From positions 1 through 64,000 of the forward strand of contig JAFLTC010000002.1 in assembly GCA_022510615.1 (NCBI GenBank): a DNA stretch of 64,000 nucleotides, in the 5' to 3' direction. Origin of the DNA: Lachnospiraceae bacterium (GTDB taxonomy: Bacteria > Bacillota > Clostridia > Lachnospirales > Lachnospiraceae). A model generated the notes under the pieces. That model was not told the DNA's origin, searched no databases, and worked only from the letters and a program-made list of their open reading frames with translations. Position numbers and translations under genes: made by a program. Shown piece by piece: positions 1 through 64,000 of the stretch; positions within the stretch are counted from its first letter, which is position 1, and each line of letters begins with the position of its first letter.

Positions 1-48
1 ACAGGACTTTGACTCCTTCACGCGCTGGTTCGAATCCAGCTAGCCCAG
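1..48 (+). tRNA. tRNA-Gln (UUG), 3' part only
   Basis: The window opens inside this tRNA. The anticodon loop CTTTGAC (anticodon TTG), a perfect T-arm (GCTGG-TTCGAAT-CCAGC at 24-40), acceptor 3' strand TAGCCCA at 41-47 and discriminator G48 are visible. The 5' acceptor strand and D-arm lie outside. No CCA is encoded after the discriminator. The next tRNA begins three bases later, so the two are probably one transcript. Confidence 0.85.
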
Positions 49-51
49 TAT

Positions 52-124
52 GGGCCACTAGCTCAGGTGGTAGAGCACTTGACTTTTAATCAAGTTGTCC
101 GGGGTTCGAGTCCCCGATGCCTCA
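52..124 (+). tRNA. tRNA-Lys (UUU) with a mispaired acceptor stem
   Basis: D-stem GCTC/GAGC, anticodon stem CTTGA/TCAAG with loop CTTTTAA (anticodon TTT at 85-87) and T-arm CGGGG/CCCCG are all intact. The acceptor strands are GGGCCAC (52-58) and ATGCCTC (117-123): positions 1, 3, 5 and 6 pair, position 2 is a G-U wobble, and positions 4 (C-C) and 7 (C-A) do not pair. GAGGCAT would have been the perfect partner. CCA is not encoded. It is either a working tRNA with a weak acceptor stem or a recombined/decaying copy. Confidence 0.8.
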
Positions 125-137
125 TGTCTCATTTATG

Positions 138-175
138 AGTGGAAGTACTGAATTAACGGCACTTCCACTTTTTTT
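138..175 (+). terminator. Intrinsic terminator of the tRNA cluster
   Basis: Nine-base arms AGTGGAAGT (138-146) and ACTTCCACT (161-169) followed by a T-run, 14 bases after the tRNA-Lys discriminator. Confidence 0.9.
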
Positions 176-193
176 GTTGAGCAGGAGGGATTT

Positions 194-712
194 ATGATTC
201 TTTTAATCGGGGGAAGTACACATACCGGAAAGACGGCATTGGCACAGAGGCTCATTGAGAAATATCATTTTTCGTGCTTTTCTCTGGACCATTTAAAGAT
301 GGGACTGATTCGAAGCGGGAAAACGACGTTGACTCCGGAGGATGATGATAAAATGACGGACCTCTTGTGGCCCATTGTCAAGGAAATGATAAAGACAGCA
401 GTGGAAAATAATCAGAACATGATAATTGAGGGCTGTTATTTTCCTTATGACTGGAGACGGTATTTTGAGGAAGAGTATTTGTCCCATATACGGCTGGTTT
501 GTCTGGTAATGACGGAGCGTTATATTGAAAATCATTTTGACGATATTCGTAGGTACGCAAGTATTATCGAGGACCGTGGGGAGGATGCAGACTGCCAGAA
601 GGAATGGCTATTACGGGATAACCGGATTTGTCTGGAAAATTGCAAAAAATACAATTGTGAAATGATATTAATTGATGAAGAGTACAAGGTAGATATTGAA
701 CTGGATAAGTGA
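194..712 (+). CDS. P-loop small-molecule kinase-like protein
   Basis: A 172-residue cytoplasmic protein with a Walker A loop GGSTHTGKT at residues 6-14, directly after a beta strand (MILLI), as in small P-loop kinases (2-phosphoglycerate kinase-like, AAA_33-type). The middle holds an acidic/hydrophobic stretch (IIEGCYFPYDW) that may be the Walker B/substrate region. GCAGGAGGG precedes the ATG at good spacing. The substrate cannot be told from sequence. It is the first of four adjacent genes (kinase, ASCH, macrodomain, XRE regulator), each separated by a short gap. A zeta-toxin role is possible but nothing here shows an antitoxin. Confidence 0.75.
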   Translation: MILLIGGSTHTGKTALAQRLIEKYHFSCFSLDHLKMGLIRSGKTTLTPEDDDKMTDLLWPIVKEMIKTAVENNQNMIIEGCYFPYDWRRYFEEEYLSHIRLVCLVMTERYIENHFDDIRRYASIIEDRGEDADCQKEWLLRDNRICLENCKKYNCEMILIDEEYKVDIELDK

Positions 713-728
713 GGGACGGAAGGAAAAT

Positions 729-1169
729 ATGAGTGAAAAAAGACTGGTTCTTATGAGTTTAAAAGAAAAGCCATGGAGAGAAATATTGAGCGGAAAGAAA
801 AAGTATGAGTTCCGGACCCGGTATACGGCTTCGGAAACCATTGCGTTTATTTATGTGAGCAGGGAAGTTAAGGCAGTGTGCGGGATTATTTTTTTCGGTA
901 AGCCGGTTATCGGCAGTGCAGAGGAAATCAGCCGGCTTTCGGAGGAAATAAATCCGGGGTCGTATTCGTACATGATGGAATATCTTTCAAAGGGAACCGG
1001 CTATGCGATTCCTGTAAAAAAGGTTGTGGAAATTAAACCAATATCACTGGAAACGATTCGGCAGAAAGCGGAGAGATTTGTTGTTCCCCAGTCATATTAC
1101 TATCTGGACACGGAGAAAAAGAAAAAGTTACTGGAAGTGCTTGTGGAACTCGGTGAGATAAAGCTATAG
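729..1169 (+). CDS. ASCH-domain (PUA-like) protein
   Basis: A 146-residue protein. The N-terminus carries the ASCH-like pattern LKEKPWREILSGKKKYEFR, in which the Lys-Trp, Gly-Lys-Lys and Glu-x-Arg positions are typical of the fold. ASCH proteins are small PUA-like domains thought to bind RNA or modified nucleotides; some have nuclease or amidohydrolase activity. An upstream in-frame ATG at 696 overlaps the previous gene, but ATG 729 has AAGGAA in front of it and gives the usual N-terminus, so 729 was chosen. It follows the kinase gene by 16 bases and is probably cotranscribed. Specific function unknown. Confidence 0.75.
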   Translation: MSEKRLVLMSLKEKPWREILSGKKKYEFRTRYTASETIAFIYVSREVKAVCGIIFFGKPVIGSAEEISRLSEEINPGSYSYMMEYLSKGTGYAIPVKKVVEIKPISLETIRQKAERFVVPQSYYYLDTEKKKKLLEVLVELGEIKL

Positions 1170-1211
1170 GTTTTTAGTATTGATGGGGAAAGGATTTTGA
1201 AGGTAAGGAAT

Positions 1212-1730
1212 ATGATTCGATTAATAAAAGGTGACATTACAAAGGTTGACTCGTTAGATGCCATAGTCAATGCTGCCAACAGCAGCTTACTTGGCGGAGG
1301 TGGTGTAGATGGTGCCATTCACAGAGCCGCTGGGCCGGAGTTATTGTCTGAGTGTAGTCTGCTGGGTGGCTGCAGGACAGGGCAGGCAAAGATTACAAAA
1401 GCATATCGCCTTCCCTGCAAATATATTATTCACACAGTTGGACCGGTGTGGAACGGGGGAAGCCTTAACGAGGATGCGCTACTGGCAGATTGCTACAGAA
1501 ACTCTCTCAGACTGGCAGCAGAAAATAATATTAGAAGGATTGCATTTCCGTCAATTTCCACGGGGATTTACTCTTTTCCGGTTGAGAGAGCTGCGAAAAT
1601 TGCAGTGGATACGGTGAATCAGTATTTAAATGAGAAGCCGGAACAATTTGAATTGGTCATGTGGGTGTTGTTTGATGATGAAACGGAAAGAGCATATCAG
1701 GCAGCCGTCGATTTTGTTTTAGGAAGTTAA
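1212..1730 (+). CDS. Macrodomain ADP-ribose hydrolase / O-acetyl-ADP-ribose deacetylase
   Basis: A 172-residue stand-alone macrodomain of the MacroD/YmdB kind: IRLIKGDIT at the N-terminus, then NAANSSLLGGGGVDGAIH, the ADP-ribose loop with the catalytic Asn/Asp region, CRTGQAKIT, IHTVGPVW, and the second loop FPSISTGIYSFP. Proteins like this remove ADP-ribose from acidic residues or deacetylate O-acetyl-ADP-ribose. ATG 1212 (AAGG upstream) gives the standard N-terminus; a TTG at 1197 would add five residues. The gene lies 42 bases after the ASCH gene. No ADP-ribosyltransferase partner is visible nearby. Confidence 0.9.
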   Translation: MIRLIKGDITKVDSLDAIVNAANSSLLGGGGVDGAIHRAAGPELLSECSLLGGCRTGQAKITKAYRLPCKYIIHTVGPVWNGGSLNEDALLADCYRNSLRLAAENNIRRIAFPSISTGIYSFPVERAAKIAVDTVNQYLNEKPEQFELVMWVLFDDETERAYQAAVDFVLGS

Positions 1731-1815
1731 GAAGGCGGAGATTTTTACCATTTCTTTATGGTTGGAAACAGTCATTTTGCCATTGTGGTTGAGTGTCTTC
1801 TCTATCTTTCGTTGT

Positions 1816-1844
1816 TTTACAACGAGGATTTTCCTTGCTATACT
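1816..1844 (+). promoter_or_regulatory. SigA-type promoter of the XRE regulator
   Basis: TTTACA (1816-1821), 17-base spacer, TATACT (1839-1844), about 44 bases upstream of the ATG at 1888. Confidence 0.7.
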
Positions 1845-1887
1845 TTTTTTAGAAAGTGAAAAACTGATAAAGAAAGGAAGGGAAACA

Positions 1888-2721
1888 ATGAGTCCATTAA
1901 GTATAGGGAATAAAATTTCCAGAGAACGGCAAAACAAAAATATGACCCAGAAGGAGCTGGCAGGGCGAGTTGGTGTGACACCACAGGCCATCAGCAAATG
2001 GGAGCGGGACCAGAGTATTCCGGATGCGGTATTGCTGGCGGAGCTTTGCCGGGTATTGGAAATCAGTGCCGACGATTTATTAGGGGTGGAAATCCGAAAC
2101 GTGACAGAAAATGGCGACAGTAAATCCCAGAATGAAATATGGAACAATCTTCGGAATTGTCTGGAGCCATTAGAGTTAATTTTTGGAAAAGAGCTGGTGA
2201 CGGCATTTATGGATAACTCCTATCAGGAAAAGATTGTTGAAGTTCGTAAAAGGCTGTCGAAGGAAGGAATTTTGATGCCTCTTGTGCGGGTTCGGGACGT
2301 CTTGTCATTGGAGGAAAAGGAATTTGTGATTTTATCCTATCAGAAGGTTTTATATAGAGGGGAGTTTGACGGTGCGGAGGAAAATATATGCCAGCACATT
2401 ATGATGCATCTGGAAAAAACAGTTCGTGAAAAATATGCGGATATTTTAAGTCCTGATATCGTAAAGGAGCTGGTAGATAATTTACAGATTAAGTATCCTG
2501 CCCTTGTCCATGAAACCGTTCCGGAACGGATTTCCTATGGATTATTGACAGATATATTAAAACGGTTTGTCGCAGGAGGGAACAGCTGCCGGTATTTTAG
2601 TAAGGTCATTGAAATTACAGAAAATATTTTGCGGCAAAAACCGGCAGCGACTGTAGAGGAAATAGTAGCGGTGCTGGAGAGGGAACTGAGGATTGACGAA
2701 ACTGTATTTTGGAACTACTAA
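1888..2721 (+). CDS. XRE-family transcriptional regulator with long C-terminal region
   Basis: A 277-residue protein. Residues about 7-61 are a Cro/CI-type helix-turn-helix (GNKISRERQNKNMTQKELA..., then VTPQAISKWERDQSIPD, the recognition helix region). The remaining ~210 residues are helical and do not match a domain I recognise; they may bind a ligand or dimerise. ATG 1888 follows GAAAGGAAGGG and is preferred to an upstream in-frame start at 1762 that lies before the promoter. It has its own promoter, so it is separate from, or an internal unit within, the preceding gene group. Targets unknown. Confidence 0.85.
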   Translation: MSPLSIGNKISRERQNKNMTQKELAGRVGVTPQAISKWERDQSIPDAVLLAELCRVLEISADDLLGVEIRNVTENGDSKSQNEIWNNLRNCLEPLELIFGKELVTAFMDNSYQEKIVEVRKRLSKEGILMPLVRVRDVLSLEEKEFVILSYQKVLYRGEFDGAEENICQHIMMHLEKTVREKYADILSPDIVKELVDNLQIKYPALVHETVPERISYGLLTDILKRFVAGGNSCRYFSKVIEITENILRQKPAATVEEIVAVLERELRIDETVFWNY

Positions 2722-2852
2722 GGCTTATAAATAATTCCAATCATTTATGAGGTTGCAGTCTCTCCCATTTTTTATAAAATATAAAGAGAAATTATAATCC
2801 GAATTCAATAAAGGGGGACTTACTTTATGATGAAACTTATTTACGCTGCATA

Positions 2853-2891
2853 GCATAGGCTGATGCAGTAAATGTTTTGTATAGCCTATGC
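2853..2891 (+). repeat. Hairpin or operator upstream of the CD3324-like gene
   Basis: Nine-base inverted repeat GCATAGGCT (2853-2861) / AGCCTATGC (2883-2891), 34 bases before the start at 2925. There is no T-run, so a regulator site or mRNA structure is more likely than a terminator. The rest of the 2722-2924 gap holds only an 8-codon candidate leader ORF (2827-2853). Confidence 0.5.
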
Positions 2892-2924
2892 GATTCCTAA
2901 GGAATAAAATTTTAGGAGGGCGGC

Positions 2925-3194
2925 ATGAGCTATAAAAATGCAAAGGATGTTTTGCCGAGGGATTTATTAGAGGAAGTGCAGCGGTATGTCTGTGGGGAAT
3001 GTCTTTATATACCGCAGAAGGAAGAAGACAAACGAAGCTGGGGAGCTATGACTGCCACTAAAAAGCTACTCCGGGACAGAAATCAGGCAATTTTCCGGGA
3101 GTACCAAAAGGGTGTGCGGGTTTCGGAGCTGGCAGATAAATATTTTCTTTCGGTGAAAAGTATTCAAAGAATTATACATGAGAGGAAAAAATGA
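2925..3194 (+). CDS. CD3324-family small helix-turn-helix protein
   Basis: An 89-residue protein matching the Clostridial CD3324 family in layout: SYKNAKDVLPRDLLEEVQ at the N-terminus, YIPQKEEDKRSWG in the middle, and a C-terminal helix-turn-helix (VRSELADKYFLSVKSIQRII-like segment, residues about 62-85). Such proteins are presumed DNA-binding regulators with no assigned target. TTTTAGGAGGGCGGC gives a strong ribosome site. Its stop overlaps the start of the methyltransferase gene by four bases (ATGA), so the two are translationally coupled. Confidence 0.8.
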   Translation: MSYKNAKDVLPRDLLEEVQRYVCGECLYIPQKEEDKRSWGAMTATKKLLRDRNQAIFREYQKGVRVSELADKYFLSVKSIQRIIHERKK

Positions 3195-3889
3195 GTGAAG
3201 AATTAGAGAACATTAAGCGTTGGTTAAAAAGTATAGAAGACGAACCACTGGAGCAGATGGCAGATTTTTTTGCTGCCCGTATAGGAGATTATGAGGAACA
3301 CATGGCTCATTGGGCAAAGTTATATGAAGAAATGGGAAAGAAAGTGCCGGAGCAGTCCCGGACACTACTGGATATTGGATGTGGAACAGGACTGGAGCTG
3401 GATGAAATTTTCCGCTATCATCCGGAGATTTCCGTTACCGCCGTTGATTTGTCACCGGAGATGCTGCAGGTTTTAAAAGAAAAGCATCCGAATAAAAATC
3501 TGCGGCTGATAACGGCCGATTATTTTTTAGAACCCTTTGGGACAGAAAGTTATGATGTGGCAGTATCCTTTGAAACGCTTCATCATTATACAGCGGAGAA
3601 AAAATTACAACTTTTTCAGAAAGTATATAAGTGTCTGAAAGAGGGAGGCTGCTATCTGGAGGTAGACTATGTGGCGGATGACGATGAATGGGGACAGTTT
3701 TTAATGGAGGAATGTGCCAGGCGGAGGAAAAAGTGGAATATCCCGGCGGAGCAATATGTCCATTTTGACACACCGCTGACGCTGGAACATGAATGTAATC
3801 TGCTGCGGGAGGCGGGCTTTACCGATATCGATGTGTCCTGGCCTCTGGAAGGAGATGGGACGCCGATGATTTTGGCAAGCAAGACTTGA
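3191..3889 (+). CDS. Class I SAM-dependent methyltransferase
   Basis: A 232-residue cytoplasmic methyltransferase. Motif I is DIGCGTG at residues 61-67, followed by an acidic residue at the end of the second strand (VTAVDLSPEML), and the motif IV-like segment VSFETLHHY; the C-terminus carries the usual FTDIDVSW strand. The acceptor substrate cannot be inferred. It overlaps the upstream CD3324-like regulator by four bases, so it is likely under that regulator's operon. Gene end is followed at once by one of the TAGCAC-family intergenic elements. Confidence 0.88.
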   Translation: MSEELENIKRWLKSIEDEPLEQMADFFAARIGDYEEHMAHWAKLYEEMGKKVPEQSRTLLDIGCGTGLELDEIFRYHPEISVTAVDLSPEMLQVLKEKHPNKNLRLITADYFLEPFGTESYDVAVSFETLHHYTAEKKLQLFQKVYKCLKEGGCYLEVDYVADDDEWGQFLMEECARRRKKWNIPAEQYVHFDTPLTLEHECNLLREAGFTDIDVSWPLEGDGTPMILASKT

Positions 3890-3893
3890 CAAA

Positions 3894-3910
3894 GGGTGCC
3901 ATTGCGCTAA
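3894..3910 (+). repeat. TAGCAC-family element a (half site)
   Basis: GGGTGCCATTGCGCTAA lies five bases after the methyltransferase stop. It resembles GGCGCCATCGTGCTAA at 8872-8887 and GGTGCCATCGCGCTAG at 12090-12105. Only one half of the palindrome is recognisable here. Confidence 0.4.
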
Positions 3911-4036
3911 CTGTGACAGATTGAAGTTTGCCCCTTTGGCATTAAAGTGATATAATAATTTTTGTAAGTGTATAATATCTGATTAGAAAGTTATGATTTG
4001 GCAGAGGAAGTAGTAGATTTTAGAGAAGGGGTAAAT

Positions 4037-4861
4037 ATGGGTCATTTTTTTAAGAATATAGGCGATTTATTGAAAAGCCATAATACACTGGGATTTAAAA
4101 CAGATGACATCAGGAACACAGTAGTATTTTACAATCCGGAGAAAAATATCAAGCGCACCATTATTGAGAATCGCAAAATCTGCGATTTTCCCGGTATTGC
4201 CAATGAAGAGCTGATTATGCCATATTATGAGGAGGGAAAGACCATTCCGCCGATTACAAGATTCGGTTACAGCTGCGAATGCTATGACAGGGAGAAGCCT
4301 CAGTTTATCATGTATTGGATGATACAGCCAGACGGCAGATATTATGCAGATGATGACGGGTTTGGTGCAGAGAATCAGAGTGAAATTCAACTGTATGCCT
4401 TTCTTGATGATGAGGGACGGTTTGAAGGTCCGTTCCGTATTCGCAGAATTGGCAGTACGATGTTTATGGGTACTGATTTGGAGGAACAGCGCAAGTGGGA
4501 ACTGGAGCGCGGTGCGCAGGAGAGCAATGGCAGTAATCTTACCAGTGAGCAAATGTTTGGAAATTTTAAAAACAATAGTGTTCCCATTTTGTTGGAAGAA
4601 ATGCTGGAGCACAGAGATGAATGGAGACCTGATCAGAGTATAACATTCAATATTCCCGGAACAAATTTTAAGGGGAGTTTTCGGGTTTCCGTTACAAACC
4701 GCTATAATGTCAGTCTGGGATTATACAGGGAATTTTCGGACCGAGTGGTAACAAATTATATTTTTCATGGTACAGAGGAAGAAGTGGCTGACTGGATGCA
4801 GAAGCCGGAGAGTGTGAAGGCGATATGTAATACTGTTGAACACCTGATGGAAAGGGTATAA
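4037..4861 (+). CDS. Hypothetical protein
   Basis: A 274-residue soluble protein with no signal peptide or membrane segment. It begins MGHFFKNIGDLLKSHNTLGF and is rich in charged and aromatic residues. I recognise no domain. ATG 4037 has GAAGGGG seven bases upstream; a TTG at 3998 would add 13 residues but lacks a ribosome site. It has possible -10 boxes (TATAAT) at about 3950-3975 upstream and is followed by a promoter/terminator pair, so it is probably a single-gene unit. Confidence 0.65.
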   Translation: MGHFFKNIGDLLKSHNTLGFKTDDIRNTVVFYNPEKNIKRTIIENRKICDFPGIANEELIMPYYEEGKTIPPITRFGYSCECYDREKPQFIMYWMIQPDGRYYADDDGFGAENQSEIQLYAFLDDEGRFEGPFRIRRIGSTMFMGTDLEEQRKWELERGAQESNGSNLTSEQMFGNFKNNSVPILLEEMLEHRDEWRPDQSITFNIPGTNFKGSFRVSVTNRYNVSLGLYREFSDRVVTNYIFHGTEEEVADWMQKPESVKAICNTVEHLMERV

Positions 4862-4867
4862 GTCAAC

Positions 4868-4896
4868 TTGACAAAAGAGAGAAAATAATATAGGAT
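4868..4896 (+). promoter_or_regulatory. SigA-type promoter before the Nudix remnant
   Basis: TTGACA (4868-4873), 17-base spacer, TAGGAT (4891-4896). It begins seven bases after the previous gene's stop, and a terminator hairpin follows within 30 bases of the expected transcript start. Confidence 0.65.
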
Positions 4897-4925
4897 GAAG
4901 TTGATAGTAGATGAAAATCTGATCC

Positions 4926-4960
4926 ACGCTTGTTAGGGAAAATCTCTGACAAGCGTTTTT
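4926..4960 (+). terminator. Terminator/attenuator in the leader of the Nudix remnant
   Basis: ACGCTTGT (4926-4933) pairs with ACAAGCGT (4949-4956), then TTTTTCTTTT. It sits between the promoter at 4868-4896 and the AAGGAGGT ribosome site at 4969-4976, so it would either end upstream transcription or attenuate this unit. Confidence 0.75.
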
Positions 4961-4980
4961 CTTTTGTAAGGAGGTACCAA

Positions 4981-5246
4981 ATGATTTTTCGAGATGTAAA
5001 TGGGGATGAGTTGCAGGAGATACTTTATGTGTCAGAAAGAGAGGTTAATCTGTATAAACCGGTTACACATTCTCTGGCGGTGGTAAAGGTCGGAGGAGAT
5101 TATCTTATGGGCTGGAACAATTAAAGCAAGCAGAAAAGTTACGCAGGGACAAAGAAGAAATTGGAAAGTTATGTCTGTATCAGAATATTCCCAAAAATGA
5201 AAAGATTGACGGGATAGATGAAAAGCTTTTGGAGTACTGGAAGTAA
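4981..5246 (+). pseudogene. Nudix hydrolase remnant with the catalytic core deleted
   Basis: After a strong AAGGAGGT site the frame starts MIFRDVNGDELQ... and runs to AVVKVGGDYLMGWNN, the strand that in Nudix proteins leads straight into the Nudix box, then stops at 5124. From about 5110 a second frame continues LEQLKQAEKLRRDKEEIGKL and ends IDGIDEKLLEYWK (stop 5244-5246), which looks like the C-terminal tail of the same kind of protein. The GX5EX7REUXEEXGU box and surrounding ~100 residues are missing. The two pieces are in different frames, so this is a decayed gene by internal deletion. The Nudix identity rests on pattern recognition of the ends only. Confidence 0.6.
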
Positions 5247-5261
5247 AGGAGGGGGAAATAT

Positions 5262-5645
5262 ATGACCTTTAACTATGCACGAATTCAGGGTAGAGAAATA
5301 TCGTATGCTACGGGAAATCCAAAGGGAATTTTTGCCTTGTGCTGGCGGATGATTTATGACGGACAGATGGAAAAAGGGGATGAGGAGCGTTTCCGGGAAA
5401 TTGATGACTGGTTTAAGGAATATTTGCCGGAACCGGGGCCATGCCAACGAAACGAGGCAGTGATTACATATTTTAAAACAGAAACAACAAAGGATATGCT
5501 TGAAAAATTAAAACCAGTTATGTGTCTGCTGGAGAAATACAAAAAACCCTATGATTTAATTTATACCAATTTTGTTGGAGAAATTATATACGAGGACAAA
5601 TGGCAGGTAGCAGTCCGGGCAGGAAAGGGAAAAGAAAACCTTTGA
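5262..5645 (+). CDS. Hypothetical protein, 127 residues
   Basis: A soluble, acidic protein of 127 residues starting MTFNYARIQGREISY, with no recognisable motif, signal peptide or membrane helix. The ribosome site AAAGGAGGGGG is very strong and spacing is good, which supports a real gene. It begins 15 bases after the Nudix remnant, so it may have been the second gene of that operon. Function unknown. Confidence 0.65.
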   Translation: MTFNYARIQGREISYATGNPKGIFALCWRMIYDGQMEKGDEERFREIDDWFKEYLPEPGPCQRNEAVITYFKTETTKDMLEKLKPVMCLLEKYKKPYDLIYTNFVGEIIYEDKWQVAVRAGKGKENL

Positions 5646-5670
5646 CATACACCCATGATTTTTGTATGAT
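5642..5670 (+). promoter_or_regulatory. SigA-type promoter of the 5743 gene
   Basis: TTGACA (5642-5647), 17-base spacer, TATGAT (5665-5670). The -35 box overlaps the previous gene's stop codon. The coding start is 72 bases downstream of the -10 box. Confidence 0.8.
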
Positions 5671-5742
5671 AAAAATGTATCGGGGAAGGCACCCATAACA
5701 AAAAACGCAGATACAAGAATAATCAATACGGGGAGGACACCC

Positions 5743-6735
5743 ATGGAAAAAAACGGACAGACTGTGCGTGTTTTGGATGAGCAGGGCACATTGATTGGTT
5801 ATACTTATCCAAAGAGAGCAAAAGGACTTGTTAAGAAATGTCGGGCAGAGTTTGTGTCTGACAAAGAAATCCGTCTAAACAAGCAAGGCCCGACATATGA
5901 AAATATGGAGGACAAAGAGATGGATAATCTAACAAATAATACAGAAACGAACTATAATTTTATTACCGTAAATCCACGGGAGTGGCAGAAAAATCCGAGT
6001 TCCGGGGAAAAAACCGTGTGGGATTGCTTTATTATCAGCAATCCGCTTGCCGGAGCAGTTGATTCAGAAGAGAGTATGGTGGAAATACTTTCGGTGGGTC
6101 AATGGGAATGGAAAGGTGCCAGCCGTGTTACTAATGGGTTTCAGGAGTTAGTACCGGAAACGGAATATCATCTTATCTTCTGGCTGAACGGAGGAGAAAA
6201 TGACCGGGCGGATGAAACCTGTCAGTTGCAGATTTTGTTTACAGACAGCAATGTGACGGCGACTAATGCAGAATTTAGTGATGGACTCTGCTTCCGGCTG
6301 AATCGTAGTTATATTAAGCCGTTGAAAAAGTATAAGGGTTGGGAATATTACGACATCCCTTTTACTACTACAAAGGCGAAATATACACAGTGGCAGTTTG
6401 TGGCAGACCGGGCACCGATGGCAGTTATGCCGGCGAAGGAGCCGGAGGTCTATAAGGATTTGCCGGATGTTCCGGATATTTATGAGGCGGAGCGACCACA
6501 GCGTCACAATATTGTATTTGAAGATGGCTGGCCGGTAAACCAATGGTACTCTACGGAGAAACTGGCCCATCCAAAAAAGACAGACGCATGGCAGGATGTT
6601 ATTCGAAAAGCAATTGAGGGTGATCTGGATGTGGATGAATTAAAAGAAGAAATCCTGGATGCCTTGGATGTAGATGAACTACGGGCAGGAATTATAGAGT
6701 CGTTGAAAGAATCTATGATCCATCTACAAAAATAA
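5743..6735 (+). CDS. Hypothetical protein with an N-terminal YPKRAKGLVKK motif
   Basis: A 330-residue protein. Residues 1-50 match a short segment common in Clostridia proteins of unknown function (RVLDEQGTLIGYTYPKRAKG, LVKKCRAEFV, IRL), a small beta fold often found N-terminally. A linker follows, then a ~210-residue beta-rich region (W, Y and F rich) and an acidic C-terminal tail with two near repeats (DLDVDELKEEILDAL / ALDVDELRAGIIESL). No signal peptide. ATG 5743 follows GGGGAGGA; an upstream start at 5662 lies inside the promoter and is rejected. A terminator follows directly. Function not known. Confidence 0.75.
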   Translation: MEKNGQTVRVLDEQGTLIGYTYPKRAKGLVKKCRAEFVSDKEIRLNKQGPTYENMEDKEMDNLTNNTETNYNFITVNPREWQKNPSSGEKTVWDCFIISNPLAGAVDSEESMVEILSVGQWEWKGASRVTNGFQELVPETEYHLIFWLNGGENDRADETCQLQILFTDSNVTATNAEFSDGLCFRLNRSYIKPLKKYKGWEYYDIPFTTTKAKYTQWQFVADRAPMAVMPAKEPEVYKDLPDVPDIYEAERPQRHNIVFEDGWPVNQWYSTEKLAHPKKTDAWQDVIRKAIEGDLDVDELKEEILDALDVDELRAGIIESLKESMIHLQK

Positions 6736-6747
6736 TAATTAAAACGG

Positions 6748-6775
6748 GCGGTGCTATTTAGCACCGCTCTTTTTA
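6748..6775 (+). terminator. Intrinsic terminator
   Basis: GCGGTGCT (6748-6755) / AGCACCGC (6760-6767) with an ATTT loop, followed by TCTTTTT; it ends the 5743 gene unit. Confidence 0.9.
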
Positions 6776-6793
6776 CGCAAAAAATAATTTCCC

Positions 6794-6850
6794 TGTATAA
6801 CAGTATAAAACAGTTGACAACAGATACATGCTGTTATATACTGTTATACA
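6794..6850 (+). promoter_or_regulatory. Promoter inside a 14-bp inverted-repeat operator
   Basis: TTGACA (6814-6819), 17-base spacer and TATACT (6837-6842) make a near-consensus promoter. Perfect 14-base arms TGTATAACAGTATA (6794-6807) and TATACTGTTATACA (6837-6850) flank it, the right arm covering the -10 box. The layout predicts repression by the GntR protein encoded next, with the two arms as binding sites. Confidence 0.85.
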
Positions 6851-6899
6851 GAAGCGATCAGCGTACCTCCTTTGCTGACGTTTCGGAATGGAGGATAAT

Positions 6900-7289
6900 A
6901 TGCATATTATAATAAACAACTCATCCATGACACCGATTTATGAACAGATTATGGAGCAAATCAAGGTGGCAATCATAACCGGGAAACTGGAGGAGAACAC
7001 GGTTTTACCATCAGTGCGTAGTTTGTCTAAGGAATTAAGAATTAGTGCTCTAACAGTCAAAAAGGCCTATGACTATTTAGAGAAGGAAGGCTTTACCGTA
7101 ACGGTTCATGGCAAAGGTACTTATGTGGCGGCGACAGACAAAGAGGTATTACAGGAGGAACATCGCAAAAAAGTAGAAGCGGAACTGGAGCAGGCAATTA
7201 TGAAAGGCAGACAGTGTGGACTTTCAAAAGAAGAAGTTCGCAGCCTTTTTGAAATTTTGATGGAGGAATATTATGCTAAAGGTCAATAA
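6900..7289 (+). CDS. GntR-family (YtrA type) transcriptional regulator
   Basis: A 129-residue regulator. Residues about 8-75 are a GntR winged helix (MTPIYEQIMEQIKVAIITGK, LPSVRSLSKELRISALTVKK, YLEKEGF, GKGTYVA). The C-terminus is only a short helical dimerisation tail, the YtrA subfamily layout, which is nearly always found with ABC transporters. ATG 6900 follows TGGAGGA; an upstream ATG at 6888 is less well placed. The stop overlaps the ATPase gene by 17 bases. It likely represses its own operon through the inverted repeat at 6794-6850. Confidence 0.92.
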   Translation: MHIIINNSSMTPIYEQIMEQIKVAIITGKLEENTVLPSVRSLSKELRISALTVKKAYDYLEKEGFTVTVHGKGTYVAATDKEVLQEEHRKKVEAELEQAIMKGRQCGLSKEEVRSLFEILMEEYYAKGQ

Positions 7290-8124
7290 TTTGGTAAAAA
7301 GATATAAGAATTTTACCCTGAACTGTTCTCTCAAGGTCAGACCCGGATATGTAACCGGACTAATTGGCAGTAACGGGGCAGGAAAAAGTACAACCTTTAA
7401 GGCGGTGCTTGGATTAATTCATATGGACGGTGGTAGCATAGAGCTTTTCGGAAAGGACATAAAAACCTTTACAGCCGGAGAGAAACAAAAGCTGGGGGTG
7501 GTGTTGTCCGATTCTGGATTTAGTAATTATCTGACGGTGAAAGACATTACCCATATTTTGAAAAATATGTATGCGCACTATGACAGGGAAAAATTTCTCG
7601 CCCGGTGTCAGCAGTTTGAATTGCCACTGAATCAAAAGCTAAAGGAATTTTCTACCGGAATGAAGGCAAAGTTAAAACTTCTCGTGGCGATGAGCTATGG
7701 GGCGCCGCTGTTAATTCTGGATGAACCGACGCAGGGGCTGGATGTTGTTGCCAGAGATGAACTGCTGGGAATGCTGAGAGATTATATGGCGGAGGAGGAA
7801 AACCGTTCCATTTTAATCAGTTCTCATATTTCCTCGGATCTGGAGGGATTCTGTGATGATTTTTACATGATTTCTGACGGGGAGATTGTACTGCATGAGG
7901 AGACGGATAAGCTGTTAAGCGACTATGCCCTATTAAAGGCAAATGAGGAACAGTTTGCTAAATTAGAAAAACAGTATCTTGTAAAATATAAAGAAGAATC
8001 CTGGGGCTATAGCTGCCTGACAAAGGAAAAGCAGTTTTATCTGGAAAATTATCCGGAGCTGGTAGTGGAAAAGGCAGGTCTGGATTCGCTTATTGTTATG
8101 ATGACAGGAGGGAAGGAAGTATGA
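7273..8124 (+). CDS. ABC transporter ATP-binding protein
   Basis: A 283-residue ABC ATPase. Walker A GSNGAGKST lies at about residues 33-41, a degenerate signature STGMKAKLKLL at ~123-133 and Walker B LLILDEPTQGLD at ~143-154, then ISSHISSDLEGFCDD with the switch His. The C-terminal ~70 residues are an extra domain common in YtrB/BcrA-type exporters. It overlaps both the GntR gene (17 bases) and the permease gene (4 bases), so the three form one coupled operon. The transported substrate is unknown; YtrA-type systems often respond to cell-envelope stress. Confidence 0.93.
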   Translation: MLKVNNLVKRYKNFTLNCSLKVRPGYVTGLIGSNGAGKSTTFKAVLGLIHMDGGSIELFGKDIKTFTAGEKQKLGVVLSDSGFSNYLTVKDITHILKNMYAHYDREKFLARCQQFELPLNQKLKEFSTGMKAKLKLLVAMSYGAPLLILDEPTQGLDVVARDELLGMLRDYMAEEENRSILISSHISSDLEGFCDDFYMISDGEIVLHEETDKLLSDYALLKANEEQFAKLEKQYLVKYKEESWGYSCLTKEKQFYLENYPELVVEKAGLDSLIVMMTGGKEV

Positions 8125-8774
8125 AAGGAATGCTGGTGAAGGATATGCGGCTGATGTTACAGCAAAAACGTTTTTTTATTATATTCTTTTTAATATCAAT
8201 ATGGCTGCACTATATTGTGGGAGGGATCTTTGTTATTGCTTACCTGACGTTTATTTGTTCTTCCTTTGCACTCAGCACCATCAGCTATGATGAATTTGAC
8301 AATGGATTTTCCTTTTTAATGACTTTGCCGGTGGAGAGAAGAGCCTATGTCAGGGGAAAATATATTTTTGGAATTTTGGTGGGCGGCGGAGCATGGATTA
8401 TAGGAGTGCTGCTTTCTCTGGGATTTTTATTTATCCAGGGAACTTCTGTGGCTTTTGGGGAATACTTCCAGGCACTAATGATTTGTATTCCGATCTTTTT
8501 GTGTTTCTTAGCGATTATGATTCCGTTCCTGTTGAAGTTTGGTGCAGAAAAGGGGAAACTGATTAGCATCGCAGTTATGATGACAGTAGCTGTCATCGGT
8601 TATTTTGTGGTGAGCTGGATGGAGAGAACCGGAGTTGATATTGATCAGCTTATCCGCGCTCTGGAATCCTTTTGGCTGGGAATCGGAGAGCTTATTATCC
8701 TTGTGGTATCGGCAGCAGTTACCTATATTTCTTTCCTTATCAGTTGTGCCATTATGAAGAAAAAAGAATTTTAG
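8121..8774 (+). CDS. ABC-2 type permease subunit
   Basis: A 217-residue membrane protein with about six hydrophobic segments (around residues 17-55, 80-110, 120-145, 150-170, 188-212) and the N-terminal MKGMLVKDMRLMLQQKRFF seen in ABC-2 permeases of the YtrC/ABC2_membrane type. It would pair with the preceding ATPase to make a half-size transporter. GGAGGGAAGG gives the ribosome site, inside the ATPase gene end. It is the last gene of the GntR operon. Confidence 0.88.
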   Translation: MKGMLVKDMRLMLQQKRFFIIFFLISIWLHYIVGGIFVIAYLTFICSSFALSTISYDEFDNGFSFLMTLPVERRAYVRGKYIFGILVGGGAWIIGVLLSLGFLFIQGTSVAFGEYFQALMICIPIFLCFLAIMIPFLLKFGAEKGKLISIAVMMTVAVIGYFVVSWMERTGVDIDQLIRALESFWLGIGELIILVVSAAVTYISFLISCAIMKKKEF

Positions 8775-8786
8775 CCGGTAAAAAAG

Positions 8787-8815
8787 TTGTTAGCCTCTGC
8801 CATATTTGTTATACT
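8787..8815 (+). promoter_or_regulatory. SigA-type promoter of the SCP2-like gene
   Basis: TTGTTA (8787-8792), 17-base spacer, TATACT (8810-8815). The predicted leader (~92 bases) contains the palindromic element at 8829-8887. Confidence 0.6.
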
Positions 8816-8828
8816 AGACGTAGTAAGG

Positions 8829-8887
8829 TTGTGCTTAGCACGCTAGCGCAAGACTAAACAGGGTTCAAATTGGCGCCATCGTGCTAA
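8829..8887 (+). repeat. TAGCAC-family palindromic element b
   Basis: Outer inverted repeat TTAGCAC (8835-8841) / GTGCTAA (8881-8887). The left end also folds on itself (TTGTGC...GCGCAA around GCTAGC), and the right end contains TGGCGCCA followed by TCGTGCTAA. It lies in the untranslated leader before the SCP2-like gene. Confidence 0.5.
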
Positions 8888-8914
8888 ATCGAACAGGAAA
8901 GAAAGGAGACAAAA

Positions 8915-9232
8915 ATGACATTTGAAGAGATTTTTAACAAAGTAAAGGATATGTTTCAGGATACGGATGTAAGTCATATTCAGGAGCACCTGGCATATCA
9001 GTTTAACATTACGGGAGAGGGAGAAGGGATTTTTTATGTGGAGGTAAAGGACGGACAGCTTCATATTGAGCCCTACGAATATTATGACAGAGATGCCATT
9101 TTCATTTGCAAGGCGGAAACGTTGTTTAAAATTATTTCCGGAAAAACCGACCCGGTTTTAGCGTTTACTATTGGTAAACTGAAGGTGGAGGGAAGTATTG
9201 AACAGGCACTGAAGTTAAAAAACTTTTTGTAA
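8915..9232 (+). CDS. SCP2 sterol-binding domain protein
   Basis: A 105-residue protein with the SCP2-like pattern: MTFEEIFNKVKDMF, a strand pair GEGIFYVEVKDGQLHIEPYEY, then DAIFICKAETLFKIISGKTDPVLAFTIGKLKVEGSIEQALKL, the C-terminal segment diagnostic of the family. These small proteins bind lipids in a hydrophobic tunnel; the bacterial role is unclear. AGAAAGGAGACAAAA precedes the ATG. It lies 25 bases upstream of the alpha-galactosidase gene and has its own promoter, so the two may be cotranscribed. Confidence 0.85.
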   Translation: MTFEEIFNKVKDMFQDTDVSHIQEHLAYQFNITGEGEGIFYVEVKDGQLHIEPYEYYDRDAIFICKAETLFKIISGKTDPVLAFTIGKLKVEGSIEQALKLKNFL

Positions 9233-9257
9233 ATATTTTTACCGCGGGAGGATAAAA

Positions 9258-10424
9258 ATGGCAGATACAAAATTAGGACTTACGCCTGCTCTTGGCTGGA
9301 ATTCCTGGAATACCTTTACCTGGGACATTAACGAAGAGTTAATTAAGGAAACCGCAGATTGCCTTGTGGAAAACGGGTACAGGGAAGCCGGCTATGAATA
9401 TGTGGTAATTGATGACTGCTGGAGTTTAAAAGAACGAGATGACAAAGGGAATCTTGTAGCAGACCCGGAAAAGTTTCCGAATGGCATGAAAGCAGTGGGG
9501 GATTATATCCATGCAAAAGGACTTAAATTCGGTATGTATTCCTGTGCGGGTACACATACATGTGCCGGATATCCCGGAAGCTTCGAACACGAATTTCAGG
9601 ATGCAAGACAATTTGCCGCATGGGGTGTGGATTATTTGAAATATGATTATTGTTTTAAACCGCGCCACATGTCCGGAGAGCTTTTGTATAAGCGGATGAA
9701 CCTTGCTCTGCGAAACTGTGGCAGGGACATTCTCTTTTCTGCCTGTAACTGGGGTGAGGACAGTGTGCATCAGTGGATACGGGAATCCGGTGCCCATTTC
9801 TACCGCTCTACGCCGGACATTCAGGATAACTGGGATTCCATCTGCAGCATTGCACTTTCCCAGATTGAGAAAAACCCATTTACCGGAAACTATTGCCACA
9901 ACGATATGGATATGCTGGTTGTGGGTATGTATGGGGGCAGCAATGATGATTTTATCAGCAGTGGTAAAATCGGAGGCTGTACCGATACCCAGTACAAAAC
10001 GCATTTTTCCCTTTGGTGTATGATGGGTTCTCCGTTAATGATTGGCTGTGATATCCGTTCGGCGAACGCAGCTACAAAAAATATTTTACAAAATAAAGAT
10101 ATGATAGCCATAAATCAGGATCCGGAGGCAAGGGGAGCCTACCGCATCAAGGTAGAACCACAATGGTTCCATGAGGACGAGGCCTTTGTGCTGGTAAAGG
10201 TATTACAAAACGGTGAGCTTGCCATTGGGATGTTTAATCTCAGCGATACCCAAAGAGAGCTGACAGTCCAGTTCTGGGATATGGGTCTTCCCTATGCTTC
10301 AGGAGCGGCGCTTTCTTTGTATGATTGCTGGGAACATAAAGAACTGGGAAAATTTAAAGAAAGGTTTGCCGCTACGGTGCCATCCTGTGATTGTGTAGTT
10401 GTGCGGGCAAAGTTGGTATTTTAG
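9258..10424 (+). CDS. Glycoside hydrolase family 27 alpha-galactosidase
   Basis: A 388-residue enzyme that releases terminal alpha-galactose (or alpha-GalNAc). GWNSWNTF at residues 13-20 and VVIDDCW at 49-55 are family hallmarks; the nucleophile is Asp130 in YLKYDYC and the acid/base Asp187 in RSTPDI. The C-terminal ~90 residues form the usual beta-sandwich. No signal peptide, so substrates must be imported first. GGGAGGATAAAA gives the ribosome site. No sugar transporter is adjacent; SstT further on is an amino acid carrier. Confidence 0.94.
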   Translation: MADTKLGLTPALGWNSWNTFTWDINEELIKETADCLVENGYREAGYEYVVIDDCWSLKERDDKGNLVADPEKFPNGMKAVGDYIHAKGLKFGMYSCAGTHTCAGYPGSFEHEFQDARQFAAWGVDYLKYDYCFKPRHMSGELLYKRMNLALRNCGRDILFSACNWGEDSVHQWIRESGAHFYRSTPDIQDNWDSICSIALSQIEKNPFTGNYCHNDMDMLVVGMYGGSNDDFISSGKIGGCTDTQYKTHFSLWCMMGSPLMIGCDIRSANAATKNILQNKDMIAINQDPEARGAYRIKVEPQWFHEDEAFVLVKVLQNGELAIGMFNLSDTQRELTVQFWDMGLPYASGAALSLYDCWEHKELGKFKERFAATVPSCDCVVVRAKLVF

Positions 10425-10425
10425 C

Positions 10426-10632
10426 ATGGGAACGGGTCATCATCATTGCAAGTATTGTGGTACCCGCCTTACCACGGATGAAAAAGCGATTTATATGAAG
10501 TTAGTCTGCTGGACGGCGACAGAATTTCTTTGTTTGGATTGTCTGGGAGAAAAACTGGAGTGCGGCAGGGAGATACTGGAGGAACGAATCCAGTATTACC
10601 GGGACAGTGGGAATTGTGTACTTTTTCGATAG
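10426..10632 (+). CDS. Small zinc-ribbon protein
   Basis: A 68-residue protein with paired cysteines CKYCG (residues ~8-12) and CLDCLG (~38-43) that can bind one zinc ion, and a polar helical tail. The ATG is one base after the alpha-galactosidase stop, and no clear ribosome site is seen, so translation probably depends on coupling to the upstream gene. Function unknown; it could equally be a small regulator or a ribosome-associated protein. Confidence 0.65.
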   Translation: MGTGHHHCKYCGTRLTTDEKAIYMKLVCWTATEFLCLDCLGEKLECGREILEERIQYYRDSGNCVLFR

Positions 10633-10651
10633 TGTCTTGTTTTGCCAGATA

Positions 10652-10722
10652 AGCAGATAACGGGAGTCGAACCCGCCTTTCCAGCTTGGGAAGCTAGCGT
10701 TCTACCGATGAACCATATCTGC
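10652..10722 (-). tRNA. tRNA-Gly (CCC)
   Basis: Read on the minus strand: acceptor GCAGATA/TATCTGC, T-arm GCGGG-TTCGACT-CCCGT, and anticodon loop TTCCCAA (anticodon CCC) closed by CTAGC/GCTGG. Length 71. The 3' CCA is not encoded. Confidence 0.9.
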
Positions 10723-10748
10723 ATGGAATACATTATAGCACTCATAAG

Positions 10749-10782
10749 AAAAGCGGTCAACCTTCAGAGGCTGACCGCTTTT
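10749..10782 (-). terminator. Terminator downstream of sstT
   Basis: AAAAGCGGTCA (10749-10759) / TGACCGCTTTT (10772-10782), an 11-bp stem with U-runs on both strands. It ends sstT on the minus strand and separates it from the tRNA-Gly. Confidence 0.88.
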
Positions 10783-10790
10783 GTTGTAAA

Positions 10791-12014
10791 TTAAAATTTC
10801 ACTTCCCGTCCCTCTTTTATCCATTCTCTGAATTCTGCCGTAGCGGCGAAAAGTACATCGCCGGAAGAGTTAATAGCGGTTTCAAAGGAATCCTGGACTA
10901 CTCCGACGATAAAGCCGACACCGACAACCTGCATGGCAATATCACCCGGAATACCAAAGAGCGAGCATGCCATCGGAATCAACAGCAGGGAGCCGCCGGC
11001 AACACCGGAAGCACCGCAGGCAGCAAGAGCAGATAAAACGCTGAGAATAATAGCGGTAGGAATGTCTACAGAGGTTCCGATAGTATGAGCGGCTGCCATA
11101 GTCATTACGGTAATTGTAATGGCAGCACCGTCCATGTTGATCGTAGCCCCGAGAGGAATGGAAACGGAATACACATCCTTATCCAGTCCGAGACGTTCAC
11201 AGAGTGCCATATTAATCGGGATATTGGCAGCAGAGCTTCTTGTAAAGAAGGCAGTGATACCGCTTTCCTTAAAGCAGCGCAGTACCAGTGGATATGGATT
11301 TCTACGCAGGCAGATAGCGGCAATCAGTGGGTCTACAATAAGAGCGACAGCAAGCATGCAGCCAACTAATAAGAGAAGAAGCTTTCCGTAATCGGTAAAA
11401 ATACTCAGACCGTTGCTGGAAACAGAGCCATATACCAGTCCTAAAATACCGAAAGGGGCCAGATTAATAATCCAGCGCACGGCCTGGGAAACAGCATCGG
11501 AAATATCTTTTAAAATGGTCTTTGTAGAATCTGCCGCATGTTTTTTCAGTGCCAGTCCCAATATGACTGACCATGCTAAAATACCAATATAGTTAGCATT
11601 CATTAAAGACTCAACAGGGTTGGAAACAATATTTGACAACAGGGATTTCAGAACTTCCCAGATACCGCCGGGAGCCGTTTCATTGACGGCATCTGTCAGC
11701 TTTATTGTAACAGGAAAGGCAAAGCTGGCAAAAACCGCTATTACAGCAGCAAGAAACGTACTTGCCATATATAGAAAAATAACGGTTCGAAATTTTTTCC
11801 CGATTCCTGTATTGGCCTGTGCCAGTGAACTGATAACCAGTACAAAAACAAGTACAGGGGCAATGGCCTTCAGTGCACCTACAAATAAATCACCCAGAAT
11901 GCTAATGCCGGTAGCCTGGGGAAGTGTCAGACCAAGAACAGCACCGATAATAAGACCAATCAGAATACGCAGAATCAGACTCATTTGATTCCATTTGTTT
12001 AGTATGTTTTTCAT
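10791..12014 (-). CDS. sstT: SstT serine/threonine:sodium symporter
   Basis: A 407-residue dicarboxylate/amino acid:cation symporter. The N-terminus [20 protein letters not shown] is typical of SstT, with helices spread over the whole length and the DAACS core motifs [13 protein letters not shown] (re-entrant loop HP1) and [18 protein letters not shown] (TM7) plus [16 protein letters not shown] (HP2). It imports serine and threonine with sodium. A terminator follows. GAAAGGAATG lies before the ATG. Single-gene unit, convergent with the tRNA-Gly side and divergent from the EIIC gene. Confidence 0.93.
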
Positions 12015-12079
12015 AATTTTATTTCATTCCTTTCTTTTTAATAAGTTAAGCTGCGGTATCCATCTAAACGAATGTACAC

Positions 12080-12105
12080 CTAGCACAGTGGTGCCATCGC
12101 GCTAG
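12080..12105 (+). repeat. TAGCAC-family palindromic element c
   Basis: CTAGCAC (12080-12086) pairs with GCGCTAG (12099-12105); the centre contains TGGTGCCA. It lies between the divergent sstT and EIIC genes. The rest of this 295-base gap holds the EIIC promoter and leader terminator. Confidence 0.55.
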
Positions 12106-12178
12106 AATCATTTGCTATATTTATAATGACATATTTTGGATATTTTGGCAAGGAAAAGCATTTACTCGATAGCATAAT

Positions 12179-12207
12179 TTGACAATCATATGGTTCGTTG
12201 CTATAAT
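12179..12207 (+). promoter_or_regulatory. SigA-type promoter of the EIIC gene
   Basis: TTGACA (12179-12184), 17-base spacer, TATAAT (12202-12207): both boxes match consensus. Transcription should begin near 12214, giving a ~96-base leader. Confidence 0.9.
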
Positions 12208-12242
12208 ACAGAAAATATACACAGTAAATTCTACCGTAAGTG

Positions 12243-12276
12243 ATTTCGCAGACGAAATTATCTGCGAAATTTTTTC
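12243..12276 (+). terminator. Terminator hairpin inside the EIIC leader (putative attenuator)
   Basis: ATTTCGCAGA (12243-12252) / TCTGCGAAAT (12261-12270) followed by TTTTTTC. It lies between the consensus promoter and the ribosome site AAAAGGAG of the EIIC gene, so read-through must be controlled or partial. I see no convincing antiterminator or known riboswitch. Confidence 0.8.
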
Positions 12277-12309
12277 TTATGGGGAAAACAAGAAAAGGAG
12301 CAAAGAAAA

Positions 12310-13371
12310 ATGAAAGCGATAAAGACATTTCTAAAAAGGAAGGATATAGAATTTTCACTAAAGCGATATGGTGTAGATGCTCTGGGTGCTATGGCACAGG
12401 GCTTGTTTGCCTCCCTGCTGATGGGAACCATTATCAGTACTTTGGGAGAGCAGCTTGGTATTGAGACATTAGTAACCATAGGAAACTATGCCAAGGCAGT
12501 AACCGGACCGGCGATGGCAGTTGCTATCGGCTATGCACTGAAGTGTCCGGCATTGGTCCTCTTTTCCCTCGTATGTGTCGGTGGAGCTGCCAATGAGCTG
12601 GGTGGAGCCGGCGGTCCGTTAGCGGTACTGGTAGTGACGATAATAGCAGCGGAATGTGGCAAAGCGGTTTCAAAAGAAACAAAAGTAGATATATTAGTTA
12701 CCCCGTTTGTCACCATTGCCATAGGAGTTTTACTGTCCATGGGCTGTGCACCTGCTATCGGCAAGGCGGCAAGTGCCGTAGGACAGGCAATTATGTGGGC
12801 AACGGAGCTTCAGCCGTTCTTAATGGGAATGATTGTGGCGGCTATTGTAGGAATTGCCCTGACTTTGCCAATCAGCAGTGCGGCTATCTGTGCGGCACTA
12901 GGGTTGACAGGACTAGCCGGAGGAGCCGCGGTGGCCGGATGCTGTGCCCAGATGGTGGGCTTTGCGGTTATGAGCTTCCGTGAAAACCGTGTCGGTGGAC
13001 TGGTGGCACAGGGACTGGGAACCTCCATGCTTCAAATGGGAAATATCGTGAAAAATCCAAAAATCTGGATTCCGCCGATTTTATCTTCTATCATTATCGG
13101 ACCGATAGCGACCTGTGTCTTTGGCATGCAGATGAACGGGGCAGCAGTTGCCTCGGGTATGGGAACCTGCGGACTGGTAGGACAGATAGGGGTATACAGT
13201 GGCTGGGTCAGCGACATGGCAAGTGGTGTCAAAAGTGCCATCACACCGATGGACTGGCTGGGACTGCTGTTAGTATGCTTTGTTTTACCGGCAGCATTGA
13301 CATGGCTCATTGCCATTCCATTCCGTAAAATTGGCTGGATTAAGGAGAATGACCTGAAGATAGATTCGTGA
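12310..13371 (+). CDS. PTS EIIC-type membrane transporter (PTS_EIIC_2 family)
   Basis: A 353-residue, very hydrophobic protein with about ten membrane segments and a short basic N-terminus (MKAIKTFLKRKDIEFSLKRYGVDALGAMAQGLF). The GVDALGAMAQGLFASLLMGT start, repeated Gly-Ala-rich helices and NGAAVASGMGTCGLVGQIG match the stand-alone EIIC_2 membrane family. No EIIA, EIIB or phosphorylated Cys/His domain is encoded nearby, so group translocation is unlikely. It stands just upstream of the pantothenate genes (106-base gap), which suggests, but does not show, a link to that pathway. A leader terminator implies regulated expression. Confidence 0.8.
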   Translation: MKAIKTFLKRKDIEFSLKRYGVDALGAMAQGLFASLLMGTIISTLGEQLGIETLVTIGNYAKAVTGPAMAVAIGYALKCPALVLFSLVCVGGAANELGGAGGPLAVLVVTIIAAECGKAVSKETKVDILVTPFVTIAIGVLLSMGCAPAIGKAASAVGQAIMWATELQPFLMGMIVAAIVGIALTLPISSAAICAALGLTGLAGGAAVAGCCAQMVGFAVMSFRENRVGGLVAQGLGTSMLQMGNIVKNPKIWIPPILSSIIIGPIATCVFGMQMNGAAVASGMGTCGLVGQIGVYSGWVSDMASGVKSAITPMDWLGLLLVCFVLPAALTWLIAIPFRKIGWIKENDLKIDS

Positions 13372-13477
13372 TGGGGTTGCAAAAAATCTGCGTCTATGCT
13401 ATTCTGTACTTTGAGCGGTATTCGTAGGAAACTGCATCAGATGATAATGTGTTGTCACTGGTTACGGAGGTGATGAC

Positions 13478-14401
13478 ATGGATATTGGAATCGTAGGCGC
13501 AGGTAAGGTCGGTTGTTCCATCGGGAAATATCTGAGAGAACAGGACATACCGGTTGCCGGATATTTTAGTAAAACAAAGGAAAGCGTGGAATCTGCCGCG
13601 ACTTTTACAGAAACAAAAGCCTTTAATTCCCTGGCGGAATTATTGGCGGCCAGCGATATTCTTTTTATTACCACACCGGATGATTGTATATCTGAGGTAT
13701 GGCATCGCCTGGCAAAGGAATCGATTCAGGACAAAATAATATGCCATTTCAGTGGCTCATTGTCATCCGTTGTTTTTTCTGATATGGAGCAGACCGGAGC
13801 ATTCGGTTGTTCCATTCATCCTATGTATGCGTTCAGCAGTAAATTCACATCTTATGAAAAATTGAATCAGGTGCTTTTTACCGTAGAGGGGCATAAGCAG
13901 GCTCTTGCGGTTATTAAACCATTGTTGGAAAAGGCGGGAAACCGGGTATGTGTGATTCCTCCTGAAAAAAAGGTGCGTTATCATGCGGCAGCCTCCATGG
14001 TCAGTAACATGATGATTGGTTTGTACCAGCTTGGCCTGGAAATGCTTATGGACTGCGGGTTTGAGGCGGAAACTGCAAAAACTTTGATAGAACCGTTAGT
14101 CAGGGGAAATCTGGAGGCGGTATTGGAAACCTCGCCGGAACAGGCGTTGACAGGTCCGATAGAGCGAAACGATAAAAACACCGTGGAAAAACATCTGACG
14201 GAACTAACGGAAAAGGAAAAACAGGTTTATGTGAATCTGGGCGGGGTACTGGCAGAGATTGCCGGACGGAAAAACCCGGACAGAGATTATACTGCGATTA
14301 TCAAAACGCTTTGGAATGGAGGAAAAAATGAAGAACACAGTTGTGACATTTTTGCAGGCGAAGGAGAAGGGCGAAAAGCTGACGATGCTGACGGCATATG
14401 A
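13478..14401 (+). CDS. panG: Ketopantoate reductase of the PanG type (Rossmann-like + DUF2520)
   Basis: A 307-residue NAD(P)-binding protein: GIVGAGKVG at residues 4-12, strand [24 protein letters not shown]-like [19 protein letters not shown], then a helical C-terminal domain ([12 protein letters not shown]). This Rossmann/DUF2520 architecture is that of PanG, an alternative 2-dehydropantoate 2-reductase first described in Francisella. Its place before panB and panC and the absence of panE or ilvC nearby support this. Ribosome site TACGGAGG. The last ~25 residues overlap panB by 74 bases and look non-conserved, suggesting an ancestral earlier stop near residue 283. Confidence 0.78.
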
Positions 14402-15155
14402 TTATTCCACGGCAAAGCTTATGGATGAAGCCGGAGTAAACAGCATTTTAGTGGGAGATTCGCTGGGAAATGTGATGTTAGGATATGAGGATACCATATC
14501 GGTTACCATGGAAGATATGATTCACCATGGGGCTGCAGTGGCAAGAGGGGCGAAAGAGGCACTGGTTATTATTGATATGCCTTTTATGTCCTACCAGACT
14601 TCCGTTTATGATGCGGTAGTAAATGCAGGACGGTTAATGAAAGAGGGACGCTGTGGTGCAGTCAAGCTGGAAGGCGGACAGGAGGTATGTCCGCAGATTA
14701 AAGCCATTGTGGATGCCGGAATTCCGGTATGTGCCCATATCGGTCTGACACCGCAGTCCATTCATGCCTTTGGGGGATTTAAGGTTCAGGGAAAATCTGA
14801 AGAGGCAGCCAGAAAGCTGTTAGAGGACGCAGAAGCGGTGCAAAATGCAGGTGCTTTTGCTGTCGTTGTAGAAGCAATACCGAAAAAGCTGGCTGATTTG
14901 ATAACAGAAAAATTGCGGATTCCGGTGATTGGAATCGGTGCAGGAAATGGCTGTGACGGTCAGGTTTTAGTGTATCAGGATTTACTCGGTATGTTTTCTG
15001 ATTTTACCCCTAAGTTTGTAAAGCGCTATGCCAATGTAGGGGAAGTTATGAAGGGAGCCTTCCGGGAATATATAAAGGAAGTCGGTAGCGGAGCATTTCC
15101 ATCGGAAGAGCATGAGTATAAAATAGATGATGATGTTATAGAAAAATTGTATTAG
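14328..15155 (+). CDS. panB: 3-methyl-2-oxobutanoate hydroxymethyltransferase
   Basis: A 275-residue enzyme that adds a hydroxymethyl group from methylene-THF to 2-oxoisovalerate, forming ketopantoate. Family motifs: [46 protein letters not shown] and the metal/Glu region [11 protein letters not shown], then [15 protein letters not shown]. Start chosen at ATG 14328, preceded by TGGAGGAAAAA; upstream in-frame ATGs at 14259 and 14316 would make an atypical N-terminus. The 5' end lies inside the panG reading frame, so the two are tightly coupled. The stop codon is embedded in a palindrome. Confidence 0.95.
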
Positions 15156-15173
15156 CATAACGTCGTTATGCTA
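15153..15173 (+). repeat. Perfect palindrome between panB and panC
   Basis: Arms TAGCATAACG (15153-15162) and CGTTATGCTA (15164-15173) around one T. The first three bases are the panB stop codon. The panC ribosome site (AAAGGA) begins right after it. Possible operator, mRNA element or extra member of the TAGC-bounded palindromes. Confidence 0.7.
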
Positions 15174-15189
15174 GAAAGGATTAGAGAAA

Positions 15190-16035
15190 ATGTTAGTAGT
15201 ATCAACCGTTGAGGAAGTAAGAGAGCAGGTAAGCGGCTGGAGAAAAAAGGGACTCCGTGTAGGATTGGTTCCCACTATGGGATATTTGCATGAGGGACAT
15301 AAGAGCCTGATTGATAGAGCAGTGGCGGAAAATGATAAGGTAGTTGTCAGCGTTTTTGTCAACCCGATTCAGTTTGGCCCTACAGAGGATTTGGCAACCT
15401 ATCCGAGAGATTTGGAGCGGGATAAGGAGTTGTGTGAAAGTGCCGGTGCTGCTTTGATTTTTCACCCGGAAAAGGAAGATATGTACTTTGATGATTTTTG
15501 TACCTATATAGATATGGAGCAGTTGACAAAAGGTCTTTGCGGAAAGACGCGGCCGACACACTTTCGCGGTGTGTGCACGGTGGTTGGCAAGTTATTTAAT
15601 ATTGTCCAGCCAGACAAGGCGTATTTTGGGCAAAAGGATGCCCAGCAGCTGGCAGTCATCCGCCGGATGGTGAGGGATTTGAATTTTAATCTCGAGATAG
15701 TAGGCTGTCCGATTATCCGAGAAGAGGACGGACTGGCAAAAAGTTCCCGGAACACCTATTTGTCACCGGAGGAGAGAAAGGCTGCTGTCATTTTGCATCA
15801 GGGTCTGACAAAGGGCGAGGAAGGGATTCGAAACGGAGAACGCAGTGCAGAGGAGGTAAAGGCAGTAATCCGGGAAACCATTGAATCAGAGCCTTTGGCA
15901 AGAATAGATTATGTTGAGGTGGTTAATTTTGATAACATGGAATCTCTGGAAAATATCCAGGGTACTGTACTTACGGCAGTTGCCGTGTATATCGGAACGA
16001 CCCGTTTAATTGACAACTTTATTATAACCGTTTAG
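15190..16035 (+). CDS. panC: Pantothenate synthetase
   Basis: A 281-residue ATP-dependent ligase joining pantoate and beta-alanine. The nucleotidyltransferase motifs are present: PTMGYLHEGHKSLI (HxGH variant HEGH), VVSVFVNPIQFGP, FRGVCTVVGKLFNIV, YFGQKDAQQLAVI, and the KSSRN loop in GLAKSSRNTYLS. Length and order are standard. AGAAAGGATTAGAGAAA lies before the ATG. It is third in the panG-panB-panC-panD-coaBC run. Confidence 0.96.
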   Translation: MLVVSTVEEVREQVSGWRKKGLRVGLVPTMGYLHEGHKSLIDRAVAENDKVVVSVFVNPIQFGPTEDLATYPRDLERDKELCESAGAALIFHPEKEDMYFDDFCTYIDMEQLTKGLCGKTRPTHFRGVCTVVGKLFNIVQPDKAYFGQKDAQQLAVIRRMVRDLNFNLEIVGCPIIREEDGLAKSSRNTYLSPEERKAAVILHQGLTKGEEGIRNGERSAEEVKAVIRETIESEPLARIDYVEVVNFDNMESLENIQGTVLTAVAVYIGTTRLIDNFIITV

Positions 16036-16072
16036 CAATCTATGAATGCAACGTGTACAAATGGAGGTATAT

Positions 16073-16459
16073 ATGACGATTCAGATGTTGAAGGGAAAAA
16101 TCCACCGTGCCATAGTGGTACAGGCAGAGTTAAACTATGTGGGGAGCATAACCATTGACCCCGAGTTAATGGAGGCTGCCGGAATCTTAGAGTATGAAAA
16201 GGTTCAGGTTGTGGATGTGGAAAATGGGAGCCGGTTTGAAACCTATACCATTGCCGGGGAGCCGGGAAGCGGTATGGTCTGTTTAAACGGTGCGGCGGCA
16301 CGGATGGTACAGGTGGGAGACCATATTATTATCATGAGCTATTGTGACATGACACCGGAGGAGGCAAAAAGTCATAAGCCGGCGGTTGTTTTTGTAGATG
16401 AAAAAAATCAGATTGAGCGGATAGCCAGCTATGAAAAGCACGGACAACTATCACTTTGA
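16073..16459 (+). CDS. panD: Aspartate 1-decarboxylase proenzyme
   Basis: A 128-residue pyruvoyl enzyme making beta-alanine from aspartate. The self-cleavage site Gly-Ser is in [13 protein letters not shown], so Ser-25 or its close neighbour becomes the pyruvoyl group; [19 protein letters not shown] is the C-terminal hallmark. ATG 16073 follows TGGAGGTATAT; an in-frame start at 16046 lacks a ribosome site. Supplies the beta-alanine used by the PanC encoded just upstream. Confidence 0.96.
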
Positions 16460-16472
16460 AAGGAAGTAGAAA

Positions 16473-17675
16473 ATGCTGAGAGGAAAAACGGTAGTTCTGG
16501 GAGTGACCGGGAGTATTGCGGCATACAAAATTGCTAACCTTACAAGTATGCTGACAAAATTAAATTGTGACGTCCATGTACTGATGACAAAAAACGCCAC
16601 AAATTTTATTCATCCCATTACCTTTGAAACCCTGACCGGACATAAGTGTCTGGTAGATACCTTTGACAGAAATTTCAATTATAATATTGAACATGTGGCC
16701 CTGGGAACCCGTGCGGATGTGGTGTTGGTGGCGCCGGCCTCTGCCAATATCATTGCGAAGATGGCAAATGGGATTGCGGATGATATGCTATCCACGACAG
16801 TACTTGCCTGCAAGTGTAAAAAAATTGTGGCACCGGCGATGAATACAAATATGTATGAAAATCCCATTGTGCAGTCCAATCTGGAAAAGCTGAAAACCTT
16901 TGGCATGGAAATTATTGAGCCGGCAGAGGGAATGCTTGCCTGTAAAGCAGTGGGGAAAGGAAAGATGCCTTCTGAGGAAACCCTGCTGGAATATATTCTG
17001 AAAGAAGTTCAGTATGAAAAGGACATGGTGGGAAAAAAGGTGCTGGTAACAGCCGGCGCTACCCGTGAGGCTATCGATCCGGTGCGCTATATTACGAATC
17101 ATTCCACCGGAAAGATGGGCTATGCCATTGCCGGGACAGCAATGCGGAGGGGAGCAGAGGTGACATTAGTCAGCGGTCAGACAAATCTGACTCCGCCCAT
17201 TCATACAAAGGTAATTACAGTAGAAAATGCAGAGGATATGTTTCAGGCAGTCAAAAAGGAAGCAAAGGATCAGGATATTATTATTAAGGCAGCAGCGGTG
17301 GCAGATTACACACCGGAAACTATCAGTGCGGAGAAGGTGAAAAAAAAGGAAGGAACTTCTTCCCTGACGCTGAAACGCACAACAGATATTCTGGCATGGC
17401 TGGGAGAGCATAAAAGAGAGGGACAATTTCTCTGTGGCTTTTCCATGGAAACAGAAAATGTACTGGAAAATTCCAGAGCGAAACTGAAGAAAAAGCAGGC
17501 GGATATGATTGTGGCAAACAATCTGAAAGTAGAGGGTGCCGGTTTTGGCACGGATACAAATGTGGTAACTCTCATTACGGACTCGTCGACAACCGATCTT
17601 CCTCAGATGAGCAAGGAAGAGGTTGCCTCGGCTATTTTAGATGCTATTTTGTCTGGGCGGAAACAGAAAGGATGA
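16473..17675 (+). CDS. coaBC: Bifunctional phosphopantothenoylcysteine decarboxylase / phosphopantothenate-cysteine ligase
   Basis: A 400-residue fusion. The N-terminal CoaC flavoprotein half (1-~180) has VLGVTGSIAAYK, the FMN-binding SANIIAKMANGIADDML region and the PAMNTNMYENP active-site motif with the catalytic Asn. The C-terminal CoaB half (~187-400) has VLVTAGATREAIDPVRYI and KAAAVADYTP. It turns 4'-phosphopantothenate and cysteine into 4'-phosphopantetheine, so the operon runs on into CoA synthesis. Pantothenate kinase is not in the window. Confidence 0.96.
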   Translation: MLRGKTVVLGVTGSIAAYKIANLTSMLTKLNCDVHVLMTKNATNFIHPITFETLTGHKCLVDTFDRNFNYNIEHVALGTRADVVLVAPASANIIAKMANGIADDMLSTTVLACKCKKIVAPAMNTNMYENPIVQSNLEKLKTFGMEIIEPAEGMLACKAVGKGKMPSEETLLEYILKEVQYEKDMVGKKVLVTAGATREAIDPVRYITNHSTGKMGYAIAGTAMRRGAEVTLVSGQTNLTPPIHTKVITVENAEDMFQAVKKEAKDQDIIIKAAAVADYTPETISAEKVKKKEGTSSLTLKRTTDILAWLGEHKREGQFLCGFSMETENVLENSRAKLKKKQADMIVANNLKVEGAGFGTDTNVVTLITDSSTTDLPQMSKEEVASAILDAILSGRKQKG

Positions 17676-17678
17676 TAG

Positions 17679-18344
17679 ATGCCAATGTACCAATATGTAT
17701 TATTTGATTTGGACGGAACTCTGACCGACTCAAAACCGGGTATTTTAAATTGTATCCAGTATGCACTGGAAAAGCTGGGTCGTCCGGAGTCTGACCGGGA
17801 TAAGCTCAACTGCTATCTGGGACCGCCATTACAAATTTCATTTCAGAAATATGGGGGCTTTGATTCGGAAACTGCCATACAGGCTACGGAAATTTATCGG
17901 GAGAGATTTTCTACCATAGGCTTGTTTGAAAATTGTGTTTTTGATGGTGTGATACCGATGATGAAAAAGTTGAAAAAGGCAGGGAAAATGTTAGCGGTGG
18001 CGACTTCCAAGCCTAAAATTTATACCGATCGTATTTTGGAGAAATATGAATTGGATCCGTATTTTTCTGTGGTGGTAGGTAGCGAGCTAGACGGTACTTT
18101 GTCGGATAAAGCTGAGGTTGTGGCAGAGGTTTTTCGTCAGCTTTTCCTGACAGAAGCGGACAGAGCGAAGGCAGTTATGGTGGGAGACCGGGAATATGAT
18201 ATGACGGGTGCCATAAAAAATAAAATAGATTGTATCGGCGTTCGGTACGGGTATTCGGAAGGGGACGAACTGGAAAGAGCAGGTGCCACCTATCTTGTAG
18301 ATACCGTGTCTGATTTAGAAAAATTTTTACTGTCCCACGAATAA
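17679..18344 (+). CDS. HAD-superfamily phosphatase (phosphoglycolate phosphatase-like)
   Basis: A 221-residue HAD hydrolase: motif I LFDLDGTLTDSKPG (residues 8-21) with nucleophile and general-acid Asp, a helical C1 cap, motif II Thr/Ser in AVATSKPK, motif III Lys at ~SDKAEV and motif IV VGDREYDMTGA. The set fits the Gph/5'-nucleotidase subgroup. It starts four bases after coaBC, so it belongs to the pan operon transcript; it might dephosphorylate a pathway intermediate, but sequence does not give the substrate. Confidence 0.88.
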   Translation: MPMYQYVLFDLDGTLTDSKPGILNCIQYALEKLGRPESDRDKLNCYLGPPLQISFQKYGGFDSETAIQATEIYRERFSTIGLFENCVFDGVIPMMKKLKKAGKMLAVATSKPKIYTDRILEKYELDPYFSVVVGSELDGTLSDKAEVVAEVFRQLFLTEADRAKAVMVGDREYDMTGAIKNKIDCIGVRYGYSEGDELERAGATYLVDTVSDLEKFLLSHE

Positions 18345-18413
18345 TGTATGAATAAAATTCCAGAACTTACATATAATGTTTATAGCGAGAAAAAATATCC
18401 GGGAACTCAAAAA

Positions 18414-18437
18414 TAGCACGATGTTTCGATCGTGCCA
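18414..18437 (+). repeat. TAGCAC-family hairpin element d
   Basis: TAGCACGAT (18414-18422) and ATCGTGCCA (18429-18437) around GTTTCG, with one mismatch at the outer end. It stands eight bases before the veg -35 box and after the HAD gene. Confidence 0.6.
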
Positions 18438-18445
18438 GGATAAAT

Positions 18446-18474
18446 TTGACATATACCACAATTTATGGTATAAT
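18446..18474 (+). promoter_or_regulatory. SigA promoter of veg with a central inverted repeat
   Basis: TTGACA (18446-18451), 17-base spacer, TATAAT (18469-18474): both boxes are consensus. The spacer carries TATACCA / TGGTATA (18452-18458 and 18466-18472), a possible repressor site overlapping the -10 box. Confidence 0.9.
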
Positions 18475-18523
18475 TATTCGCAAATAGACATGATATAGTG
18501 GTTATGGAACGGAGGGATATGAT

Positions 18524-18763
18524 ATGGCAAATGCCAATGTAGTAGGCGTTCGGCGTGCGGTGGCGAAACATGTAGGAAGTAAAGTACTTGTGCGTAGTAA
18601 TCTGGGGAGACATAAGTATGATGTGACAGAGGGTGTTATCGCAGAGATATATCCCAGCATATTTTTGATAAAAGTAAAAAATGAAGCTGAGGATAGTTTT
18701 CAGACAGTTTCCTATAGTTATACCGATGTTATTACGAGAGATGTACAGTTGACATTGTGTTAA
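18524..18763 (+). CDS. veg: Veg family protein
   Basis: A 79-residue protein matching Veg of Firmicutes along its length: VGVRRAVAKHVGSKVLVRSN, GRHKYDVTEGVIAEIYPSIF, FQTVSYSYTDVITRDVQL. In Bacillus subtilis veg is a very strongly transcribed gene between ksgA and ispE, with a reported role in biofilm formation. The consensus promoter here agrees with strong expression, and ispE lies close by (with two genes between). Followed by a terminator, so it is monocistronic. Confidence 0.95.
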   Translation: MANANVVGVRRAVAKHVGSKVLVRSNLGRHKYDVTEGVIAEIYPSIFLIKVKNEAEDSFQTVSYSYTDVITRDVQLTLC

Positions 18764-18786
18764 TGATAATAAAAAACGATTGCACG

Positions 18787-18815
18787 AAGCAGGCATAATT
18801 TATGCCTGCTTTTTA
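18787..18815 (+). terminator. Terminator of veg
   Basis: AGCAGGCATA / TATGCCTGCT with a short loop, followed by TTTTT. Confidence 0.93.
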
Positions 18816-18942
18816 TTGTCCCACTTATAAAGTGGTAAATTTGGGTTCTATTTAAAAATTTTTTCGAATATATAGTATTGTAATTTATGGAAGCCTGTCG
18901 GTAATCGCCAGGCAGTAAAAAAAGGACGAGGAGGCAGCAAAA

Positions 18943-20502
18943 TTGAGACTGATAACACAGCGGGTTCATATGAATAAATGTAATTGTCGGGACAGCAGAC
19001 AGATTACTTTGGACCGTGATTTCAATGTGCCGGATGCAAAGCCGGATGCTCTGTCCATAATGAAGGAGCAGGGGAATATACAGATTGAGGAGGTCCGCAT
19101 GGTGGACGGCAAGGCAAGCATAAAAGGCGAATTGGTGTTTCAGCTTCTTTACGCTGTGGACGGAGAAATGCCGGTAAACGAAATGAGCGGCAGTATTCCC
19201 TTTGAGGAAATGATTCCCCTATCCTGTGCAGACAGGGATGATGAGTTGACAGTAAATGCTACCGTAGAGGATTTACGGAGTGAACTGATTAATTCACGGA
19301 AACTGGGATTAAAAGCAGTGCTGACGCTGGAAGTAGTGGCAGAGACTGTCTGTGATGGCGAAGGTGCTGTGGAAATCGAGGAGGCTGAAGATGTCTTTTC
19401 CCGAAAAAAAACGCTTTCCATTTCCCGACTGGTATTTAGCAAAAAGGATACGCTTCGGGTAAGGGATGAGTGGAAAATTCCTGGGACAAAGGAAGCCATC
19501 GGGCAGATTTTATATTCCACTATCCGTCTGGGAGAAATCAATACCCGGATGAATGATAACGAATTGCAGGTAGACGGCCAGGCACAGCTTTTTGTCATAT
19601 ACTTGAGTGACGAGGAGTTGCCGCAGATGAATTTTTACGAAAATACAATACCGATTGAAGGAAAAATTGAATGCAATGGCTGTGAGGCGGATATGGTGGC
19701 ACAGGTAGTGACAGGCATTCATAGCAAGGATCTGGAAATTAAAGAGGACGAGGACGGAGAGAGTCGTGTCCTGGATGTGGAACTGGTAATTGACTTTGAC
19801 ATCAAGGTATATGGCCAGGACCAGATGGAACTTTTGACGGATTTCTATTCCACCTCCCGGAAGTGCCAGCCGGTATATGAGGATTCTTATTTTGAAAACC
19901 TGATTGTTCAGAATAAGAGTAAGGTTCGAATCGGTGGAAAGATTTCGGCAGACAACGATCGGACGCCTTTGCAGATATGGGATGTAAACGGAGAGCTGCG
20001 TATTGATCACAAAGAGCAGCAGGAGAATGGGCTTTTAGTAGAGGGCGTTATTGATATCAGTGTGTTATATTTGACAGAGGATGACCGGATACCGTTGACT
20101 TCTGTAAAAGGGTCATTGCCTTTTGAGCAGCTGGTGGAGGCAGAAGGTTTGGAAGAAAATAGTAATATATGGCTACGGGGGACCTTAGAGCAAATCAGTG
20201 GCTCTCTGGCAGGAGATAAGGGAATTGAAATTAAGGCAGTGGCAGCATTGGAATTAATTGCCTTTGAGAGAATTGAGGCACCGATTATTACCGGTTATGA
20301 GGAAGAAGAAATCGACTGGAAAGCAAGAAGCCGTGAGCCGGGTATTATCGGATATGTGGTACAGGGAAAGGAAGAACTCTGGGATATTGCAAAGAAGTTC
20401 TTCACAACTATGAGCTCCATTGTAGAAATCAATCATATGGAAAAAAATGAAGTAAAGGAGGGCGATATTCTACTGATATTAAAAGAGGTTAATATGCCGT
20501 GA
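18943..20502 (+). CDS. SPOCS (DUF3794) and LysM domain protein
   Basis: A 519-residue protein with no signal peptide. It contains two to three SPOCS-type repeats (for example residues ~25-130 and ~325-440; each with the SxPFEEM/SLPFEQL motif) and a C-terminal LysM domain (~468-515; GYVVQGKEELWDIAKKF...GDILLIL). This is the architecture of SpoVID/SafA-like spore-coat morphogenetic proteins in Clostridia, where LysM binds cortex peptidoglycan or its precursor. TTG start at 18943 is set by the strong GAGGAGG site. Own transcription unit ending at the terminator 20514-20571; a mother-cell sigma promoter was not identified. Confidence 0.85.
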   Translation: MRLITQRVHMNKCNCRDSRQITLDRDFNVPDAKPDALSIMKEQGNIQIEEVRMVDGKASIKGELVFQLLYAVDGEMPVNEMSGSIPFEEMIPLSCADRDDELTVNATVEDLRSELINSRKLGLKAVLTLEVVAETVCDGEGAVEIEEAEDVFSRKKTLSISRLVFSKKDTLRVRDEWKIPGTKEAIGQILYSTIRLGEINTRMNDNELQVDGQAQLFVIYLSDEELPQMNFYENTIPIEGKIECNGCEADMVAQVVTGIHSKDLEIKEDEDGESRVLDVELVIDFDIKVYGQDQMELLTDFYSTSRKCQPVYEDSYFENLIVQNKSKVRIGGKISADNDRTPLQIWDVNGELRIDHKEQQENGLLVEGVIDISVLYLTEDDRIPLTSVKGSLPFEQLVEAEGLEENSNIWLRGTLEQISGSLAGDKGIEIKAVAALELIAFERIEAPIITGYEEEEIDWKARSREPGIIGYVVQGKEELWDIAKKFFTTMSSIVEINHMEKNEVKEGDILLILKEVNMP

Positions 20503-20513
20503 CAACAAAAAAG

Positions 20514-20571
20514 AGCTACCATCCAATCAGTGAGAACTCTTTGAACTCGATTGGATGGTAGCTTTGTTTTT
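20514..20571 (+). terminator. Terminator between convergent genes
   Basis: Fifteen-base arms AGCTACCATCCAATC (20514-20528) / GATTGGATGGTAGCT (20549-20563), then TTGTTTTTT. Ends the SPOCS gene; the minus strand also carries U-rich sequence, so it may serve both directions. Confidence 0.9.
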
Positions 20572-20593
20572 TAAGTCTGTTATTATGTTCTAA

Positions 20594-21166
20594 TTATTCT
20601 GCGCTCTCTACAGAAAGACTATCGCGCCATTTTGTCAGTTTGTCTACAGCAGCATCTACCGTCTTCTGGCAGATATCCGGCAATTTATCGCCCCAGGCTT
20701 TTGTTGCCTGGTCAAATCCCTTCTTCACAGCTGCAATCATCTCATCTGCTTTGGAAGCATCTCCGCCGCTGAGAGCCTGTGCCATGGAGAAAAGACGCTC
20801 GCTGGTCTGCTCAACGCCCCAGTAACCATCGTCACTGATATCCTTCTGTGCCTGTGCCACGGTAGCAGGGTCAGCATTAATATTTTTGAATAAATCAGCC
20901 AAGTTTGTATATTTGTCTGCCTGTTTGCCAAGAAGTTTGGTCACCAGATTCTGAAGCTGCTGATTTTTAGTTGCCAATTCCTGTTTCATACTGCTAACAA
21001 TGGAAGAATAATCTTTCACTTTGCTATCCGTAGCTTTGTTAGATGGCTCATAAACAACACCGGTATCCTTAGCGGTATCTTTTTCTGTTACCTCTGCTGC
21101 TTTCGTCTGTGTAGCAGGTGCTGTATAGTTATTTGCCACCGTACTAGTAATTCCATTTACACTCAT
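20594..21166 (-). CDS. SigD-controlled, flagellum-associated hypothetical protein
   Basis: A 190-residue soluble protein: MSVNGITSTV start, a disordered Thr/Ala/Lys-rich region with DTGVVYEPS (~residues 43-51), a helical stretch ending LVTKLLGKQA (~82-91), and a C-terminal part DDGYWGVEQTSERLF...GKLPDIC-like (DKLPDICQKTVDAAVDKL). Similar proteins occur in many motile bacteria without known function. The gene has a near-perfect SigD promoter, which places it in the flagellar regulon. ATG 21166 follows AAAGGGAGGATACT on the minus strand, rather than an upstream start at 21190. Confidence 0.78.
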   Translation of the reverse strand: MSVNGITSTVANNYTAPATQTKAAEVTEKDTAKDTGVVYEPSNKATDSKVKDYSSIVSSMKQELATKNQQLQNLVTKLLGKQADKYTNLADLFKNINADPATVAQAQKDISDDGYWGVEQTSERLFSMAQALSGGDASKADEMIAAVKKGFDQATKAWGDKLPDICQKTVDAAVDKLTKWRDSLSVESAE

Positions 21167-21229
21167 AGTATCCTCCCTTTCTGTGCTCATGCACGTATAT
21201 TTTTATAGTGATATAATGGTTTATCTAAT

Positions 21230-21256
21230 ATATCGGCAGTAATTACTAATACTTTA
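21230..21256 (-). promoter_or_regulatory. SigD (sigma-28) flagellar promoter
   Basis: On the minus strand TAAA (21253-21256), 15-base spacer, GCCGATAT (21230-21237). The consensus is TAAA-N15-GCCGATAA, so one base differs. It lies 63 bases upstream of the start of the 20594-21166 gene. Confidence 0.85.
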
Positions 21257-21300
21257 GATAAAATTTGAAAAAATATAAAAAATATTTATTGTGCCTTGCT

Positions 21301-22164
21301 TTATCGGTAGAGGTCTGTTACAAAAGCAAAACAGCGAAATGGCAGCTTCATACATTTTGCCTTTGCCGCTTTAGCCTTGTCCAAATCATCAAAAACACCA
21401 AAAACAGATGGGCCGCTTCCGCTCATCAGAGAGCCCATGGCACCATTTTCTAACATACATTTCTTAATTTCCGCAATTTCCGGATGCGCCGGAATTGTCA
21501 CCGTTTCCAGTACATTTCCCATATTATCACAGAGTTCTTTTAAATCCCGCTTTTTCATGGCGGCTATCATGCTGTCAATATCCGGATGGGGTGTGTTTTC
21601 ATCCAGAACGAGATTTGTGTAGACAAATTTAGTGGACACATGAATGCCCGGCTTGGCAATCAGAATATAGCAGTCCGGTGTCTGGGGGATAGTGGAAAGC
21701 TTTTCGCCGATTCCCTCGGCCAGTGCGGTTCCTTTTAAAATACAGTAGGGAATATCGGCACCCAGACGTAATCCCCGTTTCATCAGTTGGCGTTTCCCCA
21801 GTCCCAAATCATAAAGCTGGTTCATGGCAAGCATACAGGAAGCGGCATCGGTGCTTCCTCCCGCCATACCTGCCGCCACGGGAATGCGTTTATCCAGCTG
21901 GATGTCTACACCACCTTCAATCTTAAACTCCTCCATGAGAAGCTTGGCACTCCGATGGACAAGGTTGTTCTCGTCCACAGGAAGAAAGCGAAGATTTGTC
22001 TTCAAATGAACGCCCGGTATTTTGGATTTTGTTAAGGTCAGGCGGTCAAAGAGCCGGATACTCTGCATAATCATTTTCACCTCGTGGTATCCGTCCTCCC
22101 GGCGGCGGATAACATCCAGCCCAATATTAATTTTGGCGGGGGCATTAATCCATGTTGAGTCCAT
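21301..22164 (-). CDS. ispE: 4-diphosphocytidyl-2-C-methyl-D-erythritol kinase
   Basis: A 287-residue GHMP kinase of the MEP isoprenoid pathway. APAKINIGLDV at the N-terminus, DGYHEV, the ATP loop PVAAGMAGGSTDAAS and the C-terminal LMSGSGPSVFGVF are the three family motifs. ATG 22164 (AAGGAAGGTGG upstream on the minus strand) gives the standard start; longer in-frame sequence upstream is not coding. It is divergent from spoIIR and near veg, the usual Firmicutes neighbourhood. Confidence 0.96.
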   Translation of the reverse strand: MDSTWINAPAKINIGLDVIRRREDGYHEVKMIMQSIRLFDRLTLTKSKIPGVHLKTNLRFLPVDENNLVHRSAKLLMEEFKIEGGVDIQLDKRIPVAAGMAGGSTDAASCMLAMNQLYDLGLGKRQLMKRGLRLGADIPYCILKGTALAEGIGEKLSTIPQTPDCYILIAKPGIHVSTKFVYTNLVLDENTPHPDIDSMIAAMKKRDLKELCDNMGNVLETVTIPAHPEIAEIKKCMLENGAMGSLMSGSGPSVFGVFDDLDKAKAAKAKCMKLPFRCFAFVTDLYR

Positions 22165-22242
22165 AAGACCACCTTCCTTTCGCTTCTGTTTCGGTATAAC
22201 AGTATACCCATACTTTCTTTGAAAATAGTTTATCACATTTTT

Positions 22243-22270
22243 GTATAAAATGGAAATACCCGGCAATGCT
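22243..22270 (+). promoter_or_regulatory. Candidate SigF (forespore) promoter of spoIIR
   Basis: GTATA (22243-22247), 14-base spacer, GGCAATGCT (22262-22270), resembling GYATA-N14-16-GGNNANNNT of SigF/SigG promoters. spoIIR is a SigF gene in Bacillus. The start codon is 36 bases downstream of the -10 box. Confidence 0.6.
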
Positions 22271-22305
22271 TTTGGTATAAAAATTTTTTTTTGGAGGGAA
22301 CAAAA

Positions 22306-22941
22306 GTGAGTAAAAAACATAAATTAATGATAGCGGGAGCTGCTTTTGTCGTAGTGGTGACAGGCGTTCTTATGCATTTGTATGGAGAGGCAGTAAAGGG
22401 TCAGAAAAGGCAGAGGGCTATTGCGGATGAAATTATCCGCCTGCATGTGGTGGCAAACAGCGACAGTCCTAAGGACCAGGAGTTAAAATTACAGGTAAAG
22501 GAAACCATCGTTACCTACCTTCGGGGGGAGATGAAGGATGCACAGACGGTAGGAGAGGCAAGACAGGCAATCCGGGAAAATTTATCGGAAATTGAGGAAA
22601 TTGCCAATGAAAAAATGGCAAAGGAGGGCTTTGATTATCGGGCAAAGGCATCCCTCGGTGTGTGCTACTTCCCGGTCAAACAGTACGGCGACATGACATT
22701 TCCTGCCGGAGATTATGAAGCCCTGCGGGTCAGTCTGGGAGAAGGAGAGGGAAAAAACTGGTGGTGTGTGATGTATCCGACACTGTGCTTTGTGGATTCC
22801 ACCTATCAGGTTGTGCCGGACTCTTCTAAAGAGAAATTAAAAGAAACATTGACCTGGGAGGAATACGATTCTCTTCTGGATGGTGGAGAGGAAGTAAGCT
22901 ATTCTTTCCGGTTTTTTGAGTGGCTACAAAATATAGCATAA
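22306..22941 (+). CDS. spoIIR: Stage II sporulation protein R
   Basis: A 211-residue secreted signalling protein. A signal/anchor segment spans residues ~7-25 (LMIAGAAFVVVVTGVLMHLYG), followed by the SpoIIR core: IADEIIRLHVVANSDSPKDQ, VKETIVTYL, and FPAGDYEALRVSLGEGEGKNWWCVMYPTLCF. It is released from the forespore and triggers SpoIIGA to activate SigE in the mother cell. GTG 22306 is placed seven bases after GGAGGG; a TTG at 22291 would lack a site. Confidence 0.95.
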   Translation: MSKKHKLMIAGAAFVVVVTGVLMHLYGEAVKGQKRQRAIADEIIRLHVVANSDSPKDQELKLQVKETIVTYLRGEMKDAQTVGEARQAIRENLSEIEEIANEKMAKEGFDYRAKASLGVCYFPVKQYGDMTFPAGDYEALRVSLGEGEGKNWWCVMYPTLCFVDSTYQVVPDSSKEKLKETLTWEEYDSLLDGGEEVSYSFRFFEWLQNIA

Positions 22942-22956
22942 CAGCGCCGATTTCAC

Positions 22957-22985
22957 TTGAATTTCCAACCTTTCCATGGTAAAGT
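22957..22985 (+). promoter_or_regulatory. Possible SigA promoter of ddl
   Basis: TTGAAT (22957-22962), 17-base spacer, TAAAGT (22980-22985), about 55 bases before the start codon. Confidence 0.5.
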
Positions 22986-23039
22986 AAACTTAGATAAATA
23001 GGAAAATTATATGTAAATTTGTGTTGGAGGCATCAGACC

Positions 23040-24089
23040 ATGAAAAAACAGGTGGCAGTGATTTTTGGCGGACAGTCCTCGGAGCATGATGTATCTTGTG
23101 TTTCGGCAGCAAATGTAATAGAAGGATTTGATTTGAATCGATATGACATACATATGATTGGTATTACGAAGGAAGGCCACTGGCTATACGTAGACAGTCT
23201 TTCCAAGGTAAAGGACGGAAGCTGGAGAGAGGGGGATATGACTGCTGTGATTTCCCCGGACCAGAGATGGCAGGGAATTTGGAAAATGCAGGAAGGTGCC
23301 GTGGAACGAATTCCCATTGATGTGATATTTCCGGTGCTTCATGGTTTGTATGGTGAGGATGGTACGATCCAGGGGTTGTTTGAGATGTCCGGTATCCCCT
23401 ATGTAGGTTGCGGCGTTTTGGCCTCTGCCGTCAGTATGGATAAAATTTCTACGAAACTTTTTGCCGACCGCATCGGGGTGCGTCAGGCGGCTTATGTGAC
23501 AGATACGGCAGAGGATTTAAGTGAAATGGAGAGAACCGTACGGGAGGCAGAGGCAAAGCTTGGCTATCCGATGTTTGTTAAACCCTCGAATGCAGGATCC
23601 TCTCAGGGTGTCAGCAAGGCACGCGACAGGGAGGCATTAAAAAAAGCCATTGTCCTTGCCAAGGAGCATGACCATCGTGTTTTAATTGAGGAATGTATAA
23701 CCGGCAGGGAGGTAGAATGTGCCGTACTTGGCGGCGGGGAGGTAAAGGCCTCCAAGGTGGGAGAAATTCTTGCGGCGGCGGAGTTTTACGACTTTGATGC
23801 CAAGTACAATAATGCCCAGTCCCAGACAGTAATAGATCCGGATTTACCGGCAGAGATAAAAAACAGGATAAGAGAAAATGCGGTGGCGATATTTAAGGCA
23901 GTAGGCGGATTTGGTCTTTCAAGAGTAGACTTTTTTGTGGAAAAGGATACAAATGAAATCGTTTTCAATGAAATCAATACGTTGCCGGGATTTACCGATA
24001 TCAGTATGTACCCGATGTTGTGGGCGGCCATGGGACTTGATAAGCAGAAACTAATTGATTCTCTGATTGAGCTTGCCTATATAAGATAA
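23040..24089 (+). CDS. ddl: D-alanine--D-alanine ligase
   Basis: A 349-residue ATP-grasp enzyme that makes the D-Ala-D-Ala dipeptide for peptidoglycan. VAVIFGGQSSEHDVSCVSA at the N-terminus, HGLYGEDGTIQGLFEMSGIPYVG (split here around the ligand loop), KPSNAGSSQGVSK and the C-terminal NEINTLPGFTDISMYP with metal-binding Glu and Asn are all present. The Tyr in IPYVG suggests a D-Ala-specific enzyme rather than a D-Ala-D-Lac ligase. TTGGAGG precedes the ATG at 23040. Starts a run with DUF1934 and dapF. Confidence 0.96.
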   Translation: MKKQVAVIFGGQSSEHDVSCVSAANVIEGFDLNRYDIHMIGITKEGHWLYVDSLSKVKDGSWREGDMTAVISPDQRWQGIWKMQEGAVERIPIDVIFPVLHGLYGEDGTIQGLFEMSGIPYVGCGVLASAVSMDKISTKLFADRIGVRQAAYVTDTAEDLSEMERTVREAEAKLGYPMFVKPSNAGSSQGVSKARDREALKKAIVLAKEHDHRVLIEECITGREVECAVLGGGEVKASKVGEILAAAEFYDFDAKYNNAQSQTVIDPDLPAEIKNRIRENAVAIFKAVGGFGLSRVDFFVEKDTNEIVFNEINTLPGFTDISMYPMLWAAMGLDKQKLIDSLIELAYIR

Positions 24090-24104
24090 AAAGGAGCAGA
24101 AGCC

Positions 24105-24533
24105 TTGAAACAGGAAGTAAAAGTAATTATCAGTGGAATGCAGGGAGAGAACGTAGGAAATGACCAGATTCAGGTAGTGTCGGTAGGTCAGATGTATGAA
24201 AAGGATAATTTTACCTGTGTTACTTATGATGAGGTAGTGGACGAAGAAGAAAACGGAGTGGTTCAGGTAGTAAAGAATCTGATTAAAATAAATGATGAGC
24301 AGGTAGAGGTGATAAAAAAGGGGCCGGTAAAGAGCCATATGGTTTTTGTGCCGGAGCAGACAACCTATACCTACTATTCCACCCCCATTGGAGAGTTGGA
24401 GGTGGGCGTTCATACAAGGAGCATTGACAGGAGCAAAAGGTCAAACGGGTTTGGGCTGAAGCTTCGGTATGATTTGGAGATGAACCAGTCATTTATTTCC
24501 AGTTGCAGTGTGAACATAGCCGTTGAGGTATAA
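24105..24533 (+). CDS. DUF1934 (YwiB-like) protein
   Basis: A 142-residue calycin-like beta-barrel protein: IISGMQGENVGNDQIQVVSVGQMYEKDNFTCVTYDE (in two stretches), KFVPEQTTYTYYSTPIGELEVGVHT-like region and a final strand pair LKLRYDLEMNQSFISSC. The family is widespread in Firmicutes with no proven role. TTG start at 24105 with AAAAAGGAG eight bases ahead; 15 bases after ddl and 14 before dapF, so likely cotranscribed with both. Confidence 0.85.
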   Translation: MKQEVKVIISGMQGENVGNDQIQVVSVGQMYEKDNFTCVTYDEVVDEEENGVVQVVKNLIKINDEQVEVIKKGPVKSHMVFVPEQTTYTYYSTPIGELEVGVHTRSIDRSKRSNGFGLKLRYDLEMNQSFISSCSVNIAVEV

Positions 24534-24547
24534 AGGGGGTACGGCGT

Positions 24548-25390
24548 ATGAAACTACATTTTACAAAAATGCACGGAACCGGTAATGATTATGTGTATGT
24601 CAATCTTTTTCGGGAGACGGTAAAGGAGCCGGAAAAGCTGGCAGTACAAATTAGCGACAGACATTTTGGGATTGGTTCGGACGGACTGATTCTCATAGCT
24701 CCGTCTGAGGTGGCTGACTGCCGGATGATTATGTATAATGCCGATGGCTCGGAGGGGGCCATGTGTGGAAATGGTATCCGGTGTGTGGCAAAATATGCCT
24801 ACGAACATGATATTGTAAACAACACCCAGATGCGGATTGAGACAAAGAGTGGAATTAAGTTTTTGGATTTGACGGTAGAAGAGGGTATTGTTACATACGT
24901 TAAGGTGAACATGGGAGAGGCGGTGCTAAAGCCGTCAGAGATTCCGGTGAAAGCCGAGGGAGAGGATTTTATTTCCCGGACTATTTCCGTAAACGGAATA
25001 GATTATGAGGCAACCTGTGTGTCCATGGGAAATCCTCACTGCGTCATTTTTACCAAGGATATTGATAAGTTGGATTTGGAAAAATTGGGACCATGGTTTG
25101 AAAACCATGAACTCTTTCCGGACCGGATCAATACAGAGTTTGTGGAAATCATTGATGACCATACCATTAAGATGAGGGTGTGGGAGAGGGGTTCCGGTGA
25201 GACGATTTCCTGCGGTACGGGAACCTGTGCCTCTACGGTGGCAGCGGTGCTGAATGGTTATTGTAAGCGGGGGGAGGAAATTGAAGTACGAATTCGTGGC
25301 GGCAAGCTGTATGATACCTATCAGGAAAACGGAGAGGTATTGATGAAAGGACCGGCCACTACTGTATTTGATGGGGATATTATTGTGTAA
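24548..25390 (+). CDS. dapF: Diaminopimelate epimerase
   Basis: A 280-residue cofactor-independent racemase converting LL- to meso-DAP for peptidoglycan and lysine. KMHGTGNDYVYV at the N-terminus; the two catalytic cysteines sit in MCGNGIRCVAKY (first half) and ETISCGTGTCASTVAA (second half); GNPHCVIF is the conserved strand between. AAAGGGGGTACGGCGT precedes the ATG. Together with ddl upstream it makes a peptidoglycan-precursor gene pair. Confidence 0.96.
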   Translation: MKLHFTKMHGTGNDYVYVNLFRETVKEPEKLAVQISDRHFGIGSDGLILIAPSEVADCRMIMYNADGSEGAMCGNGIRCVAKYAYEHDIVNNTQMRIETKSGIKFLDLTVEEGIVTYVKVNMGEAVLKPSEIPVKAEGEDFISRTISVNGIDYEATCVSMGNPHCVIFTKDIDKLDLEKLGPWFENHELFPDRINTEFVEIIDDHTIKMRVWERGSGETISCGTGTCASTVAAVLNGYCKRGEEIEVRIRGGKLYDTYQENGEVLMKGPATTVFDGDIIV

Positions 25391-25417
25391 AAACATATTT
25401 TCGGAATGGAGAAGTGT

Positions 25418-26437
25418 ATGAGGTATATTAAAATGGATCAGGCGGAATCCGGCATGGTAGTCGGAAAATCCGTTTATAATGAGACAGGCAGGGTGCTTGT
25501 TAATTACCGGGTAACATTGACGGACAAGCTGATTTCCCGCATGAAAGAAAAAGGGCTTAATGGCTTATATATTGAGGACTCTCTGTCAGAGGATATTGAG
25601 ATTGAAGAGCTCATAAGCGATGAACTGGAGATAAAGGCAGCTCAGGCCCTGAGGAAAATGGATGTTGATGCGGCTCTGGATGTGGCAAATGAGATTACCG
25701 ATGAGCTGAGTATGGATGGTGAGATTAGTGTGAATCTGGTCAGTCTTCGGACAAATTCGGATTACACCTATAAACATTCCGTTAATGTGGCGATATTATC
25801 CGTTCTGACAGGCATGGGAATTGGTCTGAAAAAACCTGTATTAAAAGAATTGGCAGCCGCCGGTCTTTTGCATGATGTGGGAAAAATCAATATTCCGGTG
25901 GAAACACTGGAAAAGCCAGGAGCTTTGACCGAAGAAGAATACGAACTGATTAAAAGACATTCTGAGTTCGGCTATGATAAAATTAAAGATAATATTTCCA
26001 TTAGTTCCAAAACGAAAATGGGCGTGTATATGCACCATGAGAACATTAACGGGACCGGCTATCCATTAGGCCTGCAGGGGGACCAGATTTATATGTTTGC
26101 TAAAATTATTCATATCGCGGATGTATATGATGCCATTACAAGTGAACGTGTTTATAAAAAGGCACAGCCCCCAAATGAAGCCATAGAATTCCTGATGAAA
26201 AATGCAGGAAATATGTTTCAGCCGGAATATGTCAAGGCATTCATTACTTATATACCGATTTATCCAAAGGGAAGAAATGTGATTTTGTCCGATGGACGAG
26301 TGGCGGTAGTGGTGGAAAACCGCCAGCACAATACACTGTATCCGGTAATCCGCTTGCTGGAGGACGGCACAACGATAGATTTATCGGAGCACGAGGATCC
26401 GAATCTGTATATTACAGGCTTTGAACCGTTAAAATAA
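25418..26437 (+). CDS. HD-GYP domain phosphodiesterase (c-di-GMP), intact motifs
   Basis: A 339-residue cytoplasmic protein. An N-terminal DUF3391-like segment (MRYIKMDQAESGMVVGKSVY) is followed by an HD-GYP domain: LLHDVGKINIP at ~155, HHENINGTGYP at ~207, then ADVYDAITSERVYK. All metal and GYP residues are present, so it should hydrolyse c-di-GMP. ATG 25418 has TGGAG ahead; ATG 25406 is an alternative. It has the same layout as the degenerate HD-GYP protein at 53677. A terminator follows. Confidence 0.9.
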   Translation: MRYIKMDQAESGMVVGKSVYNETGRVLVNYRVTLTDKLISRMKEKGLNGLYIEDSLSEDIEIEELISDELEIKAAQALRKMDVDAALDVANEITDELSMDGEISVNLVSLRTNSDYTYKHSVNVAILSVLTGMGIGLKKPVLKELAAAGLLHDVGKINIPVETLEKPGALTEEEYELIKRHSEFGYDKIKDNISISSKTKMGVYMHHENINGTGYPLGLQGDQIYMFAKIIHIADVYDAITSERVYKKAQPPNEAIEFLMKNAGNMFQPEYVKAFITYIPIYPKGRNVILSDGRVAVVVENRQHNTLYPVIRLLEDGTTIDLSEHEDPNLYITGFEPLK

Positions 26438-26450
26438 GGAAAAGCAAAAA

Positions 26451-26503
26451 ATTCCCCCGTTAAGTCTGGCGTAAGCGTTAGACTTAGCGGGGAATCGTTT
26501 TTT
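26451..26503 (+). terminator. Terminator between convergent genes
   Basis: ATTCCCCCGTTAAGTCT pairs with AGACTTAGCGGGGAAT with one bulged C, then CGTTTTTT. Serves the HD-GYP gene and, in reverse, the 26502 gene. Confidence 0.88.
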
Positions 26504-26960
26504 AATTTCCGGTTTTTTGCAATGCTTTTAGCTTGGTTCTCTGCCACCAGCCCAGCTTTTCCTGTGGGCTTTCCAGAGCGTTACGTCCCTTTACGTCCAT
26601 AATGTAAATACCACTGATGACAACCTTTAATTCCTTTTTTACCGGGAGCAATGGAAAGATTTTCTCATCACACATCAGTGACATTATTTTAGGACCAATC
26701 TTTGCTTTTACAATCGGTACTTTTGAACCGCGAAGATATTTGGGAGTGTTATCCAAAACAATTTTAGGTAGTCCGGCATCCTTTAATTTCATTCGCTTTT
26801 TATCAATAACCAGAATGGAAGCTGTCTGGGCAGAAGCCTGCATCTGTGCCTGAGATTCGTCCTGTTTTTTCTGCATTTTTTTTCCGACAAAATACAGGAT
26901 AACCATGGCAATGAGTAATACCAGCACAATAATGCCAAGTACAATCAACACGGTACTCAT
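26502..26960 (-). CDS. Membrane-anchored hypothetical protein
   Basis: A 152-residue protein with one N-terminal membrane helix (residues 4-26, VLIVLGIIVLVLLIAMVILYF), a short basic/Gln-rich linker (KKMQKKQDESQAQMQASAQ) and a ~95-residue globular domain probably on the cytoplasmic side (VIDKKRMKLKDAGLPKIVLD...IVKAKIGPKIMSLMCD). The globular part is regular alpha/beta but I recognise no family. AAGGAGGATTATACT is the ribosome site. Single gene, flanked by terminator 26451-26503. Confidence 0.75.
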   Translation of the reverse strand: MSTVLIVLGIIVLVLLIAMVILYFVGKKMQKKQDESQAQMQASAQTASILVIDKKRMKLKDAGLPKIVLDNTPKYLRGSKVPIVKAKIGPKIMSLMCDEKIFPLLPVKKELKVVISGIYIMDVKGRNALESPQEKLGWWQRTKLKALQKTGN

Positions 26961-27025
26961 AGTATAATCCTCCTTCCTTCATTCACAAAGTATATTCTAT
27001 CATTAATTGTGGGAAAAATAAATAC

Positions 27026-27748
27026 TTATTTTGTTCCGGCTTTATACATTTCTGAAATAATACTCCGGATATATCTGCCAAGATGCTTTTTATCATCCGG
27101 ATCTAACCGATCCGGGTAAACTGGTTCGCCGTATTCAATGGATATGCTTCCCTTATGGATCCAGGGAAGACGGTTCTCAAATATATTTTCTGTATCGCGA
27201 ATGCAGACGGGAATAATAGGACATTTTCCTTTGGTAGCAATTTTCATGCTTCCCTCTTTAAAGTCTAACAGAGTGTCGGTAGCATTTCTTGTGCCCTCCG
27301 GTGCAATATAAATGGAATAGCCTTCCTTTACAAGTCCGATGGCTGCAAGGATGGTGTTCAGGTTCTGCTTTACATCTCCACGATCCATAAACAGACAGTT
27401 CAGAAAATACATCCATTGTGCCACGCAGGGCATTCGCTTAATTTCCATTTTCGATACAAAGGCGGTCTGGTTCGGCACGGTGGAATAGGCAAGAATGATG
27501 TCATAAAAGCTCCGATGGTTAGCAGCGTACATAACCGGGGTATCGGTGGGGATACGCTCGACACCAATAATCGTTTTTTTACAGCCGGAAATAAACAAGA
27601 CAAAAGTGAAGACCCATCGCACAATGGTCTGGGCAATTTTTGCTGCAGCTTTTTCGTTTATTTTCCGTATGATGAATTCCACCAGATAAAGAGGAATACT
27701 CAAAATAGAAATAATTATGTATAAAATTAAAATGATGATTGTTCTCAT
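27026..27748 (-). CDS. plsC: 1-acyl-sn-glycerol-3-phosphate acyltransferase (PlsC family)
   Basis: A 240-residue membrane-associated acyltransferase. Hydrophobic N-terminus (~1-28), catalytic NHRSFYD (HX4D) at ~77-83, EGTRN at ~148-152, and IIPVCIRDT motif IV. It transfers an acyl chain to lysophosphatidate in phospholipid synthesis. The ATG follows AAAGAGGACGATT on the minus strand. It lies 22 bases after the VanY-like gene on the same strand, so they may share a transcript, though the functions are not obviously linked. Confidence 0.9.
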   Translation of the reverse strand: MRTIIILILYIIISILSIPLYLVEFIIRKINEKAAAKIAQTIVRWVFTFVLFISGCKKTIIGVERIPTDTPVMYAANHRSFYDIILAYSTVPNQTAFVSKMEIKRMPCVAQWMYFLNCLFMDRGDVKQNLNTILAAIGLVKEGYSIYIAPEGTRNATDTLLDFKEGSMKIATKGKCPIIPVCIRDTENIFENRLPWIHKGSISIEYGEPVYPDRLDPDDKKHLGRYIRSIISEMYKAGTK

Positions 27749-27770
27749 AATCGTCCTCTTTCCTGCCTAA

Positions 27771-28676
27771 TTATTTTTTCGTCGGAGCCGGTGTCCCGGA
27801 GGATTTTTTGGTTGGCTTTGGTGTGGCATATTTTACCTCGTCCGGTTCTTCAACGTCTACACCGGTATCCTCCTCCGGTTTATTACAGCTGACTCCGTAA
27901 TATTCTTCCAGAGTAAGTTTATTCTTATACAGATAGGTGGCAACGGTAATCCCTACATACCGGATATGCCACGGCTCATAATGATAACCGGTCACCTTAG
28001 ATTTTCCATAAGGATACCGGACAATATACCCATATTTATGGGCATTTTTTGCCAGCCAGCGTCCTTCCTTCGTATCGCCGAAACTCTGGTCTAAGCGGCA
28101 GTCCACACTGCGGGCGGAAACGTCAATGGCCAGCCCGGACTGGTGCTCACTGCTTCCGGGAGTGGCGGACACAGCATCCGTGGCAGAAACTCCCCGTGTC
28201 GCTACATTGCCATCATAAATCTGCTTCTGCCTTTGATAAGAACGGTAACCGGAAACCCCGTAAAGGATAACCCCTTTTTTCCTCCCGGCGTTAAACAGTT
28301 TTTCCAGTGCATCGGCAGCAATTTTCCTCATTTTCCTCTTGTCTCCCTGAAAGCTGAAACTGAAAAGAATATTTGGTTCTGTCAAATCCGATGGTGTATA
28401 AGCTGCAGGAAGAAGATAATTGCGGTTTACCAGTGCGGTAATGCTGTTTGGAATGGTATCTAACGGTACTGTATCCGAATTATCAAGAATCGTACTGATG
28501 TCCTCCGGCAGCAGGGCACTTCCCGATACGGCGCTGGTAGAGACCGAGGCGGCAGCAGGGGAGTCCGCTGTGTGTATATCAGAAGACACAGAGACGGTTG
28601 GTTCATTTTGGAAAAACCAATATCCAGCAATTCCCAGCACAAGTGCCACTAAAAATAAAATCATTGTTTTTTTCAT
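27771..28676 (-). CDS. VanY-type D-Ala-D-Ala carboxypeptidase
   Basis: A 301-residue exported or membrane-anchored zinc peptidase: N-terminal hydrophobic anchor (residues ~4-22), a Ser/Ala/Thr-rich linker (~30-60), then the VanY core with SGYRSYQRQ, SSEHQSGLAIDVS (His/Asp zinc ligands) and HYEPWHIRYVG (catalytic Glu and His ligand). The tail is low-complexity Lys/Pro/Thr. It trims the terminal D-Ala from stem peptides. Single stand-alone member, not part of a vancomycin-resistance operon. Upstream promoter not identified. Confidence 0.9.
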   Translation of the reverse strand: MKKTMILFLVALVLGIAGYWFFQNEPTVSVSSDIHTADSPAAASVSTSAVSGSALLPEDISTILDNSDTVPLDTIPNSITALVNRNYLLPAAYTPSDLTEPNILFSFSFQGDKRKMRKIAADALEKLFNAGRKKGVILYGVSGYRSYQRQKQIYDGNVATRGVSATDAVSATPGSSEHQSGLAIDVSARSVDCRLDQSFGDTKEGRWLAKNAHKYGYIVRYPYGKSKVTGYHYEPWHIRYVGITVATYLYKNKLTLEEYYGVSCNKPEEDTGVDVEEPDEVKYATPKPTKKSSGTPAPTKK

Positions 28677-28763
28677 GTGTATATAATCCCTCTATTCTGG
28701 TACAATGCTATCAAAAGTAATCAGTCATCTATGAAAGCATTATACCCTTAAAAAGGGGAAAAA

Positions 28764-29252
28764 TCAATGTATTTCAAACAGAGAGTGGTCAAATTTTTTC
28801 AAGGCAAATAAAAGTATCATTCCCAATACACAGCAGGATATGATTTCCCCGGCACCCACCGTAAGCATCATATATGGGATAGGGATGGAGACGCCATAGG
28901 CAAAACGTAGCACCCAGGGAACGATAATGGTATTTGCCAACATGGGAGGAAGGGAAACAAGCCATGGAAAACGGCGCAGGGCATAGGAGCCAAGGGCGCC
29001 AATAAGAGTGGCAAGGCTGCCAAAGATAATGTCTGGCAGAACAGAGCCGGTAAGCAGATTGCTTAACAGACAGCCTATCGTCAATCCCGGAATGGCAGCG
29101 GGAGTAAAAAAAGGAAGAATTGTCAGCGCTTCGGAAAAGCGGACCTGAACATCTCCGCTTGCCAGTCCGAAGGCATTGGAAATAAGAGTTAGCACGACAT
29201 AAAGAGCAGCGATAACAGCTGCCTGACAAATAAAGAATATTTTTTTATTCAT
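28764..29252 (-). CDS. queT: QueT queuosine-precursor transporter (ECF S component)
   Basis: A 162-residue membrane protein with about five helices: ICQAAVIAALYVVLTLISNAFGL start (residues 8-30), a DVQVRFSEALTILPFFTPAAIPGL segment characteristic of QueT, and TVGAGEIISCCVLGMILLFAL near the C-terminus. It is the substrate-binding subunit that, with shared ECF modules encoded elsewhere, imports preQ1 or a related queuosine precursor. A preQ1 riboswitch immediately upstream supports the assignment independently. Single gene on the minus strand. Confidence 0.93.
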   Translation of the reverse strand: MNKKIFFICQAAVIAALYVVLTLISNAFGLASGDVQVRFSEALTILPFFTPAAIPGLTIGCLLSNLLTGSVLPDIIFGSLATLIGALGSYALRRFPWLVSLPPMLANTIIVPWVLRFAYGVSIPIPYMMLTVGAGEIISCCVLGMILLFALKKFDHSLFEIH

Positions 29253-29260
29253 AATAGAGT

Positions 29261-29304
29261 CTCCTTAGTTTTTTTTAGCGAGTGGATGGTTTCGAACACT
29301 CGAA
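29261..29304 (-). promoter_or_regulatory. preQ1-I riboswitch controlling queT
   Basis: On the minus strand: stem CGAGTG / CACTCG with TTC right after the 5' strand, a short loop, then CTAAAAAAAACTAAGGAG. The A-rich tail ending ACTAAGGAG is the type I preQ1 signature, and its AAGGAG is also the queT ribosome site (eight bases before the ATG), so ligand binding would hide it: translational OFF control. Confidence 0.85.
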
Positions 29305-29308
29305 TTCA

Positions 29309-29563
29309 TTAATTTGCCTGTTCGTAGGCTTCACGAACGGCGTGTGCCAGCTGGTCGGCACAGGAGGTGGTTTTAAATCCGCACTGGATGCCGGAACATT
29401 TTTTTTCAATTTCCTCCACCGTCAATCCGTCTACCAAAACCGGAATGGCCTGTAAATTACCGTCGCAGCCGCCGTAAAATTTTACATTGGTAACAACGTC
29501 TCCGTTGATTTCCAAATCGATCTGGCGAGAACAGGTTCCTTGTGTTTTGTAGGAATACTTCAT
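29309..29563 (-). CDS. TSCPD domain protein
   Basis: An 84-residue protein of the TIGR03905/TSCPD type: MKYSYKTQGTCSRQIDLEI, FYGGCDGNLQAIP, CGFKTTSCADQLAHAV. Conserved cysteines C11, ~C33, ~C61 and ~C68 may hold a metal. The TSCPD domain also occurs at the C-terminus of some ribonucleotide reductases; stand-alone copies have no assigned role. ATG 29563 follows AAAGGAGGATATT on the minus strand. The queT riboswitch begins seven bases after its stop. Confidence 0.88.
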   Translation of the reverse strand: MKYSYKTQGTCSRQIDLEINGDVVTNVKFYGGCDGNLQAIPVLVDGLTVEEIEKKCSGIQCGFKTTSCADQLAHAVREAYEQAN

Positions 29564-29611
29564 AATATCCTCCTTTCTTTTTTTCGATAGTATATTGTAC
29601 CGAAAAAACGC

Positions 29612-29640
29612 TTGTTTGTCAAAAGAAAAACGTATATAAT
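29612..29640 (+). promoter_or_regulatory. Promoter of cca placing transcript start on the ATG
   Basis: TTGTTT (29612-29617), 17-base spacer, TATAAT (29635-29640). The expected first transcript base, six to seven bases downstream, is the A of the ATG at 29647. No ribosome site is visible before it. Confidence 0.7.
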
Positions 29641-29646
29641 AAAAGC

Positions 29647-31053
29647 ATGGATGAGAAAATAAAAATTCCGGAACAGGTAGCATTTATTCTGACAACATTA
29701 GAACAACATGGTTATGAGGGTTATGCCGTGGGGGGCTGTGTTCGTGATACGATATTGGGGCGTGAACCGGGCGACTGGGATATTACGACCTCTGCGCAGC
29801 CGGAACAGGTAAAAGCCCTGTTTCGCCGTACCGTGGATACGGGAATCTTACACGGTACCGTTACGGTTCTTTTAGGGGAGAAGGGCTATGAGGTCACGAC
29901 CTATCGGCTGGATGGCGAGTATGAGGACCACAGACACCCAAACAAAGTAGAATTTACGCCGGATTTGACAGAGGATTTAAGAAGAAGGGATTTTACCATC
30001 AATGCCATGGCATATAATCCGAAGTCCGGGATGGTAGATAAATTTGACGGAACCGGGGATATTCGCAGGGAATGTATCCGATGCGTGGGAGAGGCAAAGG
30101 AACGGTTTGAAGAGGATGCTCTCAGAATGCTTAGGGGAATCCGTTTTGCCGGACAGCTTCTCTTTACGATAGAACCCCGTACGCTGGCGGCGATGGAGGA
30201 AAAGGCATCATTGCTTGTCAATGTCAGTGCGGAGCGGATTCGGACAGAGCTGACAAAGCTGCTTCTTTCAGAAGGTGCCGATCGGCTTCTTTTGGCGGTA
30301 AAGACAGGGCTGAGCCGGTATTTTCTACCGGAGCTGGATGCCATGCTTGCCACCAGGCAGAACAATCCGCACCACAGTTTTGATGTGGGAAATCATTCCA
30401 TACAGGCGATTTTGCACATAAACAAATTGTGGAGGGAAAACCGGGAGTTGGGAGAAAAGGCCCACATTGCCTTAGTATACAGTGCTCTGTTGCATGATGT
30501 GGCGAAACCGGAATGTTTGACAACGGACGAAAAGGGAATGGATCACTTTTACCATCACAACGAAATGGGAGCAGAGAAGGCAAAAAAAATACTGCGCCGG
30601 TTAAAGTTTGATAATGAGACGATATCCATGGTGGGGCGGCTGATTTATTTCCACGACAGAAGGCATGAAAATTGTCTGGTAAATGGAATATATTCGGAAA
30701 AGGGTAAAAAGGCGATGCGCCGTCTGATAAACCAGATTGGAGCGGATGCCATGCCGCTGTTATTTTTATTACAGCGGGCGGATTTGTTGGCACAGAGTGA
30801 CTATAAACGAGAGGAAAAACTGGCGAAGCTCGCTGCCGGAGAGCGGTGCTACAAAGAGATTATGGCAGCAGGCGAGGCGGTTACCATAAAGGATTTGGCA
30901 GTGGGAGGTAAGCAGATTATTGAATTGGGAGTAAAACCGGGACCGGAGATAGGAAGGGTGTTAAAGGAACTGTTAGAAGCGGTGTTAGAAGCACCAGAGA
31001 AAAATACAGAAGAATTTCTGTTGAAAATGGCAAGTGAGATAATAAAGCGGTAG
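29647..31053 (+). CDS. cca: CCA tRNA nucleotidyltransferase with HD domain
   Basis: A 468-residue enzyme that adds CCA to tRNA 3' ends. Nucleotidyltransferase core: GYAVGGCVRDTILGREPGDWDI (residues ~21-42, with the GG and DxD equivalents), RRRDFTINAMAY, FEEDALRMLRGIRFA, and NPHHSFDVGNHSIQ. An HD domain follows (LLHDVAKP at ~279). Bacterial class II type with HD. The start has no Shine-Dalgarno site and the promoter sits close, suggesting leaderless or weak translation. All three tRNAs in the window lack encoded CCA, so the enzyme is needed. Confidence 0.95.
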   Translation: MDEKIKIPEQVAFILTTLEQHGYEGYAVGGCVRDTILGREPGDWDITTSAQPEQVKALFRRTVDTGILHGTVTVLLGEKGYEVTTYRLDGEYEDHRHPNKVEFTPDLTEDLRRRDFTINAMAYNPKSGMVDKFDGTGDIRRECIRCVGEAKERFEEDALRMLRGIRFAGQLLFTIEPRTLAAMEEKASLLVNVSAERIRTELTKLLLSEGADRLLLAVKTGLSRYFLPELDAMLATRQNNPHHSFDVGNHSIQAILHINKLWRENRELGEKAHIALVYSALLHDVAKPECLTTDEKGMDHFYHHNEMGAEKAKKILRRLKFDNETISMVGRLIYFHDRRHENCLVNGIYSEKGKKAMRRLINQIGADAMPLLFLLQRADLLAQSDYKREEKLAKLAAGERCYKEIMAAGEAVTIKDLAVGGKQIIELGVKPGPEIGRVLKELLEAVLEAPEKNTEEFLLKMASEIIKR

Positions 31054-31071
31054 GTTCGAAAGGAGAAGGCC

Positions 31072-32970
31072 ATGTTTTCAAATCACAGAAAAACCATTGG
31101 AGTATTTGTGGAAAGCGCAATCAACGAGTTTTCTAATAAGCTGTGTCAGGGAGTCATTTCTGAGGCGGAGAAAAAAGGGTATAATGTTGCCATTTTTACC
31201 CCTTACGGAAATTATGGAGAAAATGAGCGTTACTTTAAAGGGGATAACCAGCTATATCATTTGCCACCCTACGAAGATTTTGACGGCGTTATTGTAGCGT
31301 TGGACACGATGCAGAAGCAAGAGAGCCGGCAGATAGTTTTGGAACATATAAAAAACCGATGCCACTGTCCGGTAATCAGCGTGAGGGAACTGGTGGAGAA
31401 TGCCAATAATTTTTTTGTGGATAACTCTACCTGTATGGAAGGAATTATCCGACATTTTGTGGAAGAACATGGCTTTACCAGATTGTGTTTTATGTCGGGG
31501 CCTGAGAGCCACTGGGATGCGGTGGAGCGGATGGAATGCTTTAAAAGGGTAATGGCGGAGTATCAGCTCCCGGTGGGAGAGCATCAGCTGTTTTATGGTG
31601 ACTACTGGAAGAACAAAGGGGGGGAGGCCTGTGACTGGTTTTTAGAAGGACAGCAGATGCCACAGGCAATTATCTGCGCCAATGATTATATGGCGACTGC
31701 CGTGGCAAGTGAGCTCATTCGGCGGGGAATCCGGATTCCTGAAGAAATCTGTGTCAGCGGATATGACGGTATGGAGGATGCCCTGAAGTTTACCCCGTCT
31801 ATTACAACCATGAGTGTTCCCTTTTATGAAATGGGTAGAAAAGCCGTTGCTGTTATTGAGGAAAAGCAGGAAACACCGGAACAGGTTCAGGATTACTATT
31901 TTGATATCCGGCTTATGGCAGGGGAATCCTGCGGCTGCATGAAGGAAAATGGGACGGAAATAGTTAAAATGCGACGTGACTGGCACGAGGAGGCAAAGGT
32001 AGACCAGAACCGCCAGATGCAGTTTCACTTTTTGACGATTCATCTGTCAGCGAGCCATACAATCAGTGAAATGTCTGAACATATACAGAATTTTATTTTA
32101 AATATCGAGGGGATTAAGGATTATTGCGTCTGCTTCTGCGAGGATTTAAAAAACAGAGAAGATTTTTCCGATTACTCAGATACCATGGAAATGCGCATTG
32201 GAATGCGAAATGGTGTCAGTATGGGTCATATCAATATACCGTTTGACAAAAAGGAACTGCTTCCGTCGGAAATAACAGACGAAGGTCCACAAATCTGGTA
32301 CTTTACTCCGCTTCATTTTCAGGATAAAACCTTTGGGTATGAGGCCACCAGCTTTATGACACCGGAAATCACCGGAAATCTGTATTTGTATTGGAATATT
32401 ATTATCGGCAAAAAAATACAGGACACTCTGATTTATCATCAGATGCAAAATTTGATTGTGGAACTGGAAAATTTATATGACAGGGATTCTCTTACCGGTA
32501 TGTATAATCGGCGTGGGTTGGAAGACCGGGGAGGTAAGCTCTTTGAGGAAGCGAGAGAGGAGAAAAAACCGTTGTTCCTTTCCATTATCGATTTGGATGG
32601 CATGAAGCAAATTAATGACAATCACGGTCATGTGGAGGGAGACTATGCCCTGAAGATGATACAAAAGGCGATTTCTACCTCCTGTCGGGAGGAAAGTATT
32701 CAGGCCCGGTCTGGCGGAGATGAGTTTGTCGTAATTGGCAAGGACATTGATGAATCCGAGGGAGCGGCGTGGATGGAGGGAATCGATGCCTTTCTGACGA
32801 CCTTTAATCAAAGCGGTAAGAAGAAATATGATATTCATGCCAGCTACGGTTATGTATGCCGAATACCGGGGGAAAAGGATTCCATGGAAACCTACATAAA
32901 GGAAAGCGACGAGATTATGTACAAAAATAAAATAGAAAATAAGAAAAGAAGAAATGAGCCGCTGCGATAG
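31072..32970 (+). CDS. Diguanylate cyclase with LacI-type sugar-sensing domain
   Basis: A 632-residue cytoplasmic protein. Residues ~5-290 form a LacI-family periplasmic-binding-like sensor without the DNA-binding helices (IGVFVESAINEFSNKLCQGV, GVIVALDTMQ, AIICANDYMATAVASELIRRG, VSGYDG). A middle ~150-residue domain is unassigned. Residues ~465-620 are GGDEF: DSLTGMYNRRGLED, FLSIIDLDGMKQINDNHGH, ARSGGDEFVVI. The signature is intact; the usual inhibitory RxxD upstream of it is absent. It probably links a small ligand, perhaps a sugar, to c-di-GMP. AAAGGAGAAGGCC is the ribosome site. Confidence 0.9.
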   Translation: MFSNHRKTIGVFVESAINEFSNKLCQGVISEAEKKGYNVAIFTPYGNYGENERYFKGDNQLYHLPPYEDFDGVIVALDTMQKQESRQIVLEHIKNRCHCPVISVRELVENANNFFVDNSTCMEGIIRHFVEEHGFTRLCFMSGPESHWDAVERMECFKRVMAEYQLPVGEHQLFYGDYWKNKGGEACDWFLEGQQMPQAIICANDYMATAVASELIRRGIRIPEEICVSGYDGMEDALKFTPSITTMSVPFYEMGRKAVAVIEEKQETPEQVQDYYFDIRLMAGESCGCMKENGTEIVKMRRDWHEEAKVDQNRQMQFHFLTIHLSASHTISEMSEHIQNFILNIEGIKDYCVCFCEDLKNREDFSDYSDTMEMRIGMRNGVSMGHINIPFDKKELLPSEITDEGPQIWYFTPLHFQDKTFGYEATSFMTPEITGNLYLYWNIIIGKKIQDTLIYHQMQNLIVELENLYDRDSLTGMYNRRGLEDRGGKLFEEAREEKKPLFLSIIDLDGMKQINDNHGHVEGDYALKMIQKAISTSCREESIQARSGGDEFVVIGKDIDESEGAAWMEGIDAFLTTFNQSGKKKYDIHASYGYVCRIPGEKDSMETYIKESDEIMYKNKIENKKRRNEPLR

Positions 32971-32978
32971 CGGCTCAT
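32940..32978 (-). terminator. Terminator of hydF, overlapping the GGDEF gene end
   Basis: Ten-base arms ATGAGCCGCT (32954-32963) / AGCGGCTCAT (32969-32978). On the minus strand the stem is followed by TTCTTCTTTTCTT. The GGDEF stop codon lies within it. Confidence 0.7.
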
Positions 32979-32989
32979 ACTAGTATCAC

Positions 32990-34201
32990 CTATAAAAGAT
33001 CCCGGTAGTCTGGAAACGGCTGGATGCTACGTTTCAAAATTCCGTTGATACCGGCAATAAGAGTTCCATAATTGACAATCGGAACCTGCTGATCCCTTGC
33101 TTGGGCAATGCGGAAGGCCATTTCCTTCTGGCTCAATGTGCAGCCACCGCAGTGAACGACCATGGTGTATTTTGTCAAATCCTCTGGGAATCCGCCTCCG
33201 CTGCTTGTCTCAAAATTCAGATTTTTTCCGGTATACTCCCGAATCCAGCGGGGAAGCTTTACCGTTCCGATATCATCGCACTGGCGGTGGTGGGTACAGC
33301 CCTCTGCCATTAAGAGAGTATCTCCATCTTCCAGGGTTTCCAGTGTTTTTACTCCCCGAATCTGTTCCGCCAAATCGCCTTTGTAACGAGAAAATAAAAT
33401 GGAAAAGGAAGTCAGGTAAATTTCTTCCGGCGTATTTTTCGATACAGAGGCAAATGCCTGGGAATCGGTTATGACAAGCTTTGGCTTTTTTCCCATTTCC
33501 GCCAGAGTAGAAGGCAGCTCGGTATCCCGACAGACCATGGCACTGGCCCCGGACTCTAAAACGTCCCGGATTACCTGCTGCTGGGGCAGAATCAGTCGTC
33601 CTTTCGGTGCTGCCGAGTCAATCGGTATGACCAGTATAACAAAATCTCCCGGCGATAAAAGATCGCCGACAATCTTTCCGGTCTGGTTTTCTGCCGGTAT
33701 TTTCCCGGCAATCAATTCCTTTAATTCATGGATATGATATCCGGTAAGAGAGCTGACGCAGATATCTCCCATATCGGAAATTTCTTTTTCTTTTTCCTTC
33801 CATTCATCCTGCTTGTTCAGTACGACAATATAAGGAATTTCTTTTTTCTTAACCAAATCTAAAATTGACTCTTCAAAGGAAAAATCACTGGCGGCGTGGG
33901 AGCCGTCGGCAACAATCAGGGCAATATCGGTTTTGTTCAGTACACTCTTTGCCTTCTTAATCCGTTCCTCGCCAAGAATGCCGTCATCGTCCAGACCGGG
34001 CGTATCAATCAGCATAACCGGACCGAGAGGAAGAATCTCCATGGCCTTATAGACCGGGTCTGTGGTGGTGCCCTTTACCTCTGATACAATCGCCAGTTCC
34101 TGTCCGGTAATGGCATTGATAAGGCTGGATTTGCCGGCATTTCTCCGCCCGAACAGGGAAATATGAATCCGTTCGCCCTTTGGTGTGCTGTTCATTGACA
34201 T
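32990..34201 (-). CDS. hydF: [FeFe]-hydrogenase maturation GTPase HydF
   Basis: A 403-residue GTPase and iron-sulfur scaffold. G1 GRRNAGKSS (~18-26), G2 GTTTDPV, G3 DTPGLDDDG, G4 NKQD, then a middle domain and the C-terminal cluster ligands CTHHR (CxH) and HCGGC. HydF carries the 2Fe precursor of the H-cluster and hands it to the hydrogenase. hydE and hydG are not in the window. AGGAAGTGAG lies before the start. Presence shows the cell makes an [FeFe]-hydrogenase, hence anaerobic metabolism. Confidence 0.96.
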   Translation of the reverse strand: MSMNSTPKGERIHISLFGRRNAGKSSLINAITGQELAIVSEVKGTTTDPVYKAMEILPLGPVMLIDTPGLDDDGILGEERIKKAKSVLNKTDIALIVADGSHAASDFSFEESILDLVKKKEIPYIVVLNKQDEWKEKEKEISDMGDICVSSLTGYHIHELKELIAGKIPAENQTGKIVGDLLSPGDFVILVIPIDSAAPKGRLILPQQQVIRDVLESGASAMVCRDTELPSTLAEMGKKPKLVITDSQAFASVSKNTPEEIYLTSFSILFSRYKGDLAEQIRGVKTLETLEDGDTLLMAEGCTHHRQCDDIGTVKLPRWIREYTGKNLNFETSSGGGFPEDLTKYTMVVHCGGCTLSQKEMAFRIAQARDQQVPIVNYGTLIAGINGILKRSIQPFPDYRDLL

Positions 34202-34250
34202 AAAAGCTCACTTCCTTTTTGCTGGGTATATCTTTTTCCGTTACTGGTAG

Positions 34251-34622
34251 TTACTTCACTAAAGTAATGCCTCCGATAACCGGCAGCGTTTTTGCTTCAC
34301 CGGAGCAAGCGTTGACAATGCCGATAATAAAGTATACAAGAGAGATAATTCCCACGGCGGTATTAACAGTTATACGAATATAAGTGTTCAGTACCCCGAA
34401 GGATAAAATTGTAGCCGCAAAAATGGCAATCCTGCCGATTGCCTGTAATGCAATATTAAAAATAAAAAGCAGCAGGCCCTGGTTGGCATGAAATTTTGCA
34501 TATTGTGAATCCTTGGCGGCAAACAGAGGAATCAAAAATAAAATGCCAAAATAAGCAAGTACTCCATATACTTTATTGCCCTTTACATCTTCTGTGTTAA
34601 ATACAATATTTTCCTGTTCCAT
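34251..34622 (-). CDS. DUF4870-type membrane protein
   Basis: A 123-residue protein with three hydrophobic segments (~20-34, ~48-73, ~82-108) and the pattern GVLAYFGILFLIPLF...KFHANQGLLLF, the H-A-N-Q-G-L-L motif typical of the DUF4870/TM2-like family. GAAAGGAGTTTCTC precedes the ATG on the minus strand. It is 49 bases upstream of hydF on the same strand; cotranscription is possible but no functional link is evident. Confidence 0.8.
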   Translation of the reverse strand: MEQENIVFNTEDVKGNKVYGVLAYFGILFLIPLFAAKDSQYAKFHANQGLLLFIFNIALQAIGRIAIFAATILSFGVLNTYIRITVNTAVGIISLVYFIIGIVNACSGEAKTLPVIGGITLVK

Positions 34623-34698
34623 GAGAAACTCCTTTCATTTTGTAAAATTCTGTACTTAAATGTTATAATAATTTTTTAAAATTTGCAAGGGAAACTAC

Positions 34699-34727
34699 TT
34701 GTGGTCGAAAGAAATTTGTGTTATGAT
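34699..34727 (+). promoter_or_regulatory. Possible promoter of the small acidic protein
   Basis: TTGTGG (34699-34704), 17-base spacer, TATGAT (34722-34727), divergent from the DUF4870 gene; start codon 41 bases downstream. Confidence 0.55.
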
Positions 34728-34767
34728 TATATCAAATAATATGGTAATGTAGCGAAGGAGGGGGACG

Positions 34768-34914
34768 ATGGAGCAGTTTTTGACGGATGATGATTTGTTC
34801 GGCTTGCTGGAGGAGTTAGACCAGGAAGAGGCAGAGATGCAGATTATGGAAGTAGAAATGGAGGCTTCTAATCGCAGGTTCGAGGAAATTATTCAGAAGC
34901 ACAAGATGGAATAA
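34768..34914 (+). CDS. Small acidic protein, 48 residues
   Basis: A short frame translating MEQFLTDDDLFGLLEELDQE and on to IIQKHKME, highly acidic and probably one long helix with Met-rich heptads. GAAGGAGGGGGACG gives a very strong ribosome site, and a promoter lies upstream, which together support a real gene. It ends 72 bases before the fucosidase start and may be the first gene of that operon. No family recognised. Confidence 0.6.
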   Translation: MEQFLTDDDLFGLLEELDQEEAEMQIMEVEMEASNRRFEEIIQKHKME

Positions 34915-34986
34915 GGACATCCGCACAGGCAGATGTTCTTATTTTTTTGTACATGGTGGGAAAAAAGTGTGCAAATGGAGGGAAGT

Positions 34987-37215
34987 ATGAGCCGGCTGTT
35001 TTATAATGCGCCAGCGAATGGGAACTGGGACAAAGCGCTGCCTATTGGGAACGGAAAGCTGGGAGCGATGATTTTCGGGGAGGCAGCTACAGAGCATTAT
35101 CAGTTGAATGAGGATTCCCTCTGGTACGGAGGGGAAATGGACAGGGTAAACCCGGATGCCAGGAAAAATCTTGAACGGATAAGGGAACTTATTTTTAAGG
35201 GGAAGATACCTGAGGCGGAGCGGCTGTTAAAGTATGCCTTTACCGGGACACCCCAAAGTGAGCGCTCCTACCAGACGTTAGGGGATATGTATCTGGACTT
35301 GATGGATACCGTGACAGAACCCGTGGAATATGAGAGAGAGCTGGATTTGGAAACGGCAATCCACCGGGTAAAAGTAAAGGATAAAAAAAGCGGGATTACC
35401 TATGCCCGGGAAACCCTTGCCGCGAAAGAGGAGAATGTCATTGTAATCCGTCTTAGTGCGGACCGTCCGGGGAGCATTTCGGCAGGAGCCATGATTAGCA
35501 GACAGTGTTTTTATAACAGGGCATGGCATGATACCGATACCGCATATTTCTCCGGAAATACCGGAGGGAGCGGTGTGGAGTTTTGTGCCGGCATAAAAAT
35601 GGTGGCAGAGGGTGCCGGGGTGGAGGCACTGGGAGAGCATGTGATTACAAGACAGGCAGATGCCGTTACCATCTTTATTACAGCGGCCACTACCTTTCGG
35701 GAGAAAGAAATTGAAGAAGCGGTGAAACGGTGTCTTTGTCAGGCGTCACAGTACACCTATGAAGAAATAAAAAGGCGTCATATAGAAGAATACCAGCATT
35801 ACTTTCATGCCTGCCGCCTAAAGTTAGAGTATGATACAGAGAAGGAAACAGTACCGACCGATGAACGCCTGAAGGCGGAAAAAATCGATAACGGTCTGAT
35901 TAATACTTATTTTGATTATGGAAGATATCTGCTGATTTCCTGTAGTCGTCCGGGTTCTCTGCCGGCAAATTTACAGGGAATATGGAATGACAGTCTAAAT
36001 CCGCCATGGGGATCGAAGTACACCATTAATATCAATACCCAGATGAATTACTGGCCGGCGGAAAGTCTTGGTCTGTCAGAATGCCAGAGGCCTCTTTTTG
36101 ATTTAATCAAGAGAATGGCGGAAAAAGGGAAAAGAACCGCAGAGGAAATGTACGGATGCCGGGGCTTTGTGGCACACCACAATACCGACATCTGGGCAGA
36201 TACGGCACCGCAGGATATGTATATCCCGGCAACCTACTGGGTCATGGGCGGTGCATGGCTTTGCACCCACATCTGGGAGCATTATGAATATACAAAGAAC
36301 AAAAGCTTTTTAAGGGAGATGTATCCGGTATTAAGAGATGCCGTTTTGTTCTTTGTAGATTTTTTAGTGGAGCATCAGGGATATTATGTCACCTGTCCGT
36401 CGGTTTCACCGGAAAACACTTATATTCTGCCGGATGGGACAAGGGGCTGTAACAGCTTTGGCGTGACAATGGATAATGAAATTTTGCGGGATTTATTTTG
36501 TCAGTTTTTACAGGCAGCAGAACTTTTACAGGAGAAAGATACGGACTTTCTTAGCGAGGTTCGTGACCGTCTGGAGCAGCTGCCGCCAATGCGGATTGGT
36601 TCCAAGGGCCAGCTTTTAGAGTGGATTGAGGAATATGGGGAGGCAGAACCGGGGCACCGGCACATTTCCCACCTCTATGGTTTATATCCGTCAACACAGA
36701 TTATGGTGGATAAGACGCCGGAGCTTGCGAAAGCCGCCAGGGTTACTCTTGCCCTTCGGCTGGAAAACGGAGGGGGACATACCGGCTGGAGCCGGGCGTG
36801 GATGATTAATTTGTACGCCAGACTCTGGGAGGAAGAAAATGCGTATCAGAATCTGATTGCCCTGTTAAAAAAATCAACATTGCCAAATTTGTTAGATACC
36901 CATCCGCCATTTCAGATTGATGGAAACTTCGGTGCTACGGCGGCGATAGGAGAAATGCTGTTACAGTCAAATGGCGGGCGTACCGTTATTCTGCCGGCAC
37001 TTCCGAAAGCCTGGGATAAAGGGGAAATTCGGGGAATCCGGGGACGGGGCGGAGTTCAATATGATTTTTCATGGGAAAAGGGAAAGGTGACGGAACTGAC
37101 CGCCACGGCGTTGTGTGAGGTGGAAAAGCTGAAACTGATAATAAATGAAAGAGAAACAGAACTATCTCTGAAACAGGGAGAGAGTTATCATTATGAAAAG
37201 AAGCTACGGTACTAA
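34987..37215 (+). CDS. Glycoside hydrolase family 95 alpha-L-fucosidase-like
   Basis: A 742-residue enzyme without signal peptide. N-terminal beta domain: NAPANGNWDKALPIGNGKLG, EDSLWYGG; the (alpha/alpha)6 core has NLQGIWNDSLNPPWGSKYT, INTQMNYWPAE, and the late GHRHISHLYGLYPST, GHTGWSRAWMINLYARL and DGNFGATAAIGEML, all GH95 hallmarks. GH95 inverting enzymes act mainly on alpha-1,2-fucose (some are galactosidases), as on mucin or milk glycans. ATG 34987 follows TGGAGGGAAGT; a start at 34933 is less likely. Intracellular location means small fucosyl-oligosaccharides must be imported. Confidence 0.92.
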   Translation: MSRLFYNAPANGNWDKALPIGNGKLGAMIFGEAATEHYQLNEDSLWYGGEMDRVNPDARKNLERIRELIFKGKIPEAERLLKYAFTGTPQSERSYQTLGDMYLDLMDTVTEPVEYERELDLETAIHRVKVKDKKSGITYARETLAAKEENVIVIRLSADRPGSISAGAMISRQCFYNRAWHDTDTAYFSGNTGGSGVEFCAGIKMVAEGAGVEALGEHVITRQADAVTIFITAATTFREKEIEEAVKRCLCQASQYTYEEIKRRHIEEYQHYFHACRLKLEYDTEKETVPTDERLKAEKIDNGLINTYFDYGRYLLISCSRPGSLPANLQGIWNDSLNPPWGSKYTININTQMNYWPAESLGLSECQRPLFDLIKRMAEKGKRTAEEMYGCRGFVAHHNTDIWADTAPQDMYIPATYWVMGGAWLCTHIWEHYEYTKNKSFLREMYPVLRDAVLFFVDFLVEHQGYYVTCPSVSPENTYILPDGTRGCNSFGVTMDNEILRDLFCQFLQAAELLQEKDTDFLSEVRDRLEQLPPMRIGSKGQLLEWIEEYGEAEPGHRHISHLYGLYPSTQIMVDKTPELAKAARVTLALRLENGGGHTGWSRAWMINLYARLWEEENAYQNLIALLKKSTLPNLLDTHPPFQIDGNFGATAAIGEMLLQSNGGRTVILPALPKAWDKGEIRGIRGRGGVQYDFSWEKGKVTELTATALCEVEKLKLIINERETELSLKQGESYHYEKKLRY

Positions 37216-37250
37216 ACAGATTTGGTGATCTAGCGTCTTTTCAAAATAAA

Positions 37251-37319
37251 AAAATCCACTAATCAGCGAGAGCTTTTGATGCGAAGCATTATTTCCGCTC
37301 GAGTCGATTAGTGGATTTT
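37251..37319 (+). terminator. Large inverted repeat, bidirectional terminator
   Basis: Fourteen-base arms AAAATCCACTAATC (37251-37264) and GATTAGTGGATTTT (37306-37319), with CGAG/CTCG and ATGC/GCAT pairings inside. U-runs lie on both strands, matching a convergent pair of genes. Confidence 0.8.
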
Positions 37320-37410
37320 CTTGATTATTTAAAACTATCGAAAACGATAGCCGAGTTTACATAAAACCTATTTTTTAATTTATTTTTGGATAAAATTTGT
37401 TTTCAATCAA

Positions 37411-37488
37411 TTACTTGTTGTCAATCCAATATGCCCATATGGAAATGGCAAGGACAACGACAACTCCAATTGCAATTTTTACAATCAT
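37411..37488 (-). CDS. 25-residue single-helix membrane peptide
   Basis: The minus strand reads MIVKIAIGVVVVLAISIWAY then WIDNK and stop: one hydrophobic helix with a charged end. AAAGGAG lies nine bases ahead of the ATG, but that site is in the 3' arm of a perfect 10-bp hairpin (37498-37521). The gene overlaps the last 68 bases of the 169-residue frame in another frame. Small size, hydrophobicity and locked ribosome site fit a tightly controlled membrane peptide or a translationally coupled product; toxicity is not shown. Confidence 0.6.
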   Translation of the reverse strand: MIVKIAIGVVVVLAISIWAYWIDNK

Positions 37489-37930
37489 GGACAAACTCCT
37501 TTCCTAATATTTTAGGAAAGGAAATTCCTTTCTCGCCGTCCTGATTGTGAATATAGCGAATGATTTTACTGATTCCGCTGTTTTCTGTTTCCAAATAACG
37601 GGTAAGGACCGTTTTTAGCATTAAGGAAAAAGAATTATGGTTTGTTGTTAAAACAGATACATAAGGGAAATAGAAAAGTTGTCTTCCCCTGTTCCGAAGG
37701 GATGCCTGTAATACCGTTCTTGTTCTGTCGGCACCAATGATTTCACTGTTACACATGTCCCGGTAAAGCCGGGAGGATGCAGGCTGGCAAGCACTCTGGG
37801 AAAGAGGAATTCCGTTTTCGGCATGCAAAAATATGACAGCAGATGTCTTTACGGAATGAATACCGGAAAGAATCAAAGCTGCCAGAAGAACCCACATAAT
37901 ATATTTTTTCTGTGTGTTCCGGTGTCGCAT
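37421..37930 (-). CDS. Hypothetical secreted or membrane-anchored protein
   Basis: A 169-residue protein with a basic N-terminus and one hydrophobic helix (MRHRNTQKKYIMWVLLAALI, continuing LSGIHSV), so exported or anchored. The rest is polar with two or three histidines and a Cys-rich end (CKNCNWSCRCPC) that overlaps the 25-residue ORF and may be non-conserved. AAGGAGG sits ahead of ATG 37930; the longer frame to 38071 has no ribosome site. An attenuator-like terminator lies directly upstream and a promoter farther up. No family recognised. Confidence 0.6.
   Translation of the reverse strand: MRHRNTQKKYIMWVLLAALILSGIHSVKTSAVIFLHAENGIPLSQSACQPASSRLYRDMCNSEIIGADRTRTVLQASLRNRGRQLFYFPYVSVLTTNHNSFSLMLKTVLTRYLETENSGISKIIRYIHNQDGEKGISFPKILGKEFVHDCKNCNWSCRCPCHFHMGILD
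37498..37521 (-). promoter_or_regulatory. Hairpin hiding the ribosome site of the 25-residue peptide
   Basis: Perfect 10-bp arms CCTTTCCTAA / TTAGGAAAGG with a four-base loop, read on the minus strand. The 3' arm includes most of the AAAGGAG site for the ORF starting at 37488. Ribosomes translating the 169-residue frame would pass through and open it. Confidence 0.7.
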
Positions 37931-37948
37931 ACAGGAACCTCCTTGTTT

Positions 37949-37978
37949 AAAAAGGTTCTTAGCATAAAGCTTAGAACC
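37949..37978 (-). terminator. Leader terminator (putative attenuator) of the 169-residue gene
   Basis: Minus strand GGTTCTAAGC / GCTAAGAACC, a ten-base stem with one mismatch, followed by TTTTT. It lies between the promoter at 38003-38031 and the AAGGAGG ribosome site, so it would stop transcription before the gene unless read through. Confidence 0.75.
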
Positions 37979-38002
37979 CCTTCCTGAGCCAGTCCTAATA
38001 AA

Positions 38003-38031
38003 AGAATAACACGCTCCACAATTTTTGTAAA
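38003..38031 (-). promoter_or_regulatory. SigA-type promoter of the 169-residue gene
   Basis: Minus strand TTTACA (38026-38031), 17-base spacer, TATTCT (38003-38008). Confidence 0.6.
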
Positions 38032-38048
38032 CGGCTATTCCCGAATTG

Positions 38049-38089
38049 GAAAAAAACGGGCTGTATACCAAACCGGTACACAGCCTGTT
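38049..38089 (-). terminator. Terminator of pckA
   Basis: Minus-strand stem AACAGGCTGTGTACC / GGTATACAGCCCGTT with one mismatch, followed by a T-run (TTTTT). Confidence 0.9.
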
Positions 38090-38131
38090 AATTTTAACCT
38101 ATTATAATATCTATAATCCGTACAGTTACTA

Positions 38132-39736
38132 TTATACCTGAGGTCCTGCAGAAACTAATGCCTTTCCTGCATCATTTCCTTCATATTTTGCAAAGTTCTT
38201 ATTGAATCTCTGTGCTAAATCTTTTGCCTTTGTCTCCCACTCGGAAGCATCTGCATAGGTATCACGAGGGTCAAGAATGTTTGTATCAACACCCACAAGC
38301 TCTGTTGGAACCTCAAAATTGAAGTAAGGTATTGTCTTAGTCGGTGAATTGAGAATGTCACCGTTCAGGATTGCATCAATAATACCACGGGTATCGCGAA
38401 TGGAAATACGCTTTCCGCTACCATTCCATCCTGTATTTACCAGGTAAGCCTTAGCACCGCTCTGCTGCATTTTCTTAACGAGCTCCTCAGCATATTTTGT
38501 AGGAGGAAGCTCCAAAAATGCCTGTCCGAAGCAAGCGGAGAAAGTAGGAGTAGGCTCCGTAATACCACGCTCTGTACCTGCAAGTTTAGCCGTAAATCCT
38601 GAGAGGAAATAATACTGTGTCTGCTCAGGAGTCAGGATAGATACAGGAGGAAGTACGCCGAAGGCATCTGCTGACAAAAAGATTACGTTCTTAGCTGCCG
38701 GTGCAGAAGAAACAGGGCGAACAATTTTCTCAATGTGGTTAATCGGATAAGATACACGTGTATTCTCTGTCACACTCTTATCATCAAAATCAATCTTACC
38801 ATTCGCATCTAATGTTACATTCTCAAGAAGTGCGTCACGCTTGATTGCGTTGTAGATATCCGGCTCGGATTCTTTGTCAAGGTTGATAACTTTAGCATAG
38901 CAGCCGCCCTCAAAGTTAAACACACCGTTATCATCCCAGCCATGTTCGTCATCACCGATCAGGAGACGCTTAGGATCTGTAGACAGGGTTGTCTTACCTG
39001 TACCGGAGAGACCGAAGAAGATAGCCGTATTCTCACCGTTCATATCTGTATTTGCAGAGCAATGCATGGAAGCAATACCCTTCAATGGCAGATAATAGTT
39101 CATCATTGAGAACATACCCTTCTTCATTTCACCGCCGTACCATGTATTAATGATAACCTGCTCACGGCTTGTGATATTGAATGCGATAGCTGTTTCAGAG
39201 TTAAGACCAAGCTCTTTATAGTTGTCAACTTTTGCTTTTGAAGCATTGTAAACGATGAAATCAGGCTCGAAGTCTTTCAGTTCATCTTCTGTAGGCTGAA
39301 TGAACATGTTTTTAACAAAATGAGCCTGCCATGCAACCTCAACGATAAAACGGATTGACATTCTTGTATCTTTGTTTGCACCGCAGAAAGCATCTACTAC
39401 AAAAAGTCTCTTGTCAGAAAGCTCTTTGATCGCAATATCCTTTAATGTACTCCATGCTTCCTCTGAAACCGGGTGGTTATCATTTTTGTACTCGTCAGAA
39501 GTCCACCAAACGGTATCCTTGGAATTCTCGTCCATTACTATGTACTTGTCCTGTGGAGAACGACCGGTATAGATACCTGTCATTACGTTAACTGCACCAA
39601 GTTCACTCTCCTGTCCTTTTTCAAAGCCCTCTAAATTCGACTTTGTCTCTTCTTCAAATAACAAGTCATAAGAAGGGTTGTAAACGATTTCTTTGGTTCC
39701 GGTAATACCATATTTGCTTAAATCAATCTGTGCCAC
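38132..39736 (-). CDS. pckA: Phosphoenolpyruvate carboxykinase (ATP)
   Basis: A 534-residue enzyme, full length for the family. Key motifs: [11 protein letters not shown], the Walker-like [14 protein letters not shown] kinase loop, [22 protein letters not shown] with the metal Asp and substrate Lys region, and [13 protein letters not shown]. It interconverts oxaloacetate and PEP using ATP; in gut anaerobes it often runs toward carboxylation, feeding succinate or propionate fermentation. AAAGAGGTAGATTGTAAAGTGGC.. precedes the ATG. Single-gene unit with promoter 39811-39839 and terminator. Confidence 0.96.
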
Positions 39737-39810
39737 TTTACAATCTACCTCTTTTCTTTAATATTTTTTGAGTTTGGGTAAATAAAGGAAAATACCAAAA
39801 CTCCCACATC

Positions 39811-39839
39811 ATTATACATGATGAAGTAGTAAAAATCAA
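39811..39839 (-). promoter_or_regulatory. SigA-type promoter of pckA
   Basis: Minus strand TTGATT (39834-39839), 17-base spacer, TATAAT (39811-39816), about 75 bases before the start codon. Confidence 0.75.
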
Positions 39840-39874
39840 TAAAATCCTGTAAATTTCTAAATCAACGGAATTTA

Positions 39875-40669
39875 TTAATAGTAGCTACTAAAACCGCTAC
39901 CAAAGGAAGACGAGAAGCCGCCAAATAATAAATCCGCCATATTGAAGTTGCAATAGACAAAAAACATAATGATAAATACAATAAATATAATTACTGCAGT
40001 TAAACCAACAATTAAAAATGCTTTGTTAGCAGAAATAGCAAAGCTTTTCTGTATTGTCATGAAAATAAGAAGCAAAGCAAAAAATTCGCCTGCAGTAAAA
40101 AAGATAATACCCAAAACCACATTAAGCATGGTAAGCAAAATGGCAATTACTGTCAGTGGAGCAGTAAAGAAACAGCGGGTACCTATAACAGCCAGTGCAG
40201 ATTTAGGAGTCGACTGCCCCTTTACGGCTTTGCCAAGACCTAAATATAATCCAAACATTGCTGCCGAGAGAAGCAGGGAGCAGATAAAGGTAAAGAAAAA
40301 GACAACGGCAAGGTCGCCGGCACGAAATGACAGGATCGCCAGACTGATACCGGTAGTGGCCAGTGCAAACAGGCCGGATAAAACAGCCTGGGCGGCAATT
40401 AAAATAATAGCTGTCAGCCAGTTCTCCTCTTTTCCCAGAGTGTTAGCGGTCTCTTCCGGATTTTTAAAGATTGTCTTTATGGCGGTCAGGAGATTCTGAA
40501 AGCCCGATTTTAACTCTGTGGCACTCTGACTAGGTGCCACTGGCTGTGGTTGAGGCTGTGAAGCTGCTTCCGGAGTTTCCGGAGCCGGTTGTGTCTCTGT
40601 TGTTTGTGTGCAGTTACATACCTCGCCTTCCTCCAGCGGACGGCCGCAATTTGTACAAAAGTTTCCCAT
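39875..40669 (-). CDS. Zinc-ribbon multi-pass membrane protein (YIP1-like)
   Basis: A 264-residue protein. The N-terminus is a zinc ribbon (FCTNCGRPLEEGEVCNC), followed by a Pro/Gln-rich linker (~25-50), a short helix and five to six membrane segments (~85-250), ending in a Gly/Ser/Phe-rich tail. The layout (zinc ribbon, disordered linker, YIP1-like membrane domain) is common in Clostridia and unassigned in function. Upstream by 40 bases on the same strand is the TcaA-like gene; they probably form an operon. Confidence 0.78.
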   Translation of the reverse strand: MGNFCTNCGRPLEEGEVCNCTQTTETQPAPETPEAASQPQPQPVAPSQSATELKSGFQNLLTAIKTIFKNPEETANTLGKEENWLTAIILIAAQAVLSGLFALATTGISLAILSFRAGDLAVVFFFTFICSLLLSAAMFGLYLGLGKAVKGQSTPKSALAVIGTRCFFTAPLTVIAILLTMLNVVLGIIFFTAGEFFALLLIFMTIQKSFAISANKAFLIVGLTAVIIFIVFIIMFFVYCNFNMADLLFGGFSSSFGSGFSSYY

Positions 40670-40709
40670 AGGGTTTCCTCCATTCTGCTGTTACCGAAAC
40701 AGCATTTGA

Positions 40710-41909
40710 TTAATATTTTATATAGTATATACAGGTATCCAGTGCTGTGGTGTCAAAAATAGACCAGACTCCGTCTTTATAATGGAAGATCGTGGTAAAC
40801 AGAGAACTTCCGGAGGTAGATTTGCTCTGCCCCGGTGCAGTCCCGGAAGCGCTGTCCGTAGACGATGCCCCCTTGACAACAACACTATCTGCCGTATAGT
40901 CCATATCAGCAGTTACTTTAATCGCATAGCATCCATCTTCGGCATAGGTAACGGCGGTATTTGCGTCAAAGCTGGTAAAGGATACCTTTGTCAGATGGGT
41001 AGCAGATTTGATATGGTTGGTCACTATGGCGTTATATGCCTGCGCCAATCGGTCCTTTTCCGAATTTTCAAAGGTATATTTCTGGGTAATTTTATCAAAG
41101 GGTTTTTCCGAAAGGGCAGTTTCATAAATGGATTTAACCAGTTTTTCTGCTTCCCTCAGCCGTTCCTTTTTGGACTCTTCGGTAATGGAAAGCAGACTTG
41201 GCGTCACAGTGTAAATGTTTTGATTTTCGTAGTTTCCGTTTTTTAAATAAAAGGAGGTAGTATAGTCATTGAAGCCCTCCATAGAAACTTTAATGGTGTG
41301 GGTTCCGGGAAACATATCTCCCAGTGGGTAAAGTAAAAGATTGCCACTCTTTTCTTCCGGAGTCCGGGCAGAATCAGGTGTCAGCTCTTTACTGTCCATG
41401 TAGACGGTAGCCCCTGCCGGCACGCCAAGGCTACAATCCTTCGCTACAAAATCCGTCGTGTCAATTTCCCAGTTATCAAACAAAAAATAAAGTTTATTCG
41501 GGGATTTTTTCAAGGTAAGTGTCTGATTGAAGGTACCACCACGGCTATTATTGCCGTACTCAATGCTGTATTGTATCAGGTCCGGATTGGTGGATTCATA
41601 TTGCACCAGACTATAGGAAGTAAGGGTGCTGTATTTGTGAAGCTCTTCCAGAGAAGTTTTTAAGGTTTCAGGAGTACTAAAGGCACTTTCCGTAAAACCT
41701 AACTGATTGAAAAGCGCCGAGGTGTCCTTTGACATAAAGGTTTCCACATATTGTCTGACAATGCGGTTCGGGTTCGTCTGCCGATGCATATAGAAATAAA
41801 AAACCATAAAGGCAATCCCGGATAAAATAAACAGAAAGAAAAGCCACTTTATAGAAAGAGGCATCTTACGTTTTTTCTTCGATTTCCCGTTAGCCGCATT
41901 TTTGGACAT
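40710..41909 (-). CDS. TcaA-like single-pass membrane protein
   Basis: A 399-residue protein: basic N-terminus (KSKKKRKMPLSIKW), one membrane helix (~18-38), then an extracellular part with an NTF2-like stretch (RIVRQYVETFMSKDTSALFNQ), a middle Ig-like or PEGA-like domain (GVPAGATVYMDSKEL; GTHTIKVSMEGFNDY) and a C-terminal region with a Ser/Thr linker. The order resembles TcaA/YvbJ envelope proteins linked to teichoic acid or antibiotic response in other Firmicutes. ATG 41909 is chosen from the M-S-K-N basic start; 41957 has no ribosome site. Confidence 0.7.
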   Translation of the reverse strand: MSKNAANGKSKKKRKMPLSIKWLFFLFILSGIAFMVFYFYMHRQTNPNRIVRQYVETFMSKDTSALFNQLGFTESAFSTPETLKTSLEELHKYSTLTSYSLVQYESTNPDLIQYSIEYGNNSRGGTFNQTLTLKKSPNKLYFLFDNWEIDTTDFVAKDCSLGVPAGATVYMDSKELTPDSARTPEEKSGNLLLYPLGDMFPGTHTIKVSMEGFNDYTTSFYLKNGNYENQNIYTVTPSLLSITEESKKERLREAEKLVKSIYETALSEKPFDKITQKYTFENSEKDRLAQAYNAIVTNHIKSATHLTKVSFTSFDANTAVTYAEDGCYAIKVTADMDYTADSVVVKGASSTDSASGTAPGQSKSTSGSSLFTTIFHYKDGVWSIFDTTALDTCIYYIKY

Positions 41910-42000
41910 GCTTCTACCAAATCCTTTCTCCTGTCTGATGTCGCAGAGTATTATCATAAACAGTATGATATGACTATTGAAAGTATAGCAATAAAAAAGG

Positions 42001-43746
42001 TTATTTGCAACCGTTTTGTGCGTACCAGTCCGAAATATAATGCTTCAATATATCGAAGGAAGTAGGTCCCATATCTAACAGGTAGGTATGGAAAATTTTT
42101 TCTGTAAAGCCGGTATTTAACATTTCCTTCATAGTACTTTTTAGTCGGTCAATTTCTAGATATCCCACCGTATATTTTAGATAGGAGGCCGGCTCATCTA
42201 CAATGGCAGAATAAATGGAAGCTGCTGTTTTCTGGCTGTAGGAACCGTATTGGTTCAGGAAATTTTTTATTTTATCCTCATCCCAGTTTTCATAGTGTAC
42301 ACCAATATCACAAAGTCCATACAGACAGAGGGAGGCAACCATATTATTTCGTAGGATGCCGACCTCTCCCTTGGAAATGCCGGTATATTTATAGGAATAG
42401 ATTTCTGCGTAGGTTGCCCATCCCTCCGTATATCCGCCATAATCCAGAGCATAGCGGAGCATAGGAAGATTTTTGCCATGCATATAACAGGTCTGGTACA
42501 GATGTCCCGGATAACCCTCGTGTGCCAGCGTATTAAAGAGTGTTGTGCGGTCGTATTTGTCAGAGCCGTTAATATAAATGACATTGGCAGTGCTGTCATC
42601 TACCGGAGGAGTAAGATAGAAGGCCGGGCTTAAATAGTCTTCCAAAGACTCATCCACATATTTTACCTCGTAGCTTGTGTCCCCACAAACCGGAAAATCC
42701 TCCGCAATCTGTTTTTGCAGGTAGGATAAAATGACATCCGGCGAGGAATACCGGACCACATAACTTTGGCAGGTGGAAAATAGAGACGGATTTTTGGCGG
42801 CATATTGAAGCAGTGTGGTTTGCGCTCTGCGAAGACGTTCTGTCATCAGAGCCTGAAGCTCCGACAGAGAAAGGGAAGAACCGGTAGTACGGCGGACCAG
42901 ATGTTGATAATATTCCTTTCCATTCGGGTACTGGGAAAGGGAACCTTCCTCCCCGGCAAGGGACAATAACCGGGTAAGTCCTGCGCACAGGCTCTGGTAG
43001 GCCGGCTGGATATAGGTCTTTACATAGGTTTTATTTTGAATAATGGCCTCCTTTTTTTCCGTTTGTGACAAAAAGGAACAACCTGTAATTTTTTTTTGAA
43101 ACGTATTGAGTAGGACATTAGTGCCGGAATCCGACAAAAATTGATTACACTGGGCAAGGATATTGCGGAGGGTAGAGCGGCAGGGAAGTGTCCCTAAGGA
43201 GCTCTTTTTTTCTTCTACGGAAAGCAGGGAGTCAAAATAATCCGGAACAGTTTTTAAAAGGGAAAAATATTGTGTCAGGTCATTTTTATCTTCCATGCGA
43301 AATTCCGCCAGCAAAACAGGAAGTTGCGCCTGAATTCCGGTAGTCGGACCAAAGCTTTCGGAAAAAGCAATGTAGTTTTGTTTCTGTATATCTAATTCCA
43401 GTGTCTCCTCCAGGGTATCATAGAGAACCTGCTGGTCAAAGGACAGGGAGTTTTTATCAAATTGGTGCAGGGTGGCCAGAAGATTTTCTAAAGACAGGGC
43501 TTCTTTTTTCAAATCTTCATAAGAAAAAGAAGAAAATCCGTCCGGCAGGTCAGTAATTCCAAAGTTTTCCGGTTTGGCAAGGGTATAGCCGAGGGTCAGG
43601 GAGTCCGAGCTGGACTGTGAGCGAAATAACTCATCGGTAAATTCAGTAAAAGAACTGCTTGAGGGGTCTGGTTCGGAAGTAACGGTTCCACAGGCGGTCA
43701 GAGAGACAAAAAGAAAGACTGTGGCAATCAGATAACGTATCCGCAT
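42001..43746 (-). CDS. DUF885-family zinc metallopeptidase lipoprotein
   Basis: A 581-residue lipoprotein. Signal peptide with lipobox LTAC (Cys about residue 19), a Ser/Thr linker, then a helical catalytic domain with TLAHEGYPGHLYQ (HExGH zinc site, ~400) and EGWATYAE (third ligand Glu). DUF885 proteins are thought to be carboxypeptidase-like or peptidyl hydrolases related to the M32/M3 gluzincins. ATG 43746 follows ATGGAGGTTACC; an upstream start at 43836 extends into a non-signal sequence and is rejected. Probably acts on peptides at the cell surface. Confidence 0.88.
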   Translation of the reverse strand: MRIRYLIATVFLFVSLTACGTVTSEPDPSSSSFTEFTDELFRSQSSSDSLTLGYTLAKPENFGITDLPDGFSSFSYEDLKKEALSLENLLATLHQFDKNSLSFDQQVLYDTLEETLELDIQKQNYIAFSESFGPTTGIQAQLPVLLAEFRMEDKNDLTQYFSLLKTVPDYFDSLLSVEEKKSSLGTLPCRSTLRNILAQCNQFLSDSGTNVLLNTFQKKITGCSFLSQTEKKEAIIQNKTYVKTYIQPAYQSLCAGLTRLLSLAGEEGSLSQYPNGKEYYQHLVRRTTGSSLSLSELQALMTERLRRAQTTLLQYAAKNPSLFSTCQSYVVRYSSPDVILSYLQKQIAEDFPVCGDTSYEVKYVDESLEDYLSPAFYLTPPVDDSTANVIYINGSDKYDRTTLFNTLAHEGYPGHLYQTCYMHGKNLPMLRYALDYGGYTEGWATYAEIYSYKYTGISKGEVGILRNNMVASLCLYGLCDIGVHYENWDEDKIKNFLNQYGSYSQKTAASIYSAIVDEPASYLKYTVGYLEIDRLKSTMKEMLNTGFTEKIFHTYLLDMGPTSFDILKHYISDWYAQNGCK

Positions 43747-43896
43747 GGTAACCTCCATTTGAAGTGCCACGGTGTAATTTGGCCGTGGGTTTTGTTTTAG
43801 TATACGACAGGAAAAAAATAAATATGATTTCGGCATATTTTTTCAAAGAAATCATAGAATTTAAGGCAGACAAAGTGGCAAATAAGGAGGGGTTTT

Positions 43897-44871
43897 GTGG
43901 ACGATAAGCAGGAACAGACCATAGAAAAATACGGTTTTCAGGTAAAAAACCGTTACCGGGCAAGAGGGGCGGTACTTCTGGATACGAACGAAGGCCCCCG
44001 TCTGATGCGTGAGTACAATGAAATAAAAAGTCATTTTGCCTTCGAAAATCAAATCAAAAATCATCTGCTGGAAAAAGGGATGGGCCTGACCGATTTTGTG
44101 ATTCCCAATCGGGATGGCGAACTGGTAACCGAGTGGGAGAGTGGCGAAAAGTATGTAATTTATCAGTGGTTTTATGGGGATGAATGTGATTACAAAAGCC
44201 GCCAGGGGCTTTTTTTAGCAGCGGAAAATCTGGGACGTCTGCATAAAAACCTACGGCAGGTGTCAGAGGAAAAGGTTCCCGTCGCCGAATGCCTTCTGAC
44301 AAAATATGAACGCCATAACCGGGAGATGAAGCGGGTATATGGATATATGAAAGAAAAAAAGCGTAAAAGCGAGTTTGAGTTATTTGCCATGGAATGTTTT
44401 CACGGATTTTTCCGTCAGGCAGAACAGGCAAAGGAGAGATTGGAAAAATCCGCTTATTTTCAGGAAAACGGTTACAAGACAAGAGATGTCTGTCATGGGG
44501 AATATAATTATCACAATCTGATTATAACAAAAAAAGGGGTGGCGACGACAAATTTTGAACGGGCGGCTTTTGGTATGCAGTTAATGGATTTTGCCTATTT
44601 TTTCCGTAAGGTCATGGAAAAAAACGGCTGGAGCACGGAAAAGGGAAAGGTAGTGCTGGAGGCATATCAAAATGAACTATATCTGGAAAAAGAAGAACAG
44701 GAATTTTTATCTATTGTACTTGGATATCCGGTAAAATACTGGAAGCTTTTAAATCAGTACATCAATAGTAAAAAATCATGGATTTCGAATAAAAACATAG
44801 AAAAACTCATTGGTGTGAGAGAACAGGAAAAAGCAAAAAAACATTTTCTGGAATTCATGACAAAATTATGA
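43897..44871 (+). CDS. CotS-family spore-coat protein, kinase-like fold with altered catalytic residues
   Basis: A 324-residue protein with an aminoglycoside-phosphotransferase/CotS-like fold: ARGAVLLDTNEGPRLMREY at the start, YVIYQWFYGDE hinge region, and VCHGEYNYHNLIITKKG, where the kinase HGD motif reads HGE; the later DFD-like motif reads TNFERAAFG. Catalytic Asp positions are thus replaced by Glu and Asn, so it may be inactive as a kinase. CotS/YutH proteins are spore-coat components or related. GTG start at 43897 with AAGGAGGGG. No obvious sporulation sigma promoter was identified. Confidence 0.8.
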   Translation: MDDKQEQTIEKYGFQVKNRYRARGAVLLDTNEGPRLMREYNEIKSHFAFENQIKNHLLEKGMGLTDFVIPNRDGELVTEWESGEKYVIYQWFYGDECDYKSRQGLFLAAENLGRLHKNLRQVSEEKVPVAECLLTKYERHNREMKRVYGYMKEKKRKSEFELFAMECFHGFFRQAEQAKERLEKSAYFQENGYKTRDVCHGEYNYHNLIITKKGVATTNFERAAFGMQLMDFAYFFRKVMEKNGWSTEKGKVVLEAYQNELYLEKEEQEFLSIVLGYPVKYWKLLNQYINSKKSWISNKNIEKLIGVREQEKAKKHFLEFMTKL

Positions 44872-44919
44872 TACAATCAATGTACGTGAGTGAGATATGT
44901 AAAGGAGCACAAAAAGAAA

Positions 44920-46242
44920 ATGGCAGGTGACAGAATGAAAGCTTTTAAACCAGTAATGCTGGTAATCTGTATGGCAGTTGTCCTTGTCTGGTTCAGTGGC
45001 TGTTCTATGAACAAAAGGAAAACGGCGGCGACGGAGAGCCCTGTCAGTTCTCCTGCATCGGAGGAGAGTGTGTCTTTTGTCGGTGTCATTAAGTCGGTGG
45101 ATACCCTGAATCAGAGGATCGTTTTTTACAATACGATGCTGGACGCAGATGAGAGCTATGGATATTCCGGAGCTACTCTTGTCTATTCCAAGAATGACAG
45201 GGATATGTCGATGGAGGAAATGGCGGCAGGGGATGTCTGTGATGTGTATACCAGTGGAGACGGGCGAAAAATAATAAAAATCAAGGAATCCGCAGATATT
45301 ATAGAGGTAGAAAATACAAGGGTATTGGTGGATGCAAACAAAAAGAGAATGACCGTACAGGGAGTAACTTACGGATATTCGGAGCAGATTGCTGTTTTTT
45401 CAGAGGGCAGGCAGATTCAGCCCATGGAGCTTACGGAAAATGATGAGGTGACTTTCCGGGGTGTGAAAGGACAGGCCTATTCTCTTGTGGTGACAAAGGG
45501 CCACGGTTATATACGTCCTACCGGATATAAGGATTTTATAGGTGGTACCCTGACGGTGCAAGGGGAGGCGATTCTTCCGGTGTCAAACGGAATGCTCTTA
45601 ACCGTACCGGAGGGAACTCAGACGCTTATGATGGAGAATGGGGATTTGACTTCCACAGCGGCTGTCGAGGTAGAGCGAAACCAGGTAACGAACGTGAATA
45701 TGTCAAAATACCAGTCCCAACTGCCGGATACGGCACGGGTAAAATTTATCATAGAACCGAATGGCGCCGAGTTGTATATCAATGGAAGCCTGATGGACTA
45801 CTCTAAGACGGTGTCCATGAAATATGGCAAGCATTCGCTAAAAGTTATTTTAGAGGGCTATAATGATTACAATGGCATTATTGATATCAAGGATGCGGCC
45901 CCTATTATCCGCATTGATTTGGCGGAGGAAACGGCAGAAGTAGATTCCGAGGATGATTCCGACTCCTCTGTTTCTTCGGATGATTCCTCCTCAAAACCTT
46001 CCAGTGCTGATTATGACACGGACCATAAAATTACGATAAGTGCACCGAGCGGTGCGGCAGTATATGTCAATGGAACCTATAAGGGACAAATCCCCTGCAG
46101 TTTTACAAAAATGCTGGGAAATGTGACCGTGACACTGACGAAGGAAAACTGTGAGACAAAAAGCTACAGCATTGAGATTCCCGATGACAGCCAGGACATT
46201 AGCTGGAGTTTTCCGGATTTGAAAACGAAGGGAAGCGGATGA
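44920..46242 (+). CDS. PEGA-domain lipoprotein
   Basis: A 440-residue exported lipoprotein. Signal peptide with membrane segment (~6-25) and lipobox WFSGC. Residues ~50-260 form beta-rich domains (two or three similar units around VDTLNQRIVFYNTMLD). Two PEGA-type domains follow (~280-345 VKFIIEPNGAELYINGSL, and ~375-435 ITISAPSGAAVYVNGTYKG) separated by a Ser/Asp-rich spacer. Such domains bind surface components. Start 44920 chosen for the AAAGGAG site upstream; 44935 is possible. Confidence 0.8.
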   Translation: MAGDRMKAFKPVMLVICMAVVLVWFSGCSMNKRKTAATESPVSSPASEESVSFVGVIKSVDTLNQRIVFYNTMLDADESYGYSGATLVYSKNDRDMSMEEMAAGDVCDVYTSGDGRKIIKIKESADIIEVENTRVLVDANKKRMTVQGVTYGYSEQIAVFSEGRQIQPMELTENDEVTFRGVKGQAYSLVVTKGHGYIRPTGYKDFIGGTLTVQGEAILPVSNGMLLTVPEGTQTLMMENGDLTSTAAVEVERNQVTNVNMSKYQSQLPDTARVKFIIEPNGAELYINGSLMDYSKTVSMKYGKHSLKVILEGYNDYNGIIDIKDAAPIIRIDLAEETAEVDSEDDSDSSVSSDDSSSKPSSADYDTDHKITISAPSGAAVYVNGTYKGQIPCSFTKMLGNVTVTLTKENCETKSYSIEIPDDSQDISWSFPDLKTKGSG

Positions 46243-46336
46243 TAAGACAGTGCTATGACAAGATGAATCAACTTTCCCGCAAGGGAGTGAAATAAATTAT
46301 ATAAGGAAGCCGGAACACGGCGGATAGGAGGAAATT

Positions 46337-48073
46337 ATGGACTATAAAGAAACGTATGAGGCTTGGCTGAAAAATCCATATTTTGATGCTGAGACAAAGA
46401 AGGAACTGGAAGGTATCGCTGGGGATGAAAACGAAATTAAGGAGCGTTTTTATGCCGATTTGGAATTTGGTACAGCGGGACTTAGGGGAATTATCGGGGC
46501 AGGAACGAACCGTATGAATATTTATACTGTGCGGAAAGCGACACAGGGTCTTGCCAATTATATTGTAAAGCAGAACGGACAGAAAAAGGGTGTGGCGATT
46601 GCTTATGATTCCCGCCGTATGTCACCGGAGTTTGCCGATGAAGCAGCCTGCTGTCTGGCTGCCAATGGAATAAAAGCTTATGTTTTCGAATCACTGCGCC
46701 CGACACCGGAGCTTTCCTTTGCCGTTCGCGAGTTAGGCTGCATTTCGGGTATTAATATCACGGCCAGCCACAATCCGCCGGAGTACAACGGATATAAAGT
46801 ATATTGGGAGGATGGAGCTCAGATTACGCCGCCTCACGACAGTGGCATTATGGACGAGGTAAAAGCCGTGACAGATTATGCTACGGTAAAGACGATGGAG
46901 AAAGAAGAGGCGAAAAAAGCCGGTCTATACGAGGTAATCGGACAAGAGGTTGATGACCGTTATATGGAGGAGCTGAAGAAAAATGTTCTCCATCCAAACT
47001 GCATTAAAAAGGCTTCTGCCGATTTAAAAATTGTCTATACACCGCTTCACGGCACAGGAAATCTTCCGGTGCGCCGTATCTTAAAGGAGCTTGGCTTTAC
47101 GAACGTATATGTTGTGCCGGAACAGGAGCTGCCGGACGGTGAATTCCCGACAGTGAGCTATCCGAATCCGGAGGCAGAGGAAGCTTTTGCACTGGCACTG
47201 AAGTTGGCAAAGGAAAAAGATGCAGATCTGGTACTGGCAACAGACCCGGATGCCGACCGTCTCGGTGTTTATGTAAAGGATACAAAATCCGGCGAGTACA
47301 TCTGCCTGACAGGAAATATGTCCGGCTGCTTTCTGGCAGACTATGAAATCGGACAGAAGCTGGAACTGGAAGGAAAACTTCCGGAGGATGGCGAGCTGAT
47401 TAAGACCGTAGTAACATCCAATATGGTAGATGCCATGGCAAAGCATTATGGCATTAAGGTAACAGAATGTCTCACCGGCTTTAAGTGGATTGGAAAAGAA
47501 ATTCTTCGCATGGAGACTACCGGCAAGGGTCACTATCTCTTTGGTTTTGAGGAGAGCTATGGCTGTTTGATCGGTACCCACGCCAGAGATAAGGACGCCA
47601 TCGTGGCATCCATGGCACTTTGTGAGGCAGCAGCCTACTATAAGCTTCGTGGCAAGACCATCTGGGATGCTATGATAGAGATGTATGAAAAATACGGTTA
47701 TTACAAAGATAGTGTCATTTCCATTACCCATAAGGGAATTGAGGGGCTGGCAAAGATTAAGGCAATCATGGACGGGCTCCGTGAAAATCCGCCAATGGAA
47801 TTTGGCAAATATCAGGTGACAGCAACCAGAGATTATCTTCTGGATGTGATTAAGGATGTAAAAACCGGCGCGACAAAGCCGACGGGAATTCCAAAATCCA
47901 ACGTGTTGTATTTTGAACTCACAGAGGACGCCTGGTTATGTGTACGTCCATCCGGAACCGAGCCGAAAATTAAAATATACTTTGGCGTAGTAGGAAACGG
48001 TCTTTCTGACGCAGAACAAAAGTCAGAGGAGCTGGCTGCGATTGTAAAGGAGCTGTTAGATAAAATCGGTTAA
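46337..48073 (+). CDS. pgcA: Phosphoglucomutase / phospho-sugar mutase
   Basis: A 578-residue alpha-D-phosphohexomutase. The phosphoserine loop is ITASHNPPEYNG (~146), the metal loop DPDADRLGVY (~305) and the sugar-binding FEESYGCLIG and C-terminal RPSGTEPKIKIY are all present. It exchanges glucose 1- and 6-phosphates and feeds glycogen and wall precursors. GATAGGAGGAAATT precedes the ATG. The next gene glgB starts 15 bases after its stop, so the two form a glycogen unit. Confidence 0.95.
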   Translation: MDYKETYEAWLKNPYFDAETKKELEGIAGDENEIKERFYADLEFGTAGLRGIIGAGTNRMNIYTVRKATQGLANYIVKQNGQKKGVAIAYDSRRMSPEFADEAACCLAANGIKAYVFESLRPTPELSFAVRELGCISGINITASHNPPEYNGYKVYWEDGAQITPPHDSGIMDEVKAVTDYATVKTMEKEEAKKAGLYEVIGQEVDDRYMEELKKNVLHPNCIKKASADLKIVYTPLHGTGNLPVRRILKELGFTNVYVVPEQELPDGEFPTVSYPNPEAEEAFALALKLAKEKDADLVLATDPDADRLGVYVKDTKSGEYICLTGNMSGCFLADYEIGQKLELEGKLPEDGELIKTVVTSNMVDAMAKHYGIKVTECLTGFKWIGKEILRMETTGKGHYLFGFEESYGCLIGTHARDKDAIVASMALCEAAAYYKLRGKTIWDAMIEMYEKYGYYKDSVISITHKGIEGLAKIKAIMDGLRENPPMEFGKYQVTATRDYLLDVIKDVKTGATKPTGIPKSNVLYFELTEDAWLCVRPSGTEPKIKIYFGVVGNGLSDAEQKSEELAAIVKELLDKIG

Positions 48074-48088
48074 TAGGGGAGGATAAGT

Positions 48089-50344
48089 ATGAATCAATAT
48101 CTGGAAAAATGGGCCGGTAAGGAGCTTATGGCGGAGCTTGAAGAGGGAACCATTAACGCTCCGCAGGATTTGTTGGGATGTCATATTTTTAAAGAGGAGG
48201 GTGTGCAGATTTTTACGGCATACCGTCCCTGTGCGGAAAACATCTGGGTTTTAAATACAAAGGGAATCGTCGTAGGTGAAATGGAGCCGATGGAGGTCGA
48301 GGGACTGTTTGGCTTTGTCATCGAAAAGAAGAAAGATTTTCTGACCGATTACCGCTTCCGGGTCAAGTATACGGAAGATGATGTAGTGGAGCTATGTGAT
48401 CCCTATGCCTATGAAAAACAGATTACCGACTTTGACTGTTATATTTTTGGAGAGGGAAAGCATTATCAAATCTATGAAAAACTGGGAGCCCACTTAGAAA
48501 CGATAGAGGGCGTAGAAGGAACCCGGTTTGCTGTCTGGGCACCGTCTGCCCGCAGTGTCAGTGTCATTGGCGAATTCAATATGTGGGATGGTCGCCTGCA
48601 CAAGATGATGCTGCACGGTGGCAGTGGCTTCTTTGAGCTGTTTATTCCGGGTGCATGGGAAGGCGCAGCTTATAAATACGAGATTACGGCAAGAGACGGA
48701 GAAAGGCATTATAAAACCGACCCTTACGGAAATTATGCACAGCTGCGACCGGATAACGCTTCCCGTATTACTTCCCTATCCGGTTATGAGTGGCAGGATG
48801 GGGAGTACCAGAAAAAAATCAGGAAGAAATCCGTGGCACAGCGTGACAGGGAGCCAATGAATATATATGAAGTTCATCTGGCCTCCTGGAAAAAGAAGGT
48901 GGAAGATGACGATAACGGAAATTACAGTTATCGGGAGCTGGCTTCCATGTTGGGGGATTATGTGGTGGATATGGGATATACCCATATCGAGTTAATGGGA
49001 ATTGCCGAATATCCCTTTGATGGTTCCTGGGGTTATCAGGTAGGCTGTTACTATGCACCTACCAGCCGATATGGAGAGCCAAAGGATTTTATGTATTTTG
49101 TAGATGAAATGCACAAGCGTGGGATACAGGTTATTTTAGACTGGGTACCGGCACATTTTCCAAAGGATGCCCATTGTCTCGGAAATTTTGACGGACAGGC
49201 ATTGTATGAACATCCGGATCGCCGCCGGGGCGAGCATCCGGACTGGGGTACTTATATTTTTGATTACGGACGCAAAGAGGTTATGAACTTCCTCGTTGCC
49301 AATGCCCTGTTCTGGGTGGATAAATTTCATATTGACGGCCTCCGGGTGGATGCCGTTGCTTCCATGCTTTATCTGGATTATGGCAAACAAGATGGTGCAT
49401 GGCTGCCGAACAAAGATGGGGGCAATGAACACTACGAGGCAGTGGAATTTTTACAACATTTAAATTCGGTTATGGCACAGGAACAGCCGGGAGCCTACAT
49501 TATTGCGGAGGAATCCACGGCGTGGCCGGGAGTTACGGATTCGGTAAAAAATCATGGTCTGGGCTTCTCTTATAAATGGAATATGGGCTGGATGAATGAC
49601 TTTTTAGAGTACATGAAGTTAGACCCGTATTTTAAGCAGTTCCACCATGACCAGCTGTGCTTTAGCATCAACTATTATCTCAGCGAAAAGTATATTCTGG
49701 TATTGTCCCACGACGAGGTCGTACATGGAAAATGCTCTCTGTGGAATAAAATGCCGGGACTGGAAGGGGATAAATATGCTGCCCTTCGAGCGGCCTATGG
49801 TTTTATGTACGGGCATCCGGGGAAAAAGCTTCTCTTTATGGGACAGGAATTTGCCCAGAAACGGGAATGGGCGGAAATGCGGAGTCTGGATTGGTTCCTT
49901 TTAGAGGATGAGCGTCATAAAAAAATGCAGGATTATATCCGGGATATGAATCGCCTTTATACCGAGAATCATGCCCTCTACTATAACGATTTTGATGTCA
50001 TGGGCTTTGAGTGGATGGATTGTCGGCGCCCGGAAACCAGTACCGTGGCCTTTGTCCGCAGAGGAAAAACCGCGAAAAACCAGTTGATGTTTATTTTAAA
50101 CTTTACGCCGATTGCCCATGAAAAATATACCGTAAAGGCACCGTGTAAAGGAAAGTATACAGAGATTATAAACTCGGATGATGAAAAATACGGTGGGCAG
50201 GGACGATTAAACACAAAGCCGATTATGGCAAGAAAGGTTGAAATCGCTGACGACAAAGGAGAGGGAAAGAAAACCGGCTATGAACTGGAATTGTATCTTC
50301 CTCCGTTATCGGTTGTGGTATTAAAGTTTGACTATCAGGCTTAA
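48089..50344 (+). CDS. glgB: 1,4-alpha-glucan branching enzyme
   Basis: A 751-residue GH13_9 enzyme with an additional N-terminal domain (~1-110), a CBM48 (~130-215; RFAVWAPSARSVSVIGEFN) and the catalytic barrel: MGYTHIELMGIAEYPFDGSWGYQ, VILDWVPAHFPKD, the nucleophile in GLRVDAVASMLYLDY, the acid in IIAEESTAWP and HDEVVHGKCS. It introduces alpha-1,6 branches in glycogen. GGGGAGGATAAGT is the ribosome site. Terminator 50354-50393 follows. Confidence 0.96.
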   Translation: MNQYLEKWAGKELMAELEEGTINAPQDLLGCHIFKEEGVQIFTAYRPCAENIWVLNTKGIVVGEMEPMEVEGLFGFVIEKKKDFLTDYRFRVKYTEDDVVELCDPYAYEKQITDFDCYIFGEGKHYQIYEKLGAHLETIEGVEGTRFAVWAPSARSVSVIGEFNMWDGRLHKMMLHGGSGFFELFIPGAWEGAAYKYEITARDGERHYKTDPYGNYAQLRPDNASRITSLSGYEWQDGEYQKKIRKKSVAQRDREPMNIYEVHLASWKKKVEDDDNGNYSYRELASMLGDYVVDMGYTHIELMGIAEYPFDGSWGYQVGCYYAPTSRYGEPKDFMYFVDEMHKRGIQVILDWVPAHFPKDAHCLGNFDGQALYEHPDRRRGEHPDWGTYIFDYGRKEVMNFLVANALFWVDKFHIDGLRVDAVASMLYLDYGKQDGAWLPNKDGGNEHYEAVEFLQHLNSVMAQEQPGAYIIAEESTAWPGVTDSVKNHGLGFSYKWNMGWMNDFLEYMKLDPYFKQFHHDQLCFSINYYLSEKYILVLSHDEVVHGKCSLWNKMPGLEGDKYAALRAAYGFMYGHPGKKLLFMGQEFAQKREWAEMRSLDWFLLEDERHKKMQDYIRDMNRLYTENHALYYNDFDVMGFEWMDCRRPETSTVAFVRRGKTAKNQLMFILNFTPIAHEKYTVKAPCKGKYTEIINSDDEKYGGQGRLNTKPIMARKVEIADDKGEGKKTGYELELYLPPLSVVVLKFDYQA

Positions 50345-50353
50345 AACAAAATT

Positions 50354-50393
50354 AAGTAGAATAACGGCGCCAAATGGCGCCGTTATTCTACTT
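50354..50393 (+). terminator. Perfect 18-bp bidirectional terminator
   Basis: Perfect 18-base arms (50354-50371 and 50376-50393) with an AAAT loop, GC-rich in the centre. It separates glgB from the convergent 50393 gene, whose stop codon overlaps its last base. Confidence 0.88.
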
Positions 50394-51340
50394 CAAGACA
50401 ACTTTTTGTATTCGTACTGTGCCTGTGCACCTTTTATATAATTGACTAACGATGGAATGATTCCAATCGCAGCCAGTGCATAACCCATAATTAAGTCATG
50501 CCAGTAGGCTTCTGCAAATTCCGAAGAATATTCGATAAAGAATGAAATACTCTGGTAAGCTGTGGAAAAGGAATATTCTTCTACTTCCTGCATCATGCTG
50601 ACGGCAACAGAAATATTGTGGGCAAAGTATACCGCTACAAAGTCAAGAACGATGCAGATAATAATTCCTGCAATATTTATTCTGCCGCCTAACAGCTCAA
50701 AGCCCTTAAAGGAGCAAATCATCATAACGGCACCGGCGATTCCTGCAATGAAGCCCATCTGATAAAAAACAATCCATAAAATTACACCAATCAAAACACC
50801 GACAAAGGCACCGACGATACCGGTAACATAATTGATTGGTCTGCGGCTTTCTTCTTCTCTTGCCGCATTTAAAATCTGTTCATTCTGGGTACCACAGTCC
50901 GGGCAGATGTAATGTGCTCTTCCCTGTACGCTGCAAAGAGAAAGGGATGCCTCTTCCTTGCCGCAGAGACCGCAACAGCTTATGTAGCCATTCCGGGAAA
51001 GATAGTTCCACACCTCATCTAAAATTTCCGTAACCGTTTCCGGCACATTTTTTAGAAGGTTCGGCCTGCGAAGAGAAATCTCAATGCGGCTGTCAATATA
51101 ATTAGCAGAAAGAATACGTTTATTAGTCGTTTTTAATTCTGTCAGATATTGTTGCATCGGCACGGCAGGTGCATAGCTGCCTTCCTTCGCATTGATGTTG
51201 ATTGTAGTGACCGGCACCGAAGAATTGTTCATAAACTGAATCACCGTATAATATCCCCTGGCATATCCACTAATGATATCATTGGGTGCCTGAACAAGGG
51301 AGTCATTGCGGATAATCATTTGTGCAAATTTTTCTTTCAT
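50393..51340 (-). CDS. Hypothetical zinc-binding membrane protein
   Basis: A 315-residue protein. Residues ~1-115 are a soluble alpha/beta domain, ~120-150 hold a cysteine cluster (CCGLCGKEEASLSLC, YICPDCG) likely binding zinc, then four membrane segments (~170-190, 195-215, 220-240, 280-300). The combination is a recurring unnamed family in Clostridia. The ATG follows GAGGAGGAACAA on the minus strand. Function unknown. It lies 10 bases after the protease gene's start region? no: it is downstream of the subtilase on the same strand, whose coding begins upstream at 53510. Confidence 0.72.
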   Translation of the reverse strand: MKEKFAQMIIRNDSLVQAPNDIISGYARGYYTVIQFMNNSSVPVTTININAKEGSYAPAVPMQQYLTELKTTNKRILSANYIDSRIEISLRRPNLLKNVPETVTEILDEVWNYLSRNGYISCCGLCGKEEASLSLCSVQGRAHYICPDCGTQNEQILNAAREEESRRPINYVTGIVGAFVGVLIGVILWIVFYQMGFIAGIAGAVMMICSFKGFELLGGRINIAGIIICIVLDFVAVYFAHNISVAVSMMQEVEEYSFSTAYQSISFFIEYSSEFAEAYWHDLIMGYALAAIGIIPSLVNYIKGAQAQYEYKKLS

Positions 51341-51350
51341 TTGTTCCTCC

Positions 51351-53510
51351 TCATCTTTTCTTTTTGATTTTTACTTTGCAGTAGGCTTTCTTTTTTGAGC
51401 CATCTTTAGCCCGGGCGTATATTTTTACTGTATGCCCGATACCTTTTTTCTTTGCTTTTACTATACCATTTTTTGTGACTGTTGCATACTTTTTTTTGGA
51501 GGAATACCATTTTACTTTTTTATTTGTCGCATTTTTTGGTGTGATGGTGGCTTTTAGTTTTAATTTTTTCTTATACCGCAGGGTTGCCTTTTTCCTGTTC
51601 AGCTTCACCTTTTTTACCAGTATCTTTTGTTTGGATTCTGGCACGGTAGAGGAGGCAATTTTACTCATGTCTAAAAGCCCACTTGTTTTACAGTGCAAGG
51701 AAAGAGAGGATAACTTACGGGTACAGGAAAGCAGTCTGCTCTTTCGTTTTGTTGCGGTATCGGTAGTAAAATGGGAAGCCATAACTGCCACAGCACCGGA
51801 AACAATGGGAGCTGACATGGAGGAACCGCCCATAATGCTATATTTTCCGAACCGGGTTGTGTCCGGATTGTCAACAGAAATAGCCGGGTTATCAATATAA
51901 ATAGCGGCCTGGCTGTAGAGAGGACCAGATAGCCCCAATAACCTTACATAGCGCTTTCCCGATTGTGTAATAAAATAGGAAGAGGATATTTTTCTGCTAT
52001 AGTGCTCCCAGGATATTTCTCCCTTTTCGGAAAGACCGATATCGCAGGAGACATAGTGGGTTTTTGAGGCATCTAGATTCAAATCCGTCACATCCATATA
52101 TACGAAAAAGGAGGAGGTGCCATAAGGTGCCCGGATGAATATCTGAAGGGAGCCATCGCTTATGTTTCCGAAATAGTCCTCCGCAGAATGAGAAATTCCC
52201 ATGTATTCCGTATCCGGTGATTGGATACCAATATCCGTCGGTGTGTATAGAGCTGTCTCTTCATCTCCACAGGAGGAGTAATAGGCACAGAGTGCCTTCT
52301 GTTCTTCCCGTGTATAAAAAGACGGAAAAAATTCCGTTCTATTTACCGTAGATACAATATCGCTTCCCGGGGCAAACAAATCGACACTGGAGATGCCATA
52401 ATCGGAAAAAGAAGCAGGTAAATCATTTGGCGTAGAGGCGCCGACTTTTACGGTATAAGTATCCGGTAAATCATAAGGGCATTCTTTTCGGCTGGAAAAG
52501 GTAGCATCTCGATTTTTCCCGTCATTTCCCGCGGCAAAAATAAACAGAGCACCGGCAGAACCAATTTTTTTCACAAGTTCTTTCATTGTTTCGGAGGAGC
52601 CTCCTCCCCCCCAGGAACAGTTTATAGCGGCGATGTTGGCACCCAGTTTTTGTGCCCTATAAATATAATTAAAAGCCCCAATAATGGAGGAATTGGAAAT
52701 ATCTCCGGAAGAGTCAACTACTTTGAGCGCCATCAGGCGGACATTATTGCTGACACCGGCAATTCCCTTGCCGTTATTGCTGATGGCACCGATGGAGCCG
52801 GCGCAGTGAGTGCCATGCCCATCCTCATCTTCATCCATAGGGTCGCTGTCATAGTCCCCATAATCATAGCCGTACACACCCGGCAAGGAAGAATATGGAT
52901 TTTTCCACATCCGGGCGGACAGATCCTCGTGGGTATAGTCAATTCCGGTGTCTACTACAGCCACAATGGGAGTTTTAGAGCTGGAAATATTCTTTCCTTT
53001 GGAATACTGGATTCCTTTGCCGGAACCGGAGAATTTCCCCGTTCCGTCCAGATACCACTGAAAATCGGAAAGAGTATCATTGGTAACGGACATTTTTTTC
53101 TGGTAATAATCCGGTTCGACAGAAACGACATAGGCCTTCTTTTTCAGCTTTTCTATCAACTCCTCTGTCGAATAGATATCCGAGGAAACCTTAGAGACAT
53201 ACATTGTCTTATCTTCCAAAAATTCCTTTTCCTCTTCTGTGTTCCCCAGTGTATCAGCATTTCCAAAGTTCCAGGAAGTTTCTACCTGAATCTCATCATC
53301 AAAGGAGGTAGTCCCCTTTTTTGCCAGAGAGGTTTTGGATGGTGCGGCCAGGGTTACGATAACTTGTCCCTCGATATGGGTACCTTCTTCCTCAGAAGAA
53401 AACGTAAAGGAATCAAAAATTGCCGCATGGGAGGAAAACGGTGCCGCTTCTGCCAATGTGAGGAAAAGCAAAAAAGCAGACAAAGTAATAGAAATAAATT
53501 TTTTTAGCAT
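51351..53510 (-). CDS. Secreted subtilisin-like serine protease (S8) with Ig-like domain
   Basis: A 719-residue exported protease. Signal peptide (~1-29), an I9-like propeptide (~45-140, HIEGQVIVTLAAPS), and the S8 catalytic domain with Asp187 (VAVVDTGID), His232 (DGHGTHCAG) and Ser564 (GGSSMSAPIV). A Lys-rich C-terminal Big_2-type domain (~635-719; ATITPKNATNKKVKWYSSKK) probably anchors or binds the wall. A beta insert sits between His and Ser. AAAGGAGGTACTT precedes the ATG. Stop is 10 bases upstream of the 51340 gene's start, so the two are likely cotranscribed, the protease first. Confidence 0.92.
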   Translation of the reverse strand: MLKKFISITLSAFLLFLTLAEAAPFSSHAAIFDSFTFSSEEEGTHIEGQVIVTLAAPSKTSLAKKGTTSFDDEIQVETSWNFGNADTLGNTEEEKEFLEDKTMYVSKVSSDIYSTEELIEKLKKKAYVVSVEPDYYQKKMSVTNDTLSDFQWYLDGTGKFSGSGKGIQYSKGKNISSSKTPIVAVVDTGIDYTHEDLSARMWKNPYSSLPGVYGYDYGDYDSDPMDEDEDGHGTHCAGSIGAISNNGKGIAGVSNNVRLMALKVVDSSGDISNSSIIGAFNYIYRAQKLGANIAAINCSWGGGGSSETMKELVKKIGSAGALFIFAAGNDGKNRDATFSSRKECPYDLPDTYTVKVGASTPNDLPASFSDYGISSVDLFAPGSDIVSTVNRTEFFPSFYTREEQKALCAYYSSCGDEETALYTPTDIGIQSPDTEYMGISHSAEDYFGNISDGSLQIFIRAPYGTSSFFVYMDVTDLNLDASKTHYVSCDIGLSEKGEISWEHYSRKISSSYFITQSGKRYVRLLGLSGPLYSQAAIYIDNPAISVDNPDTTRFGKYSIMGGSSMSAPIVSGAVAVMASHFTTDTATKRKSRLLSCTRKLSSLSLHCKTSGLLDMSKIASSTVPESKQKILVKKVKLNRKKATLRYKKKLKLKATITPKNATNKKVKWYSSKKKYATVTKNGIVKAKKKGIGHTVKIYARAKDGSKKKAYCKVKIKKKR

Positions 53511-53676
53511 AAGTACCTCCTTTTTCTATGCAAAAAAACAAAAACTTCGTAGGAAAAGTATTGCGTCCAGCCCTATTTACTGATATTATTAATACATATG
53601 ATACATTTATTTTGTGACGGAAATATGATAAAACAATTAATTTAGCCAGAGGGCGTAAAAGATTGGAGGATTTACA

Positions 53677-54756
53677 GTGATATTTGTAAAGACAGAAGAA
53701 TTAAAAACCGGTATGCGTCTGGGGAAACCGATTTATAACAAAAATGGTGTTCTTTTGCATGACCGTGACACCAAGCTGACGAGGCAGGCAATTTCCGGTA
53801 TTAAAAATTTCGGATTAATGGGGCTGTATATTTTAGAGCCGGCAGAGCCACTGCCACCAATGACGGAGGAAGACATTAATTTTGAGCGATTCCAGACAAT
53901 GGCAGTGTTCAGTATCCGGGAGGATTTGGAGTTAATTGCCAGTGGAAAAAAGGATAAGGGACTGGACTGGCTGTGCAGCCTTGTTATCAGAAATTATGGC
54001 GATTTAAATCACAAAATAAATTTTGTGCAAAGTCTTCGGAGCAGTGAGGATTATGTTTATAAACATGTGCTGAATGTGGCAATTCTGTCTGCGCTTATCG
54101 GGGGACAGATGGGGTTGCCTCTGGGAAGAATAAACATGTTGGTTAAGAGTGCTATCCTTCATGATATAGGTGCGCTGAAGATACAGGGAATGCCGGATGA
54201 CGAAGAGGATGCGCAGGTCAAGGAAGCCATTAAGAAAAACTCCCAGGAAATTTTGCAGCAGTATCCGGAATTAGATGAAGAGATTCTGCAATTGATAGGA
54301 CAGATGCAGGAGCTATATACACGAGAGGATTCTGATGAGGAGATACCGGAGGGACTAAAAACAAACGTAAATGCCAATATTCTTTATATAGCAGATGCCT
54401 ATGACCGGATGACGGCGATGAAATCCCATGAGGAGCCCACTTCAGAAGTAAGGGCAATCAGAGAGCTTTTGGAGCAGGAGAAAAGATATGACCAGAAGGT
54501 TGTAAATTCGCTTATAAAAGCGATTAACATATTGTATCCGGGAGTTTGCGTGGAACTGACAAACCGTGAAACCGGACTGGTTATTCTCGAAAACGAGGAC
54601 AATCTTTTCGAACCGATGGTATTGAATTTCAAAGACAATCAGCTGTATGATTTGTCCCGGCCTTCAATAAAAGAGAAACTTCAGATTACGGATGTTATGA
54701 AAACGATGGATAACCGAATTAAACTGGACCCGGATTTATTAAAGGCATATCAATAA
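53677..54756 (+). CDS. Degenerate HD-GYP protein beside flagellar genes
   Basis: A 359-residue protein with the same layout as the intact HD-GYP protein at 25418: N-terminal DUF3391-like part (KTEELKTGMRLGKPIYNKNG), then an HD-like domain. The HD motif reads ILHDIGALK, losing the Lys of HDxGK; the HHE...GYP loop is replaced by QMQELYTREDSDEEIP, and the end ADAYDRMTA is retained. It is probably not a working phosphodiesterase but a c-di-GMP sensor or structural protein. GTG start with TTGGAGGA. It is upstream of the FliK-like/flagellin genes. Confidence 0.8.
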   Translation: MIFVKTEELKTGMRLGKPIYNKNGVLLHDRDTKLTRQAISGIKNFGLMGLYILEPAEPLPPMTEEDINFERFQTMAVFSIREDLELIASGKKDKGLDWLCSLVIRNYGDLNHKINFVQSLRSSEDYVYKHVLNVAILSALIGGQMGLPLGRINMLVKSAILHDIGALKIQGMPDDEEDAQVKEAIKKNSQEILQQYPELDEEILQLIGQMQELYTREDSDEEIPEGLKTNVNANILYIADAYDRMTAMKSHEEPTSEVRAIRELLEQEKRYDQKVVNSLIKAINILYPGVCVELTNRETGLVILENEDNLFEPMVLNFKDNQLYDLSRPSIKEKLQITDVMKTMDNRIKLDPDLLKAYQ

Positions 54757-54760
54757 GACC

Positions 54761-54788
54761 TAAAGGTTTCTCGCTTTCCAGCCGAAAT
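54761..54788 (+). promoter_or_regulatory. Candidate SigD promoter within an inverted repeat
   Basis: TAAA (54761-54764), 16-base spacer, GCCGAAAT (54781-54788), one base longer than the standard SigD spacing. A perfect 12-base inverted repeat TCTCGCTTTCCA (54769-54780) / TGGAAAGCGAGA (54803-54814) surrounds the -10 box. Serves the FliK-like gene and flagellin. Confidence 0.6.
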
Positions 54789-54823
54789 ATACGGTAAGAA
54801 ATTGGAAAGCGAGAGTGAAATCT

Positions 54824-57658
54824 ATGGTAATACAGTCAAACAAGATTTCCCCTGACTTCAACGGCACGGAAGCGATAAAGAAGCTTGGCGTGTCAGTACA
54901 GAATGCCAAGGATGGCAGCGTTTCCAATGTATTTTTGGATCAGACAAAGGATTGTGCCGTACAAAAGGATTCGGGAAGCATTGTGTATACAAAGGCACAG
55001 GCAAAACAATTACATAAGGAAGATATGGAGTTTCTTGATGACGGAAGTATTTCTCCGGCAGCATTTATTAACAGTTGTATGACCGGAGAGGATATGCAGG
55101 CGTTGTCAGAAGAGGAAACTCCGTTGGAGGAATATACTTCATCCCAGCTGGAAAGAGCGGTAAGCCGTGTAAAAAAGCAACGTTCGGAGAAAGAACAGGC
55201 AGTGGAAAAACAGGTGGAAAAGGTACAGGACGAAAGAGATGCCAGAGAACGCCATCTGATGAAAAAGCTGCCGGATACTCCGGAAAATGTAGCACGGCTT
55301 TCTAATGCTGTCAATATGCTGACAGAACTGGATACTTTTTCGGCTGCGTCGATGAAGTTTTTTATTGCCAGAGGTGAGCGGATTACGCCGGAAGGGATAG
55401 GCGGAAGTCGAATTACAACAGGGATACAGGATAGTGTACCTGCCACCCAGCCGGAGGAGGATTTTTCCCAGATAGAAAAGCAGGCAGAAGATATTTTGCA
55501 GGAAGGTGGTCTGCCGGTTACGGAAGAGACAATGGGAATCGCAAAGTGGCTCTATGAAAATGATTTGCCGGTAACGGCGGAAAACGTCTTAACCTATCAG
55601 CAGATTGAGCAGTTAAAAAATGAAAGTACGGATACGTTGATTGCCCGGATTGTCGATGGAATGGTGGATGGAGTGAAACCGGAAAAGGCAGATTTGACAA
55701 AGCTGTCCACCGCAGAGGCAAAGGAGGTAATAGATGCCTTTCTGGCGACAGAGGAGGAGGTATTCCACCGGGAATACCCGACAGAAGCAGATTTCCTGCG
55801 GGCGAAACGCCAGATGGAGGAAATCCGTTTGACAATGACGATAGAAGCGGCCCGGACCATGTCAGCAAAGGGAATCACTTTAGATATTTCTTACTTGGAA
55901 GAAATTGTGGAGGAGCTAAAGCTCCAGGAGCAGCAGGCAAAGGAAGCTCTGTTGGCGGAGACGGGAACACCGATAGAAGAAAAGAACCTTACGGTTATGA
56001 CAGATACTGTACAGGCGGCGCAAAATGTATTGTTTGCACCGGTGGAACTGCTTGGTCAGACAAGACAAGCGGGATATGTCCAGACATTGACAGAGTTGTC
56101 GGATTCCGCCGTGACCTTAACCGAGCAGTACCAGAAAGCAGAGCAGTCTTATGAGGCAGTGGGAACAGAGGTCCGCCGGGATTTGGGCGATTCCATGACA
56201 AAGGCATTTCAGAATGTGGATGACATACTGAAAGAGCTGGATTTGGAAATCACCGGAAGAAATCAGAGGGCAGTGCGGATTCTGGCATATAACCAGATGC
56301 CGCTTGATAAAGAAAGTATTTTACAGATGAAGGAATATGACAGTCGTGTAACGACTCTTATGGAAAGTCTAAAGCCGGCTGTTGTTTCGGAAATGATAAA
56401 AAAGGAAATCAATCCGTTAGAGATGTCTTTGGAAGAATTATCCGAAGCGGTAAAAGAAGTGCAGACAGAAGCAAATACAGACGACATTTCTTTCCGTAAG
56501 TTCCTCTGGAAGATGGACCATCAAGGGGGCTTAAGCGAAGAGGAACGAAAGAGTATGATAGGCATTTACCGTTTGTTAGACAAGGTGGAGAAAAGCGATG
56601 GTGCTGCCATTGGTAAGGTAATAAAAGAAGGCAGGGAATTATCTTTTTCCTCTCTTTTGTCGGCGGTGCGGACGAAAAAGGCAGAGGGAATGGAATTCCG
56701 TGTGGATGATGATTTTGGAGGCTTAGAGGAGGTTATCACTACCAAAGAGTCGATTTCCGACCAGATTCAGGCGGCATACGATACTACCCTGACAACGGGA
56801 CTGGTGAAAAACCTGTCTCCGAAGGTGATGAGTGAGCTGCTCCATGATAAAGGCGATATGTCATTGGAGGCCTTTTTAGAGGCATGTGAGGCAGAGAACG
56901 AAACTGGAATGGCAGAGTATTATAATCATCTGGCAGATGAAGTGAAGGCAATTATGGCAGATGCGGGAGAGCGTCTTCAGGAGTTTTTGCAACAGCTGGA
57001 TTTACCGGATACACTGAATAATCTGGCAATGGCACAGGCATATATGAATAGCGGTGCAAAGGAATATGAGTCTCTTTGGAAGAAAGAGGAAAGTGAGGAA
57101 CTTCAGGAGATTTTTGATGAGCCGGAAAAACTAGATGAGTTCTACCAGAGCATGGACGAAAATCATGCAGAAAGCCTTGAGAAAAGCAGGGAAGGTGACG
57201 ATATAACATATGATGGCGTTGTTTCTCTGGCTAAAATGGCAAATAGCATTTCCTTTTACCAGAATCTGCGGAGCCATCAGGTATATGAAGTGCCGATTGT
57301 AACGGAGCGGGGGATTACAACCTGTAATGTTACGATAGAAGGAGGCAAAAGCCGGGAAAAGGGAACCGTAGAAATATATATGGAGTCGGAATCTCTCGGC
57401 AGTGTACAGGCGACCTTTAAGTTGAGCGGAAAGCACGTCAAAGGATTTATGACAGCGGAAAACGCCGACAGCCTGAAGGAATGCAGAAGCATTCTGGATA
57501 ACTTTGAAAAGGATTTGGAGGAGAGTGGGTTCACAATGGATAGTGAAAGCCTGATTCAGGGCAGCCGCCGTTCTCTTCATGTAGGAAATAAATCAGAGGG
57601 TGCAAAAAATCAGGATTTGTACCGGATAGCAAAAATGTTTATTGTAAACATTACCTAG
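54824..57658 (+). CDS. Large helical protein with FliK-like C-terminus, in flagellin operon
   Basis: A 944-residue, mostly alpha-helical, acidic protein. A charged coiled coil lies around 110-145 (VKKQRSEKEQAVEKQVEKVQ). The middle repeats a short motif like GLPVTEE / DLPVTAENV / MPLDKES. The last ~110 residues (TCNVTIEGGKSREKGTVEIY, SLGSVQATFKLSGKHVKGF, SILDNFEKDLEESGF) follow the Flg_hook pattern of FliK hook-length proteins. Start at ATG 54824 or GTG 54815; both lack a clear ribosome site. Followed after 29 bases by flagellin. Likely a flagellar assembly protein; role otherwise unknown. Confidence 0.72.
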   Translation: MVIQSNKISPDFNGTEAIKKLGVSVQNAKDGSVSNVFLDQTKDCAVQKDSGSIVYTKAQAKQLHKEDMEFLDDGSISPAAFINSCMTGEDMQALSEEETPLEEYTSSQLERAVSRVKKQRSEKEQAVEKQVEKVQDERDARERHLMKKLPDTPENVARLSNAVNMLTELDTFSAASMKFFIARGERITPEGIGGSRITTGIQDSVPATQPEEDFSQIEKQAEDILQEGGLPVTEETMGIAKWLYENDLPVTAENVLTYQQIEQLKNESTDTLIARIVDGMVDGVKPEKADLTKLSTAEAKEVIDAFLATEEEVFHREYPTEADFLRAKRQMEEIRLTMTIEAARTMSAKGITLDISYLEEIVEELKLQEQQAKEALLAETGTPIEEKNLTVMTDTVQAAQNVLFAPVELLGQTRQAGYVQTLTELSDSAVTLTEQYQKAEQSYEAVGTEVRRDLGDSMTKAFQNVDDILKELDLEITGRNQRAVRILAYNQMPLDKESILQMKEYDSRVTTLMESLKPAVVSEMIKKEINPLEMSLEELSEAVKEVQTEANTDDISFRKFLWKMDHQGGLSEEERKSMIGIYRLLDKVEKSDGAAIGKVIKEGRELSFSSLLSAVRTKKAEGMEFRVDDDFGGLEEVITTKESISDQIQAAYDTTLTTGLVKNLSPKVMSELLHDKGDMSLEAFLEACEAENETGMAEYYNHLADEVKAIMADAGERLQEFLQQLDLPDTLNNLAMAQAYMNSGAKEYESLWKKEESEELQEIFDEPEKLDEFYQSMDENHAESLEKSREGDDITYDGVVSLAKMANSISFYQNLRSHQVYEVPIVTERGITTCNVTIEGGKSREKGTVEIYMESESLGSVQATFKLSGKHVKGFMTAENADSLKECRSILDNFEKDLEESGFTMDSESLIQGSRRSLHVGNKSEGAKNQDLYRIAKMFIVNIT

Positions 57659-57687
57659 TGAAAACAAGACAGAAAGGACGATGAAGC

Positions 57688-59112
57688 ATGAAAATCAATA
57701 CGAATATAACAGCACTTCGTGCAAACTTTAATTTGAACAGTGTGCAGAAACGGCTGACGACAAGTACTTCCCGGTTATCCTCCGGATACCGGATAACCAA
57801 GGCAGCAGATGATGCGGCAGGTCTGGCGATTTCCCAGAAAATGCATGCTCAGATAAGGGGACTTGAGAGAGCGTCGAAAAACGGCTCCGATGGAATTTCC
57901 TTTATTCAGACGGCAGAGGGTTCGTTGACGGAGATTGAATCTCTTTTACAGCGTTGCCGTGAATTGTCCGTACAGGCTGCAAATAGCGGTATCTACACAA
58001 CAGATGACAAAATGGCAATCCAGAGAGAGATTGATTCTCTCCGGGCAGAGATAGACCGTTTGTCCGAACAGACGGAATTCAATACGATGACAGTATTAGA
58101 TGGCTCCTGCTGTCGGCAGTCCTCCTCCAACAATGTAGGAGTGAAGCTGATTTCAGCAAGCGATGATGTAAGCCTTACTACCTATTCCTTTACTGTGGAT
58201 GAAGAGGCTACTCAGGCAACGCTTACGTCCGGAACTATAGCTTTTGACCCGGATGAAGAGGTAACAGCAGATGCTGCCGGACAGATTGAGATTAACGGTG
58301 AGGTATTCCGCATCGAAGAAGGAGAGACTTATGAGAGTGTATTTGCTTCGATTCGTGATTACTGTGAGATGATGAATATTGATGTTGTGCCGGTAAATGC
58401 GGCGGGAGAAGAATGCGACCTGGCAAATGCCACAAATCTTTCCTTTATCACTAAGCGTTATGGTTCTTCCCAGAAAATTGAAATGACAACGGATAATCCG
58501 ATACTGGCGCAGAAGCTTGGTGTAGACGGTGCCGCCGCTACAGAGGGAAAGGATGCAAAGGTAACCCTGGATACAGAATCCGGATTCTCTACTACAGCAA
58601 CAGTATTTGTGGACGGTGCCCGTGTAACCGTATCGGACAGAGGCGGCTTTAGCATGCTCTTTGATGTATCTGGGGCTGAGGCAGGATCTCCTGCCGATAT
58701 TACGATGCTGGATGCCGGTTATGTGGCAATTCAGATTGGTGCCAATGAGGGTCAGACCATTGATCTTTCTATACCATCGGTAAATACGAAAGCACTGGCA
58801 GTTGACCTTTGCAATGTCTGCACGAAGAAAGGGGCTTCCGAGGCCATTACGGCATTTGATGATGCCATTCAGCAGATTTCCGCAATTCGCGCCAAGTTGG
58901 GAGCTTATCAGAATCGTCTGGATTCTGCTGTGGCAAATCTGGATACTTCCTCTCAGAATCTGACGGAAGCATGCTCTCGTATTGAGGATGTGGATATGTC
59001 CGAGGAAATGACTAGATATACCCAGTATAGCGTGCTGGTACAGGCAGGTACTTCTATGTTAGCCCAGGCAAATAACCAGCCACAGACTATTTTACAGCTT
59101 CTGCAAGGCTGA
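57688..59112 (+). CDS. Flagellin
   Basis: A 474-residue filament subunit. The N-terminal D0/D1 region (MKINTNITALRANFNLNSVQ, LSSGYRITKAADDAAGLAIS) and C-terminal D1/D0 region (YSVLVQAGTSMLAQANNQPQ, then TILQLLQG) are intact. The TLR5-contact site LLQRCRELSVQ (86-96) with E114 is conserved. The middle ~250 residues are a variable D2/D3 domain. It contains eight cysteines, which is unusual for a flagellin. AAAGGACGATGAAGC precedes the ATG. Downstream of the FliK-like gene and upstream of fliS. Confidence 0.96.
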   Translation: MKINTNITALRANFNLNSVQKRLTTSTSRLSSGYRITKAADDAAGLAISQKMHAQIRGLERASKNGSDGISFIQTAEGSLTEIESLLQRCRELSVQAANSGIYTTDDKMAIQREIDSLRAEIDRLSEQTEFNTMTVLDGSCCRQSSSNNVGVKLISASDDVSLTTYSFTVDEEATQATLTSGTIAFDPDEEVTADAAGQIEINGEVFRIEEGETYESVFASIRDYCEMMNIDVVPVNAAGEECDLANATNLSFITKRYGSSQKIEMTTDNPILAQKLGVDGAAATEGKDAKVTLDTESGFSTTATVFVDGARVTVSDRGGFSMLFDVSGAEAGSPADITMLDAGYVAIQIGANEGQTIDLSIPSVNTKALAVDLCNVCTKKGASEAITAFDDAIQQISAIRAKLGAYQNRLDSAVANLDTSSQNLTEACSRIEDVDMSEEMTRYTQYSVLVQAGTSMLAQANNQPQTILQLLQG

Positions 59113-59130
59113 TAGAGAGGATAAGTGAAT

Positions 59131-59610
59131 ATGGAAAAAGAAAGACTTCAGGAGTTTGCCGCAAGGGTTTCCCAGGCAAACCGAAGTGAGTTGGTAGTGA
59201 TAATATATGAAGCAGCATTAGCCAGCATAGCTGAGGGAAAAACCCGGCTGGAAGAAAATGAAATCAGTGAGGCACGAAAGGAAATTGAGCGTGCCAAGGG
59301 AATGCTGACGGAGCTGATGAGCAGCCTGGATATGCAGTATGAAATTTCCCATTATCTCCGCCAGTTGTACATTTATGCCTATCATGAGCTATGTCATGGA
59401 ATCGCTCTACGCCAGCCGGAGCTATTTACCCATGCATCGGATGTACTGGAGGGCTTGCTCCCTTCTTTCCGGGAAGTGGCAAAGCAGGATGATTCCGATG
59501 CCGTGATGGGAAACACCCAGCAGATTTATGCCGGACTTACCTATGGACGTGGCAGTTTGAATGAAACCACGGCTATGGATGTGGCAGATAATCGTGGGTT
59601 TGAAGCGTGA
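59131..59610 (+). CDS. fliS: Flagellar export chaperone FliS
   Basis: A 159-residue helical protein that binds the flagellin C-terminus and prevents early polymerisation. RLQEFAARVSQANRSELVVIIYEAAL and LDMQYEISHYLRQLYIYAYH match the FliS helices. A start 19 bases after the flagellin stop suggests coupling; GTG 59125 is an alternative. The C-terminus has ~25 extra residues rich in Asp, Gly and Thr that standard FliS lacks. A terminator follows. Confidence 0.93.
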   Translation: MEKERLQEFAARVSQANRSELVVIIYEAALASIAEGKTRLEENEISEARKEIERAKGMLTELMSSLDMQYEISHYLRQLYIYAYHELCHGIALRQPELFTHASDVLEGLLPSFREVAKQDDSDAVMGNTQQIYAGLTYGRGSLNETTAMDVADNRGFEA

Positions 59611-59627
59611 AAAACAGAAAAATTTCA

Positions 59628-59661
59628 AGAAGCAGGAACGGTTTTGTTCCTGCTTCTTTTT
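59628..59661 (+). terminator. Terminator of the flagellin operon
   Basis: AGAAGCAGGAAC / GTTCCTGCTTCT with a GGTTTT loop, then TTTT. Confidence 0.93.
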
Positions 59662-59664
59662 CAG

Positions 59665-59696
59665 AGGGGCGCGCTTTTCAGCCGCCCCTTTTTTAC
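59665..59696 (+). terminator. Second terminator, also for the minus gene
   Basis: AGGGGCG / CGCCCCT with more GC pairing inside, followed by TTTTTT. In the minus direction it would serve the 59693 gene, whose stop codon is in its T-run. Confidence 0.75.
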
Positions 59697-59917
59697 AATA
59701 AATTTCCCTGTGCTTCTATGTTTTTCATCAGTCGAATCAGATACTTATAGCGAAAGGTTATGGCGTTCATTTCATAAATATAGCTGTCAATCAGATCAGG
59801 ATCTGACACATTTTCAAAGTTAGAATTGGCAATTTCCATGGACTGATTGAGTGCCTCAATTTCCTTCATCAATTCCTCCTTTGCCTGATTGACAGGGTTT
59901 ATTTTCCGTCGTCTCAT
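59693..59917 (-). CDS. DUF2508 (YaaL-like) small protein
   Basis: A 74-residue helical protein: MRRRKINPVNQAKEELMKEI then a helix and ANSNFENVSDPDLIDSYIYE, ending TFRYKYLIRLMK. This matches DUF2508 (YaaL), found in many Firmicutes. ATG 59917 follows GAAAGGAGAAATT on the minus strand; a longer in-frame start at 59959 is less likely. Single gene facing the flagellin operon. Function unknown. Confidence 0.75.
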   Translation of the reverse strand: MRRRKINPVNQAKEELMKEIEALNQSMEIANSNFENVSDPDLIDSYIYEMNAITFRYKYLIRLMKNIEAQGNLL

Positions 59918-60048
59918 AATTTCTCCTTTCTGGATTACGAACTGCTTGGAACACTTCATCTATTATCAGTATAGTCAAAATTTTCTAAAGTATTCATGTG
60001 ATAAAAAATCTTTAGTTTCCGTATTTTTATTGTAACGTGAAAAAAGTG

Positions 60049-60077
60049 TTGACAAGAAAAAAACTATGTGGTATTGT
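60049..60077 (+). promoter_or_regulatory. SigA-type promoter of the Tad pilus operon
   Basis: TTGACA (60049-60054), 17-base spacer, TATTGT (60072-60077). Transcription should start near 60084, 20-odd bases before the probable ATT start codon. Confidence 0.75.
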
Positions 60078-60106
60078 TGTACTCACATCACAATAGGAGG
60101 TGGGGA

Positions 60107-60613
60107 ATTATCCCAGGCAGCGAGTTATTTTTTCTCGTTCTCTTGCCGGCATCCCTATTCGATATTTCGCGGTACAAGGTGCCGAATGCACTGATTGTAT
60201 CCGCTCTTTTTATCAGCCTATTCAGGCGGTTTCAGTTACAGGGATTGATTGGTATATGTCCCTGGCTGGCAGGAATACTCATTCCGTTTACCCTATGCTA
60301 CTTTTTTTGCCGGTGCCGTATGTTAGGCGCATCGGACAGCAAAATATTTTCTGTGGTGGGAAGCTTTACCAGTATCAGCCTCATTCTAAAAATTATGGCA
60401 GTCTCCCTGTTCATAGGTGCCATTATGGCTGTTATCAAAATGATTCTCAAAAAAAATTTCAGAAAACGGTTCCAGTGTTTATGGAGCTATGTATCCTGTG
60501 TGTTGCAGGAGAAAAAATTGTATTCCTATTATGACAAGAAACAGGAGGGAGAGGATGGTGTCATTCCCTTTACTGTCGCCATTTCCCTTGCGGTACTCCT
60601 GTGTGTGTATTAA
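60107..60613 (+). CDS. tadV: A24-family prepilin peptidase (TadV/CpaA)
   Basis: A membrane aspartic peptidase, 168 residues if the start is ATT 60107. FDISRYKVPNALI holds the first catalytic Asp and MLGASDSKIFSVVG (GxGDxK variant) the second; five or six membrane helices. It would cleave the Flp prepilin leader. Start problem: the only ribosome site, AATAGGAGGTGGGG, is followed by ATT-ATC, not ATG/GTG/TTG. A GTG at 60068 lies within the promoter spacer, before the predicted transcript start. An AUU start, as in infC, would keep expression low. First gene of the Tad run. Confidence 0.78.
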   Translation: MIPGSELFFLVLLPASLFDISRYKVPNALIVSALFISLFRRFQLQGLIGICPWLAGILIPFTLCYFFCRCRMLGASDSKIFSVVGSFTSISLILKIMAVSLFIGAIMAVIKMILKKNFRKRFQCLWSYVSCVLQEKKLYSYYDKKQEGEDGVIPFTVAISLAVLLCVY

Positions 60614-60626
60614 GAGAGGTGGTTGG

Positions 60627-61664
60627 ATGGAACGTATTATTTTATTGCTCTATCTGAAAGATGTGGAGTATGGGGGACGGCTTTTACGTTTCCTGATGGG
60701 AAAGAAAAATCCCATGCTTCACCCAGAGTTAGTGACGGTAAAGGAAAAAGTAAAAATGAGGGTAGGCTCAGAGAAAGAATCGGTGGCGGTGCTGACGGAT
60801 TGCATGGAAATAGAGGAGGACGAGAAACAACAGATTATTTATTTGTCCAACGAGCAGGACGCAAAAAAGAAAAAAATCTTTCAGTATCAGAAAGCAGAAG
60901 GAATTTACCGGGAGCTGCTTTTGCAGCTGGGAATAGCGGTGGAGCAGGAAGGTGTTACCGATACGGAAACGACGAAAAAGGGTGTGTACTGTGTCTTTTC
61001 CACAGAGGGAACATCAGGGACAGCATTGGCGGTATCACTGTCCCAATATCTAGGGAATCAAGGGAAGTGCCTGTATCTGAATTTATCCGGATTTCCTATC
61101 TTTTTCGGGGAGGAGCTAAGAGAAAATCCATTGATTCAGGAAAAGGGGCTTGCCGAGCTTTTATTCTTTGTCCGCCAGAAAAGTTTTTCAAAGGAGCAGG
61201 AAGAACTGCGAAAACCATTTGGCAGTGCCTATATGCTGACACCGGTTTCAAATTTTAAGGATTTGTTAGATTGTTCTTTCGAGGACTGGAAAGCATTTTT
61301 TGAGACTGTCATTTCAGAATGTGGCTATGACAGCATTGTGGTGGAGATGGGACAGCTCTTTGAATACACATTGGATTTAATGGAGCAGGCTGACCGGATT
61401 TTTATTATCCGAGAGCCGGGAGTTTTTGGTAAAATCCATACGGCTGTCTTTCGCCAGTATTGCAAAATGGACCAAAAAGAGTCGTTAGAAAGGCGGGCAG
61501 AATATATCCGGCTTCCCTTTAGCAAAGAAGAATGGGAGGAAGAAATTTCCTGCCAGTCCCTAAGAGAGCTGTCGCAGAACAGCCAGAAAATGGACGAAAT
61601 TCGTAGATTACTGGAGGAAGGTGAAATGGGAGAGGAGGTTTGTATCATTGAAGACCATGGATGA
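60627..61664 (+). CDS. TadZ/CpaE-like ATPase homologue with degenerate P-loop
   Basis: A 345-residue cytoplasmic protein. The central region is MinD/ParA-like (GVYCVFSTEGTSGTALAVSL; then YLNLSGF; EELRENPLIQEKGLAELLF; YDSIVVEMGQ). In typical TadZ the loop reads GGxGKT/ST; here it is STEGTSGT with the Lys missing, so ATP hydrolysis is doubtful. The N-terminal ~110 residues resemble a response-regulator-like localisation domain. ATG 60627 has GAGAGGTGGTTGG ahead. It localises the Tad machine. Ends inside the TadA gene. Confidence 0.78.
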   Translation: MERIILLLYLKDVEYGGRLLRFLMGKKNPMLHPELVTVKEKVKMRVGSEKESVAVLTDCMEIEEDEKQQIIYLSNEQDAKKKKIFQYQKAEGIYRELLLQLGIAVEQEGVTDTETTKKGVYCVFSTEGTSGTALAVSLSQYLGNQGKCLYLNLSGFPIFFGEELRENPLIQEKGLAELLFFVRQKSFSKEQEELRKPFGSAYMLTPVSNFKDLLDCSFEDWKAFFETVISECGYDSIVVEMGQLFEYTLDLMEQADRIFIIREPGVFGKIHTAVFRQYCKMDQKESLERRAEYIRLPFSKEEWEEEISCQSLRELSQNSQKMDEIRRLLEEGEMGEEVCIIEDHG

Positions 61665-62904
61665 AACAAGAGAAAAAATCCGGGAAAGAGTACTGGAAGA
61701 AATACCGGCAGGGGTGGAAATTAATGACGATGAACTAATGGAAATTATTGAGAGAGAAATTGAGCAGGCAGCAAAAGATTGTTATATCCGGTTGGAAAAA
61801 AAGAAAGAAATAAGGCATTTAATTTTTAACTCCATACGGAAAATGGATGTGCTACAGGATATTCTGGAGGATGAAGAGATTACGGAAATTATGGTTAATG
61901 GCCCAGACCATATTTTTGTGGAAAGGGAGGGAAAGCTAAGAGAAACGGGTATGAAATTTGAGCATCAGGGCAGGTTAGAGGACATCGCTCAGCAGATTGC
62001 CTCGGAGGGAAACCGTATTGTCAATGAATCCAATCCGATTCTGGATGCCAGACTGGCAGACGGCTCTCGCGTCAACATTGTAGTGCCACCCATAGCCATA
62101 GAAGGACCGGTCATTACAATCCGGAAATTTCCAAAGGAAGCCATGACAATGAAGAAACTGATTCAGATGGGAGCGGTTACTGAGGAAGTAGAAGAATTTC
62201 TTCGAAAGCTGGTAGAGGCAAAGTATAATATTTTTATTTCCGGGGGAACCGGTGCGGGAAAGACCACCTTTTTAAATATCCTGTCAAATTTTATTCCCCA
62301 TAATGAGAGAGTTATCACCATTGAAGATTCGGCGGAACTTCAGATTCAGAATATTGATAATCTGGTCCGTCTGGAGGCACGAAATGCCAATGTAGAGGGA
62401 AAAAATGAGGTGACGATAAGAGACCTGGTAAAAAGTGCACTCAGGATGCGCCCGGACCGTATTATTGTAGGAGAAATCAGGGATGCGGCTGCCATTGACC
62501 TTTTGACCGCTATGAATACCGGACATGATGGCAGCCTTTCCACAGGCCATGCCAACAGTCCGGCCGATATGCTAAACCGCTTAGAGACTCTTGTCCTTAT
62601 GGGAATGGACATACCGTTAGCGGCAATCCGGCAGCAGATAGCCTCCGGCATTGATCTAGTCGTACATTTGGGGCGCCTACGGGATAAGTCCAGAAAGGTA
62701 CTGGAGGTGACAGAAGTAGGAGGTGTATCCGAGGGGAAAATCCGCTTATTCCCCCTTTATGTTTTTGAGGAATCAGGGGAAAAAGACGGACGGGTATTGG
62801 GTGAGCTAAAGGCAACCGGACAGAAATTAAGGGCAGTGGATAAGTGCAGGCGTGCCGGGGTGGAGGTGGCGGGCATGGAAAACAGAGAAGGGAGGCTTGT
62901 ATAA
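61648..62904 (+). CDS. tadA: Tad pilus assembly ATPase (TadA/CpaF)
   Basis: A 418-residue hexameric motor ATPase. Asp box/ITEIMVNGPDHIFVEREGKL, DARLADGSRVNIVVPPIA, Walker A SGGTGAGKTTFLN, VITIEDSAELQI, and RMRPDRIIVGEIRDAAAIDLL with TGHDGSLSTGHANSP make the PulE/TadA signature. The TTG at 61648 is nine bases after GAGGAGG and is preferred; ATG 61657 is possible but too far from the site. It overlaps the TadZ-like gene by 17 bases. Confidence 0.95.
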   Translation: MKTMDETREKIRERVLEEIPAGVEINDDELMEIIEREIEQAAKDCYIRLEKKKEIRHLIFNSIRKMDVLQDILEDEEITEIMVNGPDHIFVEREGKLRETGMKFEHQGRLEDIAQQIASEGNRIVNESNPILDARLADGSRVNIVVPPIAIEGPVITIRKFPKEAMTMKKLIQMGAVTEEVEEFLRKLVEAKYNIFISGGTGAGKTTFLNILSNFIPHNERVITIEDSAELQIQNIDNLVRLEARNANVEGKNEVTIRDLVKSALRMRPDRIIVGEIRDAAAIDLLTAMNTGHDGSLSTGHANSPADMLNRLETLVLMGMDIPLAAIRQQIASGIDLVVHLGRLRDKSRKVLEVTEVGGVSEGKIRLFPLYVFEESGEKDGRVLGELKATGQKLRAVDKCRRAGVEVAGMENREGRLV

Positions 62905-62909
62905 GGAAT

Positions 62910-63647
62910 ATGCCGGACTATAAAAACTATCAGTTTTCCAAAAGGGAATCTATTTGGTATATGCTTTTTGGCATGGCAGGAGCCTTTGCCGTATTCTATC
63001 TTTTTTATCAGAGCGTTATATTTTGTCTGCCGCTTTCTGTGGCAGGAGGTGTTGGGATTCTTTTTTACATGAAAAGAAATCTGGCCAAAAAACAGCAGTG
63101 GAATCTCATGGTGGAGTTTAAGGATGCCATGGACAGTCTGGTCTCTGCACTGGCAGCAGGATATTCTATGGAAAATGCCATATCGGAGGCGTACCGGGAT
63201 TTACAGTTAATGTATGGAAGGGAGACGCCGATGCTCTTGGAATTAAAAAATATGGAACAAAGGATAAGGTTAAAACACCCGTTAGATGAACTGTTGTTAG
63301 ATATGGGAAGAAGAAGTGGGCTGGAAGATATTCTGACCTTTGCTCAAATCTATGCGACGGCACGAAAAAGTGGAGGGAACCTTGTCCGGGTCATGAAGCG
63401 GACCGCAGATAACATCGGAGAGAAAATGGAGATGCAGCGGGAAATACAGACAATGATAGCCGGAAAGAAAATGGAGTCAATCTGTATGATGATTATTCCT
63501 TTGTGTATTATCCTTTATCTTCAGCTATTTTCACCGGGCTTTCTAGACCCCCTCTATAGCAGACTGGAGGGTCGGCTCTTTATGACCGGGGCACTGGTGA
63601 TATATGGAGCAGCCGTTTTCTGGAGCCACCATATTATGAAGTTTTAA
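62910..63647 (+). CDS. tadB: Tad pilus inner-membrane protein TadB
   Basis: A 245-residue T2SF-type membrane protein: two N-terminal membrane segments (~15-55), a T2SF domain (MVEFKDAMDSLVSALAAGYS, ENAISEAYRDL, DMGRRSGLEDILTFAQIYAT, GGNLVRVMKRTADNI) and two C-terminal helices. It forms the platform for TadA. ATG 62910 starts six bases after the tadA stop, with AAGGA just upstream. The next gene starts 13 bases after its stop. Confidence 0.9.
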   Translation: MPDYKNYQFSKRESIWYMLFGMAGAFAVFYLFYQSVIFCLPLSVAGGVGILFYMKRNLAKKQQWNLMVEFKDAMDSLVSALAAGYSMENAISEAYRDLQLMYGRETPMLLELKNMEQRIRLKHPLDELLLDMGRRSGLEDILTFAQIYATARKSGGNLVRVMKRTADNIGEKMEMQREIQTMIAGKKMESICMMIIPLCIILYLQLFSPGFLDPLYSRLEGRLFMTGALVIYGAAVFWSHHIMKF

Positions 63648-63660
63648 AAGGAGGTGTGGG

Positions 63661-64000
63661 ATGAGGCGAAAAAAGAAAGGGGAAGTGTCCCTGATAAAGA
63701 TGTTTCATCTGGAGAGGTTTGTACTACGGGATAAAGTTACCCGTGAGTATGTGGAAACAATGGCGAGGCGGGGGGATGTCAAAAAGGAGGTGTTTGGCAT
63801 CTGGGAAAAACGGATTCGCCTTATACTGATACTTTTTTTAGCGGTACTTGTGGTCTGGTTATCCTGTCTGTTAGAAGAGCCGGAGAACACTGTATTATCG
63901 GAGGGGAATTATGTTGTCCGCCAGTCGGAGGACGAAACATTAACCCTGCAGGTAGAGGGGAGAAATGAACAGGGAAAGTGGGAAAAAAACATATCCGTTC
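63661..64000 (+). CDS. Membrane protein of the Tad operon, 5' part only
   Basis: The frame opens at ATG 63661 after AAAAGGAGGTGTGGG and runs to the window edge (113 residues). Residues ~1-50 are basic and helical (LERFVLRDKVTREYVETMAR), ~57-75 a membrane helix (IRLILILFLAVLVVWLSC), then an extracellular part beginning EPENTVLSEGNYVV. In Clostridia Tad loci tadC usually follows tadB, but this start does not look like TadC. Its product could be an accessory or pseudopilus-related protein; the rest is needed to decide. Confidence 0.7.
   Translation, partial: MRRKKKGEVSLIKMFHLERFVLRDKVTREYVETMARRGDVKKEVFGIWEKRIRLILILFLAVLVVWLSCLLEEPENTVLSEGNYVVRQSEDETLTLQVEGRNEQGKWEKNISV

Follow-up and report, generated by a model that had tools for sequence, protein, structure and literature searches.

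The prepilin peptidase gene of a Tad-type operon appears to start at a non-AUG codon in a Lachnospiraceae bacterium and many of its relatives

The infC gene, which encodes IF3, starts at AUU, AUC or AUA (AUH) and is autoregulated, and the pcnB gene of E. coli has an AUU start and a product that is kept low. With a strong ribosome site to hold the 30S subunit in place, the initiator tRNA can read AUH despite a mismatch at the third position, and IF3 disfavours AUH starts. To our knowledge, few bacterial genes besides infC keep an AUH start over evolutionary time. According to the available text of a study of Staphylococcus aureus (PMC13009471), cvfC1 (AUU), ccpN (AUA) and infC (AUA) have extended Shine–Dalgarno sequences, and non-canonical starts yield about 10% of AUG output, ccpN reaching as much as 30% in rich medium. 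Reduced output of AUU and AUA reporters is described there and in the accessible part of a second paper (PMC13068326), which also reports fixed, experimentally confirmed non-canonical starts for Listeria infC (ATT) and rnhC (ATC). In Streptomyces, a weak GTC start limits the amount of SigR protein (PMC5472188, available portion), and two Clostridium species accept an AUU start on an engineered gene (PMC11040787, available portion). This type of control is thus already known (infC, cvfC1, ccpN, sigR); neither its use in pilus maturation nor its occurrence across many genera was found reported in the literature searched, and no report of a prepilin peptidase with a non-AUG start was found among the literature matches listed, which comprised titles and the beginnings of abstracts and mostly did not extend to subscription papers.

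The gene considered here encodes an A24 (prepilin) peptidase and lies in the window, by which we mean the whole stretch of 64,000 nucleotides that was analysed. Like infC of the same genus, it carries an AUH codon after a strong ribosome site; unlike infC, which encodes a translation factor with feedback, it encodes a peptidase without a known feedback partner. The pcnB gene shares the AUU-type start and differs in being an unrelated gene of an unrelated organism. The cvfC1 and ccpN genes likewise combine a conserved non-canonical start with an extended Shine–Dalgarno sequence, and in the text available their reduced yield was measured in S. aureus; however, cvfC1 is conserved among Staphylococci and ccpN between S. 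aureus and B. subtilis, whereas the peptidase gene belongs to Clostridia and switches frequently to standard starts (PMC13009471). The available account of Listeria infC and rnhC offers the same likeness of a non-canonical start in other genes of another organism (PMC13068326), and that of Streptomyces sigR the likeness of a weak start, although there the codon is GTC, the gene is a regulator, and an effect of IF3 was measured (PMC5472188). In domain and context the gene resembles TadV/CpaA prepilin peptidases, with an A24 domain and an operon containing TadZ-like, TadA-type ATPase and T2SSF proteins; it differs from them in the type of start codon, ATG forms being found in 13 of 37 species of its genus. 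The operon and its nearest upstream neighbor are as follows:

59693–59959, minus strand: small DUF2508 gene, the nearest upstream gene
60110–60613, plus strand: A24 (prepilin) peptidase from its most likely start, 167 codons plus TAA (Pfam PF01478)
60627–61664, plus strand: TadZ-like gene, second in the operon, with an ATG start
61621–62904, plus strand: TadA-type secretion ATPase, given from its first GTG (Pfam T2SSE, 2.6e-59)
62844–63647, plus strand: T2SSF-type membrane protein (Pfam T2SSF, 1.8e-11)

The peptidase sequence occupies a 186-codon open frame (60053–60613, plus strand, with TAA ending at 60613) that matches Pfam Peptidase_A24 with an E value of 5e-9 and 37 bits against a cut-off of 26.5, and all 31 members of one alignment (A3) match this model at E 0.01. 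A24 peptidases have two catalytic aspartates, the second within a GxGD motif. Both aspartate columns are invariant across 21 aligned peptidase sequences, and the GxGD position reads GASD in 26 of the 37 genus rows (window included), GAGD in nine and GAAD in two. In five species pairs compared without gaps, dN is 0.05–0.18 against a dS of 0.20–0.78 (dN/dS about 0.14–0.25), values that indicate a reading frame under purifying selection.

The peptidase gene heads a Tad-type operon, with the genes for a TadA-type ATPase and a TadB/C-type protein in its neighborhood, as recognized by T2SSE and T2SSF. The best NCBIfam model for the ATPase is TIGR03819 (TadA family), with a score under its cut-off; the T2SSF-type protein has no NCBIfam match, and we take it to be TadB-like. 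The product of the second gene has no Pfam or NCBIfam match and is called TadZ-like, a provisional name that follows its position; since 84 of the 88 loci from other genera of the family have a relative of this gene next after the peptidase, most of these loci represent the same operon. The TadZ-like gene of locus L008 (genome G006) apparently starts at ATA, its sister species L006 having ATG, and TadZ-like genes with no standard start at all also occur in L124 (ATT), L137 (ATA) and L133 (CTG). The DUF2508 gene is divergent from the peptidase gene, the upstream region being common to both. Flagellar genes (54815–59610) precede the Tad operon and encode flagellin and FliS as well as a DUF6240 protein whose match to FliK is weak. 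Because the upstream neighbor is on the minus strand and fliS, the nearest upstream plus-strand gene, ends at 59610, about 500 bases away, translational coupling of the peptidase to an upstream gene is unlikely. Upstream of and around the start, the window contains these features:

60049–60054, plus strand: −35 box TTGACA, from a promoter scan, recurring in relatives
60072–60077, plus strand: −10 box TATTGT preceded by TG, from a promoter scan
60068–60079, plus strand: in-frame GTG (60068), TTG (60074) and TTG (60077), inside the promoter and without a ribosome site
60095–60102, plus strand: Shine–Dalgarno sequence AGGAGGTG, conserved in relatives
60107–60109, plus strand: ATT, the start proposed in an earlier note on this DNA; a variable column among species with AUH
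60110–60112, plus strand: ATC, the codon at which translation most likely starts; AUH there in 21 of 22 species with AUH

Both promoter boxes named in the earlier note were recovered, separated by a spacer of 17 bases; the scan returned five promoter-like sites against 2.3 expected by chance and is weak evidence on its own, and the layout of the boxes recurs in relatives together with the leader CACATCACAA. This leader, at 60084–60094, links the −10 box to the ribosome site and shows good conservation among AUH species. The transcript would begin shortly downstream of the −10 box, and because the predicted leader is then about 20–25 bases long, a riboswitch was set aside. As the earlier note described, a strong ribosome site is followed by ATT-ATC-CCA in the frame of the peptidase: the window reads AATAGGAGGTGGGG, with AGGAGG at 60095–60100, and then ATT, ATC and CCA. 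The distance from AGGAGG is nine bases to ATC 60110 and six, which is acceptable, to ATT 60107; the window contains no standard start at usable spacing after this AGGAGG.

We compared the start region across the genus in 39 genomes, 38 of which have a match and 37 a readable start when aligned on protein (G003 has no match, and the locus of G001, L046, ends before the start). One contig present under two labels (L012 and L031) was counted once, and the 37 include two genes interrupted by stops (L007, TTG; L044, ATG) and one cut at a contig end (L047, AUH). An AUH codon lies 7–9 bases past the ribosome site in 22 of the 37 species (ATC 13, ATT 6, ATA 3, tallied by hand); the other 15 have ATG (13), TTG (1) or GTG (1). 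A scripted call found 21 non-canonical starts against 22 by hand; the script scores L004, where an internal AGGAGGTGAG-TTG is present as well, as standard. The ribosome site is AGGAGG in 19 of the 22 AUH species; L006 and L009 have GGGAGG instead, and L043 has a weaker run of G. No standard codon occurs between the in-frame stop and AUH in L026, L027, L028, L030, L041, L043 and L047, and in L028 (G024), whose in-frame stop precedes the first aligned codon by nine codons, none occurs from that stop as far as the catalytic aspartate.

Of the 22 AUH species, 21 have AUH in the column of ATC 60110, the exception being L012 with ATT one codon later; such a column without G equals the pattern of a plain isoleucine codon and alone proves nothing. 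The column of ATT 60107 is ATT in five of the 22 and otherwise AGT, CTT, GCG, AAT or AAA. Because the latter column varies and the former is conserved, ATT 60107 is the less likely start, and the alignment points to AUC 60110 as the more likely start in the window, with AUU 60107 as the second candidate. The alignment that the earlier note had called for thus upheld the conservation of the ribosome site and an AUU-type non-AUG start, which relatives support well, and moved the probable start one codon downstream of the AUU that had been named. A sequencing error, which the earlier note had allowed for, is excluded, with the assemblies of 21 other species carrying AUH at this place.

A wider survey covered 88 start regions from 84 genomes of the family outside the genus. 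A profile search matched 119 genomes out of 200 from the family (nearly one for each genus); 28 loci from this search and 60 more make up the 88, and further matches, mostly shorter, were left out. A start was scored as standard if, in the stretch from the in-frame stop to an N-terminal anchor, any ATG, GTG or TTG was preceded by four or more ribosome-site bases at a spacing of 4–11, and as non-canonical if none did and ATT, ATC, ATA or CTG satisfied the same rule. By this rule 47 loci are standard, 30 non-canonical (ATT 15, ATC 9, ATA 4, CTG 2; hence 28 AUH) and 11 neither. No ATG, GTG or TTG of any kind occurs up to the anchor in 16 of the 88 loci, 14 among the 30 and two among the 11; six of the 30 non-canonical calls rest on no more than four ribosome-site bases, and at least one call, that of L185, is doubtful, since a GTG there misses the spacing limits by one base. 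Non-canonical starts are thus conserved across species, in 22 of 37 in the genus and 30 of 88 loci from other genera. AUH is not obligatory, since standard starts occur in 15 of the 37 species in the genus and in 47 of the 88 family loci, with 11 of the 88 assigned to neither type.

Three genes served as controls. For LspA in the same family, 28 starts are standard, one non-canonical and one neither, with no locus lacking a standard codon, and the sole non-canonical call is doubtful because of ATGs there without a ribosome site. The difference from the peptidase is significant in the genus (21/37 vs 1/30, Fisher p 1.5e-6) and in the other genera (30/88 vs 1/30, p 5.5e-4), both uncorrected for relatedness. 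For the neighboring TadZ-like gene, with its start anchored by profile, non-canonical calls number 1 of 34 against 20 of 34 for the peptidase at the same genus loci (Fisher p 5e-7) and 5 of 70 against 24 of 70 at the same family loci (p 1e-4), relatedness again ignored. The positive control, infC of the genus (loci L268 and L089–L118), is called non-canonical in 30 of 31 (AUA, AUC or AUU), with an anchor set just before an internal ATG that favours this call; 18 of the 31 have no standard codon in the stretch from in-frame stop to anchor, and infC of the genome of the window is scored with an AUA start, in a frame that runs into a stretch of N. Beyond the family, other families of the class give a weak signal, with 5 of 25 non-canonical (p 0.08 vs LspA); ATA stands after a ribosome-like site in L239, L240, L241 and L243, which belong to two other families, with an in-frame GTG also nearby.

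The mean match to the ribosome site is longer in non-canonical than in standard peptidase genes, at 7.8 vs 5.8 bases in the genus and 7.0 vs 5.9 in the family, and is 5.0 vs 5.1 bases in the set from other families of the class. The longer match fits the extended Shine–Dalgarno pattern described in the available text for S. aureus. We consider it very probable that the first gene of the Tad operon starts at AUC 60110, or possibly at AUU 60107, with a strong Shine–Dalgarno sequence, weak initiation and a scarce enzyme. The strong Shine–Dalgarno sequence would hold the 30S subunit on the peptidase mRNA, the initiator tRNA would read AUH with a third-position mismatch, presumably bringing in fMet, and initiation would be inefficient, so that the peptidase would stay scarce. 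That AUH lowers the yield of the peptidase may fairly be expected from the published AUU and AUA reporters, and the low yield is probably under selection. An odd initiator tRNA was also considered: the genome of the window, which is incomplete, has 28 tRNA matches with ordinary anticodons only, including one for Met and none for Ile, which settles nothing.

Weak initiation at AUH could also serve regulation, with an infC-type start making pilus assembly follow the status of IF3 or the 30S subunit, a reading that we regard as possible though not probable. It draws on the AUH start of infC in 30 of 31 loci of the same genus and on the repression of the non-canonical sigR start by IF3 in Streptomyces (PMC5472188, available portion); however, a low constitutive yield accounts for the sequence equally well, and coupling to IF3 is possible without being favoured over plain low yield. 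By analogy with infC, the level of the peptidase might rise when free IF3 falls, a sensitivity suggested solely by the AUH codon type common to the peptidase and infC of the same genus. The broader proposal, that the Tad prepilin peptidase of many Clostridia joins infC as a second conserved gene of its type, with an AUH start coupling pilus maturation to the status of IF3 or the 30S subunit, is rather doubtful and we offer it tentatively.

It is unlikely that AUH is a neutral or slightly harmful variant that drifts without a regulatory role. Such drift would agree with the frequent changes of start type across genera, 20–21 on a poorly resolved family tree of 102 rows, of which the well-supported branches force just three changes of the non-canonical label. 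In the genus tree, at least four changes of the AUH label are required; AUH forms two groups there and ATG one group of 11, and a single AUH origin is borderline rejected (p 0.048). The third letter among AUH rows of the genus has changed at least eight times among T, C and A, a count that by itself cannot separate a start from an isoleucine codon; yet among the 16 species L001–L016, ATG appears in L016 alone and at another codon. The bias is also far weaker in the neighboring TadZ-like gene, which argues against drift. The start type thus switches, but AUH persists far more often than non-canonical starts do in the controls.

A start at a standard codon in the ribosome site (the GTG in AGGAGGTG) or in the first membrane helix (TTG or ATG; TTG 60143 in the window) is quite improbable. 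Such codons exist in many relatives, and an in-frame GTG or ATG overlaps AGGAGG or lies at most two bases past it in 11 of the 22 AUH species (L002, L004, L005, L006, L008, L009, L010, L013, L014, L015 and L029). These codons are poorly spaced, which does not make them impossible, and they leave genuine uncertainty in those 11 species; AUH stands at proper spacing without a usable standard start, with 11 of the 22 keeping a poorly spaced GTG or ATG. In the window, however, the GTG within the ribosome site is out of frame, and TTG 60143 is six codons before the catalytic aspartate, so that a start there would delete most of the first helix. Nor do such codons exist in L028 before the aspartate or in 16 of the 88 family loci up to the anchor.

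The earlier note had counted GTG 60068 as the sole standard start in frame upstream; two further codons in or next to the −10 box, TTG 60074 and TTG 60077, are also in frame, and all three are without a ribosome site. Because AGGAGG-to-start distances differ by one base between close relatives (nine bases in L001 and eight in L002, whose proteins are 83% identical), the DNA upstream of the start is not coding. A start at any of these codons on a transcript beginning further upstream is scarcely credible, for although the frame is open from 60053, the codons lie inside the promoter, and such a start is ruled out in relatives by the one-base differences and by in-frame stops 4–5 codons before the first aligned codon in L002, L005, L008, L010, L014 and L015.

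With AUH as the apparent start in the window species and many relatives, the peptidase start scores as non-canonical in 30 of the 84 genomes from outside the genus, almost every one of which represents a different genus, and that of its operon neighbor seldom does. These loci are a natural collection in which to ask why weak starts persist. Gene callers restricted to ATG, GTG and TTG would assign such genes a wrong N-terminus. For the biology of these organisms, the AUH starts of the peptidase suggest a translational throttling of pilus processing and, if the tie to IF3 or the 30S subunit were true, pilus assembly would respond to the state of the translation machinery.
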